A DNA stretch of 64,000 bases from contig DXCW01000111.1 in NCBI GenBank assembly GCA_019115805.1, positions 1 through 64,000 on the forward strand. The letters are read 5' to 3'. Shown here piece after piece: positions 1 through 64,000 of the stretch; position 1 is the stretch's first letter, and the number at the start of each line of letters is the position of its first letter. The position numbers and the translations under genes were made by a program. Under the pieces are notes generated by a model. It was given only the letters and a program-made list of their open reading frames with translations. It was not told the DNA's origin and made no database searches. The DNA is from Candidatus Sphingobacterium stercorigallinarum. Lineage in GTDB: Bacteria; Bacteroidota; Bacteroidia; Sphingobacteriales; Sphingobacteriaceae.

Positions 1-26
1 GCTCTGGTTGCAAATTTATATTCCAT
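1..26 (-). CDS. possible 5' end of a minus-strand gene cut by the window edge
   Basis: An ATG at 26-24 on the minus strand opens a frame reading MEYKFATR that is still open at the edge. It lies about 30 bp after the stop of the SDR gene on the same strand, so it could be the next gene of a minus-strand run. Eight codons are too few to name a family, and the frame could equally be chance. Confidence 0.3.
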
Positions 27-56
27 AGTAACGTCGATTAATGAATGCTAAGCATT

Positions 57-851
57 TTAAAAACCCAAGGGTGATGGATATTTAAAATCGTAATTCAGCA
101 AATTAATAATCTTTTCGGAAGTCACATACTTTTTAAAATCGTTTTTCGATTCAAAGCGAGAAGGCACATCAAAATGGTATCTTTTTGCACTTGCGAGAAT
201 AACCTCCTTTTTTGTAGGGTGCACTGGGGCCACCACATTATAAACACCTAAGGGAATGTCGATATTCGACACCTTTTCCATCAGGTTTAACACATCGTCC
301 AGGTGAACGAAATTCGCGAGTTGTTCGCCAGTTTGGCAAACACGGTTCTGAAAATATTTGGCAAATATCCGGTCCTTTCCAAAAAGTCCTCCCAGCCTAA
401 ACACAATTGTATTTGGCAACTTTTGTAACCGGATTTCGGCCGCATAAAGATTCGCATCCATAAGCGACCGTTCACTGTAACTCTCGTCATATCGACCGGT
501 TAAATCGGGATAAATACCGACCGAACTGAGAAACAACATTTTCCCGTAATCAAGTCCGGATAAGGCTTCCCGTATACGGCCGAATCGTTGCTTAACTTCT
601 TCAACAGAAAGGCGCCGAGTAGCGGGTACCGACACGACAACAAAATCGAAATGTACCTGATGTGAAATTAGCAATTCTTGCTCCGCATCAAAATCATGGG
701 TTATCGCCTGGACGCCATCATCCAATAGTCGTTTTCGCTTCTCTTCGTTGGTTGTGGTTGCCCAAATCCTATCTCCCAAGCGAACATGACGTTTGACCAG
801 CTCTTCTCCGACCCAACCGCAACCTAAAACCAGGATATTCCGTTGCGACAT
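57..851 (-). CDS. NAD(P)-dependent SDR/epimerase-like protein (YeeZ type)
   Basis: This is a 264-residue Rossmann-fold protein. An N-terminal GxGxxG nucleotide-binding motif (GCGWVG, residues 10-15) follows a hydrophobic beta strand, and a central SSVGIYP segment matches the active-site strand of extended SDRs. The classical YxxxK pair is not evident: the candidate tyrosine is followed by AAEIR, as in atypical YeeZ-like members whose substrate is unknown. The protein is soluble, with no signal peptide. It starts at ATG 851 and ends 9 bp after proS is initiated further upstream on the same strand, so the two are probably co-transcribed. The fold is clear; the substrate cannot be told. Confidence 0.8.
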   Translation of the reverse strand: MSQRNILVLGCGWVGEELVKRHVRLGDRIWATTTNEEKRKRLLDDGVQAITHDFDAEQELLISHQVHFDFVVVSVPATRRLSVEEVKQRFGRIREALSGLDYGKMLFLSSVGIYPDLTGRYDESYSERSLMDANLYAAEIRLQKLPNTIVFRLGGLFGKDRIFAKYFQNRVCQTGEQLANFVHLDDVLNLMEKVSNIDIPLGVYNVVAPVHPTKKEVILASAKRYHFDVPSRFESKNDFKKYVTSEKIINLLNYDFKYPSPLGF

Positions 852-860
852 ACTATTGAT

Positions 861-2333
861 CTAATAGGCCTTCGCGAATAACACGCGTCTAGCGGACGGC
901 TTTCCAGTAAAAATACATACACCCTCCTCATCTATAGCGTCTAAAGGAATACAACGAATCGTTGCTTTCGTCTCCTCTTTAATTCTCTTCTCAGTTTCAA
1001 CCGTACCATCCCAATGGCAGCTGATGAACCCGCCTTTGGTCTCCAGTGTTTCTCGGAATTCCTCGTAGCTATCGACCTTAGTGATATGCTCATCCCGGAA
1101 TGTCAATGCCTTTTCAAATATACTATCTTGTATCTCCGTTAACAGATTTGCGATGCGGTCAGGCAATCCCGCTTGTTCTACGGTTTCTTTGGTTTGCAAA
1201 TCGCGCCGCGCAAGCTCAACAGTCCCGTTATTCATATCTCTTGCACCTATGGCTACGCGAAGAGGTACTCCCTTTAACTCCCATTCTGCAAACTTGAACC
1301 CTGGCCGCTGTGTATCCCTATCGTCAAACTTGGTGCGCACGCCCAGTTGGGCAAGTGCTGCCATCAGCTGTTTGACATATTCTTCGACTTTCGACTTCTC
1401 TTCCTCAGTCCTATAAATGGGTACAATCACCACTTGGACGGGAGCTAATTTAGGTGGCAAAACGAGTCCTTGATCGTCAGAATGCGCCATGATCAACGCC
1501 CCCATTAATCGAGTCGACACGCCCCAAGAGGTTGCCCAGACATGATCTAACTTTCCTTCTTTATTGGTAAATTTAACATCAAACGCTTTCGCAAAATTCT
1601 GTCCTAAAAAATGCGACGTTCCGGCTTGCAACGCTTTACCATCTTGCATGAGGGCTTCAATACATAACGTATCGACCGCTCCCGCAAAACGCTCATTTTC
1701 GGTTTTTCTTCCTTTCACAACGGGTACAGCCAAGGTCTCTTCCGCAAACTCAGCATATACCTCTAACATTTGCTCCGTCTCAGCGATCGCCTCTTCCCGA
1801 GTAGCATGCGCTGTATGCCCCTCCTGCCACAAGAATTCGGCTGTTCGCAAAAACAACCGTGTTCGCATCTCCCAACGGACCACATTCGCCCACTGGTTCA
1901 CCAATATAGGAAGGTCTCGGTAGGACTCAATCCAGCCACGATAAGTGTTCCAAATTATCGTCTCCGAAGTGGGCCTGACAATGAGCTCCTCTTCCAGCTT
2001 TGCCTCCTCATCCACTACAATCTGCCCGCTGCCATCATTTTTCAACCTATAGTGAGTAACCACCGCACATTCGGTAGCAAACCCCTCCACATGCGAGGCC
2101 TCTTTCGAAAAGAAAGACTTGGGAATAAACAATGGGAAATAGGCGTTAGCGTGTCCTGTTTCCTTAAACCGCGCATCCAACACCGACTGCATGCGTTCCC
2201 ATATCGCGTACCCATACGGTTTGATAACCATACAACCTCTGACTGCCGAATACTCGGCTAAATCCGCCTTGATTACTAAATCGTTATACCATTGTGAATA
2301 GTCTTCACTTCGGCTCGTAATCCCTTTACCCAT
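861..2333 (-). CDS. proS: prolyl-tRNA synthetase, short archaeal/eukaryotic-type form
   Basis: The enzyme charges tRNA-Pro with proline in the cytoplasm. The 490-residue length fits the short ProRS form that lacks the inserted editing domain of the E. coli type. Class II motifs are visible: the PTSETIIW region, motif 2 around [20 protein letters not shown], and motif 3 near [18 protein letters not shown]. An anticodon-binding domain follows (from about residue 300), then the C-terminal extension of this form with spaced cysteines ([21 protein letters not shown]). The start ATG 2333 gives the expected [20 protein letters not shown] beginning. The gene is divergent from the repeat lipoprotein gene. 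Identification is firm. Confidence 0.97.
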
Positions 2334-2446
2334 TGGAATGAAAAATTGTGTAAAACTTAAAATTATATAAAAGAGTGTTTATTGTGCTAAAAAGCCCTTC
2401 GTTATCATCGACATCAATCATTTCCAGCATTCAAGAAAATTATTTG

Positions 2447-2454
2447 TAAATTTG
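2447..2454 (+). promoter_or_regulatory. putative -7 box TAAATTTG for the repeat lipoprotein gene
   Basis: TAAATTTG matches the Bacteroidota sigma-A -7 consensus TAnnTTTG and lies about 85 bp before the ATG at 2540. No clear TTG -33 box is present at the usual distance, so this is a single-element match. Confidence 0.4.
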
Positions 2455-2539
2455 AATGATAGATTAAACCCCTTCGATAAAACCGGGTCTAAGTTAATAA
2501 TTAATGACTGCATTATCGAATTTTAAGCGGCGAGGAATC

Positions 2540-3673
2540 ATGAAAAACGACAAGATATTTAACAAAATAATCATCGGTAGCGTGGCGGCACTATTTCTAC
2601 TTTTAAATAGTGCATGTTCGACCAGTAGTAGAACCGTATACCGCGATGATGTTTATAATAATCAGGACACACGAACAGTATATCAAAGTCCCGATTATTA
2701 CTATACCGATGAAGAAGCGGGAGATAGTCAAGTTGCTCAATCTGATTATTATGCGGATGAGTACACTGACGAGGAATACGTAGAAGATGGCGGCTATCAG
2801 GACTTAGAATACGCCAACCGGATCAATCGATTCTACTACTCGTCTCCAGGAATGGCGTATTACGACCCTTGGTTTGATCCGTGGTACGGATATAGTGGCT
2901 TTGGTCTCGGTTGGAATTCGGGATGGGGCTGGTCTCTCGGGTTCAATTGGGGTTCACCTTGGTACGGCTATGGCTGGGGTTCACCTTGGTATGGACGCGG
3001 TTGGGGATCGCCTTGGTACGGGTATAACTATTGGGGGCCGAGCTCCTACTATAGCTATTGGGGACATCCTTACTACTATGGCGGGAATCATTATTACAGT
3101 GGCGGTAGTCGCTATTACGCAGACCGTCAACCTTCCTATAGAACGCCTTATAATAGAAATAGCGGACGTACCGCCATCACGCGAGACGCCAGTGGACGTA
3201 TACACACAGGGCGTACAGCGAGCAGACGCACAGCGACCTCTCGGAGTGATGGAACGGTTAGACGCACAACAAACGACCGGGGAACAGTGAATCGCACACC
3301 CAGCTCAAGAACTGCGGATCGGCGCACCCCTGGCACTGTTAACAGGACTCCGACATCACGTACACAACCGAATAGAGGGACCGTGACACGCACGCCCCGA
3401 AATAGAAATCAAGGAACGGTAAACCGTACGCCGACCTCACGGACTAGTCCACGGGTTAATCGTTCGGCGCCTACCCGTCAGACACCTGCCAGCCGCTCAC
3501 GGGGAACAATACAACAGCGCACTCCCTCAAGGAATACGCCTCCCGCACGTTCTAGTGGCAGAATAAACAGAGGGACCCCTAGCAGCAGCAGCGGGATTAG
3601 CCGAGGCAGCTCGGGTAGCCGTAGTTCTGGAGGTGGCGGGGCTTCCTCGGGAAGAAGCAGCGGCAGACGTTAA
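2540..3673 (+). CDS. W/G/Y-rich and R/T/S-rich repeat lipoprotein
   Basis: I chose ATG 2540 rather than the track start 2504 because it gives a lipoprotein signal peptide (hydrophobic IIIGSVAALFLLL, lipobox LNSAC) and has GAGGA just upstream. The mature 350-residue part has three zones. An acidic Tyr/Asp zone comes first. A Trp/Gly/Tyr zone follows, with a 9-residue unit WGSPWYGxG repeated three times. A long basic Arg/Thr/Ser/Pro tail contains imperfect copies of GTVNRTPTSRT and ends in a Ser/Gly/Arg run. I recognise no enzymatic domain. Similar low-complexity lipoproteins occur in Sphingobacteriaceae; a surface or envelope structural role is only an inference. It ends before a strong terminator. 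Confidence 0.75.
   Translation: MKNDKIFNKIIIGSVAALFLLLNSACSTSSRTVYRDDVYNNQDTRTVYQSPDYYYTDEEAGDSQVAQSDYYADEYTDEEYVEDGGYQDLEYANRINRFYYSSPGMAYYDPWFDPWYGYSGFGLGWNSGWGWSLGFNWGSPWYGYGWGSPWYGRGWGSPWYGYNYWGPSSYYSYWGHPYYYGGNHYYSGGSRYYADRQPSYRTPYNRNSGRTAITRDASGRIHTGRTASRRTATSRSDGTVRRTTNDRGTVNRTPSSRTADRRTPGTVNRTPTSRTQPNRGTVTRTPRNRNQGTVNRTPTSRTSPRVNRSAPTRQTPASRSRGTIQQRTPSRNTPPARSSGRINRGTPSSSSGISRGSSGSRSSGGGGASSGRSSGRR
2948..3028 (+). repeat. three 27-bp tandem coding repeats (WGSPWYGxG)
   Basis: Three consecutive 9-codon units inside the lipoprotein gene each encode WGSPWYG followed by two variable residues (YG, RG, YN). They differ at several third positions, so they are not a fresh slippage product. 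Confidence 0.85.
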
Positions 3674-3712
3674 AACAAGCCCATAGCCGAAGCATTATCG
3701 GCTCAAGTATAG

Positions 3713-3746
3713 AAAATGCCTAATGTTAAAACATTAGGCATTTTTT
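3713..3746 (+). terminator. Rho-independent terminator after the repeat lipoprotein gene
   Basis: A perfect inverted repeat, AAAATGCCTAATGTT and its complement, closes directly into a T run. It overlaps the track start 3716 of the next ORF, which is a reason to place that gene's start downstream at 3812. Confidence 0.85.
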
Positions 3747-3811
3747 CCGTGCTGGACATATTGTCGTATATTTACAGGGGATATTTGACAGCAGATAAAC
3801 ATAAAAATTAC

Positions 3812-5362
3812 ATGAAGCGAACCTTACTCTTCACCCTCTTTATTGCTGGGTTCTCGAGCTTTCACACCGCAAATGCGCAATCCTTAATCGACAATGCCCT
3901 TTCTGTCTCACGAGACCTGAATTCAGGGACAGCACGTTTTAAGGCTATGGGTGGTGTTGGAACAGCACTAGGTGGCGACATCAGCTCCATATCTGGTAAT
4001 CCAGCTGGACTGGGATTTTACGGTCAATCCGATTTTTCCATCAGCGTGAACTATTTGAACAATTCAAACCGATCAAATTTTTTCGGAAATTCCACCACTC
4101 AACAGCAAGGGACTTTAGGTTTGGAAAACGTAGGTGTGGTCATACATTATCCTACGTTTAATGCTCCCGACTACGGCTGGCAAAATTTCAATTTCGGATT
4201 TAGTGTGGACAGGCAAAATAACTTTGCAGATCACCTCAACTATTCGGGGATCAATGCGGACAACTCGATCATGCATTATTACTCCGATCTCATGGAAGAT
4301 GATAACGCGTTCGCCTCCGACTTTTTGAGCTCGTATTTAGTCGATGTGGACCGAAACGGCCGATACGTACCGACCGTCTTGGAAGCTGATCCCAAAGCGC
4401 AGCAGATTGATGTGATAACGAAGGGGGCGAAATACCGTGCTAACGTATCGGTTGGAGGCAATTACAGCAACAAGTTTTATATAGGAGCTACATTTGGCTT
4501 TACGTCATTTAAGTACGACTCGAAAAACACCTTCTACGAAGGCGGATGGACAAAAACTGCAGCAGAAATCGGTCAGGACAATCCCAATTCCGAATTTTTA
4601 GACCCCGGAAAACCGGCTTATCAATATACCGACATCAACTATGATCTTGATGACTTTAACGACATCTATTATGAAGGTTCCGGTGTCAACATGGGCATCG
4701 GTATGATTTACAAACCCAGTTGGGATTGGAATATCGGTCTTAATATTACAACTCCAACCTGGACCGCAATCCGTGAGGAAAGCCGGATAGAAACATCTGC
4801 TCAATATTATCAATCAGAAAACAGCGATACACCACTCCATCCCAGCTATTATTCCGAGCTTACCGGAGGAGTTTACGATTACACCATCATTTCTCCGTGG
4901 AAAACCTCGGTCGGGCTAACAAAATTCTTCTCGAGAGGTCTCCTGTCCGCTGATTTGGAATACATAAACTACTCGTCGATTAAATATCGAGAAAGTGCGG
5001 GCGGCGCAGATTATAGCTTCGAAAACCAGCAAAATCTAGCGATTCAAAATCTGTACAGAGGAACATTTAATTTCAAGGTTGGAGGGGAATTCCTATTTAC
5101 TGATCGACTGGCCGCGCGAGCCGGCATGCATTTATTAGGCTCCCCATATAAAGGTGCTGAAGAAATGGATTATATTGCTAGTGCCGGACTAGGATACGTC
5201 ATCACAAATTCTATTTACGTAGATCTTACTGCTCAGCAATACAAAGCCATCAACTACAATCACCACGCTTACCCGATGGGGAGCTGGGACAGTCCCATTC
5301 CTACGGCAAAGGTGAAAAACAACCGCACCAACGTCGTACTTACCTTAGGCGCCAAATTTTAG
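3812..5362 (+). CDS. OmpP1/FadL/TodX-family outer-membrane transport protein
   Basis: This is a 516-residue outer-membrane beta barrel of the FadL-like family, which moves hydrophobic compounds across the outer membrane. The ATG at 3812 gives a clean signal peptide (MKRTLLFTLFIAGF, ending HTANAQ). The earlier track start at 3716 lies inside a terminator. The family signature follows: TARFKAMGGVGTALGGDISS and GNPAGLGFY, corresponding to the FadL hatch region. Alternating aromatic/polar strands run to a terminal Phe (LTLGAKF), as expected for barrel assembly. It is probably monocistronic, since terminators flank it. The family is secure; the ligand is unknown. Confidence 0.88.
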   Translation: MKRTLLFTLFIAGFSSFHTANAQSLIDNALSVSRDLNSGTARFKAMGGVGTALGGDISSISGNPAGLGFYGQSDFSISVNYLNNSNRSNFFGNSTTQQQGTLGLENVGVVIHYPTFNAPDYGWQNFNFGFSVDRQNNFADHLNYSGINADNSIMHYYSDLMEDDNAFASDFLSSYLVDVDRNGRYVPTVLEADPKAQQIDVITKGAKYRANVSVGGNYSNKFYIGATFGFTSFKYDSKNTFYEGGWTKTAAEIGQDNPNSEFLDPGKPAYQYTDINYDLDDFNDIYYEGSGVNMGIGMIYKPSWDWNIGLNITTPTWTAIREESRIETSAQYYQSENSDTPLHPSYYSELTGGVYDYTIISPWKTSVGLTKFFSRGLLSADLEYINYSSIKYRESAGGADYSFENQQNLAIQNLYRGTFNFKVGGEFLFTDRLAARAGMHLLGSPYKGAEEMDYIASAGLGYVITNSIYVDLTAQQYKAINYNHHAYPMGSWDSPIPTAKVKNNRTNVVLTLGAKF

Positions 5363-5377
5363 ACGAACAGCAAAACG

Positions 5378-5413
5378 AAAAAAGATCCAGCCGCATGGCT
5401 GGATCTTTTTTTT
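5378..5413. terminator. bidirectional terminator between the OmpP1-like and NfeD-like genes
   Basis: The arms AAAGATCCAGCC and GGCTGGATCTTT around a GCAT loop are flanked by an A tract on the left and a T tract on the right. The structure can therefore end the plus-strand porin gene and the minus-strand NfeD gene, which converge here. Confidence 0.85.
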
Positions 5414-5431
5414 ATGTACTCGGTGCGTGAA

Positions 5432-6784
5432 CTAGGCATCCTGTTGCGGAGCTCTACGAACAAACAGGTTATAATTTTCATGTTTTTCCACCACGATTGC
5501 CTCCCCAACTTCGATATAACTATCAAGTGCAATAGCATCATACCAGACCCCCTCGATTTCTATTTTTCCACTTGGACGCATCACGGTCCGCGCAACCCCA
5601 TTCTTATGAATTAAACTCGCTTTCGATGCCGATGAGGTATATCCTTCCGTCGAACGCTGTTCATCTTGTAAAACCAATTTTTTAAAGGCACTCGAGTCGA
5701 GAATATTACGCCCAAAAATAACCATCAGCACAATGGTCAACACCATCGCACCAATCACGATAATAAAGGAATTCATCAATAATCCAGGTTGTGTAAGTTT
5801 AAAATCAAAATAATCATTAGCCACCATTGAGAACGCTAAACCACAGAGCATTAAAATAATCCCTGAAATCCCAGCAATCCCAAAACCTGGAATGACAAAT
5901 ATCTCCAAGGTCATCAATAACACACCTACTACAAAAATAGCGATTTCCCAGTGGTCAGCGAGACCTTGTAACCATAATGGAGCAAAAAACAGCACTCCAC
6001 AAAGCACTGCTACCACCAAGGCAAAACCAATACCAGGTGTTTGGAGCTCAAAATAAATACCTCCAATAATCCCCATGATGAGCAAACCGCTGACCAAGGG
6101 ATTGATAAGAAATCGTATGACCTGATCAACCCAAGTCACTTTGTGGGCAATAATTTGCGGTTGGTCAATGTCTAAAGCTGCATAAATTTCTTCCGTACTT
6201 TTTACACTTTTCTTGGCTAAACCGATATCGACTGCCTCCGAGGTTGTCAGCGTCAACAACTTCCCTTCCTCTTTTAACGATGGCAAGGAAACAGACGGAT
6301 CCACGAAAGCCTCCGCTACACGAGGGTCCCGCCCTTTCGTTTCAGCCGTAGCTCGCATCAATCCACGCATATAGGATTGGTATTTCTCTGGCATAATATC
6401 CCCGCTTTGATTGACCACAGAAGCCGCCCCTAAACTTGCCCCCGTCTGCATAAAAATATGATCTGAGGCCAAGGCAATTAGGGCACCTGCAGAGGCTGCA
6501 TTGTTGTTTACATACACAATACTTTCAAATCGGTTGGCATTCAATAAACTCGAACGTATGGAGTCGGCAAAATTTAACGCACCACCAAAAGTATTCAGAT
6601 CGATAAGAAAATAATCTACCTGATTCTGCTCTGCTTGCGCTAACGCATTTTTCACCGTGCGCCAAGCGTTCGGACCAATATCCTCTTTAACCGAAACAGT
6701 ATAAATTGATTGTCCTGCGCTATGCTGAGCCATCAGCACTATCAAGGTAGCAACACCAAAAATGAATTTCGTAATTTTGCTCAT
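5432..6784 (-). CDS. NfeD-family membrane protein with ClpP-class serine protease domain
   Basis: This is a full-length 450-residue NfeD1b-type protein. A signal peptide (residues 1-25) leads into a ClpP/SppA-like domain (about 30-225) with an NNNAASAGALIALA segment carrying the nucleophile serine and a later Lys in MPEKYQSYM, as expected for a Ser-Lys dyad. Four or five membrane segments follow (about 225-365), then a C-terminal OB-fold NfeD domain (about 385-445). Family members cleave or chaperone membrane proteins such as stomatin partners; no stomatin gene is adjacent here. It is divergent from the DUF4905-like gene, with only 40 bp between the two starts. Confidence 0.9.
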   Translation of the reverse strand: MSKITKFIFGVATLIVLMAQHSAGQSIYTVSVKEDIGPNAWRTVKNALAQAEQNQVDYFLIDLNTFGGALNFADSIRSSLLNANRFESIVYVNNNAASAGALIALASDHIFMQTGASLGAASVVNQSGDIMPEKYQSYMRGLMRATAETKGRDPRVAEAFVDPSVSLPSLKEEGKLLTLTTSEAVDIGLAKKSVKSTEEIYAALDIDQPQIIAHKVTWVDQVIRFLINPLVSGLLIMGIIGGIYFELQTPGIGFALVVAVLCGVLFFAPLWLQGLADHWEIAIFVVGVLLMTLEIFVIPGFGIAGISGIILMLCGLAFSMVANDYFDFKLTQPGLLMNSFIIVIGAMVLTIVLMVIFGRNILDSSAFKKLVLQDEQRSTEGYTSSASKASLIHKNGVARTVMRPSGKIEIEGVWYDAIALDSYIEVGEAIVVEKHENYNLFVRRAPQQDA

Positions 6785-6824
6785 ATGATCTTAGTTTATG
6801 ACCCAATAATAACGCTGCTATCGG

Positions 6825-7574
6825 ATGACTAAAGATACGATAAATAAAGTTTTCCAGAAAGCGTTCCAATCGAATATCTGGAAAATAGAAATGGATACGG
6901 AACAACATCAACTCGCTATTGAAACCAGAGATACGGACACCACTATACCCACATTTTACGCGATTGACTTCAAAGGAACCGCCCTTATGCATCCGCTGAT
7001 CATGGAGGAAAAAGAATGGACGTTAGATGGGATACAAAACGGCTTTATCGTCCTAAAATGTGTCGGTGAACACACGCCAATACAAGAAGGCGTTCAAGTG
7101 CGACGAATAAGCGACGGACAAAACACCTATTTCAGTAGAGAACACATCCTAGTCGACACGTTTGCGCACTGCATTATTGTCCGACACCGCAACATCGCTA
7201 GCGGACAATTGTGGAAAATAGCGCTCGACACCGGTCAATCCGAGCCGTTCACGGAAAGCGAAACGCCCGCAACTGTCCATACGGTCAATTACCCAATCCC
7301 GTATAAAGACACCCCTGCGTTTTTCGAAAATACGCCCTTCGAAAGACCGCTTTGGCTAAGCAAAGTAGAAAACAATTATTTATGGTGTTATCATCAAGTC
7401 ACCGAGAATGGGTTCGATCTTATTTTAACGAAAAGTGATTTAAACCAAATACTGGATCAGCAAGTCATACTCTCGGGTATGGAGAAAATGATTCCTCAAC
7501 CTTATTTTCAATTGGGAAATCAGATTTTCTTTATGACTTATAATAAGCGAAAAATTATCGCATTTTTAGTATAA
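6825..7574 (+). CDS. hypothetical protein, DUF4905-like
   Basis: This is a 249-residue soluble protein with no signal peptide and no catalytic motif that I recognise. Its run of short beta segments resembles the uncharacterised Bacteroidota family I recall as DUF4905; that assignment is from memory. It opens an apparent operon with a LysM protein (11-bp gap), uridine kinase and a short Cys-rich protein. Confidence 0.55.
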   Translation: MTKDTINKVFQKAFQSNIWKIEMDTEQHQLAIETRDTDTTIPTFYAIDFKGTALMHPLIMEEKEWTLDGIQNGFIVLKCVGEHTPIQEGVQVRRISDGQNTYFSREHILVDTFAHCIIVRHRNIASGQLWKIALDTGQSEPFTESETPATVHTVNYPIPYKDTPAFFENTPFERPLWLSKVENNYLWCYHQVTENGFDLILTKSDLNQILDQQVILSGMEKMIPQPYFQLGNQIFFMTYNKRKIIAFLV

Positions 7575-7585
7575 TTGCATCTGAA

Positions 7586-8512
7586 ATGAAGGAACATTTA
7601 CTATGGACCCCTTATCGACGGGTTTCTACTCTCTTTTCGGTGTTTTTTGTTTTTCTGTGTGTTGTCACTACGCAAGCTCAGACGACTACACCGAGCACCG
7701 AAACCACCGTCATCGATGGAAAAACATACATCACCCACCCGATTCATGCAAAAGACACCTATTATTCGTTAAGTAGAATATATGGAGTGCCTGTGAAGAA
7801 CATCATGGATGCAAATAACCGGAAGAGTCTTCGCGTGGGGGATTTCGCGCATATACCCGCAGCAGAAAAAAACATAACTAAAAAAACAGACTCGAGTGAC
7901 GCTATTTCATCCACGCAAGAAACAACCAACACCAAACCGCTAGGCAGCGGGGTGCGAGAGACTGTAACTGGTAAGGTCTTAACCGAATATAAAGTCGGTG
8001 CAAAGGAAACGCTGTTTTCTATTGCTCGGCGATTCGGAAGTACCGTCGAGGATGTTAAAAAACTAAACGGGCTGGATTCGGACGCTTTAAAAGAAGGACA
8101 GGTCCTCAAGATCCCCGATGGGCCGGTCTCGATTACGACTACGTCGACCGCTCCCTCGGCAATCAATATCCCGTTACCCGATAACATCACTCGAGAAGAA
8201 ATTGAATTCGAAACCAATCGGTACGGCATCCGAGAAAAAAAAGAAAAAGGTATCGGTATTTGGATGGATAATTTAGAAGCGCGGGGGAAAAGCAATCTAG
8301 CGCTTCATCGAACCGCACCAGTGGGCACCATTCTAAAGATTACCAATCCACTTACTAAAAGCGTAACCTTCGCCAAGGTGGTCGGTAAGTTTTCGGAAAC
8401 TGCAGAAAGCAAAGATGCAATCGTTATTTTATCCAAATCTGCAGCATCTTATATCGGTGCGTTAGATCGACGATTCCTGATAGAAATTACCTACGGCGCT
8501 CCCGTAAACTAG
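7586..8512 (+). CDS. secreted LysM peptidoglycan-binding protein with RlpA-like (DPBB) C-terminus
   Basis: A signal peptide (hydrophobic FSVFFVFLCVVTTQAQ, residues about 17-32) precedes two LysM repeats: about 50-90 (IHAKDTYYSLSRIYGVP to DFAHIP) and about 130-175 (YKVGAKETLFSIARRFG to VLKIP). The C-terminus (about 225-305) contains NLALHRTAPVGTILKITNP, which matches the double-psi beta-barrel segment of RlpA-like proteins. The catalytic Asp/His arrangement of true RlpA is not clear, so it may bind rather than cut glycan. It should act in the periplasm on peptidoglycan. It sits between the DUF4905-like gene and udk with short gaps, suggesting one transcript. Confidence 0.85.
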   Translation: MKEHLLWTPYRRVSTLFSVFFVFLCVVTTQAQTTTPSTETTVIDGKTYITHPIHAKDTYYSLSRIYGVPVKNIMDANNRKSLRVGDFAHIPAAEKNITKKTDSSDAISSTQETTNTKPLGSGVRETVTGKVLTEYKVGAKETLFSIARRFGSTVEDVKKLNGLDSDALKEGQVLKIPDGPVSITTTSTAPSAINIPLPDNITREEIEFETNRYGIREKKEKGIGIWMDNLEARGKSNLALHRTAPVGTILKITNPLTKSVTFAKVVGKFSETAESKDAIVILSKSAASYIGALDRRFLIEITYGAPVN

Positions 8513-8524
8513 ATTACGAGTGAC

Positions 8525-9175
8525 ATGTGTACACGCAACCGTCCATTTTTAATAGGTATTGCCGGAAGCAGTGGCTCCGGGAAGACATTTTTTTTGAAAA
8601 ACTTTCTTGATCACTTTGCCGCGGATCAAATCACGTTGATTTCTCAAGATGATTATTATATCCCCGCGAACACCAAAACGCAGGAAGAGAATCGACTTTA
8701 TAATTTCGATGTCCCCACGGCAATTAATCGATCACTATTTTTCGACCATATTCGCGATCTTCTTGACGGCAAGTCTGTCACCCAACTGGAATACACTTTC
8801 AACAACCCAAGCATCGCGCCCAAAGTATTAGAGATCAAACCAGCGCCCGTGCTCGTAGTGGAGGGCTTATTTATATTTCACTATCAAGAGATCAACGACT
8901 TACTGGATTACAGGATCTTTCTAGAAGCAGACGAATCAATCGCCCTCAAGAGACGGTTGAGAAGGGATCTAATCGAGCGTGGTTACGGCCACGATGACGT
9001 CATGTACAAATGGGTCAACCATGTGTTACCGGCGTTTAAATCGTATTTATTACCGCACCGCGAACAATGCGACTTAGTCATCAAAAACAACATCGACGAT
9101 CCGGGCATTATTACTGATTATACCGCGCAAATCGCGCTTGAATTAAAACAACAGCTACCCCTAAAGACCCCGTAA
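8525..9175 (+). CDS. udk: uridine kinase
   Basis: The enzyme phosphorylates uridine and cytidine in pyrimidine salvage. The 216-residue protein has a P-loop GSSGSGKT at residues 14-21, a DDYY segment (QDDYYIPA), the VVEGLFIFHY strand and an RRLRRDLIERG lid region, all in the usual order of the phosphoribulokinase/uridine kinase family. The length is normal. It follows the LysM gene by 12 bp and is itself followed after 3 bp by the small Cys/Lys-rich ORF. A divergent phosphoribulokinase-like role is unlikely given the length. Confidence 0.9.
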   Translation: MCTRNRPFLIGIAGSSGSGKTFFLKNFLDHFAADQITLISQDDYYIPANTKTQEENRLYNFDVPTAINRSLFFDHIRDLLDGKSVTQLEYTFNNPSIAPKVLEIKPAPVLVVEGLFIFHYQEINDLLDYRIFLEADESIALKRRLRRDLIERGYGHDDVMYKWVNHVLPAFKSYLLPHREQCDLVIKNNIDDPGIITDYTAQIALELKQQLPLKTP

Positions 9176-9178
9176 CCC

Positions 9179-9319
9179 ATGAACAAGCTCGAAACAATCG
9201 ACATCAACTTGTCGCAGGAAATGCGGAAATGCTTTTGGTCCTCCGAAGAGCTATGTTTCAAAAAATGTTGTAAGAAATATAAAAAGGGAAAACGGTGCAA
9301 AAAATGTCCCAAAAGCTAA
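9179..9319 (+). CDS. 46-residue Cys/Lys-rich small protein, absent from the ORF track
   Basis: An ATG at 9179, 3 bp after the udk stop, opens a 46-codon frame ending TAA at 9319. The C-terminal half is dense in Cys and Lys: six cysteines in the last 29 residues, in the pattern C-x11-C-x3-CC-x8-C-x2-C, ending KKCPKS. This looks like a small metal-binding or nucleic-acid-binding protein. Tight coupling to udk and the strongly non-random composition argue that it is real. I recall similar short KKCCKKYKKGKRCKKCPK-type proteins in other Bacteroidota, but cannot verify that here. The function is unknown. Confidence 0.7.
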   Translation: MNKLETIDINLSQEMRKCFWSSEELCFKKCCKKYKKGKRCKKCPKS

Positions 9320-9425
9320 ACAAGAAATTTTTCTTGCATTAAAAACCGACACGAATTCTCGTCTATATTTATTTAGATTTATCGATTATTTACATTCATA
9401 GGATAGTTATTCATTCGATAAGCTG

Positions 9426-9433
9426 TAATTTTG
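9426..9433 (+). promoter_or_regulatory. putative -7 box TAATTTTG for the thioesterase gene
   Basis: TAATTTTG matches TAnnTTTG and ends only 6 bp before the ATG at 9440, so the transcript would start at or next to the start codon. It also makes the track's TTG start at 9431 unlikely. Confidence 0.5.
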
Positions 9434-9439
9434 CCACAT

Positions 9440-9994
9440 ATGATTGTGTCTGCCAACATATTGAAATGGGGAATGAGGCTGTACCCCCCACTCTTCTTTC
9501 AGCGGATATGGGTCAAAAACATCCATCCCGATTTTATGGGCGCAGACATCACCATCTACAAAAGCCTATTAAACATTAATGCCAATAAGTCCATTTTCGG
9601 CGGGACCATATTTTCGGCGATTGATCCATTTTATCCCGTTTTACTCGACCAGTATTTTCAACATAATGGTATAAGACGAACGGTAGCCTGGTTAAAGACC
9701 GCGCAGATAGACTATATCAAACCCGCTCGACATCAATTGAGAATTCAAGTTAGGCTGGATCAAACTATATTGACTGAGGCGCTAACACATATCCAGTATG
9801 AAGGCAAAATTACACGCACCTTTCACACACGTATTTTTGACGCGCAAGGTACACTGTGTGCAGTAGCACATAACGAAATATACATCCGAGATTTGGACTT
9901 TGATTTCGAAGAACGAGACCAACGCCCAAAGGAAAGCTCGGCATCAAAAGAACGGGAGAACTTGAAACAGATCTCCAACCCGAACAAACCGTAA
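9440..9994 (+). CDS. DUF4442 hotdog-fold thioesterase-like protein
   Basis: This is a 184-residue protein of the PaaI/DUF4442 hotdog type. The NILKWGMRLYPPLFFQRIWV opening, the SIFGGTIFSAIDPFYPVLL segment and the following sheet region match the Bacteroidota DUF4442 proteins that I know. I prefer ATG 9440 over the track's TTG at 9431, because TTG overlaps the -7 box and the family-conserved N-terminus is kept either way. The last 25 residues are charged and variable. A role in acyl-CoA hydrolysis is a family inference; the substrate is unknown. Confidence 0.75.
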   Translation: MIVSANILKWGMRLYPPLFFQRIWVKNIHPDFMGADITIYKSLLNINANKSIFGGTIFSAIDPFYPVLLDQYFQHNGIRRTVAWLKTAQIDYIKPARHQLRIQVRLDQTILTEALTHIQYEGKITRTFHTRIFDAQGTLCAVAHNEIYIRDLDFDFEERDQRPKESSASKERENLKQISNPNKP

Positions 9995-10070
9995 AAATAT
10001 TGTAAATAAAAAAGGAATATTGGCCATATTCCCCCCAAATTTTAATTTGGGCTTAATGAGCCAACAATTT

Positions 10071-10493
10071 ATGAAAAAAGTAGCCCTACCTCTTGCGCTT
10101 GTTTTCGCTTTGGGATCCTGCCAAAACGCTAACGTACAAAACAACGATCAAAAGCTTGCCCAGCAAGCCATTGAAATTCATGATGAAATCATGCCTCAAA
10201 TCCCTAAGTTTGACAAAACATCCGTAAAAATTGATTCAATATTAACTCACCTACAAGGATATGCGGAAAAAGACGAGTTACTGGATACGGTACAACTAAA
10301 ATCCGAGCTATTGGATCTCAAAGACAGTATTGAAACCGCGACAGACAACATGATGACTTGGATGAGAGACTACGATGCCACCAGTCAAGAAGAATCCTAT
10401 CAGCAAAACGAGGTCGATAAAATATCGACAATGAAACAGCAATTTGATCGGGTCCAGCAACAGATTAACCAAACCCTTGGAAATCTAAAATAA
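10071..10493 (+). CDS. small coiled-coil lipoprotein upstream of the SCO gene
   Basis: ATG 10071 gives a typical lipoprotein signal (MKKVALPLALVFALGSC, Cys17). ATG 10056 would add five residues; the track start 10020 would bury the signal and is unlikely. The mature protein of about 120 residues is almost all charged helix with heptad-like spacing (KSELLDLKDSIETATDNMM, and QFDRVQQQINQTL at the end), so it is probably a periplasmic coiled coil. I know no function for it. It is followed 4 bp later by an SCO protein and then a cytochrome c, which suggests a part in copper or haem oxidase biogenesis. Confidence 0.7.
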   Translation: MKKVALPLALVFALGSCQNANVQNNDQKLAQQAIEIHDEIMPQIPKFDKTSVKIDSILTHLQGYAEKDELLDTVQLKSELLDLKDSIETATDNMMTWMRDYDATSQEESYQQNEVDKISTMKQQFDRVQQQINQTLGNLK

Positions 10494-10497
10494 CAAC

Positions 10498-11148
10498 ATG
10501 AACAACAATCAAACACTACGGCTCAACAGCATCTTTTGCATTTTAATCGTTTTACTCATCACCTCATGCGACAGCAGTCAACGGAAACTTCCTATATACG
10601 GCGAACGCACGCCTGTAGAAAGCACTGGTGATGGCAATCAAACGGACACCGTGTACCATACGATTCCAGATTTCACGTTCCTCAACCAGGACAGTATCGC
10701 CTTGACTCAGGCATTTTTCGATGGGAAAATTTATGTCACCAATTTTTTCTTTACGCATTGCCCTAGCATTTGTCCAACGATGCAGCGCAACCTGCTAAAA
10801 GCATATGAAAAATACCAAGATAACGACAAGGTATTATTTCTCTCGCACAGTATCGACTTTAAATACGATCACCCTTCGGTACTCAAAGATTACGCAAACA
10901 AATTGGGGGTAAATGACGACAGATGGCAATTTGTTACTGGAACAAAAGCTGATATCTACGGCATTTCCGAAGACTATATGGTATATACTAAAGAAGATCC
11001 AAATGCTCCAGGAGGATACGATCATCAAGGATATTTGGTTATCATCGATCCGGACAGACGGATTCGTGGTGCTTATGATGGAACAAACGACGAACAAGTT
11101 GCCAAATTACTGGAGGATATTGATGTTTTAATTGAAGAATACCAATAA
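10498..11148 (+). CDS. SCO1/SenC-family copper-binding thioredoxin-fold lipoprotein
   Basis: SCO proteins deliver copper to the CuA site of cytochrome oxidase or reduce its thiols. The protein is 216 residues with a lipobox ending at Cys24 (LLITSC). The copper-binding CxxxC is Cys88-PSI-Cys92, inside TNFFFTHCPSICPTM, and the distal histidine ligand is His176 in GGYDHQGYLVIIDP. All three expected ligands are present, so the protein should be functional. It would sit in the periplasm, anchored by lipid. It is the middle gene of a tightly spaced trio with a coiled-coil lipoprotein and a monohaem cytochrome c. Confidence 0.92.
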   Translation: MNNNQTLRLNSIFCILIVLLITSCDSSQRKLPIYGERTPVESTGDGNQTDTVYHTIPDFTFLNQDSIALTQAFFDGKIYVTNFFFTHCPSICPTMQRNLLKAYEKYQDNDKVLFLSHSIDFKYDHPSVLKDYANKLGVNDDRWQFVTGTKADIYGISEDYMVYTKEDPNAPGGYDHQGYLVIIDPDRRIRGAYDGTNDEQVAKLLEDIDVLIEEYQ

Positions 11149-11150
11149 CC

Positions 11151-11576
11151 ATGAAAGGCTACTGCTTGCTCATCCTGGCCGTCCTTATTTTGGCTATCCA
11201 ATTTCTATTTTCATGCTCGGGGAACTTAAGTGTGGAGACCATGCAATATGCGACAAATGGGCAAAAGCTATATAGAACACATTGCCAAAATTGTCACGGT
11301 GCTAAAGGTGAAGGATTAGGCCGCTTATACCCACCGTTAACCGATGCTAACTTTTTGAACGCACATCGGAGCGATTTGGCCTGTATCGTAAAATACGGTA
11401 TGAGCGGGGAGATTGAAGTATCGGGAGTCACCTACAACGAAAATATGCCCGGTGTACCCGAACTGACGCCAATTGACATTGCCTACGTGTTAACATACAT
11501 CACCACCTATTTTGGAGATAGTGAGACCCATTTTACTCAGCAAGAGATAGAAAAACAATTAACAGACTGTCAATAA
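11151..11576 (+). CDS. monohaem class I cytochrome c lipoprotein
   Basis: This is a 141-residue protein with a hydrophobic export signal ending in FLFSC (lipid-anchor Cys22). One haem motif CQNCH lies at residues 45-49 and a likely axial Met99 in NENMPG, which is the c-type monohaem arrangement. A GAKGEGLGRLYPPL stretch follows the haem motif as usual in this family. It starts 2 bp after the SCO stop, so it is co-transcribed. It probably shuttles electrons in the periplasm; the partner oxidase is not in the window. Confidence 0.9.
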   Translation: MKGYCLLILAVLILAIQFLFSCSGNLSVETMQYATNGQKLYRTHCQNCHGAKGEGLGRLYPPLTDANFLNAHRSDLACIVKYGMSGEIEVSGVTYNENMPGVPELTPIDIAYVLTYITTYFGDSETHFTQQEIEKQLTDCQ

Positions 11577-11603
11577 AACGATTAGCGTCGTCAGGAAATA
11601 AAA

Positions 11604-11638
11604 AAAAGGTTTTCAAACGGGGAGAATGAAAACCTTTT
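11604..11638. terminator. terminator after the cytochrome c gene
   Basis: AAAAGGTTTTCA pairs exactly with TGAAAACCTTTT across an 11-nt loop. Extra A residues flank the left arm, and the T run on the right arm is short. It separates the SCO/cytochrome trio from the efflux operon. Confidence 0.7.
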
Positions 11639-11808
11639 ATAACCAATTATAAACCTAAATTATGATACCACAAAGATAAGTGTAAAAAGTACACAAATCA
11701 AGAACAATTTGCATTTTTAACAAAATATTAACCTTAGCTCATTTTTATCGTCTTTATAACGAACAAGTGACATAATCCGAGTGATCATTTTAGTATATTT
11801 GCACCCGA
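11639..11808. other. AT-rich spacer with TTATAACC-like direct repeats upstream of tetR
   Basis: Directly after the terminator are TTATAACC and TTATAAACC spaced by two bases, then TTATGATACC, followed by AT-rich sequence. No ORF longer than a few codons is present. The repeats may be remnants of a leader or a protein site; nothing more can be said. Confidence 0.4.
11794..11801 (+). promoter_or_regulatory. putative -7 box TATATTTG for the efflux operon
   Basis: TATATTTG matches TAnnTTTG and lies 7 bp before the ATG of the TetR gene. No convincing -33 TTG is seen. The regulator probably binds nearby, but I see no clean palindrome. Confidence 0.5.
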
Positions 11809-12387
11809 ATGAACATTCAATTAACAGAGAAAAAAGAACAGATTTTCGCCGCCGCGCTGTCGATGATTAACGACCATGGCTTTCACGGTTCTCCCATGAG
11901 TAAAATTGCCAAAGAAGCTAAGGTTGCCGTGGGTTCGATTTATCATTATTTCGCGTCAAAGGAAGATCTGATCATTGAATTATACTGGTATTGTAGCGAC
12001 ATACTAAAAAACAAAGCTCTTTCCATTATAGAATCCAATCAAGCGTACGAGATCCGTTTTCGGTTGTTATGGAAGGAATTGGTGTTATTTTATTTAGATC
12101 GCATGGAAATCTTCGGATTTATGGAGCAGTTTTACAGTTCTCCTTTCTATGAAGGCATACGTGCACATATATTTAAACAAAAATCCGAGAGAAACATGCT
12201 CATCCATTTTATGGAGGAAGGCGTTGAAGAAAAACTACTCAGGGACTTAAATGGCGCCCTGTTAATTTCAACCTATTTAGGGGTTGCTGTATCTTTGGTA
12301 AAAAGGTGCTTATATCATAAAAATAGACCAACGGATGAGGAAATCAACACCTTGGTCGATATCATTTGGAACGGAGTTAAAAAATAA
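11809..12387 (+). CDS. TetR/AcrR-family transcriptional regulator of the efflux operon
   Basis: The protein is 192 residues. An N-terminal helix-turn-helix (about 10-55) carries the family pattern AALSMINDHGFHGSPMSKIAKEAKVAVGSIYHYFASKEDLI, quoted here only as the recognisable TetR core. The remaining two thirds is helical and variable, as for ligand-binding domains. It is the first gene of an operon with TolC, adaptor and RND genes (4-bp gap to tolC), so it most likely represses its own pump operon and is released by a pump substrate. The substrate is unknown. Confidence 0.9.
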   Translation: MNIQLTEKKEQIFAAALSMINDHGFHGSPMSKIAKEAKVAVGSIYHYFASKEDLIIELYWYCSDILKNKALSIIESNQAYEIRFRLLWKELVLFYLDRMEIFGFMEQFYSSPFYEGIRAHIFKQKSERNMLIHFMEEGVEEKLLRDLNGALLISTYLGVAVSLVKRCLYHKNRPTDEEINTLVDIIWNGVKK

Positions 12388-12391
12388 GTCT

Positions 12392-13723
12392 ATGAAATAC
12401 AAATTTAGGGGATTAATCATTTTGGTTTCTGCGCTGGCCACATTAAGCACCACAAGCGCACAAACTCAAAACAACTTAGGTAGTAATGCATCCTTGGACG
12501 AGCTCATACAGTTCGCGCTCGAAAATCAAATTCAGGTGAAGCAAGCCCAGGTGGACCAAGAAATAGGAGAACGCGAAATTGCGTCCGCACTCTCCGGGTG
12601 GTATCCACAGCTCAATGCTTCGGGAAGCCTGTCGCATTTTATGCAATTGCCTACGGCTAACATTAACGGACAAGATATTGCCATGGGGCAACGCAATACT
12701 TCTGCACTCACATTTCAGGCTGACCAAGCCCTTATTAATCCCGGGTTATTTCAGGCGTCAAAAGCGGCAAAGCATATCCGTCAACAAAACAACTTGAATC
12801 TCGAGGATACGAAGATCAATACCGTTGTCGACGTCAGCAAGGCTTATTATGACATTTTGACCAGCGAAGAACAAATCAACATCATACAGGAAAATATTGA
12901 ACGAATTTCGCGTCAGTACACGGAAGCCAACATTCGCTATGAAACAGGGTTGGTCGACAAAACCGATTACAAACGAGCTCAGATCTCGCTGAACAATGCG
13001 AAAGCTGAACTGCGAGCTGCGCTGGAGTTTCGTAAATACAAATATGATTATTTGAAAACGCTTCTTGGACTCAATCCCAGGGAAAGCATTACTTTGTCTT
13101 TTGCCAACCAAAATATGGAAGCTAATGTTTTGCTCGACACGACTGCTGTAGTAGCCTATCAAAACCGAGTAGAATATCAACAACTGCAAACGCTAAGAGA
13201 GTTACAGAAGTTGAATACGCAATACCACAAATGGACATTCCTGCCGCAACTTGGCGCTTTCGCTAACTACGGACTGAACTACAGAAACAATAGCTTCGGT
13301 GATTTATATCGGAATAATTTCCCACAATCTAGCATCGGTCTAACCTTGACGTTTCCTATCTTTCAAGGAACAAAACGTATCCAAGAAATCAGGAAATCAG
13401 AGCTAGAGGAATCGCGTATAGCTTTGGACATTGAAAATTTGGAAAATCAAATAGGAGCTGAACTTTCCGCTGCTAAAGCAAATTATAAAGTCAACCTAAG
13501 CGACTGGAGAAATGCGAAAGAAAACGTAGATTTATCAGAAGAGGTTTACAATACGATAAAGCTGCAATACGAAGCAGGAATCAAGACTTACTTAGAACTC
13601 ATGACGGCAGAGACCGATCTAAAAACCAGCCAATTGAATTATTTAAACTCACTATATGCTGTACTGTCTAGCAAACTAGATATCCAAAAAGCTTTAGGAG
13701 TTGTAGACACATCCCATGAATAA
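12392..13723 (+). CDS. TolC-family outer-membrane efflux channel
   Basis: ATG 12392 starts a 443-residue protein with a signal peptide (LIILVSALATLSTTSAQ). The track start 12335 overlaps the TetR gene and gives no signal. Long amphipathic helices with the internally duplicated TolC/OEP layout follow, for example the region near QYTEANIRYETGLVDKTDY and its second-half counterpart LQYEAGIKTYLELMTAETD. These form the trans-periplasmic tunnel of a tripartite pump. It sits between the regulator and the adaptor gene; its last codons overlap a possible upstream start of the adaptor. Confidence 0.93.
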   Translation: MKYKFRGLIILVSALATLSTTSAQTQNNLGSNASLDELIQFALENQIQVKQAQVDQEIGEREIASALSGWYPQLNASGSLSHFMQLPTANINGQDIAMGQRNTSALTFQADQALINPGLFQASKAAKHIRQQNNLNLEDTKINTVVDVSKAYYDILTSEEQINIIQENIERISRQYTEANIRYETGLVDKTDYKRAQISLNNAKAELRAALEFRKYKYDYLKTLLGLNPRESITLSFANQNMEANVLLDTTAVVAYQNRVEYQQLQTLRELQKLNTQYHKWTFLPQLGAFANYGLNYRNNSFGDLYRNNFPQSSIGLTLTFPIFQGTKRIQEIRKSELEESRIALDIENLENQIGAELSAAKANYKVNLSDWRNAKENVDLSEEVYNTIKLQYEAGIKTYLELMTAETDLKTSQLNYLNSLYAVLSSKLDIQKALGVVDTSHE

Positions 13724-13757
13724 TCATCTCAACAATAACGACAAGAAATCTCGGAAC

Positions 13758-14894
13758 ATGAAGACGAACCGCCTATTTTTCATATTACTTTTAGGATCAG
13801 GTATGGCACTGACCGCCTGTGGAAATAATAACGAATCCACTAATCAGCAAGCAGGTCCCGCTCAGCAAGCAGCCTCGGCTATACCCGTTACCATGGCAAC
13901 AGTACAAGCCGAATCGGTAACCGGTGTGCGCTCCTATCCCGCTAACGTAGTACCTCTACAAGAAACAGAAATCCGCGCGGAAGTGAGCGGATACATCACC
14001 AGCATATCGGTTTCCGACGGTGCATTTGTCACTAAAGGTCAAAAACTGTACGAGATTGATCGTGTGCGGTATTCAGCAGCAGTCGATCAAGCGAAAGCAA
14101 ATTTGGAGATCGCCAAAGCCAATTTAGACCGTTCAGAAAAAGACCTTCAGCGGTATCAAACATTGGCTGATCAAGATGCGATTGCTAAGCAAACGCTCGA
14201 TTACGCCTATACCGACGTAAACAATCAGCGGGCACAAGTGCAATCTGCTCAAGCTGCACTCACAACAGCGGAAACCAACCTGAAACGCTCGGTAATTATC
14301 GCTCCGTTTTCTGGAAATATAGGTATCTCTCAAGTACGTTCCGGAGCATTGGTTTCCGCAGGGACTACCCTACTCAACACCATTAGCTCTACAAACCCTA
14401 TTTCCGTTGAATTCCAAATAAATGAGAAAGAAATCATGGAATTCAGCGATTTGCAAACCGGAAAATCACAAACAGATATAAACCTAAGGCTGCCCGACGG
14501 GAGTATCTATGCAGCTGCGGGGAAGATTTCAACTATTGATCGGGCTGTAAACCCTCAAACCGGTAGTTTAAAAGTTCGTGCAAATTTTGACAATCCGAAC
14601 AACACCTTACGTGCTGGAATGAATCTGACTTTGAACGTAGCGCGTAAATCGAGCGAAGACGCTTTGGTGGTTCCTTACCGCGCCATTTTTGAACAATTGG
14701 GCACGTTTAATATCTACACGGTGAACGACAGTAACATAGTAGATCTCAAGCCTGTTACTTTGGGTCAGAAACTAGGTGACATGGTCGTGGTTTCCGAGGG
14801 ATTACAATCAGGAGATAAAGTAGTAGTCGACGGCATCACTACATTAAGACCAGGAGCTGAAGTAGTCGATAAAGCTCAAATGAGCCAACAATAG
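13758..14894 (+). CDS. RND efflux periplasmic adaptor (membrane fusion) lipoprotein
   Basis: ATG 13758 gives a lipoprotein signal with Cys21 (GMALTAC). The track start 13716 overlaps the tolC end and would add 14 polar residues before the signal, so it is less likely. The 378-residue protein has the HlyD/AcrA order: a lipoyl half (EIRAEVSGYITSISVSDGAFV), an alpha-helical hairpin (about 95-165), the second lipoyl half (APFSGNIGISQV), a beta-barrel and a membrane-proximal domain. It links the RND permease with TolC and is co-transcribed with both. Confidence 0.93.
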   Translation: MKTNRLFFILLLGSGMALTACGNNNESTNQQAGPAQQAASAIPVTMATVQAESVTGVRSYPANVVPLQETEIRAEVSGYITSISVSDGAFVTKGQKLYEIDRVRYSAAVDQAKANLEIAKANLDRSEKDLQRYQTLADQDAIAKQTLDYAYTDVNNQRAQVQSAQAALTTAETNLKRSVIIAPFSGNIGISQVRSGALVSAGTTLLNTISSTNPISVEFQINEKEIMEFSDLQTGKSQTDINLRLPDGSIYAAAGKISTIDRAVNPQTGSLKVRANFDNPNNTLRAGMNLTLNVARKSSEDALVVPYRAIFEQLGTFNIYTVNDSNIVDLKPVTLGQKLGDMVVVSEGLQSGDKVVVDGITTLRPGAEVVDKAQMSQQ

Positions 14895-14925
14895 TATATA
14901 TGCTTTTCCAAAAAATATTTAACGC

Positions 14926-17900
14926 ATGATTTCAGAAGTTTTTATAAAAAGACCGGTAACCGCGATGGTGGCGTCGATCTTGATCACCATTGTGGGGATT
15001 ATTTCCATTACGACGCTACCCATCAGTCAATATCCTAATATTGCGCCCCCGACGGTTTCCGTGTCTGCGACGTATACTGGTGCTGATGCACAAACGGTGG
15101 AGAGAACGGTAACCACTCCTATCGAAAGCCAAATTAACGGAACTCCGGGCATGATTTACATGACCTCAAACAGTACATCTGATGGAGGGTCCCGTATTAC
15201 GGTTACTTTTGAGGTGGGAACCGATATCGATATCGCTACACTTGACGTGCAAAATCGGGTCAGTATCGCCGAGCCGATTCTACCAGAGGCCGTACGACGG
15301 CTCGGTGTGACTACGCGTAAAGTAAATACGGATGTATTGATGATGGTTTCATTGATCTCTCCTGACGGATCCCGTGATCAGAACTTTCTAGCGAACTACA
15401 TCAACCTATACCTCAAAGATGCTTTACTACGTGTTAACGGCGTAGGTGATGTAATGGCATTCGGACAACCCTTTGCCATGCGTGTATGGCTCGACGCGAA
15501 CAAGCTTGCAAACTTAGGACTGGCTCCATCTGATGTGAGTGCAGCCATTGCGGAACAAAACTCCAGAATGCCTGGTGGAAGCGTGGGTGCCCGGCCACAA
15601 GAAAACGCACAAGTTTTTGAATATCCCATTATTTTAGACTCGGATTTAGATGAAGTAAATGAATTCGAGGATATTATTATAAAGACCAATCAGGACGGTT
15701 CGGTAGTACTTTTGAAAGATGTAGCCCGCGTCGAACTGGGTCAATTTAATTATGGTATCACCAACAAAGTGAATGGAAATGTTGCCTCAGGGATGATGAT
15801 TTCCCAAACGCCTGGCGGCAACGCGGTGGAGACAGCTGAAGGTATCTACGAGACCCTAGAAGAGCTCAAAGGAGCCTTCCCTTCTGGTGTTGACTATGTC
15901 GTCGGATATGAAACGGTGTCTGTGGTGAACGCCTCGATCAGCTCCGTAATTCACACCCTTATTGAAGCAATGATATTGGTAACACTGGTCGTGTTCTTCT
16001 TCCTACAGAGTTGGCGCGCTACGTTGATTCCGCTACTCGCGATTCCCGTTTCCATTATCGGTACATTTATCTTCTTCACGCTTTTTGGTTTCTCCATCAA
16101 TAACTTAACAATGCTTGCCTTCGTACTCGCCATTGGGATCGTTGTGGATGATGCCATTGTAGTGGTAGAGGCGGTTCAGCATTATATCGATCATTATAAA
16201 ATGGATGCCAAAGAGGCAACCAGACGCGCTATGAAGGATATCACCGCCCCGGTTATCGCGATTGCCTTAATCCTGGCTGCCGTGTTCGTTCCTGTCGGGT
16301 TTATCCCGGGAATGGTGGGACAATTGTACCAACAATTCGCCATTACGATCGCTGTTTCAGTAATGATATCAGCATTTGTTGCCCTATCCCTAACACCGGC
16401 TTTGTGTTCAATTATGCTGAGACCCTCGGCAACGACGAAGGATGCGAAAGGATTGAACCGCTTTTTCTATCTCTTCAACGTGTGGTTTGATAAGGTCACC
16501 TATCGGTATTCCAAAGGCGTAAAAAAATGTATTAAAGCAGCGCCCTTAGTCTTGATTTTGCTGATCTGTATTTTTGTGGGAACCGGATGGATGTTTACCG
16601 CTAAAAAATCTGGATTTATTCCTAATGAGGATGCAGGGATTTTCTTTATGGGAGTGAACTTACCGGAAGGTGCGTCCAGCGCGCGAACCGAAGAAGTGTT
16701 AACCGAATTGACTAACGATCTTCGTGAGACATACCCTGAAATTAAATACGTCACGTCCATTAACGGAATGAACCTATTGAACCGGGCCGCAAAACCGAAT
16801 GGAGCTTCTTTATTCGTGGCCTTGCATCCTTGGGGAGAACGAGAGCGACAGGTTTCGGATATCACGAGCTCAATTATGGCAAATTACCGGAGCTATTCTA
16901 AAGCCTCAGTAATCGCTGCCACACCACCGGCCATACCCGGTTTGGGGACCTCGGGTGGTTTCACAATGGAGTTACAAGACTTACAAACCGTCGATATTAA
17001 AGAGTTCGAAAATGTTACCGGGCAATTCTTAGCGGCAGCAAATCAACGCCCAGAAATTGGAATGGCATACACCTTATTTAACAGCAATTCTCCGAATTAC
17101 AAGCTGGAAGTCGATCGGGAGATGGCTAAAAGAATGGGGGTACCTATTTCCAATATTTACAGCACCATTTCCTCCTATATGGGTAGTAGCTACGTAAACG
17201 ATTTTACCAAATACGGTAGAAACTTCCGGGTCGTAACCCAAGCGGACACCAGCTACCGCATGCACATCGAGGATCTCAATAAACTTTATGTTAAAAACGT
17301 GCAGGGTAACTCGGTTCCCGTATCTAATCTGATTCGCTACGAACTGATCACAAACCCATCGATTGTGAATCACTTTAATATTTTCCGGGCAATCCAAATC
17401 TCCGGTGAAGCGGCTCCTGGATATTCATCGGGAGATGCAATTCGCGCCTTAGAGGAAGTGGCGGCACAGACTTTATCTGCAGGATTTAGTTATGAATTCT
17501 CTGGATTAAGTTTACAGGAAAAGCAGGCAGGGAACAAAACCATACAGATTTTTGCACTCTGTATTTTATTCGTGTTTTTATTACTCGCATCGCTTTACGA
17601 GAGTTGGTCAGTTCCGTTCTCCATTCTTTTATCGGTACCATTAGGTGTGTTTGGTGCGATACTAGCGCTTACCTTTATACCGTCATTGGACAATAACATT
17701 TATGCACAAATCGGATTAGTGACAATCATTGGGCTGGCAGCGAAAAACGCTATTCTAATTGTTGAGTTCGCGAAAGAACGCGTCGACATCGGGATGAATC
17801 TAATAGAAGCGACCCTGGATGCCGTTAAACTCCGGCTACGTCCTATTATCATGACTTCATTAGCCTTTATATTGGGTATCGTGCCGTTAATGCTTTCTAC

Positions 17901-18096
17901 CGGTGCAGGTGCGGTTTCTCGCCAAACAATTGGATGGACCGTATTTGGCGGTATGACTGCGGCTACGATTCTAGCTATATTTATCGTTCCGGTGTTATTT
18001 GTTGTCATCACGAAGATGGCCTACGGCAAGAAAAAATTAGCCGAGCTGGAAGCTGGATTTGATGAAGAAAAACGCAAGAACTTAAGCGCTCATTAA
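14926..18096 (+). CDS. RND multidrug efflux permease, HAE1/AcrB type
   Basis: This is the inner-membrane proton-driven pump of the tripartite system. At 1056 residues it has the normal AcrB length, with the MISEVFIKRPVTAMVASILI opening, twelve predicted membrane helices in two halves and two large periplasmic loops. The TM4 segment AIGIVVDDAIVVVEAV carries the paired aspartates of the proton relay. The second half has the matching LVTIIGLAAKNAILIVEFA segment. The gene follows the adaptor after 31 bp and is closed by a strong terminator. The pump probably exports drugs or other amphiphiles; specificity cannot be read from sequence. Confidence 0.96.
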   Translation: MISEVFIKRPVTAMVASILITIVGIISITTLPISQYPNIAPPTVSVSATYTGADAQTVERTVTTPIESQINGTPGMIYMTSNSTSDGGSRITVTFEVGTDIDIATLDVQNRVSIAEPILPEAVRRLGVTTRKVNTDVLMMVSLISPDGSRDQNFLANYINLYLKDALLRVNGVGDVMAFGQPFAMRVWLDANKLANLGLAPSDVSAAIAEQNSRMPGGSVGARPQENAQVFEYPIILDSDLDEVNEFEDIIIKTNQDGSVVLLKDVARVELGQFNYGITNKVNGNVASGMMISQTPGGNAVETAEGIYETLEELKGAFPSGVDYVVGYETVSVVNASISSVIHTLIEAMILVTLVVFFFLQSWRATLIPLLAIPVSIIGTFIFFTLFGFSINNLTMLAFVLAIGIVVDDAIVVVEAVQHYIDHYKMDAKEATRRAMKDITAPVIAIALILAAVFVPVGFIPGMVGQLYQQFAITIAVSVMISAFVALSLTPALCSIMLRPSATTKDAKGLNRFFYLFNVWFDKVTYRYSKGVKKCIKAAPLVLILLICIFVGTGWMFTAKKSGFIPNEDAGIFFMGVNLPEGASSARTEEVLTELTNDLRETYPEIKYVTSINGMNLLNRAAKPNGASLFVALHPWGERERQVSDITSSIMANYRSYSKASVIAATPPAIPGLGTSGGFTMELQDLQTVDIKEFENVTGQFLAAANQRPEIGMAYTLFNSNSPNYKLEVDREMAKRMGVPISNIYSTISSYMGSSYVNDFTKYGRNFRVVTQADTSYRMHIEDLNKLYVKNVQGNSVPVSNLIRYELITNPSIVNHFNIFRAIQISGEAAPGYSSGDAIRALEEVAAQTLSAGFSYEFSGLSLQEKQAGNKTIQIFALCILFVFLLLASLYESWSVPFSILLSVPLGVFGAILALTFIPSLDNNIYAQIGLVTIIGLAAKNAILIVEFAKERVDIGMNLIEATLDAVKLRLRPIIMTSLAFILGIVPLMLSTGAGAVSRQTIGWTVFGGMTAATILAIFIVPVLFVVITKMAYGKKKLAELEAGFDEEKRKNLSAH

Positions 18097-18119
18097 TCGC
18101 TTTATCTCTTTCACAATGG

Positions 18120-18154
18120 AAGCGGCCTGTGTAAAACACAGGCCGCTTTTTTTA
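18120..18154 (+). terminator. terminator of the efflux operon
   Basis: AAGCGGCCTGTG and CACAGGCCGCTT pair perfectly across a TAAAA loop, followed by a run of seven or more T. Confidence 0.92.
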
Positions 18155-18175
18155 TGAGTTACAAATTAGTTGTTA

Positions 18176-18189
18176 TGCAAACGTTTGCA
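18176..18189. promoter_or_regulatory. LacI/cre-like palindrome upstream of susC
   Basis: TGCAAACGTTTGCA is a perfect 14-bp palindrome with the central CG of LacI/GalR-family operators. It lies about 100 bp before the SusC start. No LacI-family gene is in the window, so the regulator would be encoded elsewhere. Confidence 0.55.
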
Positions 18190-18290
18190 CAAAAATACGC
18201 AATCGATTTCGTGAGCTACGCACTCGTTTGTTTAACCGCTCTTCTCTATCTTCCGTACCTAATTTATGCAACACCCTTTAATGAATCAAT

Positions 18291-21200
18291 ATGAACAAAA
18301 CGACTACCCGTCTTTTTAAAAGGAATGCAATTCCTTTGGCCTCTGCGTTGATGATGGGCCTTACCATCCCAGCATTTACGTATGCAGCTTCAACAGTAGA
18401 AGCAAGCGGACCCGCATTTCTCGTCCAGCAGCAACAAGTTTCTGGCACTGTTTCCTCAACTGAGGGTCCCCTTCCCGGTGTGACCGTATCAGTAAAAGAA
18501 AATCCTACGGTAGCCACATCGACCGATGATAATGGCCAATTTACCATTCAAGCGACGGAAGGTCAAACCTTGCAATTCCGTGCAATCGGCTACGCCAGTG
18601 TCGAACAGATCGTGGACGGCACATCACTTCAGATTACTCTGCAGGCCGACAATCAAACGATCGATGAGGTTGTTGTTGTTGGTTTCGGGACACAAAAGAA
18701 GGCAAATTTAACTGGCGCGGTGCAGTCGATCGATGCCAAAGATCTCGAAGATCGTCCGGTCACCAACGTGTCTTCCGCCTTGCAAGGAAAATTCGCAGGT
18801 GTCACCATCATCCAAAATTCAGGACAACCCGGAAAAGACAATGGGTCGGTCCGTATCAGAGGACTCGGGACGGTCAACAATGCAGACCCACTGGTCATTG
18901 TGGATGGCGTGGAGAGTAGCATGAACAATATCAATCCAAATGACATTGAATCAACAACTGTCCTAAAAGACGGTCCGAGTGCCGCTATTTATGGATCAAA
19001 AGCTGCCAACGGTGTCATTTTAATCACCACAAAAAAAGGAAAATCTGGAGCTCCTCAATTGAATTACTCTGGATACGCCGGCTGGCAAGCTCCGACACGA
19101 CTTCCAAATTACATGCGTTCATATGACCACGCTGTAATTTTGAATGAAGCGCTTATGAATGAAGGGAAGACAGTCCGCTTTTCGGATACCGAACTTGACG
19201 CTTTTCAAAACCATACCGACTTGGACACCTACCCGGATACCGACTGGTTGGGATTACTCTACTCGGAAAACGGATTTCAACAAAACCACAATGTCCAATT
19301 GTCTGGCGGCACGGATAAGATTAATTATATGGCATCACTTGGCTACTTAGGACAAAATGGAGTCATTCCGGTAGCCAATTCCAATCGATATAATCTGCGC
19401 ACCAACATCGGGGCTCAAGTGACCTCTCGTTTAAAAATCGATTTGGGAGTAGCCTATAATTACCAACGAATCAACGAGCCAGTCAATCCATACACCGGTG
19501 ATATGGCACAGATTTTTAGACAAACCAATCGTATTCCTTCCTTTATTCCTTATAAATACAGCACGGGTGAATACGGATATTATGGTGATGGGAACCCAAT
19601 CGCATGGCTAGATATGGCGTCTACAGATCGTATGATATACAAACATACGAGCGTGAATTTAAGCGGTGAATATGAAATCTTAGACGGCCTAAAATTCAAA
19701 CAGGTTGTCGGTTTCCAACCGATCGACAACATGTCATCGAAATTTGTGAAAGCGATCACTTATTACGACGTAGCGGCACAACAGCCTGGTCCGACTCAAG
19801 GCGTGAATAATTTGACGGTACTCAACTACCAATCCGAGCGCCTCACCATGCAATCGTTATTGACTTATGATAAAACGATCGGCAATCACCAACTCAATTT
19901 ATTGGGGGGATTTATGGATGAAACGCTACGCCACGATTATTCCTCCGCATATCGCCAAGGCTTTCTAACGCAAAATTTGGAAGAGTTAGAATTGGGTGAT
20001 CCAAATGGACAGGTGGCCACAGGTGGAGCGAAAAAGCTAATTCTACGCTCATTCTTTGGAAGAGTGAATTATGCATTTGCAGGCAAATATTTATTCGAGG
20101 CTAATGTGCGCCATGATGGTACCTCGAGATTTATTGGTAAAAACCAGTGGAGTACATTCCCATCCTTTTCTGCAGGATGGCGACTTTCTCAGGAAGATTT
20201 TTTCGTAAACTCTGGATTGAGTAACGCCATCACCGAACTGAAGATCCGTGGAGGTTGGGGTAAGCTAGGTAACCAACAACTACAAGCCGCTGCTTTAACT
20301 AGCTATCCGACCGGAGACAATTATTATCCAGGGCACTTCGTTTTGAGTCCAGGAGTAAATGCTGTTCTGGGCAATGAGCTACAAAGTGGTGGAGCAATCC
20401 TAGATCCGGCTAATCCCTTATTAATCTGGGAGGAAACGGTGAGTTCGAATATCGGTATGGATTTGAATTTTTCTAACAACATCTCGGTAGTAATGGACTA
20501 CTTCGACAGAAAGACCAATTCGGTATTGCTAACGCTACCGGCTCCAAGAACCTTCGGTTTGTCAGATCCTACAGAGAATGCTGGGAAAGTGAGAAATAGA
20601 GGAATTGAATTACAAGTAAATTACCGCAATCAGGTGGGTGATTTTAATTATGAGATATCTGCCAATGGTTCTTATATTAAAAACGAACTGGTAGAGTGGA
20701 AGTCACCAGCTGCCGAACCCCATAGTGATTATTACGTATATCAAGCAGGACTCCCGATTCGTGCGTTTTATGGCTATGAGACCTTAGGTATTTATCGTTC
20801 GGATGAAGAATACCAAAACAGTGGTGTAACTGGCATTAACGGTGGACAGAACATTGGAGCCGGTGACATCATCTACAAAGATCAGAATGGCGATAATAAG
20901 ATTGACGGGCAGGATCGTGTATATATTGGATCACCAGATCCAAAGTATATCTTCGGCTTAACGGCTAATCTATCTTATAAAAACTTCGATTTGAACGTGT
21001 TTTTCCAAGGTGCAGCTGACGTCCAGGGTTATTTGTGGGGCGAGGCGCTTGGTATGATATCCGGTTCGGACAAACCAACAGACATCTACCAAGACCGATT
21101 TCACCCCGAGCACAACCCGAACGGATCCATGCCCAGAGCACTCACGACTTGGGTTCAAAATAGTCCGAGTGGAACTCCATCGGATTTTTGGATCCAAAAT

Positions 21201-21425
21201 GGCAGCTACCTCCGCATGAAAAATTTGACGTTGGGATATAATCTTCCCGAAACCGTTTTATCGAGAATCGGTTTGAAAGGCGCAAAAATATATTATAGCG
21301 GACAAAACTTATTGACCTTTACTGGATTTGCAAAAGGGTTTGATCCTGAAGCACCGGCGGGTACCCGAGGTAATTATTATCCACAAGTAAAAACTAATGT
21401 CTTTGGCTTAAACGTCAATTTTTAA
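18291..21425 (+). CDS. SusC/RagA-family TonB-linked outer-membrane receptor
   Basis: This is a nutrient importer of the outer membrane. The 1044-residue protein has a long signal region (to about residue 33), a carboxypeptidase-regulatory-like domain (about 48-120, GTVSSTEGPLPGVTVSVKEN) and a TonB box-like DEVVVVGFGTQKK. A plug domain (NGVILITTKKGKSG near its end) and a large C-terminal barrel ending in NVFGLNVNF follow. It pairs with the SusD lipoprotein 10 bp downstream. The usual glycan enzymes and sigma/anti-sigma or HTCS regulators are absent next to it, so the ligand is open; small oligosaccharide or another nutrient is possible. Confidence 0.96.
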   Translation: MNKTTTRLFKRNAIPLASALMMGLTIPAFTYAASTVEASGPAFLVQQQQVSGTVSSTEGPLPGVTVSVKENPTVATSTDDNGQFTIQATEGQTLQFRAIGYASVEQIVDGTSLQITLQADNQTIDEVVVVGFGTQKKANLTGAVQSIDAKDLEDRPVTNVSSALQGKFAGVTIIQNSGQPGKDNGSVRIRGLGTVNNADPLVIVDGVESSMNNINPNDIESTTVLKDGPSAAIYGSKAANGVILITTKKGKSGAPQLNYSGYAGWQAPTRLPNYMRSYDHAVILNEALMNEGKTVRFSDTELDAFQNHTDLDTYPDTDWLGLLYSENGFQQNHNVQLSGGTDKINYMASLGYLGQNGVIPVANSNRYNLRTNIGAQVTSRLKIDLGVAYNYQRINEPVNPYTGDMAQIFRQTNRIPSFIPYKYSTGEYGYYGDGNPIAWLDMASTDRMIYKHTSVNLSGEYEILDGLKFKQVVGFQPIDNMSSKFVKAITYYDVAAQQPGPTQGVNNLTVLNYQSERLTMQSLLTYDKTIGNHQLNLLGGFMDETLRHDYSSAYRQGFLTQNLEELELGDPNGQVATGGAKKLILRSFFGRVNYAFAGKYLFEANVRHDGTSRFIGKNQWSTFPSFSAGWRLSQEDFFVNSGLSNAITELKIRGGWGKLGNQQLQAAALTSYPTGDNYYPGHFVLSPGVNAVLGNELQSGGAILDPANPLLIWEETVSSNIGMDLNFSNNISVVMDYFDRKTNSVLLTLPAPRTFGLSDPTENAGKVRNRGIELQVNYRNQVGDFNYEISANGSYIKNELVEWKSPAAEPHSDYYVYQAGLPIRAFYGYETLGIYRSDEEYQNSGVTGINGGQNIGAGDIIYKDQNGDNKIDGQDRVYIGSPDPKYIFGLTANLSYKNFDLNVFFQGAADVQGYLWGEALGMISGSDKPTDIYQDRFHPEHNPNGSMPRALTTWVQNSPSGTPSDFWIQNGSYLRMKNLTLGYNLPETVLSRIGLKGAKIYYSGQNLLTFTGFAKGFDPEAPAGTRGNYYPQVKTNVFGLNVNF

Positions 21426-21435
21426 TCGAACTATC

Positions 21436-23016
21436 ATGTTAAATAAATATAAACTATTTATCCTCGCAGGCTTTTTCGGATTCGTTTCCTGTGAGCCTTT
21501 GGATCAGGAACCTTTAGATCGCAACAACTCAGAGAACTTTTGGAATACCCAAGAGGAAACCGCCTATGCTGTAACCGGATTGTACAGCGGCTGGGAAGTC
21601 GGTTCACAGATCTTCTACATGGATTGTGTTTCGGACAATTCCAATAGTGACTTTTCTTGGGAAGGATTTCAACCATTAGGGAACGGAACCGCTAGTCCCA
21701 CCAACGCCGGAAACGCGGATTCGCGTTATTCCTACGAGCACATCCGCCGAGCGAATTGGATTTTAGAAAATATCGATCAATCGCCTATATCAGAAGAGCT
21801 CAGAGAAAAATTCGTAGGTGAAGTGAGAACAATTCGTGCCTACCGCTATTTAGATATGGCAATACTGTTTGGAGATGTCCCGCTCATTACCAAAACGGTG
21901 ACCACTGATGAAGCATTAGTCGAAGCCACTCCTCGCGCTGAAGTCTTTGCCTTTATCGATAAAGAACTTCGTGAGGCCGCAGATCTTTTACCTGTCAAAC
22001 AAACCGAGACAGGACGCATGACAAAAGGATCGGCACTAGGTCTTTTAGCAAGAAGTCTAGCATTCCAACGTAAACACGAAGAGGTAGCGGTAGTCACGCA
22101 GGAAATCATCGATTTAGGGGTGTACCAACTCTTCAACGACTACGCTGGCTTATTCGAAGAGGCAAACGAATCGAATAGTGAAGTGATCTCCGAAATACAA
22201 CATGTGGCTAAAGTTCAAGGATACACGAGTTTGGGCATCATGATGCCGAATTCTATGGGCGGTTGGAGCTCCATTGTTCCTACACAAAGCCTTGTAGACG
22301 TCTACGAGACTAAAAACGGAAAAACCATTCAAGAAGATCCAGCATATCAGGAGAATCAGCCCTTCACCGACAGAGATCCGCGTTTTGAGGCCACTGTAGT
22401 TTACCCAGGTGCTCGATACAACGGAAGCATCTTCGATCCGCTCAACCCGAGCTCAAGCAACTTTCCGTCAGGTCCAGACAACGCATCCAGCACAGCATAC
22501 AACTATCGTAAGTATTTACAGAACCCATCTAGTTATGAAAACGTATGGGATGTCGGTGTAAACGTCATCGTACAGCGTTATGCAGAAATTCTGCTACTGA
22601 ATGCGGAAGCGAATATTGAATTGAACAGGATCAACGACCAGGTGTATGCAAATATCGATTTAGTTAGAGAGCGAGCAAAGATGCCAAAAGTCGATCGGAA
22701 TACCTATGCCAATCAAAGTGAGCTACGAGAACTCGTTCGACGTGAAATTCGTGTGGAATTAGCCGGTGAAGGAAGACGCTTTTTCGATATTGTAAGATGG
22801 AATATCGCAAAAGATGTAATGAACGGACCGGTCTATGGCTCCTTGTCAAATGGATCAGTAAACAGCACTACTGGTGAGGTGACATTTACCTCTTTGAAAG
22901 ATCGTTTTTTTGTAGAAAACCGTGTATTTAAGGAAGGAAAGAACGAGCTTTGGCCCATTCCTCAGACCGTAATCGATCGGTCTAAGGGCACACTGAAACA
23001 AAACCCGGGATACTAG
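21436..23016 (+). CDS. SusD/RagB-family nutrient-binding outer-membrane lipoprotein
   Basis: This is the surface lid and binding partner of the SusC receptor. It is 526 residues, with a lipobox ending at Cys19 (GFFGFVSC) and the EPLDQEPLD start typical after SusD acylation sites. TPR-like helices lie in the N-terminal half (YEHIRRANWILENIDQSP, GEVRTIRAYRYLDMAILFGD). The family C-terminus contains RREIRVELAGEGRRFFDIVRW and ends WPIPQTVIDRSKGTLKQNPGY. It is co-transcribed with susC and closed by a terminator. The bound ligand cannot be inferred. Confidence 0.96.
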   Translation: MLNKYKLFILAGFFGFVSCEPLDQEPLDRNNSENFWNTQEETAYAVTGLYSGWEVGSQIFYMDCVSDNSNSDFSWEGFQPLGNGTASPTNAGNADSRYSYEHIRRANWILENIDQSPISEELREKFVGEVRTIRAYRYLDMAILFGDVPLITKTVTTDEALVEATPRAEVFAFIDKELREAADLLPVKQTETGRMTKGSALGLLARSLAFQRKHEEVAVVTQEIIDLGVYQLFNDYAGLFEEANESNSEVISEIQHVAKVQGYTSLGIMMPNSMGGWSSIVPTQSLVDVYETKNGKTIQEDPAYQENQPFTDRDPRFEATVVYPGARYNGSIFDPLNPSSSNFPSGPDNASSTAYNYRKYLQNPSSYENVWDVGVNVIVQRYAEILLLNAEANIELNRINDQVYANIDLVRERAKMPKVDRNTYANQSELRELVRREIRVELAGEGRRFFDIVRWNIAKDVMNGPVYGSLSNGSVNSTTGEVTFTSLKDRFFVENRVFKEGKNELWPIPQTVIDRSKGTLKQNPGY

Positions 23017-23040
23017 AGTATACATCTAGTCAACATCATC

Positions 23041-23075
23041 AAGGCTATACCTGGTTTCAGGTATAGCCTTTTTTA
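23041..23075 (+). terminator. terminator of the SusC/SusD operon
   Basis: AAGGCTATACCTG and CAGGTATAGCCTT pair perfectly across a GTTT loop and run into TTTTT. Confidence 0.9.
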
Positions 23076-23096
23076 TGCTTCGTGTTCCTTACGCAA

Positions 23097-23654
23097 TCAC
23101 TTTAGCATCATCCCTATCGAGAGATTTACCTGCTGGTGATTAAAATTCGATCCATAAAAATTCCCTCGAAGCTGTTGCCAACCGTAGCTAGCCGAAATCG
23201 TCAATTTTGTTCGTTTAGGTGAGTCGTAGAGGTAAAAGACTCCTGTTTTCGCCAAGGCACCTCGATCGTATACTGGGCCAATCTTCGGCGCATACCCCAG
23301 ATTTGCCAAAAGGCCAAGTCGTGCGTAGCCCGCCGTCTCCACAAGAGGCAATCGAAAATCGGCAAACAACGGAAACAGATAACGATCATACTGGTGGGCT
23401 GATTCCATTGAATTATCAATTCGGTATTCCCCTTTGAGTGCACCGCTTCCTAATCCAACCCCGGCAAAAAATCTCTCGTTGAAATTCTTGCCGAAGATAA
23501 AATGAAGAGCATACCCCGAAAAGGCCCCTTTATAACCCGGATTTTTCACACCCAGCGTTCCGGCTGCTTCCAAGACCGTATAATATGAAGACTGTGCATA
23601 ACTCTGCTGCGCAAGCATCACCAAGGCCATTGCACAAATAATAACTCTCCGCAT
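23097..23654 (-). CDS. hypothetical outer-membrane beta-barrel protein
   Basis: The protein is 185 residues. A signal peptide (MRRVIICAMALVMLAQQSYAQ) is followed by alternating glycine/aromatic strands such as FFAGVGLGSGALKGEYRI and TISASYGWQQLRG. Together they fit a small eight-stranded barrel of the kind common in Bacteroidota outer membranes. No enzymatic motif is visible. It lies 2 bp downstream of holA on the same strand, so it probably shares that transcript by position only. Confidence 0.65.
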   Translation of the reverse strand: MRRVIICAMALVMLAQQSYAQSSYYTVLEAAGTLGVKNPGYKGAFSGYALHFIFGKNFNERFFAGVGLGSGALKGEYRIDNSMESAHQYDRYLFPLFADFRLPLVETAGYARLGLLANLGYAPKIGPVYDRGALAKTGVFYLYDSPKRTKLTISASYGWQQLRGNFYGSNFNHQQVNLSIGMMLK

Positions 23655-23656
23655 TT

Positions 23657-24670
23657 TTAATGTAGTATTTTGAACACAAGTTCCGTTAACAATTCTCCCG
23701 ATGGAGTGAATGGTCCTGCGTCCACCCCCTTACTTTTCAGATCATAGTCTTTGATCTGCCGAATAACGTCAAACAATTTCCGACGGTTGAAATGACGAGC
23801 AGCGAGCTCATATTCCTTAACAAAGAACGGGTGCACACCCAATGCCTTGGCCGCCTCAGAGGCCTTCTTATCCGGTAAATAGTGATATTTTAACACCTTA
23901 ATAAAATACCCGCCCAAAGATGCGATAACTACGGGAATGGGATTGCTTTTCGGGTTTGCCGCAAAATAATGAACGATTCGCAAAGCTTTGGTACGGTCTC
24001 TTTTTGCTAAAGCCGAGTTCAATTCAAAGACGTTGAAGTCTTTGCTTATACCAATGTTCGCTTCTATATCGTGAACAGTTATCTCTTGCTGCTTGTCTAT
24101 ATTGAGTTCGAGCTTCTCGATCTCACCTGCAATTTTTGACAGATCAGCACCCAGATATTCTGCCATCAACGCCGCCGCCTGAGGGTGTATCTTACGCCCT
24201 TTACTAAGCATTTGGTCATAAATCCATCCCGCTACTTTATCTTCGTATAGCTTATTGGATTCTACGACCACACCCGCTTTCTGTATCAGGTTAAATACCT
24301 TTCGGCGCTTATCTAGTTTACCGTATTTATAGGAAAATACCAGCACCGTACTGGGCAAGGGCTGAAGAAGGTATTGTTGCAATAAGGCATCATCTTTCCA
24401 TCTCATATTTTGAGCTTCTTTCACCAAAATGACCTGATAGTCGCTCATCATCGGATACCTTTTTGCCGTGCTTACTAAGGATGAAAAATCAGTATCCTTA
24501 CCATAAACGATGGTTTGATCAAAGCCCTTCTGCGCATCGTCTAAAACCGTGTGCTCTATCGCGTCGCAAACGATGTCAATATAATAAGACTCTTCTCCAT
24601 GCAGGAAGTATACCGGAGCGAGCTTTTTCTTTTTTATATCAGCAAGTATTGATTGGATATCCATTTGCAC
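23657..24670 (-). CDS. holA: DNA polymerase III subunit delta
   Basis: The delta subunit opens the sliding clamp in the replisome clamp loader. The 337-residue protein shows the expected opening (LAPVYFLHGEESYYIDIVCDAIE), an AAA-like second domain (VLVKEAQNMRW and the VLVFSYKYGKLDKRRKVF region) and a helical C-terminal collar domain. No Walker A motif is present, as is normal for delta. The start ATG 24670 is backed by the conserved N-terminus. The neighbouring HsdR_N-like gene is divergent, with a 65-bp gap. Confidence 0.92.
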   Translation of the reverse strand: MQMDIQSILADIKKKKLAPVYFLHGEESYYIDIVCDAIEHTVLDDAQKGFDQTIVYGKDTDFSSLVSTAKRYPMMSDYQVILVKEAQNMRWKDDALLQQYLLQPLPSTVLVFSYKYGKLDKRRKVFNLIQKAGVVVESNKLYEDKVAGWIYDQMLSKGRKIHPQAAALMAEYLGADLSKIAGEIEKLELNIDKQQEITVHDIEANIGISKDFNVFELNSALAKRDRTKALRIVHYFAANPKSNPIPVVIASLGGYFIKVLKYHYLPDKKASEAAKALGVHPFFVKEYELAARHFNRRKLFDVIRQIKDYDLKSKGVDAGPFTPSGELLTELVFKILH

Positions 24671-24700
24671 GAAAATACAAAATTCGTGTCATTTCTCGCC

Positions 24701-24732
24701 TTTGTAAATCCTATTGAATTTGTGTATTTTTG
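24701..24732 (+). promoter_or_regulatory. full -33/-7 promoter for the HsdR_N-like gene
   Basis: TTTG at 24701 and TATTTTTG at 24725-24732, separated by 20 bp, match both elements of the Bacteroidota consensus. The -7 box ends 3 bp before the annotated ATG, so the message would be leaderless or initiate slightly inside the ORF. Confidence 0.6.
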
Positions 24733-24735
24733 TAA

Positions 24736-25206
24736 ATGTTTACACCGCTTCCGTTGAACCTACCGCCCTATTCTGCTAGAATTACACACAGAGATGGACG
24801 ATATTATATTTTCGACGAGTTACGTAAAAAACATCTTCATCTGACCCCAGAAGAATGGGTTCGACAACATTGGATTTCGCATTTGTCGCAAACCTATAAG
24901 TACCCGCGAAGCTTAATGAAGGTGGAAAGTGGGATCTATCTCAACAGTCTTCAAAAACGTAGTGACTTAGTCGTTCTTAATCAACAAGGCGACAGTGTAC
25001 TTTTGGCAGAGTTTAAAGCGCCGTCTGTCAAAATTACAGAAAAGACGTTTTCACAGATCGCGAATTACAACACAATCTACAAAATTCCGTTACTTTTAGT
25101 GAGTAATGGAATTGAGCATTATTATTGCAGAATAGATTTCCAACGGGCGGGATTCGATTTTCTGCCGACTTTGCCATCTTTTTCGGAGAGTCATTTTGGA
25201 TATTAA
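24736..25206 (+). CDS. orphan type I restriction HsdR_N-like PD-(D/E)XK domain protein
   Basis: This is a 156-residue stand-alone version of the N-terminal nuclease domain of HsdR. The RSDLVV strand with the metal-binding Asp and the LLAEFKAP strand with E-x-K give the PD-(D/E)XK layout. No helicase motor and no hsdM or hsdS genes are nearby, so this is not a complete restriction system. Such solo proteins are widespread in Bacteroidota next to core genes, and their role is unknown; nucleic-acid repair or processing is an inference. The ATG at 24736 is almost at the predicted transcription start. Confidence 0.78.
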   Translation: MFTPLPLNLPPYSARITHRDGRYYIFDELRKKHLHLTPEEWVRQHWISHLSQTYKYPRSLMKVESGIYLNSLQKRSDLVVLNQQGDSVLLAEFKAPSVKITEKTFSQIANYNTIYKIPLLLVSNGIEHYYCRIDFQRAGFDFLPTLPSFSESHFGY

Positions 25207-25247
25207 AATAAATATTATATTAGTAGCTTAAACACAGAAAGAAACGA

Positions 25248-25946
25248 ATGAGTATCAACAAAGACGAATTCAGAAAATACGCGATTAAACATCTAAGAAT
25301 AGGTAGTCAACATGTGGATGGTTACATCTCACGCGTTCAGCAAAAATTACCGTCAAATTTGACGCCTTATATTATTGAAGAGCGTCAAATGAATGTCGCA
25401 CAAATGGATGTTTTCTCTCGCCTGATGATGGATCGAATTATCTTTTTAGGAGATGCGATTAACGATCAGGTTGCCAACATCGTCCAGGCACAATTACTTT
25501 TTTTGCAGTCCACGGACGCACAACGCGATATACAGATCTATATCAATTCGCCAGGGGGAAGTGTATATGCTGGCTTAGGGATATACGATACCATGCAGTA
25601 TATTGCACCTGACGTAGCCACGATCTGTACGGGAATGGCTGCATCTATGGGGGCGGTTTTGCTAGTCGCTGGCGCTAAAGGTAAGCGCGCGGCGTTACGT
25701 CACTCCCGCGTGATGATCCACCAACCATCCGGGGGGTCACAAGGAGTCGCTGCCGATATGGAAATTAATCTTCGGGAAATCCTCAAGCTTAAGGAAGAAT
25801 TGTACAACATTATTGCTGAACATTCCGGCCAAACCTATAAATGGGTTGAAGAATCATCTGATCGCGACTATTGGATGCGTGCACCCGAAGCGAAAGAGTT
25901 TGGTATGATAGATGAGGTGTTACAACCGAAAAAGGAAACAAAATAA
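25248..25946 (+). CDS. clpP: ATP-dependent Clp protease proteolytic subunit
   Basis: This is the serine peptidase of the ClpXP proteasome-like machine in the cytoplasm. The 232-residue protein has the complete catalytic triad: Ser133 in MAASMGAVL, His158 in VMIHQP and Asp207 in SSDRDYWM. The 25- and 49-residue spacings equal those of E. coli ClpP. The N-terminus is longer by about 20 residues than in E. coli, as in other Bacteroidota. clpX follows after 5 bp, so the two form one operon; the tig gene that often precedes clpP is absent. Confidence 0.97.
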
Positions 25947-25951
25947 AGACA

Positions 25952-27202
25952 ATGAGTAAATCGAATAATAGAGGCATCCACTGCTCTTTTTGCGGCATCA
26001 GTAAGAATGAAGCCCAAATGCTTATAGCAGGTGATGGCGCGCACATCTGTGATCGATGTGTGCAGCAAGCCGGAGAGATATTAGCAGAGGAGCTGAAGCA
26101 GAGAAAGAATAAATCGATCCAAACAGCTCTCAAATTAATTCGTCCTAAAGAAATCAAAGAACATCTTGACCAATATGTAATCGGGCAAGATGATGCAAAA
26201 AAAGTCATTTCCGTTGCCGTCTATAATCATTACAAGCGGTTAAATCAACGCGTGGAACCTGACGAAATCGAAATTGAAAAATCAAATTTGATTATCGTCG
26301 GAGAGACCGGAACAGGAAAGACACTACTTGCTAAAACCGTTGCAAAAATACTAAATGTACCTTTTTGTATTGTGGATGCAACCGTACTTACTGAAGCGGG
26401 ATATGTGGGGGAAGATGTAGAGAGTATTTTAACTCGTTTACTTCAAGCTGCCGATTACGACGTGACAGCAGCGGAACGTGGTATCATCTATATTGATGAA
26501 ATCGACAAAATAGCGAGGAAAAGCGATAATCCATCGATCACACGGGATGTATCTGGAGAAGGTGTGCAACAAGCCCTACTAAAGATATTGGAAGGCACCA
26601 GTGTCAATGTTCCACCCCAAGGAGGTAGAAAACATCCGGATCAAAAGATGATATCCGTAAATACAGGTAATATCTTATTCATTTGTGGTGGTGCATTCGA
26701 CGGCATTCAGAAAAAAATCGCAAATCGTTTAAAGACGACTACTGTCGGGTATAAGATGAAGGATGAGGATCAGGATATTGATTTGAATAACCTCTACAAA
26801 TATATCACGCCACAGGACTTGAAAAATTTCGGTCTAATTCCGGAATTGATTGGACGACTACCGGTCCTAACACACCTAAATCCGCTTGATCGTGATACGT
26901 TATTAAACATCTTGACAGAGCCAAAAAACGCACTGATCAAACAATACGTAAAGCTCTTCGAATATGAGGGCGTTAAATTGACATTTGATCCCGAGGTATA
27001 CGACTTTATCGTTGATAAAGCTTGGGAATTCAAATTAGGCGCCCGTGGTTTACGGAGTATTTGCGAGGCGATTATGTTAGATGCGATGTTCGAGGCCCCC
27101 ACGAGTAAGGACAAGTCCGACACCAAAGAGTTACAAATCACTTTGGAGTACGCTAAAAACAAGTTCTCCAAAACCGATTTTAAAAAGCTACAAGTTGCTT
27201 AA
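25952..27202 (+). CDS. clpX: ATP-dependent Clp protease ATP-binding subunit ClpX
   Basis: This is the AAA+ unfoldase that recognises substrates and feeds ClpP. It is 416 residues. The C4 zinc-binding domain has its cysteines at 11, 14, 33 and 36. Walker A GETGTGKT is at 117-124, Walker B in [10 protein letters not shown], the pore loop in [10 protein letters not shown], the IGF-equivalent region lies around residue 265-275, and a sensor-2 arginine is in the GARGLRSI motif. The operon with clpP ends in a terminator. Confidence 0.97.
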
Positions 27203-27210
27203 CTTTCGGA

Positions 27211-27237
27211 CCCTCGCAGTTATGTGAGGGTTTTTTT
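27211..27237 (+). terminator. terminator of clpP-clpX
   Basis: CCCTCGCA and TGTGAGGG pair, with one G-T wobble, around a short loop and lead into seven T. Confidence 0.85.
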
Positions 27238-27273
27238 ACCCCCAAAATCCCGGTTACCTAAAAGAAAATTATT

Positions 27274-28098
27274 ATGAAAACAAATAAAGAGAACCAGGAG
27301 ATCGAGTCCCCTGTTAAAGCTGGTCTAAAAACAAAAGAAGACATCGTTAACAATTGGCTTCCTAGATACACAGGACGCAGTTTGGAAGACTTTGGCGAAT
27401 ATATACTACTGACCAACTTCAGCAATTACGTACAGCTATTTTCTCAAATGCATGAGGGTGCTGAGATTTTGGGTACGGACAAGCCCATGCAGACCTGTAC
27501 TGCAGACGGTATCACCATCATTAATTTTGGAATGGGTAGCCCAGTAGCTGCCACTGTCATGGATCTGCTTACCGCTATTTCTCCCAAAGCTGTTTTATTT
27601 CTAGGCAAAACCGGTGTGTTGAAAAAGAAAATCAACGTGGGCGAATTAATTCTTCCCATTGCGGCCATCCGGGGGGAAGGGACGTCAAACGATTACCTGC
27701 CACCCGAAGTACCTTCCCTTCCTGCTTTTGCGTTACAAAAGGCAATTTCGACTACTATCCGTGATCATTCACGGGACTATTGGACCGGAACCGTTTATAC
27801 AACGAACCGTCGGGTTTGGGAGCATGATAAGCAGTTTAAAAAATATCTCAAAAGTATTCGCGCGATGGCGGTGGACATGGAAACAGCAACCATCTTTTCG
27901 GTTGGTTTTGCAAATAAGATACCGACAGGAGCGCTGCTTTTGGTCTCTGACCAGCCGATGATCCCAGAAGGAGTGAAAACAGAAATATCCGACGTAACGG
28001 TGACTAAATCTTACGTGGAGACCCATGTGAAAATCGGCATCGACGCCTTAAAACAACTTATAAATAATGGCTTAACGGTAAAGCACTTGAAATTTTAA
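27274..28098 (+). CDS. amn: AMP nucleosidase
   Basis: The enzyme hydrolyses AMP to adenine and ribose 5-phosphate. The 274-residue protein is the short form, lacking the N-terminal domain of E. coli Amn, as in other Bacteroidota. Nucleoside-phosphorylase-fold hallmarks are present: the NFGMGSPVAATVMDLL loop, the LFLGKTGVLKKKINVGELIL strand and the AVDMETATIFSVG region with the purine-binding glutamate. The gene follows a terminator and precedes the CBS gene by 36 bp. A general nucleoside phosphorylase is less likely given the sequence style. Confidence 0.88.
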   Translation: MKTNKENQEIESPVKAGLKTKEDIVNNWLPRYTGRSLEDFGEYILLTNFSNYVQLFSQMHEGAEILGTDKPMQTCTADGITIINFGMGSPVAATVMDLLTAISPKAVLFLGKTGVLKKKINVGELILPIAAIRGEGTSNDYLPPEVPSLPAFALQKAISTTIRDHSRDYWTGTVYTTNRRVWEHDKQFKKYLKSIRAMAVDMETATIFSVGFANKIPTGALLLVSDQPMIPEGVKTEISDVTVTKSYVETHVKIGIDALKQLINNGLTVKHLKF

Positions 28099-28120
28099 GA
28101 AATAAAAATAGACAAACAGA

Positions 28121-28128
28121 AAAGGAGG
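28121..28128 (+). promoter_or_regulatory. strong Shine-Dalgarno AAAGGAGG before the CBS gene
   Basis: AAAGGAGG lies 6 bp before the ATG at 28135. Most genes in this window have no such site, as is usual in Bacteroidota, so this one stands out and fixes the start. Confidence 0.7.
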
Positions 28129-28134
28129 ATCACC

Positions 28135-29499
28135 ATGTGGTACAACAACATTTTGGAAACCATTGGCAACACCCCACTGGTTAGGTTAAACCGAGTCACC
28201 AAATCCTTAAAAGGAACTGTTTTAGCCAAAATAGAAACCACGAACCCCGGAAACTCCATCAAGGATCGGATGGCGCTGAAAATGATACAGGATGCCGAAG
28301 CAGCTGGCCATTTACGTCCTGGAGGGACCATCATCGAAGGGACCTCAGGAAATACCGGAATGGGACTGGCTATTGTCGCCGCAATCCGTGGTTATCGATG
28401 TGTTTTTACAACTACCGATAAGCAGTCCAAAGAGAAAATAGATGCCTTGCGGGCCTTTGGCGCGGAGGTAATCGTTTGCCCCACTCATGTTGCTCCAGAT
28501 GATCCTCGCTCGTATTACTCCGTTTCAAGCCGCTTGGAAAAAGAAATCCCCAATGCATGGAAGCCGAACCAATACGACAATCTCTCCAACGCTCAAGCTC
28601 ATTACGAACAAACCGGACCAGAGATTTGGGCGCAAACTGAAGGCAGCATCACCCATTTAGTGGTTGGCGTCGGCACAGGTGGCACGATATCGGGGTCAAC
28701 TCGCTACCTGAAAGAACAAAATCCCAACATCCAGATATGGGGTATAGACAGCTATGGTTCCGTCTTTAAGAAATATAAAGACACAGGGATATTTGACAAA
28801 AACGAAATCTACCCCTACATTACCGAAGGGATAGGTGAAGATTTCTTGCCAAAAAACGTAGACTTCAGCTTAATCGACTTATTTGAGAAGGTGACCGACA
28901 AAGACGCAGCGCTGATGACCCGAGATCTCGCAAGAAAAGAGGGGATATTCGCAGGAAATTCTGCTGGCGCGGCAGTTGCTGGTTTGTTACAATTAGGAAA
29001 TCGTCTAAAACCGAGTGATGTGGTAGTCGTTATTTTTCACGATCATGGCTCTCGCTATATGGGTAAGATGTACAATGACGATTGGTTAAGAGAACGCGGT
29101 TTTCTAAAGGAAGAAAAATTGACTGCTAAGTCAATCTTAGAACGCCGTGAGCGACAGCAAATGATCACTGCAGATGTCGATCAGTCCATTAGTGAAACGT
29201 TTAAAGCCATGAAATCACTTCATATTTCTCAAATACCCGTCACCCAAAAGGGCATGGTGATTGGGAAAGTGACCGAGTCGGATATTCTACATGCATTACT
29301 GGAAAATCAGTCTCTGCGCTCCTCCCCTGTCGCATCCATTGTCACCACACCTTTTCCCTTCGTCGATTTGAACACACCGATCGATAACATATCGAGTTTA
29401 ATCAATAAAGATGTACAAGCGGTCTTGGTTGAAGACGAAGCAGGACAGATAAACATCATCACTCAATACGATATTATCAACGCAATTTCTGGGATATAA
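28135..29499 (+). CDS. cystathionine beta-synthase (PLP enzyme with C-terminal CBS pair)
   Basis: The enzyme condenses serine or O-acetylserine with homocysteine or sulfide. The 454-residue protein has a fold-type II PLP domain (about 1-320): ILETIGNTPLVRLN, the PLP lysine in GNSIKDRMAL, and the SGNTGMGLA and GVGTGGTISG phosphate-binding loops. Two CBS domains follow (about 340-454), giving the eukaryotic-like CBS architecture. CBS pairs commonly bind adenosyl ligands such as SAM or AMP. It follows amn after 36 bp. Cysteine synthase activity remains possible because the catalytic domain is shared. Confidence 0.9.
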   Translation: MWYNNILETIGNTPLVRLNRVTKSLKGTVLAKIETTNPGNSIKDRMALKMIQDAEAAGHLRPGGTIIEGTSGNTGMGLAIVAAIRGYRCVFTTTDKQSKEKIDALRAFGAEVIVCPTHVAPDDPRSYYSVSSRLEKEIPNAWKPNQYDNLSNAQAHYEQTGPEIWAQTEGSITHLVVGVGTGGTISGSTRYLKEQNPNIQIWGIDSYGSVFKKYKDTGIFDKNEIYPYITEGIGEDFLPKNVDFSLIDLFEKVTDKDAALMTRDLARKEGIFAGNSAGAAVAGLLQLGNRLKPSDVVVVIFHDHGSRYMGKMYNDDWLRERGFLKEEKLTAKSILERRERQQMITADVDQSISETFKAMKSLHISQIPVTQKGMVIGKVTESDILHALLENQSLRSSPVASIVTTPFPFVDLNTPIDNISSLINKDVQAVLVEDEAGQINIITQYDIINAISGI

Positions 29500-29538
29500 C
29501 GATGCTTTTTTTTAAGTTTAGTGATATACTACAAATTG

Positions 29539-30246
29539 ATGGAAAGAAACAATCGATTAAAAAGACTCGAATATTGGTTAAAAGCACGTCTAGGAAAGAT
29601 TGCGTTCATTCGTTTGGAACAAAAGCGGGAAACGGCTTGGTACGGAAATCAATATGGAGGCTTTTACGCCGACCCCTCGTTAATCCCTACCGGAGGAATT
29701 GTCTATTCCTTTGGGATAGGCGAAGACATCTCATTTGATCGGGCGATTATCGAAAAACACGGCTGCCGTGTTTACGGATTTGACCCCACTCCCAAATCAA
29801 TTTCATGGGTTAGAGAAACCTCCATACCCGAAAACTTTTTTTTCCATCCGTTTGGAATTGGCGCTGTTACCGAAAAAGCCATATTTCGTTTACCAAAAAA
29901 CAAAGATCACGTCTCGGGCAGTGTCTACGAACATCGTTTAGTAGACAATGACAATGCTGTTGAGGTGTTGCTAAAAAGCTTTTCTGATATTCTTGCGGAT
30001 CTTGGACATCAACAAATTGACGTTCTTAAGATGGATATCGAAGGGTCAGAATATGCGATTATAGAAGACATACTGACGTCCGGAATTCCTATCACGCAAA
30101 TTCTCGTAGAAACCCATGAGCGATTTTTTGAGGACGGAAAAACAAAGGGAGAGCGATTCTTTAAACTATTGCACCGTCACGGCTACCGTATTTTCGCCAT
30201 TTCAGATACATATCAAGAAATATCGTTAGTAAAACAGCCGATGTAG
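29539..30246 (+). CDS. FkbM-family SAM-dependent methyltransferase
   Basis: This is a 235-residue cytoplasmic protein from ATG 29539; the track used a GTG six codons upstream. The SAM-binding strand GIVYSFGIGEDISFD is followed by VYGFDPTP, and later comes KMDIEGSEYAIIEDIL, the FkbM hallmark. Such enzymes methylate sugars, lipids or O-linked groups; the target is unknown. It follows the CBS gene closely on the same strand but is not functionally linked to it by any signal I see. Confidence 0.85.
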   Translation: MERNNRLKRLEYWLKARLGKIAFIRLEQKRETAWYGNQYGGFYADPSLIPTGGIVYSFGIGEDISFDRAIIEKHGCRVYGFDPTPKSISWVRETSIPENFFFHPFGIGAVTEKAIFRLPKNKDHVSGSVYEHRLVDNDNAVEVLLKSFSDILADLGHQQIDVLKMDIEGSEYAIIEDILTSGIPITQILVETHERFFEDGKTKGERFFKLLHRHGYRIFAISDTYQEISLVKQPM

Positions 30247-30298
30247 AGAATAACCGGATTGGCAGTCAGTCCATTGTTCCACATCGCCGAGTGGACAC

Positions 30299-30598
30299 TT
30301 ATTCAGTATCGGAAACTTCTGAGATAATATAAACGTCTTCTTGTTCTTTTTTCATTTTGTATTTTTCCCGCGCTATACGCTGTATTTCCGCAGGATTATA
30401 CTGCACATCGTTTATTGCCTGTTCGATCCGATCGATTTCAGCGGTGTAATAATTTTTTTCCTCTTCGAGTTTGGCTTTCTCGGTTTGAAAATCATATTGC
30501 GTAGCGATATCGTAACGATCGAAAAAGCACATCCAAACTAAAAATGCCACTGCAGCAATTAAATATTGATTCCGTATCGTATTAATAAAGCGTTCCAT
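30299..30598 (-). CDS. septum formation initiator family protein, FtsB/DivIC-like
   Basis: The protein is 99 residues. A short cytoplasmic N-terminus and one membrane helix (YLIAAVAFLVWMCFF, about 13-27) precede a periplasmic coiled coil (TEKAKLEEEKNYYTAEIDRI). The YNPAEIQRIAREKYKMKKEQEDVYII segment is the conserved DivIC tail. It should join FtsL-like and FtsQ-like proteins in the divisome. It lies 109 bp downstream of eno on the same strand, with a terminator between them. Confidence 0.88.
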   Translation of the reverse strand: MERFINTIRNQYLIAAVAFLVWMCFFDRYDIATQYDFQTEKAKLEEEKNYYTAEIDRIEQAINDVQYNPAEIQRIAREKYKMKKEQEDVYIISEVSDTE

Positions 30599-30658
30599 AA
30601 TTATAAGGAGATCATTGCACCTGGTTAAATATACGTATTAAATTAAAAAATCGTAAAC

Positions 30659-30688
30659 AAAAAAAGGAATCAGCTGATTCCTTTTTTT
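30659..30688 (-). terminator. terminator of eno
   Basis: AAAAAAAGGAATCAGCTGATTCCTTTTTTT is a perfect palindrome with a central CAGCTG, located 20 bp after the eno stop on the minus strand. It can also form on the plus strand. Confidence 0.85.
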
Positions 30689-30707
30689 GTTGCAATAGAA
30701 ATGCGAA

Positions 30708-32009
<1,302 letters not shown>

Positions 32010-32078
32010 TTATAGGGTTTAAAAGTAAATCTCACTTAGTGTATTAATGACACTAATTTAATAAAAATTGTAACTAAT

Positions 32079-32086
32079 CAAAAATA
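32079..32086 (-). promoter_or_regulatory. putative -7 box TATTTTTG for eno
   Basis: On the minus strand this reads TATTTTTG, an exact TAnnTTTG match about 73 bp before the eno ATG. The -33 element is weak. Confidence 0.45.
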
Positions 32087-32194
32087 TCAAAATTTTCGGC
32101 CAATTGATAGTTTTTAACGTTAAATCACTATTAACTCACTTATGTTGTTAGAATAAATACCGTTCACTATCGGTCAACTTAATGGATTGACACA

Positions 32195-33295
32195 TTATGA
32201 TTTAATCATCGCAATAAAATCATCAAAAAGATAGCGAGAATCGTGCGGGCCTGGAGAAGATTCAGGATGGTATTGTACCGAAAACGCGCGCTTTCCTTTG
32301 ACACGTATTCCCTCAATAGAGTCATCATTCAAGTTGACGTGAGTAGCCTCTACCAGACTTGAGCGTTCCACGTCCTCTCGAACAATACCGAAACCATGAT
32401 TTTGAGACGTAATCTCACAGCGGTCTTCAATGATATTTTTTACCGGATGGTTAATCCCGCGATGTCCATTGTGCATTTTCTCCGTGCGGATACCGTGAGC
32501 TAGGGCCAAAAGCTGATGACCTAAGCAGATACCAAAAAGCGGCTTATCTGCAGCAACAATTTGCTTTATGGTCTCAATAGCGTAATCCATAGCCGCGGGA
32601 TCTCCGGGACCGTTCGACACAAAATATCCATCAGCATTCCAACGTTCCATCTCCTCAAACGATGTCTTAGCCGGGAATACCTTAGCGTAAACCTGACGAT
32701 CGTCAAAATTTCGCAAAATATTTGTCTTTATCCCTAAATCCAGAACCGCAACCCGTGTCGGCGCGGATTCGTCGCCATAGAAATACGCTTCTTTCGTGGA
32801 AACCTGACTGGAAAGCTCAAGTCCTGCCATTGAAGGCACGTGCTGTAACTGTTCCATAAGCGATTCAACATTCAAATCTTCTGAAGAGATGATCGCATTC
32901 ATTGCCCCCTTGTCTCTGATATGACGCACAAGCGAACGTGTATCAATATCCGAAATTCCCACTAAATTACCTGATTCAAAGTAATTCTGAATCGACCGGT
33001 CAGCAATTTTCCTACTGTAATCGATATTGAAGTTTTTACAAACCAAGCCGGAGATTTGTATACGGTTAGATTCTTCATCATCTCCATCGATTCCGTAATT
33101 ACCAATGTGGGCGTTCGTTGTTACCATAATCTGTCCGAAATAAGACGGGTCGGTAAAAATCTCCTGATACCCGGTAGTCCCCGTGTTGAAACAAATTTCT
33201 CCGGTGGTCGTACCGATCTTCCCTGCGGCTTTCCCATGAAAAACCGTACCATCTTGTAGAACTAAGATTGCTGGTAATTTGCTGTAGTTGGTCAT
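32195..33295 (-). CDS. carA: carbamoyl-phosphate synthase small (glutaminase) subunit
   Basis: CarA releases ammonia from glutamine for CarB in pyrimidine and arginine synthesis. It is 366 residues, with an N-terminal CPSase small-chain domain (LVLQDGTVFHGKAAG, FNTGTTGYQEIFTDPSYFGQ) and a C-terminal class I glutamine amidotransferase. The nucleophile Cys is in FGICLGHQLLALAHG and the His-Glu pair in SVQYHPESSPGP. carB is not adjacent, which is unusual compared with many bacteria. The gene is preceded by a leader with an ORF and an intrinsic terminator, so attenuation is possible. Confidence 0.96.
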   Translation of the reverse strand: MTNYSKLPAILVLQDGTVFHGKAAGKIGTTTGEICFNTGTTGYQEIFTDPSYFGQIMVTTNAHIGNYGIDGDDEESNRIQISGLVCKNFNIDYSRKIADRSIQNYFESGNLVGISDIDTRSLVRHIRDKGAMNAIISSEDLNVESLMEQLQHVPSMAGLELSSQVSTKEAYFYGDESAPTRVAVLDLGIKTNILRNFDDRQVYAKVFPAKTSFEEMERWNADGYFVSNGPGDPAAMDYAIETIKQIVAADKPLFGICLGHQLLALAHGIRTEKMHNGHRGINHPVKNIIEDRCEITSQNHGFGIVREDVERSSLVEATHVNLNDDSIEGIRVKGKRAFSVQYHPESSPGPHDSRYLFDDFIAMIKS

Positions 33296-33354
33296 TCTAT
33301 TTGAGATTTAATTTAAATATCTTGCTCACTTCACCCAAACGAGTTTTAGGGCAT

Positions 33355-33374
33355 AAAAAAAGCCCGAACGGGCT
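33355..33374 (-). terminator. intrinsic terminator in the carA leader (possible attenuator)
   Basis: On the minus strand AGCCCGTTCGGGCT is followed by seven T. It lies 60 bp before the carA ATG, with no promoter match between the two. It could be an attenuator of carA or, less interestingly, the end of an upstream transcript. Confidence 0.7.
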
Positions 33375-33387
33375 AACATATCAAACG

Positions 33388-33426
33388 CTATTGACTTATT
33401 TTACTAATTACGTATTGATATTTCAT
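33388..33426 (-). CDS. possible 12-residue leader peptide of carA
   Basis: A minus-strand ATG 27-30 bp after the predicted transcription start opens MKYQYVISKISQ, ending TAG at 33388. The stop codon lies 13 bases before the terminator hairpin, so a ribosome ending there could influence folding. No obvious Shine-Dalgarno is present. The evidence is purely positional; the frame is short enough to be chance. Confidence 0.4.
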   Translation of the reverse strand: MKYQYVISKISQ

Positions 33427-33458
33427 CTGGTTGAATCTTTTTTGTTTTTATCGGGAGA

Positions 33459-33488
33459 CAAAGGTACGAAATATTCTCAGATTTGCAA
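33459..33488 (-). promoter_or_regulatory. full -33/-7 promoter upstream of the carA leader
   Basis: Minus-strand TTG (33488-33486) and TACCTTTG (33466-33459) are separated by 19 bp and match both Bacteroidota promoter elements. Transcription would start near 33453, about 160 bp before carA. Confidence 0.6.
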
Positions 33489-33570
33489 CCCCATATTTTT
33501 TTAACACGAATGGCCATCTGTATTTCTCAACAGATAGCCATTCCAGTTTGCAAATTCCTCGTGAATGCTG

Positions 33571-34881
33571 CTATTGGGTTAATTTAAAAATATCATTACC
33601 GAAGACAAATATCATCAGCGCTAGGATAATAAAAAAACCGACCACTTGCGCCTTTTCTAAAAACTGATCACTCAATGGTTTCCCCTGGATCATCTCAACC
33701 AATAAAAAGATCACATGCCCACCATCTAATGCCGGTATGGGCAAAATATTCATAAACGCAAGCGCCATAGATAGCATGCCCACTAAGCTCCAGAATCGTA
33801 TCCAATCGACTTCCGTTCCAAACATGGTAGCTATACCCACAGGACCGGATAATGCTTTATCGGCTCGAACCTCACCTTTAAAAATTTTACCGAAACCTTT
33901 GATGTTATCGGTAATAATGGAGAAGGCTTTAGCGGCTCCCAATGGCAAAGCCTCAAATAAGCCATACGAATGCTGTACCAATGGAAAATTAGTAAACCCT
34001 AGAATATCTGAACTATCTGCTGGAGCTAAAAGATTCAAGGTCTGTCCCTGACGTACTACATCAAGACTGATTTCTTTATTTCTATTCGCAGCAATTTGTT
34101 CCTTGAACACATCCAATCGTTCCACGGACACTCCATTCACCGCGACAATACTATCCCCCACCGTTAATCCAATAAGCTCCGCCCGGCTTCCAGGCTCGAT
34201 TTCTTGCACCGGAAGCATTTTAAAAATCGGTTGTACCAACTCATTCTTCTTATGTTCGGAGACCTCATTTAAAATATCCGTCGGTACGGTCAATTCAACT
34301 GACTTCCCGTTGCGCTCAACCTCTAAAACCGCACCACCCATTAAGACTTCAGAACTTAGCAAATCTTGATAAAACAAATCGGCTTTTTCACCATTTACCG
34401 CAACTATCTGATCGCCTTCCTGAATGCCGATCTTTTGCCCTATTACACCCGGAGAGACGCCGTAAAGCTGACGATTGTCCAAATCAGTGGTGCCGAGTCC
34501 GTAGGTCAACATCCAAAACACGACAATGCCGACAATTACATTAACAATAATCCCTCCCAACATGACTATCAGTCGTTGCCAAGCTGGCTTCGAGCGGAAT
34601 TCCCAGGGTTGTGGTTCAGCTTGCATTTGCTCGGTATCCATCGACTCATCGATCATACCCGCAATTTTCACATATCCGCCAAGAGGCAACCAACCGATCC
34701 CATACTCACAACCTTTAAAATTAAACTTTAAAAGTTTGACTCCCCAAGCATCGAAAAACAAATAAAATTTCTCGACCTTAATGCCGAAAGCCCGAGCGGC
34801 TAAAAAATGGCCTAACTCATGTAAAATGATCAATAAAGACAGGCCTAAAAGCACCTGCCCAATCATAATTATTACTCCCAT
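33571..34881 (-). CDS. rseP: RIP metalloprotease RseP (site-2 protease)
   Basis: This is an intramembrane zinc protease that cleaves membrane-anchored regulators such as anti-sigma factors. The 436-residue protein has the zinc motif HELGH at residues 21-25 in the first membrane helix, two PDZ-like regions (about 125-290, including SRAELIGLTVGDSIVAVNG), and the second metal motif in LPIPALDGGHVIF near the C-terminus. ATG 34866 (Met6) is an alternative start. It is the downstream neighbour of dxr, an arrangement common in Bacteroidota. Confidence 0.94.
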   Translation of the reverse strand: MGVIIMIGQVLLGLSLLIILHELGHFLAARAFGIKVEKFYLFFDAWGVKLLKFNFKGCEYGIGWLPLGGYVKIAGMIDESMDTEQMQAEPQPWEFRSKPAWQRLIVMLGGIIVNVIVGIVVFWMLTYGLGTTDLDNRQLYGVSPGVIGQKIGIQEGDQIVAVNGEKADLFYQDLLSSEVLMGGAVLEVERNGKSVELTVPTDILNEVSEHKKNELVQPIFKMLPVQEIEPGSRAELIGLTVGDSIVAVNGVSVERLDVFKEQIAANRNKEISLDVVRQGQTLNLLAPADSSDILGFTNFPLVQHSYGLFEALPLGAAKAFSIITDNIKGFGKIFKGEVRADKALSGPVGIATMFGTEVDWIRFWSLVGMLSMALAFMNILPIPALDGGHVIFLLVEMIQGKPLSDQFLEKAQVVGFFIILALMIFVFGNDIFKLTQ

Positions 34882-34910
34882 CTATCGCTTATTTCTTTTT
34901 ACTAATCTAA

Positions 34911-36071
34911 TTAACTTTTGTTTATTAAAGACCATGCCACAGATCTACTTTGCCTATCGTCCTGGATATAATCATCCAAACTGCAGGCGCTGCGATACGA
35001 AACCTGACACAATGTCTCTTCAATCACTTCACTCATCCGTAGAAAACCAATTCGGTCACTTAAAAAAGCATCCACAGCCACTTCATTTGCAGCGTTCAAG
35101 ACACAGGCACTGTTTCCTGCCGCATTAAGCGCCTGAAATGCAAGTTTCAGGTTCTTAAAGACCTCCAAATCCACGCGCTCAAAAGTTAACTGCGGATAAT
35201 TTAGAAAATCAAACCGTTCAAATGAGCTGTTCATACGTTCCGGGTAGCCCAACGCGTACAAAATAGGCAGCTTCATATCGGGTATGCCTAACTGTGCCTT
35301 TAACGAACCGTCGCAAAATTGAACCAATGAATGCACGATGGATTGTGGATGCACGATAACATCAATTTGCTCAGGGGAAATACCAAATAACCACCGCGCT
35401 TCAATCACCTCTAGTCCCTTGTTCATCATCGAGGCTGAATCAATCGTGATTTTTGCTCCCATCGTCCAATTGGGGTGGCGTAGTGCTTGCTTCTTGGTCA
35501 CATTCACCAAGTCTGCTCGTTCCCACCCCCGGAAGGGGCCACCAGAAGCTGTTAAAATAACTTTTTCAACCGAAGCATTCCTTTCTCCCACTAAACATTG
35601 GAAGATCGCTGAATGTTCCGAATCTACTGGCAGAAGTTTAACGCCATGCTTTTCCACTAAAGCGGTAATGAGGTCTCCCGCCACCACTAACGTTTCCTTG
35701 TTGGCTAGTGCGACATCTTTTCCTGCTTCAATGGCTGCTACCGTCGGTCGAAGCCCAACAGATCCGACTAAAGCTGTAATGACCAAGTCGAAACAATCCA
35801 CCCCCATCACCTCTTCTAGCGCATCCTCACCGAACCGCACTTCTATATCGGTGGCCATCAACGCCTCCTTAGCCGTTTGATAGGCTTGTTGATCAGACAA
35901 CACAACAATTTTCGGTTTGAATTGATGTGCTTGTCGAATCAAAAGATCCGCGTTTTTGCCCGCGGTAAGTATCGTAACTGAAAACGATTCTGGAAATTGT
36001 GAAATGACTTCTAACGACTGCGTACCAATACTACCAGTAGATCCTAAAATCGCTATTCTTTTATGCGTCAA
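34911..36071 (-). CDS. dxr: 1-deoxy-D-xylulose-5-phosphate reductoisomerase
   Basis: This is the second step of the MEP isoprenoid pathway. The 386-residue protein has the NADPH-binding GSTGSIGTQSLEVI at the N-terminus, LLPVDSEHSAIFQCL, LTASGGPFRG and the substrate-loop region HPNWTMGAKITIDSASMMNKGLEVIEA with the metal-binding residues. The first codon is TTG (36071); no in-frame ATG occurs nearby, so a non-ATG start seems real. It precedes rseP by 29 bp on the same strand, and the membrane-protein gene lies 13 bp upstream. Confidence 0.96.
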   Translation of the reverse strand: MTHKRIAILGSTGSIGTQSLEVISQFPESFSVTILTAGKNADLLIRQAHQFKPKIVVLSDQQAYQTAKEALMATDIEVRFGEDALEEVMGVDCFDLVITALVGSVGLRPTVAAIEAGKDVALANKETLVVAGDLITALVEKHGVKLLPVDSEHSAIFQCLVGERNASVEKVILTASGGPFRGWERADLVNVTKKQALRHPNWTMGAKITIDSASMMNKGLEVIEARWLFGISPEQIDVIVHPQSIVHSLVQFCDGSLKAQLGIPDMKLPILYALGYPERMNSSFERFDFLNYPQLTFERVDLEVFKNLKLAFQALNAAGNSACVLNAANEVAVDAFLSDRIGFLRMSEVIEETLCQVSYRSACSLDDYIQDDRQSRSVAWSLINKS

Positions 36072-36084
36072 AATTGATTGCTCT

Positions 36085-36873
36085 TTAAATAATACTCTTA
36101 ATTACCGAAGGATCCGCTCCCCCTTTGTACGCTTTCATCATGTCGATATACACAATCGACATCACTAGACTAACCACAGGAATGATTACGAACGAATTGA
36201 TGAGGCTCAAAACTCGAGTAACCAATGTATATCCTAAATACTCGGTACCTACTTGTACCAGGTGGGTCAACGCCACAATAAATATAATAGCCAAGAGACG
36301 AAATACATTTCCCTTGGTCATCGCTAAACTAAAGCGATATGATTTAAACGTATTGAATCCATCCTCAAGGATAAAAAACGGAAAAAAAGTCGTCCTGATG
36401 AGAACAAAGAGCATCACTACACCCGTTAAAAAGGGATGAATCTCCGTCTGTACGGTACGTATTTCTACCCCAAGAAAAAGCAGGGGAAATAACAGCACAT
36501 ACATGATCAAATAAATACTGAACGCGATCAGGCTGTAAAAAAGCAAACCAAGAATGTAATACAAAAACTGAGAAAGACTCGGTATATACTGCTTTACACT
36601 GTCTCCACGCTGTCCCTTTGCCAAGAAGATCGCCTTTTTAAGTAAGACCAACTGAAGGCCAAAATATAGTCCGACGAAAGCGAGCAACAACACCACTTTC
36701 ACAAAATAGTTCGTTGCGTCTAAGTAGATGGCTAGAAACGAAGATAGGTTAGAGGTTATAAACAATAAAAAACACAATCCTGCGATCGAAATATAATTTC
36801 GCATCAGAATATCTATTGCCCTTAATACAACATCATTAGCTCTGAAAGTGATATCCTTTAAAAAATCTAGCAT
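36085..36873 (-). CDS. hypothetical multi-pass membrane protein
   Basis: This is a 262-residue inner-membrane protein with about six hydrophobic segments (roughly 25-50, 58-80, 105-135, 145-172, 190-212, 222-248). It has an amphipathic N-terminus rich in charged residues and a short polar tail. The layout recalls the membrane domain seen in glycerophosphodiester phosphodiesterase-related DUFs, but I see no motif to confirm that. It is first in a minus-strand run with dxr and rseP. Confidence 0.6.
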   Translation of the reverse strand: MLDFLKDITFRANDVVLRAIDILMRNYISIAGLCFLLFITSNLSSFLAIYLDATNYFVKVVLLLAFVGLYFGLQLVLLKKAIFLAKGQRGDSVKQYIPSLSQFLYYILGLLFYSLIAFSIYLIMYVLLFPLLFLGVEIRTVQTEIHPFLTGVVMLFVLIRTTFFPFFILEDGFNTFKSYRFSLAMTKGNVFRLLAIIFIVALTHLVQVGTEYLGYTLVTRVLSLINSFVIIPVVSLVMSIVYIDMMKAYKGGADPSVIKSII

Positions 36874-36941
36874 GTCAAATCAATAGTGCAAAGATGATAA
36901 TTTTTTCCTAAGAATCCATCGTGGTCCAAACAATTAAAACA

Positions 36942-36972
36942 AGAAAAAGGCCAAGGATGGGAATCCTCAGCC
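36942..36972 (-). terminator. terminator of the S9 peptidase gene
   Basis: On the minus strand GGCTGAGGAT pairs with ATCCTTGGCC (two G-T wobbles) around a short loop, followed by TTTTTC. Confidence 0.65.
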
Positions 36973-36987
36973 TATTTCTTTCGTTAT

Positions 36988-39108
36988 CTATTTTAGCACA
37001 TCTGGAAGCGGTCGTTCCAGCAGGTATTCGTAATAAAAACGCGCTCGCTCTTTAAAATCATATGCCGATTTTGACCGATCAAATCCATGACGGCTTCCTG
37101 GATAGATCATCAGCTCAAACGGCACGTCTCGATCTGTCAGTGCATCGACTAACTGCATGGTATTTTGCATATGCACGTTATCATCGAGATCACCATGCAT
37201 GATACGTAATCTACCTTTATACTGATCCACATATGGGAGAATTGATCCGTTTTTATATCCTTCAGGATTATCTTGTGGAGTATCCATCCACCTCTCCGTA
37301 TAATGGGTATCATACAATTCCCAACTGGTAACCGGTGCGCCAGCAATACCGAAATCGAAATACTCTGCACCTTTAGTTAACGCTAAGCAAGTCATGTATC
37401 CACCATAACTGTGACCTGTGATCAACAACTTCTCGCTATCTACCCAAGGCTTCGCTTTAAGCCATTTGGCCACGGTAATATAATCAACAAGCTCCCAATT
37501 ACCCAGATTTCTATGCATCCACGCTACACCTTGCTTACCGTAATGGCCGGATGCTCGATGATCGCATTCAATCTGTATAATCCCCTCTTGCGCCCAATAT
37601 TCTCCGGTCACCCCTTTCCACGTATTTCTGACTGATCCAGCATCCGGCCCACCGTAAATGCTCATGATGACCGGGTATTCCTTCGATTCGTCAAAATCAG
37701 TCGGATAGGTGATGATCACCGGCAATTGAAACTTACCATCGTCTGATGGTAGTGTAAAATACGCTCTGCGAGCCACTTTGTAGGTGTCAAAATCAGGCGA
37801 CTTGCTATCTGCTAGTTCGCGAATAACCTTACCCTTATTATTGAGTAATGTTGTGCGTACTGGGGTGTGTATATTGGAATAAGTAGTGATAAAATAGTTA
37901 CCATCCGGGGAAACCTTTACTTGATGAGAATAATCACCAAAGGAAAGGCGCTTCATGTTCTTCCCATTAAAATCCACCCGATAAAAATCAATATTCACTG
38001 AGCTTTCTTTACGAGCCGAAAAATACAGCACCTTATTCTTCTCATCAATATGGTTGATGGAGGTCACTTGCCACTCTCCTGTTGTAATAGGATTGATCAG
38101 CTGGCCATCCAAAGAATAAAGGTAATAGTGCGCCCAGCCTGTTTTATCCGATTTGAGAATATAATGTTTATTGTCTTCGAGGTACGTAATGCGCTCGGCA
38201 TGATCCAAGTTAATCCACGTATCTTGAGATTCATTATAAATTTCTGATTTCACACCCGATACCGGGTTAACCGCATAAAACTTTAAATTCGTCTGATCGC
38301 GATTCATCCATTGCACCATGATTGATTCGCTATCAAAACTCCAATAAGGCTGTCCAAAATATTGGTCATCCTTCTCGTTAAAGTCGGCCCACACTACGGG
38401 TGACCCTGTGACTTCCACAAATCCCACCCGAACTTCTGGATTCGGGTCTCCTGCTTTCGGATATCTTGTCTGTTCTAGGTATCCGTGTTGACCAGGCGAA
38501 GCGTAGATCGGGAACATAGGCACCTGCGTATCGTCGAATCTCATAAAAGCGATTCGCTTACTATCTGGAGACCACCAGAACGCTTTATAGTTTGTCGAGC
38601 GTCCTAGAATCTCTTCATAGTAAACCCAAGAGGACCAACCGTTATAAATAACGTCGGTACCGTCATCCGTATAGCGAATTTCCTCTCCAGTGGACACCTC
38701 TACAGCATATAGATCGCCTTTCCGCGTAAACGCCACATAGTTTCCATCCGGGGAAAGTGTAGGATTTTGCTCTAGCTCCTCTGGACTCTGCGTCAACTGT
38801 TTTGGTTGACTTTCCGGATATTGAATAAAAACATCGTTATCTTTCACAAACACTTCCGTTGCGCGATTCGTTGGATAACTGAACGGCTCTTCTTTTGCTG
38901 ATCTGACGTTGACTTTAGTTAGACGACCGTCAATCCGCTTAATATAGTGTTCATGATCAGCCCATCCTTCGAACACCCCAATTTTCGTTGTCAAGGATGG
39001 ACTCGCCCCCCAAGCTTGATCGAAAGTTAGCCGCTTGGTTTGCCCTATTAGAGTCGATGACGTGACCATTAGCAATCCGACACACGCCAGTGAAAACACT
39101 TTTTTCAT
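36988..39108 (-). CDS. S9 family (DPP IV-like) periplasmic peptidase
   Basis: A secreted serine peptidase that probably removes N-terminal dipeptides. It is 706 residues: signal peptide (VFSLACVGLLMVTSSTLIGQ), an N-terminal beta-propeller (about 60-460, with the WWSPDSKRIAFMRFDD type repeats) and an alpha/beta-hydrolase domain. The catalytic Ser is in GHSYGGYMT, the Asp in GDLDDNVHMQN and the His in GSRHGFDRS, so the triad is complete. It likely feeds peptide uptake. It is single, flanked by terminators. Confidence 0.93.
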   Translation of the reverse strand: MKKVFSLACVGLLMVTSSTLIGQTKRLTFDQAWGASPSLTTKIGVFEGWADHEHYIKRIDGRLTKVNVRSAKEEPFSYPTNRATEVFVKDNDVFIQYPESQPKQLTQSPEELEQNPTLSPDGNYVAFTRKGDLYAVEVSTGEEIRYTDDGTDVIYNGWSSWVYYEEILGRSTNYKAFWWSPDSKRIAFMRFDDTQVPMFPIYASPGQHGYLEQTRYPKAGDPNPEVRVGFVEVTGSPVVWADFNEKDDQYFGQPYWSFDSESIMVQWMNRDQTNLKFYAVNPVSGVKSEIYNESQDTWINLDHAERITYLEDNKHYILKSDKTGWAHYYLYSLDGQLINPITTGEWQVTSINHIDEKNKVLYFSARKESSVNIDFYRVDFNGKNMKRLSFGDYSHQVKVSPDGNYFITTYSNIHTPVRTTLLNNKGKVIRELADSKSPDFDTYKVARRAYFTLPSDDGKFQLPVIITYPTDFDESKEYPVIMSIYGGPDAGSVRNTWKGVTGEYWAQEGIIQIECDHRASGHYGKQGVAWMHRNLGNWELVDYITVAKWLKAKPWVDSEKLLITGHSYGGYMTCLALTKGAEYFDFGIAGAPVTSWELYDTHYTERWMDTPQDNPEGYKNGSILPYVDQYKGRLRIMHGDLDDNVHMQNTMQLVDALTDRDVPFELMIYPGSRHGFDRSKSAYDFKERARFYYEYLLERPLPDVLK

Positions 39109-39257
39109 ATCGTAATTTTAATAAACTGTTTTACTTCCTCACACCTCGTCGTGGAAAGAGCTCGAAAATAGGAAAAAGTAGCACAAAGTAATTAACATTT
39201 GCGTAACATATTTAAAATTCTGCTGCACAGCAAGCGAAGCTTTAATAGATGACGCAT

Positions 39258-39282
39258 AAAAAAAGCCACTCTCAAGTGGCTT
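39258..39282 (-). terminator. terminator of the DUF3276 gene
   Basis: On the minus strand AAGCCACTTGAGAGTGGCTT is a hairpin followed by a T run, 72 bp after the gene's stop codon. Confidence 0.8.
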
Positions 39283-39353
39283 CTACAATATTCTATTTCA
39301 ATTACTATGCGCAGGCATTCGCGCTTTTCGCATGACGCTATTACCTGATTATA

Positions 39354-39692
39354 CTAAAATGAATAATCGTCTTTCTGAATCAATTCTCCGTTACTCTCGA
39401 AATTGTTTTCTTCCGGATTAGGTTCGTAGCGCTTTTCAATCACTTCCTGATTAGCTTTGATATACTCCACAACACCTTGTAGGCCTTCAGAGAACTTCTC
39501 AAAATCTTCTTTATATAGGAAGATTTTGTGTTTAATAAACTGTCCATCCTCAAAACGCTTCTTACTTTCGGTAATTGTCACATAATAGTCGTTCGCGCGG
39601 GTCGCTTTCACATCAAAAAAATAAGTACGCTTTCCCGCTCTCACCTTTTTAGAAAATACCTCTTCACGCTCTCTGTTGTCAAAATCTCCCAT
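39354..39692 (-). CDS. DUF3276 / PUR-family DNA- or RNA-binding protein
   Basis: This 112-residue soluble protein of the Bacteroidota DUF3276 family is structurally related to PUR-alpha repeats. The core pattern EEVFSKKVRAGKRTYFFDVKATRANDYYVTITESKKR matches that family in spirit, with alternating beta strands and Arg/Lys residues; the C-terminus is acidic. Family members bind single-stranded nucleic acid. It is monocistronic, between its own -7 box and a terminator. Confidence 0.85.
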   Translation of the reverse strand: MGDFDNREREEVFSKKVRAGKRTYFFDVKATRANDYYVTITESKKRFEDGQFIKHKIFLYKEDFEKFSEGLQGVVEYIKANQEVIEKRYEPNPEENNFESNGELIQKDDYSF

Positions 39693-39763
39693 TAGATTAA
39701 TATAAAATTTAAGTTTAACCCTTATTTTCAGTCATAAATATATAATAATTAAATTTAAACATC

Positions 39764-39771
39764 CAAATTTA
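39764..39771 (-). promoter_or_regulatory. putative -7 box TAAATTTG for the DUF3276 gene
   Basis: The minus-strand reading TAAATTTG is an exact consensus match about 72 bp before the gene's ATG, with no clear -33. Confidence 0.4.
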
Positions 39772-39898
39772 ATTTAAAATTAGTATAGTAAACTACTCAT
39801 ACCAAGGTTCAAAAGCGTGCGATCCTTTCCAGTCGGGTTCAGCGGTACGTTAGGCTAACGGCATGAGCTCTAGATGCCACTTTAGGACTGGCATGTGT

Positions 39899-39928
39899 TT
39901 CACCGAATGTTTTCGGTCATTCACCGAA
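39899..39928 (+). promoter_or_regulatory. 9-bp direct repeat with 12-bp spacer (possible LytTR-regulator site)
   Basis: TTCACCGAA occurs exactly at 39899-39907 and 39920-39928, a 21-bp period. Paired 9-bp direct repeats with a 12- or 13-bp spacer are what LytTR-domain regulators such as AgrA bind. The site lies about 50 bp before the -7 box of the operon that encodes a LytTR regulator. Confidence 0.5.
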
Positions 39929-39978
39929 AAAAAACGAACGAAAACCTATTTCTCGTGGCGTGATCGTTATATTCGTTA

Positions 39979-39986
39979 TACTTTTG
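39979..39986 (+). promoter_or_regulatory. putative -7 box TACTTTTG for the LiaF-LytS-LytTR operon
   Basis: TACTTTTG is an exact TAnnTTTG match 24 bp before the ATG at 40011 and lies inside the track's ORF start, arguing against that start. Confidence 0.5.
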
Positions 39987-40010
39987 AATCAAACGCATTT
40001 CGAAAGACAC

Positions 40011-40880
40011 ATGACTATGAATAATCAGACACATCACACTCCTGGGAAACGACCACCAGAAAACAATCGATCATCGACGGTTGTCGGCTTTATCATCCTA
40101 TTTTTAGGTCTTGCCATACTACTCAAGAACCTGGATATGGGCGTACTCATCCCCGGTTGGTTATTTGGATGGGAAATGATTTTGATCGTCATTGGCCTAG
40201 TCATCGGTGTCAATTCCAAATTTAAAAAGAAGTCGGCAATGGTGCTGATCACCGTCGGCGGAATATTTTTATTAAAAGACATCATTGGACTTGAACTTGG
40301 AAGGCTCATTCTTCCTGCTGCGGCAATCGGATTAGGTTTCTATTTAATTAATCGGAATAAATCGAGTCCAGTTCAACCGCCTCCACCGTCAGATGACGAT
40401 AACGATTTTGACTGGGACCGGCGTGTGGAACCTCATCCATCAGGAGGATCATCTACACCTGAAGACCTAAAAGATTCACCTATTGCTCCGTCGGATAGTG
40501 CGGAGCAAAACTCGTATAACAAATCCTTTGGGGCTGATTTCGACGATTACCTCAAAATCGACAATTTCTTTAGCGACACTAAAAAAAACATTTTGAGTAA
40601 AAATTTTCTTGGTGGAAACATCACCTCGATATTTGGGAGCACATCATTGAACTTTCTACAAGCTGACCTCAAACAACCCGTTGTGATCGACACCTTTCAA
40701 CTTTTTGGAAGCACTAAAATCATCGTCCCTACCAACTGGAAAATCTATCCGAATGTATCTAGTATATTTGGGGAGGTCGACGACCGCCGCCCTATTATCA
40801 GTATAGTGACCGATGACCATAAAAAAATATACATCACCGGAACGTCTATTTTCGGTGGCTTGACCATAAAGAACAGTTAA
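40011..40880 (+). CDS. LiaF-like membrane sensor/modulator
   Basis: The protein is 289 residues from ATG 40011 (ATG 40017 is equally possible; the track start 39960 precedes the promoter). The N-terminal third has four hydrophobic segments (about 23-115, DUF5668/LiaF-type). A Pro/acidic linker follows (about 125-195). The C-terminal beta-helix-like LiaF domain has repeated SIFGSTSLNF, QLFGSTKIIVP, SIFGEVDD and SIFGGLTI units. LiaF proteins damp or tune envelope-stress two-component systems. It is followed by a LytS-type kinase (9 bp) and LytTR regulator. Confidence 0.8.
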   Translation: MTMNNQTHHTPGKRPPENNRSSTVVGFIILFLGLAILLKNLDMGVLIPGWLFGWEMILIVIGLVIGVNSKFKKKSAMVLITVGGIFLLKDIIGLELGRLILPAAAIGLGFYLINRNKSSPVQPPPPSDDDNDFDWDRRVEPHPSGGSSTPEDLKDSPIAPSDSAEQNSYNKSFGADFDDYLKIDNFFSDTKKNILSKNFLGGNITSIFGSTSLNFLQADLKQPVVIDTFQLFGSTKIIVPTNWKIYPNVSSIFGEVDDRRPIISIVTDDHKKIYITGTSIFGGLTIKNS

Positions 40881-40889
40881 CCGAGTTGC

Positions 40890-41930
40890 ATGCCCAATCC
40901 AATTAGTGAACAAAACAAAAGATATGTCATCCATGCCTCCTCATGGATTATTTGCGTGCTGTACTTTATCATTATTTACGGCTTGCTAAGATGGTCAAAC
41001 CTAGACAAAACAGTTTCTATATATGACGCATCTATTGGTGCGCTGACCATGACCGGCATCTCATATCTTATTTATAGCACGTTACAATTTTACCTCCCAA
41101 ACAATAGAAATTATTGGAAACTTTTTTCCTTAGCAGCTATTTTCTCGCTAATCAGTGTCGTTATCACCCGATTCTTAATTATTCGCTTCTCACCGGATCA
41201 AGATTTAGTATATCTTAATTTCAGTCTCCCATTCCGATTTGTGATCAACTTTCTTATCATCACCTGTGTCATGATCATCAACGTCTTTTGGAACATCCAG
41301 GAAGAACTCTTGTCGAACAAACGGCGTAAGGAGGAAAGCGAACGAATGGTTCGAGATGCTGAACTCTATAATTTACGCCAACAACTTCAACCCCATTTTC
41401 TTTTTAACAGTTTAAACTCGATCATTGCTTTGATTGGAAGCAAGCCGCAAGAGGCTAGAAACATGGTTTTTCAATTATCTGATTTCCTAAGAGGCACGAT
41501 GCGAAAAGATGAAAAACAGTTCACCTCTGTAGAAGAAGAAATTAATCATTTAAGCTTATATTTGGATATTGAAAAAGTTAGATTCGGCCATCGTTTACAC
41601 ACCGAGTTTATCCTAGCGGATGAAGCCCTTGCCGCCCATATTCCCGTTATGATTTTACAACCCTTGGTAGAAAACGCGATTAAATTCGGTCTATATAATG
41701 TGACCGACGAAGTCAAAATTACAATAACTTTAAAATTAGAAAACAACACATTAGAAGTCACGATACGCAATCCTTTTGACTCGGAACATCCAACCGAAAC
41801 CAAAGGCACCGGATTCGGACTAACCAGCATACAACGACGGATGTACCTGCTATTTAGCCGAACGGATCTTTTGGAAACAAGAATTGAGGGCGACACGTTT
41901 ATTTCTACTCTTAGCATACCACAGTTATGA
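40890..41930 (+). CDS. LytS/YehU-type sensor histidine kinase
   Basis: The protein is 346 residues. Four membrane segments (about 18-35, 48-66, 76-98, 115-133) with no large periplasmic domain precede a coiled linker. A His_kinase domain has His169 in RQQLQPHFLFNSLNSI, then a HATPase domain with LQPLVENAIKFGLYN (N box) and GTGFGLTSIQRRM (G box). This is the intramembrane-sensing type. The stop overlaps the response-regulator start by the shared ATGA, so the two are translationally coupled. Confidence 0.92.
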   Translation: MPNPISEQNKRYVIHASSWIICVLYFIIIYGLLRWSNLDKTVSIYDASIGALTMTGISYLIYSTLQFYLPNNRNYWKLFSLAAIFSLISVVITRFLIIRFSPDQDLVYLNFSLPFRFVINFLIITCVMIINVFWNIQEELLSNKRRKEESERMVRDAELYNLRQQLQPHFLFNSLNSIIALIGSKPQEARNMVFQLSDFLRGTMRKDEKQFTSVEEEINHLSLYLDIEKVRFGHRLHTEFILADEALAAHIPVMILQPLVENAIKFGLYNVTDEVKITITLKLENNTLEVTIRNPFDSEHPTETKGTGFGLTSIQRRMYLLFSRTDLLETRIEGDTFISTLSIPQL

Positions 41931-42667
41931 TCAAAACCATCCTAATTGACGACGAGCCATTAGCGCGGAGCATGGTTCACGAATACCTGAACGAATTTCC
42001 AGAATTTCAAGTTGTTGCGGAATGTAACGATGGCTTTGAGGGAGTCAAAGCTATTCATGAACATCAACCCGATCTGATTTTCCTTGATGTGCAAATGCCA
42101 AAGCTAACCGGGTTTGAAATGCTAGAGCTATTAGATAGTTACCCGCACGTTATTTTCACCACCGCGTTTGACGAATACGCGTTGAAGGCATTTGAGAAGA
42201 ATGCAATCGATTACTTGCTCAAACCGATCAGGCCTGATCGGTTTAAAAAAGCTATAGATAAATTCAGAAGTTCTTTTCAACAAAACCGTCCATCACAAGC
42301 AGACAATGCCGGTATGGCAGAAGCAATAGAACCCGAATCTCTGGAACGCGTTGTTGTCAAGACGGGGAATCAGATTAAAATCATTCCAGTCCAGCAAATT
42401 AACTATTTAGAGGCCTACGATGATTACGTAAAAATCCACACTAGCGATGGTATGTTCCTTAAAAACAAAACGATGGCATCCTTTGAGAGACAGCTTGATC
42501 CAAAACACTTTGTGCGTGTCCATCGGTCTTTTATCGTTAAAGTTGACCAATTGGAAAAAATTGAGCCGATGGAAAAAGACAGTTACATCGCTACGTTACA
42601 TCATGGCGAAAAAGTAAACATCAGCAAATCAGGATACAGCCGATTAAAAAAGGTAATTGGCATGTAA
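41927..42667 (+). CDS. LytTR-type response regulator
   Basis: The protein is 246 residues. The receiver domain (1-120) has acidic residues Asp8 and Asp9, the phospho-acceptor Asp54 in LIFLDVQMPKL and the conserved Lys in YLLKPIRP. A LytTR DNA-binding domain (about 138-243, VVVKTGNQIKIIPVQQINYLEAYDDYVKI) follows. It should be phosphorylated by the coupled LytS-type kinase and may control its own operon through the upstream direct repeat. Confidence 0.94.
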   Translation: MIKTILIDDEPLARSMVHEYLNEFPEFQVVAECNDGFEGVKAIHEHQPDLIFLDVQMPKLTGFEMLELLDSYPHVIFTTAFDEYALKAFEKNAIDYLLKPIRPDRFKKAIDKFRSSFQQNRPSQADNAGMAEAIEPESLERVVVKTGNQIKIIPVQQINYLEAYDDYVKIHTSDGMFLKNKTMASFERQLDPKHFVRVHRSFIVKVDQLEKIEPMEKDSYIATLHHGEKVNISKSGYSRLKKVIGM

Positions 42668-42724
42668 GGTTTTCGCAAAAATAGATACTACGGAGCGCAG
42701 CACCTTACTTTTTAATTTGTTTTG

Positions 42725-42732
42725 TATTTTTG
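42725..42732 (+). promoter_or_regulatory. putative -7 box TATTTTTG for the beta-lactamase-fold gene
   Basis: TATTTTTG ends 3 bp before the ATG at 42736, so the message would be leaderless or nearly so. The track's TTG start lies inside the box. Confidence 0.45.
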
Positions 42733-42735
42733 GGC

Positions 42736-44199
42736 ATGAGATTACCTGGAGTCACCTTATTCTTCGCTTTTTTATTTAGCAGTATCCAGTTGGTATGCGC
42801 TCAAACTGAAGCAGAAAGACAGAATCGTGCAGTATTCAATCGAATTGAGTATTTCTTCAACACCCAACAGACCGATTCTATTTATCAATTGGCGAATGAA
42901 AAATTCAAAGAACAAATAAGCCAAACAAAACTATCGAATATACTCGATCAACTTTACTCGCTCGGTAAAATACAGTCCGCCGACCGAACAGGGTTCACAG
43001 AGGGCATAGCCACTTATACGCTAGATTTCGAGACCACCACATTAGACCTTCAACTTGGTGTTGACACGAATTTCCGTTATGGCTTATTTCTTATTCAGCC
43101 GCATCAAAGCACAGAACAGGATGAGCTTCCAGTAGAGCATGAACCTGCCATGAAAGACTCGGTCATATCGAACGTGGACACCAAAAGCGAACTTGATCTC
43201 TACGTGGATTCTGTTGCGCGTCATTACGCGAGAAACGAGAGGGTACACTCCTTATCCGTCGCCATTATTCATCAAAACAAAATAAACACGTTTTTTTATG
43301 GCGAAACGCAACCGGGGAACAATCAGCTACCGGATGCCAATACAAGCTATGAAATCGGATCAATTACAAAAACATTTACCGCCACCTTGCTCGCTGATTT
43401 AGTTAACAAAGGGAGACTACGTTTAGACGAAAGTATCGCTACGTATCTTCCTGACTCGCTCGCGCAGAACCCTAATATTAAAGCCATAACCTTTCAAATG
43501 TTAGCCAATCACACCTCGGGGCTTCCCAGATTAGCAAGCAATTGGAATACCGGAGCAGATTTTCAGAAAGACAACCCCTATGCACATTATACACGAGAGG
43601 ATTTGTTTACTTATCTCGTCCAATTTGAACCCGAGAATGAACCGGGGACTACCTATGAGTATAGCAATTTAGGCTTTGGCTTACTGGGCGAGCTTCTTTC
43701 TATATTGGAAAATAAACCGTATATGCAGCTTATTAGCGAGCATATTTTAACTCCATTGGAAATGACCAATACGACCGATCAACTTCTCGAATCGGAAGAT
43801 AATCTTGCACCGCCGTACGATCAGGATGGGCAGGCAGTCCCCTTTTGGAAATTTCAAGCATTAGCTGGGGCGGGATCACTTTCCTCAACGTTAAACGACT
43901 TACTCCGATATAGTATCGCGCAACTCACCTATCCAGAAACCGATGTTCAAAAGTCGATGCACCTCACCAAGCAATTTACATTCTTTGTCCCCCCTAACAG
44001 CGATATCGGCCTGGGGTGGCATATGACCATGATAGACGGGGTGATTGCCTATTACCATACTGGAGCAACGAGCGGATCAAACTGTTTCATCGGCTTCGTA
44101 CCGGACGAAAAATCGGTAGTTATCCTATTGTCGAACTCCACAGCTGAATTGGATGAAATGGGCTCCATGATGCTTGAACGAGTTTTACGTACCGACTAA
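42736..44199 (+). CDS. serine hydrolase, DUF3887-like domain fused to class C beta-lactamase/PBP fold
   Basis: The protein is 487 residues. A signal peptide (GVTLFFAFLFSSIQLVCAQ) leads into a small N-terminal domain (about 30-122) resembling DUF3887. After a linker comes the beta-lactamase-related domain (about 150-480). Catalytic motifs are all present: S209-ITK-212, Y309-SN and H441-TG. Such proteins are usually esterases or D-amino-acid peptidases rather than antibiotic-degrading enzymes. It is periplasmic. It directly follows the two-component operon but has its own promoter. Confidence 0.88.
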   Translation: MRLPGVTLFFAFLFSSIQLVCAQTEAERQNRAVFNRIEYFFNTQQTDSIYQLANEKFKEQISQTKLSNILDQLYSLGKIQSADRTGFTEGIATYTLDFETTTLDLQLGVDTNFRYGLFLIQPHQSTEQDELPVEHEPAMKDSVISNVDTKSELDLYVDSVARHYARNERVHSLSVAIIHQNKINTFFYGETQPGNNQLPDANTSYEIGSITKTFTATLLADLVNKGRLRLDESIATYLPDSLAQNPNIKAITFQMLANHTSGLPRLASNWNTGADFQKDNPYAHYTREDLFTYLVQFEPENEPGTTYEYSNLGFGLLGELLSILENKPYMQLISEHILTPLEMTNTTDQLLESEDNLAPPYDQDGQAVPFWKFQALAGAGSLSSTLNDLLRYSIAQLTYPETDVQKSMHLTKQFTFFVPPNSDIGLGWHMTMIDGVIAYYHTGATSGSNCFIGFVPDEKSVVILLSNSTAELDEMGSMMLERVLRTD

Positions 44200-44232
44200 C
44201 CGCATTACAGGTAGGCTTTTTTTACTCCAGTT

Positions 44233-44733
44233 TTATTGCTTAGTTGTCGCTTCAATAAGGGGAAGAATTTCATCGATTTCAGCGTCCCCATCAAAGTGAG
44301 CAAGAAGTGTTAACGAATCTTTAGCGTAGATGTAGGTGGAAGGAAACGCCTTCGGATTAAAGTTCAATATAAATTCGGCTTCCGGATCAAACAAAAAGTG
44401 AACTCGACTATCGGACGCCAGCGCGGGTGCAAACATATTAATATACCCGTCTACTAAATCCTTTGGTTGCATAGATACAAAATAAACATCGACATCCTTT
44501 GCCATGCGATCTAAAACGTTCGATATATTATATCCCAACTCTTGGCAATGCCCACACCCCGGATCGAATAAGATAAATACCTGTGTATTGTCGACCACGA
44601 TTGAATCACGAGTAAAGGGTTCATTCGAATCCATCCTGATGAATTTCTGAAATTCGGGGAGGCGCACTTTCTCTTGACCATATCCAAAGGTAATCGCCAT
44701 CAAGAAAATTGAAAAAGCAAATAATGTCTTCAT
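44233..44733 (-). CDS. periplasmic thioredoxin-fold protein (CGHC)
   Basis: The protein is 166 residues with a signal peptide (LFAFSIFLMAITFGYGQ) and one thioredoxin-like domain. The redox motif C60-GH-C63 sits after VFILFDPG, and a cis-proline region AFPSTYIY follows at about residue 133. Redox exchange or c-type cytochrome/disulfide maturation in the periplasm is the likely role. It is divergent from purN, with a 224-bp gap holding a hyphenated palindrome. Confidence 0.82.
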   Translation of the reverse strand: MKTLFAFSIFLMAITFGYGQEKVRLPEFQKFIRMDSNEPFTRDSIVVDNTQVFILFDPGCGHCQELGYNISNVLDRMAKDVDVYFVSMQPKDLVDGYINMFAPALASDSRVHFLFDPEAEFILNFNPKAFPSTYIYAKDSLTLLAHFDGDAEIDEILPLIEATTKQ

Positions 44734-44763
44734 CGTCGTCTAAATGAAATTACTACTAGTCCT

Positions 44764-44778
44764 CAGGTCTCAGACCTG
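44764..44778. promoter_or_regulatory. hyphenated palindrome CAGGTCTcAGACCTG
   Basis: Perfect 7-bp arms around one base lie between the divergent thioredoxin-fold gene and purN. This is a plausible operator; no regulator gene is linked. Confidence 0.35.
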
Positions 44779-44911
44779 TCTATACACGAAAACTGCGGGC
44801 AAATCCATGGCACAGCGCCCCACCGAAGTTCCGGCTTTATAGTGTAGTGTATGCAATGTAACCATATTCATCGATATTATGCCCTGAATCTCGCCGTATG
44901 CAAAAAAAACG

Positions 44912-44919
44912 TATATTTG
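44912..44919 (+). promoter_or_regulatory. putative -7 box TATATTTG for purN
   Basis: TATATTTG is an exact consensus match 38 bp before the purN GTG start; the -33 element is not clear. Confidence 0.5.
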
Positions 44920-44957
44920 CATAAAGGCTAAGTTTAAATATTCAATCATAGATTATT

Positions 44958-45533
44958 GTGAAAAAGCGGATTGCTATTTTTGCTTCGGGTTCAGGATCAA
45001 ATGCCCAAAAAATCATGGAATACTTCAAATATTCCGACACTGCTGAAGTCGCACTGGTACTTAGCAATAATTCCGATGCTTATGTTCTTCAACGGGCTGA
45101 CAATTTTGAGATTCCATCGCACATATTTGACAAGAACGAGTTTTACAAGACCGATGAGGTGGTTAATTTATTGAAACGCCTTGAAATAGATCTTGTAGTT
45201 CTGGCAGGGTTTCTTTGGTTAGTTCCAGAAAATCTACTGCAATCATTCCCTAATAAGATTATTAACATCCACCCCGCCCTACTCCCTAAATTCGGAGGAA
45301 AGGGCATGTATGGAGATCGTGTACACCAAGCCGTTATTGACGCTGGCGAAGACGAGCATGGAATAACCATTCACTTTGTGAATGAAAAATTTGATGAAGG
45401 CGAAATCATTTACCAAGCACGATTTCGCGTCGAACCGGGAGACAGTCTCGAAGTCATTAAATTCAACGGCCAACAACTCGAACATCTACATTACCCCAAA
45501 ATCATCGACAACCTGCTTAAGAAATACAATTAA
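44958..45533 (+). CDS. purN: phosphoribosylglycinamide formyltransferase
   Basis: The enzyme transfers a formyl group from 10-formyl-THF to GAR in purine synthesis. The 191-residue protein starts with GTG (MKKRIAIFASGSGSNAQKIM). The P-loop-like SGSGSNA stretch and the active-site signatures NIHPALLPKFGGKGMYGDRVHQAV and ITIHFVNEKFDEGEII carry the catalytic Asn-His-Asp set (N and H in NIHPALLPKF, D in the EKFDEG segment). The other purine genes purH and purM follow after the interposed esterase. Confidence 0.95.
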   Translation: MKKRIAIFASGSGSNAQKIMEYFKYSDTAEVALVLSNNSDAYVLQRADNFEIPSHIFDKNEFYKTDEVVNLLKRLEIDLVVLAGFLWLVPENLLQSFPNKIINIHPALLPKFGGKGMYGDRVHQAVIDAGEDEHGITIHFVNEKFDEGEIIYQARFRVEPGDSLEVIKFNGQQLEHLHYPKIIDNLLKKYN

Positions 45534-45572
45534 CTCGGCTTACCGAAGCGATATTCTTGTGAGGTAGCCCGC

Positions 45573-46748
45573 TTAATCTTTAAAAAGTAAACGGCTAAAT
45601 TCAATCAAATACTTTCGCCAATTGGACCATGTGTGTCCCCCCTCTGATTCGTGATACATGTATTCCATTCCCAGTCGGTCGAGCCGATTCCGATAATCCA
45701 CACCTGTTTGATATAAAAAATCATCGGTTCCCATCCCGATCCAGTACAATTGATAACCTTGTTTTTTTTGACGCTCCAAGTTTTTTCCAAATTCATCATA
45801 TATATTCAGACCAGCTTGATCCGTTAATCGAAAAGCAGCCGAAAATAAACCTATATAATCAAACACATCCGGATTGGCTGCTGCAATAAACAAGCTGTGG
45901 GATCCCCCCATCGATAACCCCGCCAGTGCGCGGTGTTTCTTATCCTTTTTTACGCGAAAGCTATTTTCAATAAAGTCAACGACTTCCATAAACGTAGATT
46001 CCATTACCCCCGAGCCAACGTCCGGGGTTCGAAATTCGATGGGATATTCCCCACGTGCAGAATAACCGGGCGCGGCCTGATTGCTTGTATGCCCGTTCGG
46101 CATCACCACCAACATAGGCGCAATCTGCCCCTTAGCCACTAAATTATCCATAATCTGACTAACGCGTCCTAATGTCGGCCAGGCCTCTTCGTCTCCGCCC
46201 ATCCCATGCAATAAATACAATACGGGGTAATCTGCGTGCTGCTCGTGATATCCTGGTGGCAGATACACCGTCATACGTCGTGATTCTCCTTCGATCTGAG
46301 AAGGGTACCACAACTTCACGAGTGTACCGTGTGGTACATCCTGGGTCTTGAAAAAGTCTGCTGGTTCACCCTCGGTTATGAAATAATTAAACACCTGGCT
46401 CACATCCCTAATTTGATACACATTTGATGGGTCATTAATCCGTAACCCATCAAGCACAAAATAATAAAGAAAGAGGTCTGACGGCAAGGAGTCAACCGTT
46501 GCAGACCATACACCGCGCGCGTCTTGAGACATAACGATTACGCTGTCCGGGGATGATGCCATCCAATTTCCTACCAACTGCACGGTTTGCGCGTTTGGCG
46601 CGTGCAAATGGAAGCTCACTGATCCATCCTCATGCTTGACCGGAGAGCGAATTTGAGTGGTGGTTCCTCCGATATTTTCTTGCGCTTGAATGAGAAAGAA
46701 AGCGAACAAGTTCAGCACCATTACCGTGGTTATTTTTTTTATGACCAT
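45573..46748 (-). CDS. secreted CE1/feruloyl-esterase-like hydrolase with N-terminal E-set domain
   Basis: The protein is 391 residues. A signal peptide (to QAQ, about residue 23) is followed by a glycogen-branching-like E-set domain (about 35-125, VSFHLHAPNAQTVQLVGNW). The alpha/beta-hydrolase domain has LLHGMGGDEEAWPTLG (oxyanion), the nucleophile Ser279 in AGLSMGGSHS and the late His in ESEGGHTWSNW. This architecture is typical of carbohydrate esterases that remove acyl or feruloyl groups in Bacteroidota polysaccharide use. It lies between purN and purH on the opposite strand, so the purine run is split. Confidence 0.85.
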   Translation of the reverse strand: MVIKKITTVMVLNLFAFFLIQAQENIGGTTTQIRSPVKHEDGSVSFHLHAPNAQTVQLVGNWMASSPDSVIVMSQDARGVWSATVDSLPSDLFLYYFVLDGLRINDPSNVYQIRDVSQVFNYFITEGEPADFFKTQDVPHGTLVKLWYPSQIEGESRRMTVYLPPGYHEQHADYPVLYLLHGMGGDEEAWPTLGRVSQIMDNLVAKGQIAPMLVVMPNGHTSNQAAPGYSARGEYPIEFRTPDVGSGVMESTFMEVVDFIENSFRVKKDKKHRALAGLSMGGSHSLFIAAANPDVFDYIGLFSAAFRLTDQAGLNIYDEFGKNLERQKKQGYQLYWIGMGTDDFLYQTGVDYRNRLDRLGMEYMYHESEGGHTWSNWRKYLIEFSRLLFKD

Positions 46749-46853
46749 GTTTACAATTGATTTAGTTCAGCATATAATTTACATATTTTTTGGCTACTGC
46801 ATCACAGTTATCAAAATACAAATCATTCTTTAGGAGATTTATAGATTAAGTAT

Positions 46854-46861
46854 TATCTTTG
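46854..46861 (+). promoter_or_regulatory. putative -7 box TATCTTTG for purH
   Basis: TATCTTTG is an exact consensus match 19 bp before the purH ATG. Confidence 0.5.
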
Positions 46862-46880
46862 CGGCTCCAAACAACACACC

Positions 46881-48407
46881 ATGAATCATCCTGTTAAGAT
46901 CAAGAACGCATTGGTTTCCGTATTCTACAAGGATAACCTTGCGCCACTTATTAAATTACTAAATACATTCGGAGTCAACCTATATTCGACTGGGGGGACG
47001 GAGTCCTTTATTCGTGATCTTGGCATCCCTGTTGAACGCGTTGAAGACTTAACGGGATACCCATCTATCTTAGGGGGACGCGTTAAAACTCTCCACCCCA
47101 AAGTTTTCGGTGGAATTTTATCACGACGCCCGCTACCAGAAGATGGTGCACAACTTAGTGAATACGAAATTCCCGAAATTGATCTGGTCATCGTTGACAT
47201 TTATCCTTTCGAGGAAACATTAGCAGCGGGAGCTTCAGAACAAGACATCATCGAAAAAATCGACATTGGCGGTATTTCACTGATTCGAGCTGCGGCTAAG
47301 AACTACAACGACGTGGTGATTATTTCCTCGAAGAATGACTATCAGGAACTAGAAGATATATTGAAAGCGCAGAATGGAGAAACGTCTTTAGGGCAACGTA
47401 AATCATTCGCTAAACGTGCTTTCCACACTTCGTCTCACTACGATACAGCGATTTTCAACTATTTTAATCAAGAGGAACCGCTTCCAGTTTTTAAACAATC
47501 TGAGGAGCAAGCCACTGGTTTACGATACGGGGAGAATCCGCATCAGCGGGGCACCTTCTTCGGAGATCTAGATGCGATATTTGACAAATTAAATGGGAAA
47601 GAACTTTCATACAATAACTTAGTGGATATAGACGCCGCGGTAGCTATCATCGATGAGTTCCAGGACCCTACCTTTGCTATCTTAAAACACACCAATGCCT
47701 GTGGCCTGGCCAGCCGACCGCATGTGTTAGATGCCTGGACTGCCGCTCTGGCCTGTGATCCAGTTTCAGCTTTTGGCGGTGTGCTCATAACGAACGAGGA
47801 AATTGATGAACAAACGGCAATCCAAATCAATACGTTATTCTTCGAAGTACTGATCGCTCCTTCCTATACCTCAGACGCACTTTCAGTATTAAAAAGTAAA
47901 AAGAACCGAATCATATTACAGCGTAAACCGATTAGCCTACCGAAAGAACAGTTCAAAACATTACTGAACGGCGTGATCTTGCAGGACAAAGACTCCACCA
48001 TCGAAGGCCCGCAGGAAATGACTTGTGTAACCACCAAAACGCCTACAAGCGAACAGTTAAAAGACCTGGCCTTTGCCAATAAGATTGTTAAACATACCAA
48101 ATCCAACACCATTGTGCTGGCGAAAGACAATACCTTGATTTCTTCGGGAGTCGGCCAAACCTCGCGCGTAGATGCATTGAGACAAGCCATCGAAAAAGCG
48201 CAGTCATTCGGGTTTAGCATTGAGGGCAGTGCGATGGCATCAGATGCGTTCTTTCCTTTCCCCGACTGTGTGGAAATTGCTGCCGAGGCAGGAGTTACAT
48301 CCGTGCTGCAACCAGGAGGGTCGATCAAAGATCAGCTTTCCATCGATATGGCCAACGAAAAAGGGCTCACAATGGTTACTACGGGAGTACGGCATTTTAA
48401 ACATTAA
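46881..48407 (+). CDS. purH: bifunctional AICAR transformylase/IMP cyclohydrolase
   Basis: The enzyme performs the last two steps of IMP synthesis. The 508-residue protein has an N-terminal MGS-like cyclohydrolase domain (about 5-195, with SVFYKDNLAPLIKLL and YSTGGTESFIRDLG) and a C-terminal AICAR transformylase domain (RYGENPHQRGTFFGDL, ILKHTNACGLA, SDAFFPFPDCVEIAAEAG). The length is normal. A terminator-like hairpin follows, and purM has its own promoter. Confidence 0.97.
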   Translation: MNHPVKIKNALVSVFYKDNLAPLIKLLNTFGVNLYSTGGTESFIRDLGIPVERVEDLTGYPSILGGRVKTLHPKVFGGILSRRPLPEDGAQLSEYEIPEIDLVIVDIYPFEETLAAGASEQDIIEKIDIGGISLIRAAAKNYNDVVIISSKNDYQELEDILKAQNGETSLGQRKSFAKRAFHTSSHYDTAIFNYFNQEEPLPVFKQSEEQATGLRYGENPHQRGTFFGDLDAIFDKLNGKELSYNNLVDIDAAVAIIDEFQDPTFAILKHTNACGLASRPHVLDAWTAALACDPVSAFGGVLITNEEIDEQTAIQINTLFFEVLIAPSYTSDALSVLKSKKNRIILQRKPISLPKEQFKTLLNGVILQDKDSTIEGPQEMTCVTTKTPTSEQLKDLAFANKIVKHTKSNTIVLAKDNTLISSGVGQTSRVDALRQAIEKAQSFGFSIEGSAMASDAFFPFPDCVEIAAEAGVTSVLQPGGSIKDQLSIDMANEKGLTMVTTGVRHFKH

Positions 48408-48428
48408 ATTCAAACAACCAAATCCATT

Positions 48429-48466
48429 AAAGCATTTGAGCCTGCCTAAGCGGGCTCAAATGCTTT
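48429..48466. terminator. strong hairpin after purH (terminator with short T tract)
   Basis: AAAGCATTTGAGCCTGC pairs with GCGGGCTCAAATGCTTT (one G-T wobble) around CTAA, a 17-bp stem. Only three T close the right arm, so termination may be partial or bidirectional. Confidence 0.7.
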
Positions 48467-48501
48467 AATAAACTTCGCAAATCACTTTAGCCTTTAAAAC
48501 A

Positions 48502-48533
48502 TTGGCGATAATCAAGTGGTTTGTTTATTTTTG
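48502..48533 (+). promoter_or_regulatory. full -33/-7 promoter for purM
   Basis: TTG at 48502-48504 and TATTTTTG at 48526-48533 with a 21-bp spacer match both elements; the ATG follows 7 bp later. This shows that the track's start at 48502 is too early. Confidence 0.6.
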
Positions 48534-48540
48534 CAAGAAG

Positions 48541-49719
48541 ATGTCAGATTTAAAATACAACCAGAGAGGTGTCTCCGCTGGAAAAGAGGACGTACACAAT
48601 GCCATTAAGCATATAGATAAAGGCCTATTTCCACAGGCTTTCTGTAAAATTATCCCCGATATATTGGGCGGCGACCCCGAGTGGTGTAATATCATGCACG
48701 CGGATGGTGCGGGCACTAAATCTTCCCTCGCCTATGTGTATTGGCGAGAAACGGGAGATGCGTCTGTATGGAAAGGTATTGCCCAAGATGCCATCGTAAT
48801 GAATTTAGATGATTTATTGTGCGTTGGAGCAACAGACAACATCTTACTGTCTTCCACGATAGGTCGTAATAAAAATCTGATACCCGGGGAAGTCATTGCA
48901 GAGATTATAAACGGCACAGAAGAAATTTTAGCGGAATTAAGACAGTTAGGAATTGGCATACACTCCACTGGTGGAGAAACTGCCGACGTAGGTGACCTAG
49001 TGCGTACCATTATCGTTGACAGTACGGTTTCATGCCGACTTCCCCGTGCCGATGTGATCTCCAACCACACGATTAAGGAAGGACACGTCATCGTAGGGCT
49101 GGCGTCTTACGGACAAGCGTCTTACGAAACCGAATACAATGGAGGCATGGGATCCAACGGGCTAACTTCCGCCCGTCACGACGTATTCAGCAAATATATT
49201 GCAGAGAAATATCCTGAAGCTTATGATCCGGCGGTGCCCTATGAACTTGTTTTCGCGGGTGGGAAAGGCTTGACAGACAAAATTGAAACAGAGACCGGTG
49301 AACAGGTTAGCGCTGGTAAATTAGTACTTTCACCTACGCGAACATACGCGCCGATAATTAAACAAATTCTGGATCGGTATCGCCATCAAATTGGAGGAAT
49401 GGTGCACTGCTCTGGTGGTGCGCAAACTAAAGTGTTACACTTTATAGAAAACTTACATATCATAAAAGATAATTTATTCCCTATTCCGCCTTTGTTCAAA
49501 CTGATTCAACAAGAGTCTAATACACAATGGGAGGAAATGTATAAAGTGTTTAATATGGGACACCGTATGGAGTTATACGTTCCGGAAGAGATTGCGGATG
49601 ACATCATCGACATTTCTACCGCTATGCAGGTTCCCGCTCAACGCATCGGATATGTACAAGCACACCCTACCAAACAGGTTTCTATACACTCTCCATTCGG
49701 TGATTTCACTTACCGGTAA
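48541..49719 (+). CDS. purM: phosphoribosylformylglycinamidine cyclo-ligase (long Bacteroidota form)
   Basis: The enzyme converts FGAM to AIR in purine synthesis. The protein is 392 residues from ATG 48541 (MSDLKYNQRGVSAGKEDVHN). PurM-like N- and C-terminal ATP-binding domains carry HADGAGTKSSLAYVYW, the VMNLDDLLCVGA helix, IGIHSTGGETADVG and the GGMVHCSGGAQTKVLHF segment. It is longer than E. coli PurM, as in the AIR-synthase-related form of Bacteroidota. It precedes the retropepsin-like/RimK pair by 17 bp. Confidence 0.9.
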   Translation: MSDLKYNQRGVSAGKEDVHNAIKHIDKGLFPQAFCKIIPDILGGDPEWCNIMHADGAGTKSSLAYVYWRETGDASVWKGIAQDAIVMNLDDLLCVGATDNILLSSTIGRNKNLIPGEVIAEIINGTEEILAELRQLGIGIHSTGGETADVGDLVRTIIVDSTVSCRLPRADVISNHTIKEGHVIVGLASYGQASYETEYNGGMGSNGLTSARHDVFSKYIAEKYPEAYDPAVPYELVFAGGKGLTDKIETETGEQVSAGKLVLSPTRTYAPIIKQILDRYRHQIGGMVHCSGGAQTKVLHFIENLHIIKDNLFPIPPLFKLIQQESNTQWEEMYKVFNMGHRMELYVPEEIADDIIDISTAMQVPAQRIGYVQAHPTKQVSIHSPFGDFTYR

Positions 49720-49736
49720 AATAGCGGACATGTGAG

Positions 49737-50171
49737 ATGAAAAAGAGCAAGCGGATAATAGGCAGCATCGAAACGATAGACCTACCTGAACTCGGCATCT
49801 ACGGTATGGCAGCCAAAACGGATACTGGAGCAGAGACATCTGTATTACATTGCGATGATATGACCATACGCAAAGAAAATGGTCATTTGTATATCGTTGC
49901 ACACATTCAGCCCGATGAAGATTCGACTCAGAAGCACACCATTAAATTCCCAGTCCATCGGGAAAAAACTGTAAAGAGCTCATTCGGGCAGTCAGAAATA
50001 CGTTATATATTTCTAACGAAAATCCGAATGTTCGACGAATTATACGACATCAAATTATCTTTTCGTGACCGTTCAGCCATGAGTTACCCTATGTTGTTGG
50101 GTCGAAACTTCATCAACGGAAAGTTTTTGGTTGACGTGGCTGAAAAAAACCTGGCAGCAAACACGTTATAA
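49737..50171 (+). CDS. RimK/LysX-associated retropepsin-like putative protease
   Basis: The protein is 144 residues and soluble. The single aspartic-protease-like motif KTDTGAETSVLH (Asp29) and the later MSYPMLLGRNFINGKFLVDV match the putative ATP-dependent zinc protease family that occurs beside RimK ligases; despite the name, the fold is retropepsin-like. It may reverse or trim the modification made by its partner, an inference from the pairing. RimK follows after 40 bp. Confidence 0.85.
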   Translation: MKKSKRIIGSIETIDLPELGIYGMAAKTDTGAETSVLHCDDMTIRKENGHLYIVAHIQPDEDSTQKHTIKFPVHREKTVKSSFGQSEIRYIFLTKIRMFDELYDIKLSFRDRSAMSYPMLLGRNFINGKFLVDVAEKNLAANTL

Positions 50172-50211
50172 ACCAGACAGAAACGTTATCAATTTATAAG
50201 ACTTATACATT

Positions 50212-51147
50212 GTGAAAATTGCTATTTTATCCACGAACAAGTCGTTGTATTCCACTAAAAGACTTTTAGAAGCCGCTACAAAGCGGGGACATGATTGCGA
50301 GGTAATCGATCATGGAAAGTGCTACGTTGGTATACAACAAGACAAGCCCTCTATCCATTACAAAGGAAACAACATCGCGGATGTTGACGCCATTATACCT
50401 AGAATTGGCTCTTCAATTACGTTTTACGGTTCTGCTATTGTGCGTCAGTTCGAGGTCATGGGCGTCATCTCAGCGAACCCTAGCCAAGCAATCACGCGTT
50501 CCAGAGACAAATTACGCTGCATGCAAATTTTGTCCGGTGCGGGACTTGGTCTCCCCATTACCGGTTTTGCACGCACCGCCTCTGATGTTGACGACCTCAT
50601 CAATATGGTAGGCGGCACCCCTTTGGTCATTAAGCTTCTAGAAGGCACTCAAGGCATTGGCGTTGTACTGGCAGAAACACGAAAAGCAGCTTCATCAGTG
50701 ATCGAAGCTTTTTACGGCCTCGGGAATAACATCCTGATTCAAGAGTATATAAAAGAGGCAAAAGGAACCGATATACGCGCATTCGTAGTGGATGGGAAAG
50801 TCGTTGGGGCGATGAAACGAACCGCTAAAGAAGGTGAATTCCGCTCTAACCTTCACCGCGGGGGAACCGCTGAAATTGTCAAATTAACCCGGCAAGAAAA
50901 AGAGACTGCTATTGCCGCGACGCGAGCAATGGGATTAACAGTCGCGGGGGTTGATATGCTCCCGTCCTCTCGAGGTCCACTAATCTTAGAAGTTAACTCG
51001 TCTCCCGGTCTAGAGGGTATCGAGACGGCTACTGGCAAAGATATCGCCAGCGAAATCATCAAGTACTTAGAACGGCAATACGAAGCTAAATTAACCGCAA
51101 AGCCCATTTCTAATCGGCAAAAACGGAAAAAGCAGAGCCATCTTTAA
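50212..51147 (+). CDS. rimK: RimK-family ATP-grasp alpha-L-glutamate ligase
   Basis: This ATP-grasp ligase adds glutamate residues to the C-terminus of ribosomal protein S6 in E. coli; here the target is unproven. The 311-residue protein starts with GTG ([18 protein letters not shown]). ATP-grasp signatures are [37 protein letters not shown] and the metal-binding [14 protein letters not shown]. It forms a pair with the retropepsin-like gene upstream. The S6 gene rpsF is not in the window. A terminator follows. Confidence 0.88.
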
Positions 51148-51155
51148 CTGGGCGT

Positions 51156-51196
51156 AAAAGATCAATGCGACCGATTAGCCGCATTGATCTTTTTTC
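51156..51196. terminator. bidirectional terminator between rimK and the GDPD gene
   Basis: AAAAGATCAATGCG pairs with CGCATTGATCTTTT around a 10-nt loop, and the flanks give T tracts in both directions. It lies between two converging genes. Confidence 0.88.
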
Positions 51197-52062
51197 TATT
51201 GAACAGCCTTACTCACCTCAATTGGCAAATCCGACTCCAATATCGACGCACCGTCACTGAACACCTTTCTATATTTATCGGCACGCATTTCCACACCTTC
51301 TAGTTTGTCATAACTTGATGCCGTAGAGATCATACACATCACCCCTCGCTCATTAAAATGCGCATACATATCCTGATTGGATTCCTTTATTTCCGGTCCG
51401 ATGTAAACAATCATCCGATTATAGGGAAGCCCAGATGTTTTAAACGCGTCAAGCGCCTCCGATGTACGGATATGCATAGAAAAATAGTGCTTAGGATTTC
51501 GGTCTAGATAGAACTGTGCTTGCGCTACATTATGCACCGTAACCCACACCCAGCTATACGCATCGTGGGCTTCTATAACCGAAGCAATAGCCGCTAAAGG
51601 CACATCTTTCTTATCAAGGTTTAAAATCGTTTTTCCTTTTGCCCACGATATCATTTCCTCCAGGGTATTGATTCTAAATTCAGTAACCTCTCCCTGATGA
51701 TTTTTTAAACGGAGTTTCTTCAGTTCGGCCCACGTATAGTCCGAGACTTTTCCCGTACCATTGGTGGTCCGATCCAGCGTCTCATCGTGCACCATTACGA
51801 TTACAGAATCTTTTGTCAGCCGAGGATCGACTTCGAAAATTGCAGTGGTATTTCTCAGTACAGCTTCCATTGCGGGTATCGAGTTTTCTGGGAGACCGTT
51901 CTCCATGGTTCCTCTATGTCCAGAGATGATCTTTTTACCCGGAGCGTACTCAAAATAACTATACATTTGCTCCGCGGTTTGAAAATCCAAACGATGGAGG
52001 TCTTGCCCATAGCTTTTCCAGCCAAAGCAGCACAGCAAAAATAAAATTGACAGTTTATTCAT
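51196..52062 (-). CDS. secreted glycerophosphodiester phosphodiesterase-family protein
   Basis: The protein is 288 residues: signal peptide (LSILFLLCCFGWKSYGQ), then a GDPD TIM barrel. The motif set is present: HRG (His49) in IISGHRGTMENG, an ENS with Glu nearby, FEVDPR with metal ligands, and VHDETLDRTTNG (His92). It may hydrolyse glycerophosphodiesters outside the cytoplasm to yield glycerol phosphate. It is the last gene of a run with the EEP and GH92 genes on the same strand. Confidence 0.85.
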   Translation of the reverse strand: MNKLSILFLLCCFGWKSYGQDLHRLDFQTAEQMYSYFEYAPGKKIISGHRGTMENGLPENSIPAMEAVLRNTTAIFEVDPRLTKDSVIVMVHDETLDRTTNGTGKVSDYTWAELKKLRLKNHQGEVTEFRINTLEEMISWAKGKTILNLDKKDVPLAAIASVIEAHDAYSWVWVTVHNVAQAQFYLDRNPKHYFSMHIRTSEALDAFKTSGLPYNRMIVYIGPEIKESNQDMYAHFNERGVMCMISTASSYDKLEGVEMRADKYRKVFSDGASILESDLPIEVSKAVQ

Positions 52063-52130
52063 TTCTTAAATCTTTGATCATAACAGTATGCTTATGCCTT
52101 TACAACCCGTATTTCCCATAAGACATTATG

Positions 52131-53075
52131 CTAGAATAGCACCCTAGCGACAACGGGAAAATGATCTGACGGCAAGCGGCTTTCGTAGTTTTTAAAAGAA
52201 AGCTCCGATGGAAAATCTCCTTTTTTCACTTGTTCAACCTCTCCTGCCGGACGTCGGTATGATTCGGTTAATACCCCATAATGTAGGACCTCAATATCGT
52301 CTGAGACGAAGATATGATCAATCCGACTGTCGGTGAATAGCTGATCATCAAACGCGTTGAATGTACCGTTCCAGGCATATCGCTTCTGTGCCTTCACATA
52401 GGTGTCGCTCAAAAGAGTAGATTCCGCGAGAATGCGATAAATCGGGTTGTGCTGATCCACATTAAAATCGCCAGTAAGAATTACCATTTCATCTTCCTCG
52501 AGCATGTCCTGTATTCTTTTCAGTACCAATTCACTACTTTTTTCGCGCGCTTTTGTGCCCTGATGGTCCATATGTAAATTAAAAAACCACAGTCGCTTTC
52601 CGTTACGTTGATCCTCAACATGCGCATAAGTACAAATACGGGGCAACGCAGCATCCCAACCCACTGATGGTTTCTCTGGTGTTTGAGATAGCCAAAACAC
52701 ACCCGAATCCAGCAGTTTAAACCTATCTTTTTTATAAAAAATTGGGGCATATTCACCTTTGGTCTCTCCATCATCTCTACCGACACCAACATGGTCGTAT
52801 GCTTGCAATAAACTGTCCATATCTCCAAGCTGCTCGTGTAAAACTTCTTGGCAGCCGAATATATCATAGTCAATAAATTCAATCAAGGAGGTGACGACCG
52901 GCAATCGGTTTGGCCAACCGTTTCCTTTTTCCCTATCGGCCGCATTGTCGTATCGCACGTTATAGCTTCCTACTTTATATTCGCTTTGTTGCGCATTGGC
53001 CTCAAAGATGCCCAATAAAGTAAGTGTGACGGATAAGGTAATTAACGTAAAAATATGTTTTCTTTGTATACTCAT
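52131..53075 (-). CDS. secreted endonuclease/exonuclease/phosphatase (EEP) family hydrolase
   Basis: The protein is 314 residues with a signal peptide (ITLSVTLTLLGIFEANAQ). The EEP motifs occur in order: SYNVRYDNA, FGCQEVLHEQ (metal Glu), LHMDHQG, GDFNVDQHNPIY and SDHFPVVARV (catalytic Asp-His). Substrates in this superfamily range from DNA to sphingomyelin and inositol phosphates, so the target is open. Its start overlaps the GH92 stop by four bases, so they are co-translated; this pairing occurs in Bacteroidota glycan loci. Confidence 0.85.
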   Translation of the reverse strand: MSIQRKHIFTLITLSVTLTLLGIFEANAQQSEYKVGSYNVRYDNAADREKGNGWPNRLPVVTSLIEFIDYDIFGCQEVLHEQLGDMDSLLQAYDHVGVGRDDGETKGEYAPIFYKKDRFKLLDSGVFWLSQTPEKPSVGWDAALPRICTYAHVEDQRNGKRLWFFNLHMDHQGTKAREKSSELVLKRIQDMLEEDEMVILTGDFNVDQHNPIYRILAESTLLSDTYVKAQKRYAWNGTFNAFDDQLFTDSRIDHIFVSDDIEVLHYGVLTESYRRPAGEVEQVKKGDFPSELSFKNYESRLPSDHFPVVARVLF

Positions 53076-55363
53076 TTTGTATGGGTTGATTGTTGATCAT
53101 TAGAAAAAGAATAGGGCTTGGCTTGCTCACTCGTGCCTCGGTCGGTGTTCGGCACTCCAGTCATCTCGAACTCCAATTTTGCACCAGCTATCAAGTCTTC
53201 GTAACGCAAGTAATTGCGGTCGTAAAGCTCCCCGTTCAAAGTCAAGCGATCGACATACATCGCATCTAATGATTGATTATTTGCTTTGATTTCCACTTTA
53301 CGTCCATTTTCTAAATGGAGAATCACCTCATCAAATACTGGCGAACCGATTACGTATTCTCCGGTACCTGGCGCTACCGAGTAGAAGCCGAGGGCTGAAA
53401 ACACATACCAAGCTGACGTTTGTCCGTTATCCTCATCTCCGCAGTATCCATCGGGTGTCGGCTGATATAACTTATCCATAATCTTTCGTACCCAATACTG
53501 ACTCTTCCAGGGTTGTCCCGCATAGTTGTAGAGGTATGGCATGTGTTGGATGGGCTGATTGCCGTGTGCATATTGCCCCATATTCATGACCTGCATTTCC
53601 CTCATTTCGTGAATCATACTCCGACTATCCATCCCCATATAGCTGGGAATAACGAAAACGGTGTCTAACATAGATACAAATTCGTTTTCCCCTCCCATCA
53701 AATTGATCAATCCCTGAGGATCGTGAAATACGCAAAAGCTCCAATGCCAGGAATTCCCTTCTGTATAATTTCTAGACCAAGCGCTGGGATCAAAATCCAC
53801 TAAAAAATTTCCATCAGCATCTTTGGGCCTCATTAACTTCGTCTCCGGATCAAAGAGATTTTGATAATTCAACGCGCGCTCGCGATACACCTCTAATTCT
53901 GACTCTGGGCGGCCAATAGCTTTTCCATATTGATAAATACACCAATCATTGTAAGCGTATTCCAACGTCCTGGCCACATTTTGATTAATATCGACGCCAA
54001 AAGGAATATAACCGTATTGATTATACTCTTCATAACCGGTACGTCCGGTAGCCGATATAGAAGGGTGGACGTGATTAGCCCCGTGTTCCAAAGCCTCCCA
54101 TAATACGGCGGTATCATAACCTTTTCGTCCGGTTATAACCGCATCTGTAACGATAGAGGCCGAGTTGTTCCCAATCATCGATTCGCGATGTCCAGGACTT
54201 GCCCACTCCGGTAGGAAACCACTTTCTTTGTACGCATTCACCAAGCCCTCTTGCATATCGTCATTCATCGAAGGATAAAGTAAGTTCAAGAGCGGAAACA
54301 AACTACGGAAGGTGTCCCAAAAACCGGTATCGGTAAACATCGCACCGGGCAACACCTTCCCATTATATGGTGAATAATGTATACGATTGCCCGCCTCATC
54401 AAATTCTGTAAAATCTCTAGGGAATAACGTCGACCGGTATAATGCAGAATAAAACGTGCGAATACGGTCTAAATTCGAATCTCGCACCTCTACCCGTCCT
54501 AACACTTCGTTCCAATGATCCCTTCCCTCTTGCTTAATGTCCTCGAAGTCTTTTGCGGCTACTTCCTCTAGATTCCGTTCGGCCTGCTCCACACTGATAA
54601 AAGAAGACGCAACACGGGCAGAAATCACCTCTCCTCTTTCAGTCTGGAATCCGATGATGGCCCCAGTGTGATTTCCACTTACCTCATTCATGTCCCCTAC
54701 CTCCCCGTCTTTGACCGTATGATAGGAAATCGGTGTCTTATCAAAAACAATAACAAAGTAGTTCTTAAAATTGTCTGGGACCCCTCCACTATTTCTTGTT
54801 GAATAACCGACAATCTTGTTTTCTTCTGGGATAACCTGGACATGAGAATCTTTGTCAAACGCATCAACGACAACAAATGCCGAGTCCGTTTCTGGAAACG
54901 TAATCCTAAACATGTTCGCCCGTTGCGTAGGGGCAAATTCGGTAGTCACGTCGTAGTCTGCCAAATACACGCTGTAGTAATACGGTTTGGCAATCTCAGC
55001 TTTATGAGAAAACCAACTCGCTCTATTCTCCTCATCGAATTCCGGTTTACCGGTCATGGGCATGATAGAAAACTGTCCATAGTCGTTATTCCAAGGACTG
55101 GGCTGGTGAGTTTGCTTAAATCCTCTAATTTTATCCGCGGTATACGTATACACCCAACCGTCTCCCATTTTACCGGTCTGAGGTGTCCAAAAGTTCATTC
55201 CCCAAGGCCGAGCAATCGCTGGATACGTATTCCCATGGGACAATTCAAATTTCGATTGCGTACCGATCAGCGGATTGACATAATCAACCGGAGAAAATTC
55301 CTGAGCGAATCCACGCAGTAGGAAAAGCAGTACAATAGCAATAAAAGTTAGCGTCGTTTTCAT
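53072..55363 (-). CDS. GH92-family alpha-mannosidase (secreted)
   Basis: The protein is 763 residues with a signal peptide (LTFIAIVLLFLLRGFAQ). The GH92 N-terminal beta-sandwich starts DYVNPLIGTQSKFELSHGNTYP with the GWVYTYTADKIRGFKQTHQPSPW segment. The catalytic (alpha/alpha)6 domain contains the Glu/Asp-rich [28 protein letters not shown] motif. GH92 enzymes remove alpha-linked mannose by a calcium-dependent inverting mechanism. It leads the GDPD/EEP run but has no SusC/SusD beside it. Confidence 0.93.
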   Translation of the reverse strand: MKTTLTFIAIVLLFLLRGFAQEFSPVDYVNPLIGTQSKFELSHGNTYPAIARPWGMNFWTPQTGKMGDGWVYTYTADKIRGFKQTHQPSPWNNDYGQFSIMPMTGKPEFDEENRASWFSHKAEIAKPYYYSVYLADYDVTTEFAPTQRANMFRITFPETDSAFVVVDAFDKDSHVQVIPEENKIVGYSTRNSGGVPDNFKNYFVIVFDKTPISYHTVKDGEVGDMNEVSGNHTGAIIGFQTERGEVISARVASSFISVEQAERNLEEVAAKDFEDIKQEGRDHWNEVLGRVEVRDSNLDRIRTFYSALYRSTLFPRDFTEFDEAGNRIHYSPYNGKVLPGAMFTDTGFWDTFRSLFPLLNLLYPSMNDDMQEGLVNAYKESGFLPEWASPGHRESMIGNNSASIVTDAVITGRKGYDTAVLWEALEHGANHVHPSISATGRTGYEEYNQYGYIPFGVDINQNVARTLEYAYNDWCIYQYGKAIGRPESELEVYRERALNYQNLFDPETKLMRPKDADGNFLVDFDPSAWSRNYTEGNSWHWSFCVFHDPQGLINLMGGENEFVSMLDTVFVIPSYMGMDSRSMIHEMREMQVMNMGQYAHGNQPIQHMPYLYNYAGQPWKSQYWVRKIMDKLYQPTPDGYCGDEDNGQTSAWYVFSALGFYSVAPGTGEYVIGSPVFDEVILHLENGRKVEIKANNQSLDAMYVDRLTLNGELYDRNYLRYEDLIAGAKLEFEMTGVPNTDRGTSEQAKPYSFSNDQQSTHTK

Positions 55364-55432
55364 ATAGGTCTATTTAGATAATGCAAGTTAAGAAAATAAT
55401 GCTAAATCGAATTTGCTATATAAAAATATGGC

Positions 55433-55460
55433 AAAAAAAAACCACCCGAAAGGGTGGTTT
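55433..55460 (-). terminator. terminator of thrS-infC-rpmI-rplT
   Basis: On the minus strand CCACCCTTTCGGGTGG is followed by nine T, 33 bp after the rplT stop. Confidence 0.92.
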
Positions 55461-55492
55461 AAGAATATCTAACAAAACGAAGCGATTAAACT

Positions 55493-55837
55493 TTATTTTA
55501 CTGCGTCGACTACTGCTTTAAACGCTTCTGGATTATTCATAGCAAGATCCGCTAGTACCTTACGGTTTAATCCGACATTTTTCGCGTTTAATTTACCAAT
55601 CAATTGGGAATATGAAATTCCATGCTCGCGTGCACCAGCATTGATACGCTGGATCCATAAAGCTCTAAATTCGCGTTTTTTAGTTTTACGGTCGCGATAA
55701 GCGTACTGTAAACCTTTTTCTACTGTGTTTTTCGCAATGGTGTAAACCTTACTGCGTGATCCGTAATAGCCTTTAGCTAATTTCAGGATTCTTTTCCGTC
55801 TTCTTCTCGAAGCAACTGCGTTAACCGAACGTGGCAT
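55493..55837 (-). CDS. rplT: 50S ribosomal protein L20
   Basis: The protein is 114 residues, with the conserved N-terminal extension [41 protein letters not shown] region reduced here to its typical basic start, and the C-terminal globular part ending [10 protein letters not shown]. It binds 23S rRNA early in 50S assembly. In E. coli it represses its own operon; no equivalent leader is proved here. It is last in the infC operon, 98 bp after rpmI. Confidence 0.98.
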
Positions 55838-55935
55838 ATTTATTAAAGTTCAATTTGGTAAAAGGTGTCGCGTTTTCCAGCGAACTTACGACCCGATACC
55901 CGGTTAAAAAAAATTATTAATTAAAAATGTTACGA

Positions 55936-56136
55936 CTATTTACCGATACCCAACATACGTTTCACGTTGCCGGAATCTGCGTCAGTCACATAACTTGTTT
56001 GCGTTAAGTTACGTTTTTGTTTTGTGGTCTTTTTAGTCAAGATGTGGCTTTTGTAAGCACTTTTTCTTGCGATTTTACCTGTTCCAGTCAATTTAAAGCG
56101 TTTTTTCGCGCTGGAATTGGTTTTGATCTTTGGCAT
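55936..56136 (-). CDS. rpmI: 50S ribosomal protein L35
   Basis: The protein is 66 residues, strongly basic, with the conserved [21 protein letters not shown] start. It is a structural protein of the large subunit. It lies between infC (39 bp away) and rplT, the universal order. Confidence 0.97.
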
Positions 56137-56175
56137 AATACTTATCTATTATATACTCGAATTGTTAGCTATTCT

Positions 56176-56742
56176 CTATTTTTTTACTGTTTTGGGAGCT
56201 AATGTTAAGAACATCCGCTTTCCCTCCAATTTTGGAAGCAATTCTACTTTACCGTAGTCCTCCAAGGCTTGCGCAAAACGGAGCAACAAAATCTCTCCTT
56301 GCTCTTTAAACACAATTGCACGTCCTTTAAAATGCACGTATGCGCGAACTTTTTCTCCGGCTTCCAGAAATCGAATAGCATGTTTAAGTTTGAACTCAAA
56401 GTCATGCTCATTGGTATTCGGTCCAAAACGAATCTCTTTAATCACCGTTTGCTTCGCATTGGCCTTGATTTCCTTTTGCTTTTTCTTTTGTTCGTATACG
56501 AATTTACTGTAGTCTATAATCTTACAAACAGGAGGCGTAGCATTTGGAGAAATTTCAACCAAGTCCAATTCCAATTCATCTGCAAGTTGAATTGCTTTTC
56601 GAGTCGGATATAATCCTTGCTCTACATTGTCACCTACCAAACGAACTTCCGGGACCCGGATATTTTCGTTGATACGGTGTTCTGGTTCTTTCTTCCTAAA
56701 CGGGCCTCTGCCCCTATTGCCGAAATTGTTACTTCTTGCCAA
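56176..56742 (-). CDS. infC: translation initiation factor IF-3, with TTG start
   Basis: IF-3 keeps ribosomal subunits apart and checks the start codon. The 188-residue protein has the N-domain signature [23 protein letters not shown] and the C-domain [25 protein letters not shown]. The first codon matching family length is TTG at 56742; no in-frame ATG occurs before the C-terminal MFLTLAP. In E. coli infC starts with AUU for autoregulation, so a weak start here may serve the same end. It follows thrS by 14 bp. Confidence 0.96.
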
Positions 56743-56756
56743 ATGTTTCCTTTTTA

Positions 56757-58682
56757 TTAAACCGTTATTTCTTTGATTAATATCTCTTTAAATTCCTCCG
56801 GCGTTATTGATCCTAAATCAACACCACCGTGCTTGCGCACCGAGATTTTGCCGCTCTCCATTTCCTGCTCTCCTACGATCACCATGTAAGGCATCTTCTT
56901 TACTTCAGCATCTCGAATCTTCCGACCGACCTTCTCATCGCGCAAGTCAATCAGACCGCGAATATCGGAATTATTTAACGATTCTAAAAGCTTTTGCGCA
57001 TATTCTTCGTATTTTTCTGACACTGGCAAGACGATAAACTGCTCTGGAGCAAGCCATAACGGAAAATGTCCCCCGCAATGCTCAATCAAAACAGCCACAA
57101 ATCGCTCCAGTGACCCAAACGGTGCTCGGTGAATCATGACCGGACGATGCTTCTGATTATCGCTACCGGTATATTCCAGTTCGAAACGCTCCGGGAGATT
57201 ATAATCTACCTGAATGGTCCCTAACTGCCATTTCCTCCCTAGCGCATCTTTAACCATGAAATCCAACTTCGGTCCATAAAATGCCGCTTCACCATACTCC
57301 ACCACTGTGGGTAATCCTTTTTCTTCCGCAGATTCTACAATTGCCGTTTCTGCTAAAAGCCAGTTCTCATCACTTCCGATGTATTTGGTTTTGTTCTCCG
57401 GATCTCGCAACGAAATCTGAGCCGTGAATTCGTTAAATCCCAGCGCACTAAACACATACAACACCAGGTCGATCACCTTTTTAAATTCGTCTTTTACCTG
57501 ATCAGGACGACAGAATAAATGCGCATCATCTTGTGTAAAGCCACGGACACGAGTCAGCCCGTGCAACTCTCCAGATTGCTCATACCGATAGACGGTACCA
57601 AATTCTGCAAAGCGAACAGGAAGGTCCTTATAGGATCGGGGCTTCGTCTTATAAATCTCGCAATGATGAGGACAATTCATTGGTTTCAATAAAAACTCCT
57701 CTCCCTCCACCGGTGTTTGAATAGGCTGAAAGGAATCTGCTCCATATTTCTCATAATGCCCCGAGGTGATGTATAGTTGTTTATGCCCAATATGTGGGGT
57801 AACTACCGGTTCATAGCCCGCTTTTATTTGCGCTCGCTGTAAAAAATCTTGAAGCTTCTGCCGCAACGCAGCTCCCTTAGGAAGCCATAGCGGAAGCCCC
57901 ATTCCAACTTTTTCAGAAAAAGCAAAAAGCTCTAATTCTCGACCAAGCTTCCGATGGTCTCGCTTTTTCGCTTCTTCCACGAACTTCAAGTACTCGGTCA
58001 ACTCAGAAGCTTTGGGAAAAGTGACGCCATAAATACGGGTCAGTTGTTTACGTGTTTCATCACCCCGCCAATACGCGCCAGCTACATTCGTCAATTTGAC
58101 GGCCTTAATGAAGCCAGTATGAGGTATATGCGGACCTCGACACAGATCAGTAAACGCTCCCTGCGTGTAGAACGTAATCTTTCCATCTTCAAGGTCTTTG
58201 ATTAAATCCAGCTTATACTCATCCCCTTTTTCTTGGAAGTAAGATAAGGCATCAGCTTTCGAAACTGCTTTTCTTTCGAAGTGCTCTTTTTGCTTCGCTA
58301 ATGCGATGATTTTGTCTTCTATTTTCTTGAAATCATCCGAGGAAAATTCGCGATCGCCAAAATCTACGTCATAGTAAAATCCCGTTTCGATAGCCGGCCC
58401 TATACCAAATTTAACACCGGGGTACAAACTTTCCAACGCCTCTGCCAGTAAATGTGCAGAAGAGTGCCAAAACGTCGATTTCCCTTGATCGTCTTTCCAA
58501 GTTAATAATTTCAATTTCGCATCCGCCTCAATAGGACGAGATACGTCCCACACCTCTCCATTCACTTCCGCGGCCAACACGTTTCGTGCTAATCCTTCAG
58601 AAATCGATTGCGCCACTTGAAAAGAGGTAATTCCGTTCTCATATTGACGGACCGATCCATCAGGCAAAGTAATATTAATCAT
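56757..58682 (-). CDS. thrS: threonyl-tRNA synthetase
   Basis: The protein is 641 residues with TGS domain (1-60), the editing domain with the [17 protein letters not shown] zinc-type HxxxH pattern, the class II catalytic core ([11 protein letters not shown] with the zinc Cys, [23 protein letters not shown], and the motif 3 region [11 protein letters not shown]) and the anticodon-binding domain. It charges tRNA-Thr and hydrolyses Ser-tRNA-Thr. It is the first gene of the thrS-infC-rpmI-rplT operon. Confidence 0.98.
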
Positions 58683-58776
58683 TTACAACATGACTTAAAG
58701 TGATAAAAATGCACGACCTTTCCAATGTTCACAAACACATTAGTGAGCAAAAGCCGCACCTACAATACAGTGTTGA

Positions 58777-58784
58777 CAAAATTA
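58777..58784 (-). promoter_or_regulatory. putative -7 box TAATTTTG for thrS
   Basis: The minus-strand reading TAATTTTG is an exact consensus match about 95 bp before the thrS ATG; the -33 region holds the inverted repeat below. Confidence 0.45.
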
Positions 58785-58791
58785 TAGAATA

Positions 58792-58808
58792 TTTCGTGCA
58801 ACACGAAA
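58792..58808. promoter_or_regulatory. inverted repeat TTTCGTG-caa-CACGAAA in the thrS promoter region
   Basis: Perfect 7-bp arms with a 3-bp centre lie 7 bp upstream of the -7 box on the thrS side, where a bound protein would block polymerase. It may be an operator; the factor is unknown. Confidence 0.35.
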
Positions 58809-59005
58809 CTTTTACCTCGTGAAAAGGCGGCAAACTCAAAATCAAAAATCATTTCGAAATCGCTGTTAAAATATACGTAGAAAACGAGACCCCAAACCTT
58901 CTCTCAATGGAGCTGCGCCCTGTCCTTTATGAAACGCCCCTTAAAATAGACATCCGGATTTGGATCCGTGCGCGTCCGGCGGAAACGCTTTCAGTATTTT
59001 TTTGT

Positions 59006-59013
59006 TACTTTTG
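59006..59013 (+). promoter_or_regulatory. putative -7 box TACTTTTG for queE
   Basis: TACTTTTG is an exact TAnnTTTG match 18 bp before the ATG at 59032. Confidence 0.5.
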
Positions 59014-59031
59014 CCAATTAATTGCTCATCA

Positions 59032-59655
59032 ATGTCACAACAGGTTCCAGAAGACGGCACATATCTTCCGCTCATGGAAGAGTTCTACACCATTCAGGGA
59101 GAAGGGTACCATACCGGAAAAGCGGCTTATTTCATCCGATTAGGCGGATGTGATGTCGGCTGCCACTGGTGCGATGTAAAAGAAAGCTGGGACGCGGATC
59201 TACATCCGCTAACATCGGCTGATACAATCGTAAAAAATGCGCAGCAATATGCCGCCAAAACAGTGGTCGTCACGGGCGGCGAACCGCTTTTATATAATCT
59301 TACTTATTTAACTCAGCAACTGAAAGAGGCTGGAATAAAGATTTTCTTAGAAACTTCCGGTGCTTATCCCTTAACAGGGTATTGGGACTGGATTTGTTTG
59401 TCTCCCAAAAAGTTTAAGGCCCCGCGCCAAGAAGTACTTAGCGCAGCCGGAGAGTTGAAGGTGATTGTCTTCAACACGAGTGATTTCAAATGGGCCGAGG
59501 ACCACGCTCGTTACGTGAGTAGCGATTGCAAACTCTATCTTCAGCCGGAATGGTCGAAGGCCTCAGAGGTTACTCCGAAGATTATAAATTACGTGATGGA
59601 GAACCCACGCTGGGAAATTTCGTTACAAACACATAAATATTTGAACATCCCATAA
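59032..59655 (+). CDS. queE: 7-carboxy-7-deazaguanine synthase (radical SAM)
   Basis: The enzyme rearranges carboxy-tetrahydropterin to CDG on the way to queuosine. The 207-residue protein starts at ATG 59032; the track start 58960 precedes the promoter. The cluster motif Cys40-x3-Cys44-x2-Cys47 lies in LGGCDVGCHWCDVKE, after EEFYTIQGEGYHTG. TGGEPLLY (SAM-binding GGE) and the LSPKKF strand follow, all typical for QueE. No other queuosine gene is nearby, and the opposite-strand sulfatase is unrelated. Confidence 0.92.
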   Translation: MSQQVPEDGTYLPLMEEFYTIQGEGYHTGKAAYFIRLGGCDVGCHWCDVKESWDADLHPLTSADTIVKNAQQYAAKTVVVTGGEPLLYNLTYLTQQLKEAGIKIFLETSGAYPLTGYWDWICLSPKKFKAPRQEVLSAAGELKVIVFNTSDFKWAEDHARYVSSDCKLYLQPEWSKASEVTPKIINYVMENPRWEISLQTHKYLNIP

Positions 59656-59676
59656 AGCCCTGCAGCCGATACCGGA

Positions 59677-61095
59677 CTAGTAAGTCGGCCAGAAGGGGAA
59701 CAGTGGATGTTCTTCTCGAGCAGCGGACATGATCTCCATCGCTTGTTGTACCAATTCAGGATGCGCTTCAGCTATATCCCGTTGTTCGCCGATATCGGTT
59801 GGCAAATGATACAATTCGACGGGAGCCTCCGCCCCCCTCAACGCATTCATGCGTACCGCTTTGTAGTCACCGATACGCACCGCTTGGCGTCCTCCTTGTT
59901 CATGAAACTCCCAATATAGATACGGATGAGTTTGTTGCCCCGCCTCTCCTATTAGGGTAGGTAAAAAACTGATTCCATCGCTTTGAGGCAAAGAGTCAGC
60001 TTGCGCAAGTTGCAATAGTGTAGGACCTATATCCCAAAACGCAGCGACGTGGTGAACGATTTGCTCCCGATCAACCCGATCCGGCCAATGCACAATCAAG
60101 GGGACTCGTATCCCCCCTTCGTACAGGTCTCTTTTATAGCCGCGCAAATTTCCTGAACTTTGAAAATACATCGGGTCAGCACCGCCCTCTTGATGTGCAC
60201 CGTTATCACTGGTAAAAATAATGATGGTGTTATCTAATATTCCTTCTTCCTCTAATGTTTCCACAAGCTGTCCTACATGCCGATCCAGTCGAGCTACCAT
60301 AGCAGCAAACGTGGCTCTCGGTTGCTCTTGGGAGCTGTATCCAATCGGCGCTCCCGGACCGTAATCACTACCTTTGAAGGGAGTCTCATCAAATCGTCCT
60401 TTGTATTTCTGAAACAAACTATCCTCAGGCACGACCAATTCGGCATGAGGAAGAGGCGTAGGCACAAAAAGGAAAAATGGCTCTTGACTGTGTGCTCGTA
60501 TAAAAGCTAATGCACGGGTTTGGATTAGGTCTGGCGCGTAGATTTGCGGATCCGCCGTATTGTTCCCTTCCAATTCGATTCGCTGGTCATTGTGCCATAG
60601 GTGGTTAGGGTAATAACGATGCGCTTCTCTTTGACAATTGTAACCAAAGAACTCATCAAAACCCCGCCTATTAGGATCACCGCTCGTTCCGACCATACCC
60701 AGCCCCCATTTGCCAAATGCTCCAGTCTGGTATCCACTCTGTTGCAAGCGTTCAGCAAAAGTGACCACATTTTCCGCTAAAGGCTCCTGGCCCTCAGGCT
60801 GAATCTCTTTATTCCCGCGGATATAAGTATGACCGGTATGCTGTCCCGTTAAAAGAGCGGATCGTGACGGCGCACACACGGGCGCCCCCGAATAGAAGTC
60901 TGTAAACAACAAACCGTTCTTAGCTAACCGATCAATATGAGGGGTCTCTATTTTGGTTTGTCCATAGACGCCAAGGTCCCCATACCCCAAATCATCCGCT
61001 AAAATAAAGACGATATTTGGCCGGTTTTGCCCCACCGCAATGTCCTGACACACCGTAGCGAGTAACGTTAGCCCGAAGTATATTAACGCCCTCAT
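59677..61095 (-). CDS. type I (formylglycine) sulfatase, secreted
   Basis: The protein is 472 residues with a signal peptide (LIYFGLTLLATVCQDIAVGQ). The sulfatase core has NIVFILADDLGYGDLG (metal Asp34-Asp35) and the formylglycine motif Cys74-APSR in SGAPVCAPSRSALLTGQHTG. The IIFTSDNGAHQEGG segment carries the other metal ligands. The Cys needs activation by a formylglycine-generating enzyme encoded elsewhere. The substrate is probably a sulfated glycan. It is last in a run behind two Gfo/Idh/MocA genes. Confidence 0.94.
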   Translation of the reverse strand: MRALIYFGLTLLATVCQDIAVGQNRPNIVFILADDLGYGDLGVYGQTKIETPHIDRLAKNGLLFTDFYSGAPVCAPSRSALLTGQHTGHTYIRGNKEIQPEGQEPLAENVVTFAERLQQSGYQTGAFGKWGLGMVGTSGDPNRRGFDEFFGYNCQREAHRYYPNHLWHNDQRIELEGNNTADPQIYAPDLIQTRALAFIRAHSQEPFFLFVPTPLPHAELVVPEDSLFQKYKGRFDETPFKGSDYGPGAPIGYSSQEQPRATFAAMVARLDRHVGQLVETLEEEGILDNTIIIFTSDNGAHQEGGADPMYFQSSGNLRGYKRDLYEGGIRVPLIVHWPDRVDREQIVHHVAAFWDIGPTLLQLAQADSLPQSDGISFLPTLIGEAGQQTHPYLYWEFHEQGGRQAVRIGDYKAVRMNALRGAEAPVELYHLPTDIGEQRDIAEAHPELVQQAMEIMSAAREEHPLFPFWPTY

Positions 61096-61098
61096 AAA

Positions 61099-62172
61099 TT
61101 AAAGCGAAACAATCTGGCCGGTGAGTACCGATTGATCACAAGCCAACGCAATTTTCAGACTATTCAATGCATCATCCATTGACCGGTGTAAGTCCAAATC
61201 CTCCCGAATTGCTTGTAAAAAATAACGCTGTTCCCGGTTACACAATTCTTGGTGATCCGGTTCATCATGTAAATCAACCCACTGGTCTTCTCGAGTAAAA
61301 CGATTCTTGGCATCGATTTCCGCATAATGCACCTTTAGGGATTCTGTTTTGGTGTGGGATTCAACCGTATCGGATTGACCCGAGGCAGAAGCCTCTTTAG
61401 CCACTATAGAAACGGACCCCTTCGGTCCGAATACATCCTTAATAAAGAAGGCGGTTTCGCTGATCATCGGCCCCCACCCCGCTTCATACCACCCCACACT
61501 CCCGTCACTAAAACGGATTTGTAGTTGACCGTAATTGTAGCGTTCTGTCGGTATATCGTCTGTGAGCCGTGCACCAATTGCAGAAACCGATACCGGCTTG
61601 GCATCGGTCATCTGGCACATCACATCAATATAATGCACACCACAATCGACAATCGGGCTCAAGCTTTCCATCAAATTCCGATGCACATCCCACATGTGCC
61701 CCTCACTTTGTTGATTCAAGTTCATCCGCATGACCAATGGGTATCCCATTGATCTCCCAATTTCAATAAATTTAATCCAGGAAGGATGATGGCGAAGAAT
61801 GTACCCCACCACTAATTTTTTATCAGCCTGCTTCGCGGCATCTATTACGGCCTCAGCCCCCGCAACGGTATCGGCTAGTGGCTTCTCCACAAACACATGC
61901 GCTCCAGCCTGAAACGCCTTAATGGCGTACTCCTCGTGTGTGTCTGGATAGGTGGAAATACAGACCGCGTCTGGACGGGCTGCCGCTAAGGCTTCATCAT
62001 AGTCATCGTACAACGGATAATCTGCACCTAAAGCCTTGTTTAGTGCTACTTTACTATCTCGCCTAGAGACCAAACCCACAATTTCGAAATCCTCCATGTC
62101 GTGATAGGCTTGTGCATGAGATGCCCCCATGTTTCCACACCCGACCACAAGTATTTTAATTTTATTGTTCAT
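61099..62172 (-). CDS. Gfo/Idh/MocA-family oxidoreductase, cytoplasmic
   Basis: The protein is 357 residues. The N-terminal NAD(P)-binding Rossmann domain has ILVVGCGNMGASHAQAYHD; the HVFVEKPLADTV segment carries the conserved EKP. The C-terminal half gives the open beta-sheet substrate domain. No signal peptide. Members oxidise or reduce sugars and cyclitols; the substrate is not known. It is 3 bp from the sulfatase gene and 7 bp from the second oxidoreductase, so the three are one operon. Confidence 0.88.
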   Translation of the reverse strand: MNNKIKILVVGCGNMGASHAQAYHDMEDFEIVGLVSRRDSKVALNKALGADYPLYDDYDEALAAARPDAVCISTYPDTHEEYAIKAFQAGAHVFVEKPLADTVAGAEAVIDAAKQADKKLVVGYILRHHPSWIKFIEIGRSMGYPLVMRMNLNQQSEGHMWDVHRNLMESLSPIVDCGVHYIDVMCQMTDAKPVSVSAIGARLTDDIPTERYNYGQLQIRFSDGSVGWYEAGWGPMISETAFFIKDVFGPKGSVSIVAKEASASGQSDTVESHTKTESLKVHYAEIDAKNRFTREDQWVDLHDEPDHQELCNREQRYFLQAIREDLDLHRSMDDALNSLKIALACDQSVLTGQIVSL

Positions 62173-62179
62173 CTTTGTT

Positions 62180-63439
62180 TTACACGTTATTTAGCCCCGG
62201 TCTAGGAATTCTAGCCGTATCTATTTCCATATCCCAACTGTATTCATCCGAAGTCGGACCGTAGGTCTTTGTGGAATTCTCAATTTCCTCCAGAGAAATA
62301 ATTTTCCCGGTGTAGGCTGCTTCTCTCGCCCATATAGCCAACAGCGTAGAGTCGGCCATAAAATCGTCTTGAATCAATTGTTTATTTCGAATGGCAGCGA
62401 ACAATTCATCATGCTGTGTTTGATACATATTGTTCATCTGTCCTTTGAACTTCCAAGGGTGTGCACCTTCAATCTGATAGCTACTCAATAAACTGACGTC
62501 CATAAAACCTTTACTACCGATGGCCTCAACAGAATTGCGCGGTTGGGTGCCGTTCTGTTGTCGTCCAAAATGAAACCCTTTCCTTCCATCACCGTAATCA
62601 AATTCTATAGCGAAGTGATCCCACACGTTCCCGTAACGATCCCAGGGTCTGCTTTGCCTACCTCCGGTTCCGGACACGGTTTTGGGAAGTCCGCCCCCGA
62701 GCATCCAGCTCATAAAATCAATGCTATGTACCGTTTGTTCGACAATAATATCTCCTGAGTATCGCTGATAATAAAACCAATTATACAACTGATACGTTAA
62801 ATCGTCCCAATCCGCCTGCCTCGGTTTCTCGGTTAGTTCTCCTCCAAGCCGGAAAGTACTGATGGAGTACAAATCCCCAATGCTTCCATTATGAATATGC
62901 TGAGCCAATTCCCTATTGGGATTGGAGTATCTAAAACAATAACCAGACACCAGATTCAATCGTTTACTTTTTGCCTTTTCAACCGCTTCACGTACTCGAT
63001 GTACCCCTGGAATATCAACCGCCATTGGCTTCTCACAAAAGACATGCTTCCCTCGCTCAACGGCTTCGGCTAAATGATCCGGTCTGAAACTTGGTGGTGT
63101 AGTCAGCAAAGCCACATCCACATCTGTAGCTAACAACTTCTTATAGGCGTCAAAGCCGACAAACCGCCTGCTCTCAGGCACATTTACCCGATCTTGATGT
63201 GCTTCTTTTAATGTGTTTAACGCGGTCTCCAATTGAGCCGGAAAAACATCGGCCAAAGCGACGATCTCTACATCAGGATCGGCCTGTAAGGCTTGAAATG
63301 CCGCGCCCGTACCTCGCCCACCACAGCCAATTAAACCTACCTTTATTTTTCTGTTGAACGCCCAATCTGATTGAGGCGCAGCGAAAGTAGAGGCCCCTAA
63401 GAGCACACCTCCATTTTTAATAAAATCTCTACGATCCAT
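62180..63439 (-). CDS. Tat-exported Gfo/Idh/MocA-family oxidoreductase
   Basis: The protein is 419 residues. The N-terminus has a twin-arginine-like signal (MDRRDFIKNGGVLLGAST), so it is exported folded with its cofactor. The Rossmann motif VGLIGCGGRGTGAAF and the HVFCEKPMAVD segment define the family. The C-terminal half contains YRQRYSGDIIVEQTVHSIDFM-type residues of the second family domain (seen here as YYQRYSGDIIVEQTVHSID). It leads the operon with the cytoplasmic oxidoreductase and sulfatase, a set fitting use of a modified sugar. Confidence 0.9.
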   Translation of the reverse strand: MDRRDFIKNGGVLLGASTFAAPQSDWAFNRKIKVGLIGCGGRGTGAAFQALQADPDVEIVALADVFPAQLETALNTLKEAHQDRVNVPESRRFVGFDAYKKLLATDVDVALLTTPPSFRPDHLAEAVERGKHVFCEKPMAVDIPGVHRVREAVEKAKSKRLNLVSGYCFRYSNPNRELAQHIHNGSIGDLYSISTFRLGGELTEKPRQADWDDLTYQLYNWFYYQRYSGDIIVEQTVHSIDFMSWMLGGGLPKTVSGTGGRQSRPWDRYGNVWDHFAIEFDYGDGRKGFHFGRQQNGTQPRNSVEAIGSKGFMDVSLLSSYQIEGAHPWKFKGQMNNMYQTQHDELFAAIRNKQLIQDDFMADSTLLAIWAREAAYTGKIISLEEIENSTKTYGPTSDEYSWDMEIDTARIPRPGLNNV

Positions 63440-63554
63440 TTTATTGTTTTATTCTTCGGTTAGATTGATACCTATTTTATATTTTGACAAGGGTATGAAA
63501 AATAGCCCAAAAATTATCTATTTTAACAGCAAATTAGTAATTATTGAAATCTTA

Positions 63555-64000
63555 TGCAAATAACCAATGAGCCCATATCTTACCTTATAGACAATACCAC
63601 CGTGATCTTTGGCATTTTAATGGCCATATTAGGATTCGTTTTTTACACCTCCAGCGTAGGCAACCGCTGGATCAAAGGGTTTTACAACGTTATTCCACCT
63701 TTATTACTGTGTTACTTTCTTCCGGGACTATTAAATTCCTTTCATGTTATCGACGGGGTAAACTCCCCTTTACCCGCTATCGGCAGTCGTTATTTCCTCC
63801 CAGCCTGCCTTATCTTATTCGTGATAAACCTAGATATTAAAGAGATGTGGGCGCTAAGAAAGCGCGCAGGACTTATGTTTTTTACAGGTATGATTGGAAT
63901 CGTACTGGGTGGGCCTCTAGCGGTTTATCTTACTTCCTTAATGGCGCCGGAAGTGGTTGGAGGATCAGGCCCCGATGCGGTTTGGCGCGGTTTGGGCTCG
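63555..64000 (+). CDS. DUF819-family membrane protein, 3' end outside the window
   Basis: ATG 63555 opens a frame still open at the window end (148 codons visible), so it is missing from the track. Four hydrophobic segments are seen (about 15-30, 42-58, 75-92, 106-128), and the last part, VWRGLGS, is where family members continue into the conserved GSWIGG region. DUF819 proteins are putative multi-pass transporters. The gene is divergent from the oxidoreductase operon with a 115-bp gap and may import its substrate. Confidence 0.75.

Follow-up and report, generated by a model that had tools for sequence, protein, structure and literature searches.

The liaF operon and the repeats upstream of it

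The window analysed here, a stretch of 64,000 nucleotides from Candidatus Sphingobacterium stercorigallinarum, carries an operon for a LiaF-like membrane protein, a LytS-type sensor kinase, and a response regulator (Table 1). Domain searches agree with the gene assignments of a first-pass annotation of this DNA, although the start of liaF is refined here to the ATG at 40011 or 40017. The membrane protein scores 54.5 bits against LiaF-TM (cut-off 27) and 27.9 bits against LiaF-like_C, which is slightly under the cut-off of 29, and the third gene encodes a LytTR-domain regulator, as had been proposed, in which both Response_reg and LytTR domains are found. A gene of the beta-lactamase family (PF00144), which also matches DUF3887, is located at 42730-44199, about 60 bp past the operon, and may or may not be cotranscribed with it.

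Sequence searches show that TTCACCGAA occurs twice in front of liaF, on the same strand as the operon, and that the two copies are 21 bp apart from start to start with a 12-bp spacer between them, which is the geometry that the first-pass annotation had described. The -7 box TACTTTTG begins 50 bp past the second copy, again at the distance given there. A single TTCACCGAA 9-mer is unremarkable (0.83 expected), and the pairing is what counts: TTCACCGAA-N12-TTCACCGAA has no other match in the window even when up to three mismatches are allowed, with 0.07 expected on the basis of shuffled sequence, and only one copy of the exact pair is present in the 3.14-Mb genome. Although both repeats of the earlier description stand, its listing did not include the third, degenerate half-site AAAACCTAT that we place downstream of them. 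In addition, an 8-bp perfect inverted repeat, TTTTCGGT-CATTC-ACCGAAAA, lies at about 39911-39931, between the two copies of TTCACCGAA and over the second, and yields an inverted partial half-site.

Table 1. Predicted operator, promoter elements and genes at the liaF-lytS-lytTR locus (window coordinates; offsets are counted from the start of the array).
Feature	Position	Strand	Evidence or remark
LytTR half-site 1, TTCACCGAA, core TTYACCGA	39899..39907	+	T, T, C, C, G and A columns unchanged across 47 orthologs; predicted
LytTR half-site 2, TTCACCGAA	39920..39928	+	Ortholog conservation and spacing test; predicted
Half-site 3, degenerate, AAAACCTAT	39941..39949	+	RYCTA at 39944-39948, next 21-bp step downstream
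Near-invariant T, offset 57	39956..39956	+	97% of sites; putative role
Bacteroidota -7 promoter box TACTTTTG (TAnnTTTG)	39979..39986	+	Offset 80 from array start
Putative transcription start, conserved A, offset 92	39991..39991	+	A in 88% of sites
liaF-like membrane protein	40017..40880	+	LiaF-TM; ATG 40011 alternative start
LytS-type sensor kinase	40890..41930	+	His_kinase PF06580, H box QLQPHFLFN
Response regulator, receiver and LytTR	41927..42667	+	PF00072 and PF04397 well over cut-off; presumed binder of the array

Conservation, spacing and promoter register

When the upstream regions of orthologous operons are compared, both the pair and its exact 21-bp phase are seen to be kept, which supports the autoregulation that the first-pass annotation had predicted from geometry. 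TTYACCGA-N13-TTYACCGA is matched at 15 or 16 of its 16 positions upstream of liaF in 47/47 operons of Sphingobacterium and close relatives, these loci having been retrieved via the regulator and scored over 260 bp. Among the operons of other Sphingobacteriaceae genera in which liaF was located, 36 of 38 have the pair in 21-bp phase with at least 13/16 matches, and it is also present in operons of other Bacteroidota classes. When the spacing is changed to other values between 12 and 33 bp, at most 4 loci have a pair with at least 14/16 matches. The two operons in which the pair was not found both belong to genus g23, which has reduced genomes; the orthologous operon is kept at these loci (L168 and L169), with no recognisable array found, and they possibly have a changed recognition word. 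A divergent DUF3276 gene adjoins the site in 47/47 loci, but we rejected it as the owner of the site because the module faces liaF, judging by its -7 register and by the other targets.

Genome-wide counts give the same picture of a fixed spacing. Together, 94 genomes of the genus contain 308 copies of the exact pair TTYACCGA-N13-TTYACCGA, compared to 2 occurrences of a reversed control, and about 0.008 exact pairs are expected by chance in a 4.5-Mb genome with equal base frequencies. With the spacer left free from 3 to 33 bp in 27 genomes, and with a recurrent 25-mer excluded, the matches listed include at least 88 pairs at N13 and at least 30 over all other spacers combined, none of which has more than 3 and which have about 1 each. 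A 25-bp pair, TTCACCGATACCACAATTTCACCGA (N9), that is present several times per genome in many genomes was rejected because it is 23S rRNA.

The regulon sites discussed below were aligned without gaps, and the third half-site, T57, and the box all lie outside the search pattern. RYCTA occupies offsets 45-49 and continues the 21-bp phase set by ACCGA in half-sites 1 and 2; 47/47 Sphingobacterium operons have it from offset 45 onwards, as do nearly all of the regulon sites whose box is at 80 (C47 100%, T48 92%, A49 96%). The T at 39956 is probably part of the -33 region. Moreover, the Bacteroidota -7 box TAnnTTTG (described by Bayley et al. 2000, as cited in PMC6193735) starts exactly at offset 80 in 79/93 sites, and in the operon set alone it is found at 80 in 39/47 and at 81 in 3 more. 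Three LiaF2 promoters have a box-like element at 59, apparently one 21-bp unit nearer, and the DUF4407 promoter has one at 58. Beyond the Sphingobacteriaceae, half-site 3 is either weak or missing, and the box is often at 59, in several families, as for two-site arrays. With a transcription start close to the conserved A (39991), the half-site centres would fall near -88, -67, and -46, positions suitable for activation. At another locus, L333 (G016:C1:3196515-3196564), three perfect copies of TTTACCGA in 21-bp tandem are present upstream of the gene for an exported protein of about 290 residues; a box at 80 was not found for this triple array.

Regulon members and co-occurrence with the regulator

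Looking for further genomic sites, a check put forward in the first-pass annotation, revealed a set of target genes besides the operon itself, and supports the view that autoregulation would be only part of the role of the array, which would serve a regulon as well. The 93 Sphingobacterium sites, a tally that depends on the regions retrieved and is not an unbiased census, comprise 44 before Lumazine_bd_2 exported proteins (41 with the box at 80), 15 before second LiaF-like proteins (11), 12 before LiaF operons (11), 12 before DUF4342 (12), 7 before CarboxypepD_reg/OMP barrels (3), and one each before Pmp3 (1), DUF4407 (0), and an unassigned short protein (0). In other genera, the module is seen before PspC, PspC-LiaF-TM, toastrack DUF4097, Lumazine_bd_2, and OMP proteins, with the box at 80 in 13 of the 20 retrieved regions, and two DUF2807 genes of one genome (G036) are preceded by the pair, with a RYCTA-like sequence as third site and no exact box. 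Some of the family-wide sites that lack the box may be due to chance. The target set is coherent, including as it does LiaF-like, PspC, toastrack, DUF4342, and Pmp3 proteins.

Members in the genome from which the window is taken are the liaF-lytS-lytTR operon, a LiaF2 gene (C181:3105) whose box at 79 is degenerate, and a Lumazine_bd_2 gene (C16:5528) for which the pair has two mismatches; C68:31555 is a weak further candidate. Other matches with two or three mismatches in this genome mostly lack the promoter box or the third site, and were therefore rejected as chance. At L284:458-1865 (minus-strand coordinates) and in G158 and G137, Lumazine_bd_2 exported proteins are duplicated, each copy having an array and -7 box to itself; this represents a lineage-specific expansion of a regulon gene.

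The site also co-occurs with the regulator. In 151 Sphingobacteriaceae genomes, the exact pair is present in 97/127 with a close regulator ortholog and in 3/24 without one (Fisher p = 4e-9), and the corresponding numbers for 198 genomes of the phylum are 18/42 and 8/156 (p = 1e-8), with a control pattern present in 6/198; these p-values overstate the evidence because related genomes are not independent, and the agreement across families and classes weighs more. In 16 of the 18 phylum genomes, the pair is located 2-2.7 kb upstream of the regulator ortholog, and 20 further ortholog loci have pairs with 13-15/16 matches; five loci at 13-14/16 are ambiguous. Family genomes lacking the ortholog are mostly small, and the targets have been lost there too. 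For G104, which has the pair and no regulator ortholog, the site is the same 29-mer as the operon site of G086; a missing contig is therefore likely, and at least one of the three ortholog-lacking genomes with the pair looks like an assembly gap.

Relationship to known systems and proposed mechanism

Upstream of the promoter, LytTR regulators recognise direct repeats that are about 9 bp long and separated by 11-13 bp (PMC4227749, PMC4847170), and published sites consist of 9-11-nt repeats with 11-13-bp spacers (PMC4847170). The array shares these features with AgrA/YpdB/BtsR-type operators, as it does the presence of a receiver and LytTR regulator beside a LytS-type kinase. As for an AgrA-type autoregulatory operator, the receiver-LytTR gene is in the operon, the repeats are conserved in orthologs, and their position is upstream of the promoter; the array agrees in every testable feature, and is predicted to work like an operator of the AgrA/YpdB type. 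It differs from these operators, however, in having the word TTYACCGA, three half-sites, an exact register with the Bacteroidota -7 box, and putative envelope-stress genes as targets. The nearest published sequences are the LRS-like repeats predicted in Bacteroides, TCCGGTATTCA-11-ACCGGAAATCA before TATCTTTG (PMC6193735), which have an ACCG core although both the repeat and the distance to the box differ here. In LRS systems, too, repeats spaced by 11-13 bp lie immediately before the promoter and serve autoregulation (PMC6193735), and the operon includes a membrane protein with a DUF2154/LiaF-like domain. LRS systems lack a kinase and a receiver, however, whereas the operon here is a complete two-component system (PF06580 kinase and receiver), and we rejected LRS membership on this basis.

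Triple LytTR operators exist for RcoM and CoxC (PMC11347149), with three half-sites at two-turn intervals; the RYCTA third site in 47/47 operons and the three perfect copies at L333 give the same arrangement. RcoM and CoxC are one-component CO sensors of Proteobacteria with unrelated targets, whereas the regulator here is of the two-component type, and CoxC represses whereas activation is proposed here. Likeness to LiaFSR and PSP (PMC11237479) is seen in the LiaF-TM membrane protein of the operon and in the PspC, toastrack, and LiaF-TM proteins among the targets, PspA not being seen among those sampled. This is not LiaFSR in the strict sense, because a His_kinase PF06580 protein and a LytTR regulator are present rather than the LiaS/LiaR (NarL-type) pair. 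Coevolution lines of Flavobacterium johnsoniae with antibiotic exposure acquired mutations in an adjoining LytTR regulator and histidine kinase, FJOH_RS09515/RS09520 (PMC10197871).

Taking together the array, its spacing, its fixed distance to the -7 box, its conservation, the shared targets, and the co-occurrence, we consider it likely that the LytTR regulator binds the three-site array and activates both its own operon and an envelope-stress regulon. The repeat pair would then be the upstream two thirds of an operator whose three half-sites follow one another at 21-bp (two-turn) intervals and whose end is about 30 bp short of the -7 box. In Firmicutes, LiaF inhibits its kinase. Envelope damage, as the presumed signal, would free the LytS-type kinase from LiaF, and the kinase would phosphorylate the LytTR regulator, molecules of which would align on one face of the DNA at -88, -67, and -46 and activate transcription. 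Activation would provide for autoregulation of liaF-lytS-lytTR and for expression of an envelope-protection regulon, and the induced LiaF might close a negative loop.

It seems unlikely that the regulator is instead a repressor that occupies the array and blocks the promoter in the manner of CoxC, which represses via three LytTR repeats overlapping the -35 region (PMC11347149). The third half-site does approach the -33 region, but all three half-sites are upstream of -33 by the putative start, the strict spacing from the -7 box is consistent with polymerase contact, and activation from a site upstream of -35 is the usual mode of LytTR regulators (PMC11347149). Many related response regulators are present in genomes of the genus, and one of these, as a LytTR paralog, or an unrelated factor might bind the array and control the operon from outside; this seems unlikely, however, given that the site stays with the regulator ortholog across classes of the phylum, that the pair was not found at the four other LytTR loci in the genome of the window, and that genomes keeping only paralogs nearly always lack the site. 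We can dismiss a chance repeat, which is refuted by the conservation and the genome counts, and an RNA or stem-loop element, despite the inverted repeat in the window, because TTTTCGGT/ACCGAAAA is not kept in orthologs and was rejected as a functional stem, an Rfam search gave no match, and transcription from the -7 box does not include the array, which precedes it.

Searches of the open literature found neither a LytTR recognition sequence from Bacteroidota that has a defined regulon nor a description of this array motif and its regulon, only LRS-like repeats having been predicted in Bacteroides (PMC6193735). With activation by the LytTR regulator as the preferred reading, the arguments are evenly balanced that LiaF-LytS-LytTR might be the Bacteroidota counterpart of the Lia/Psp envelope-stress responses, using one recognition word and a polymerase-phased three-site array in much of the phylum, and controlling LiaF-like, PspC, toastrack, DUF4342, and exported lumazine-binding-like proteins. 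The motif and promoter register, which are family-wide and partly phylum-wide, provide a ready list of target genes, and regulon membership suggests a plausible role for the DUF4342 and Lumazine_bd_2 exported proteins. The envelope-stress response of Bacteroidota would thereby become directly testable.
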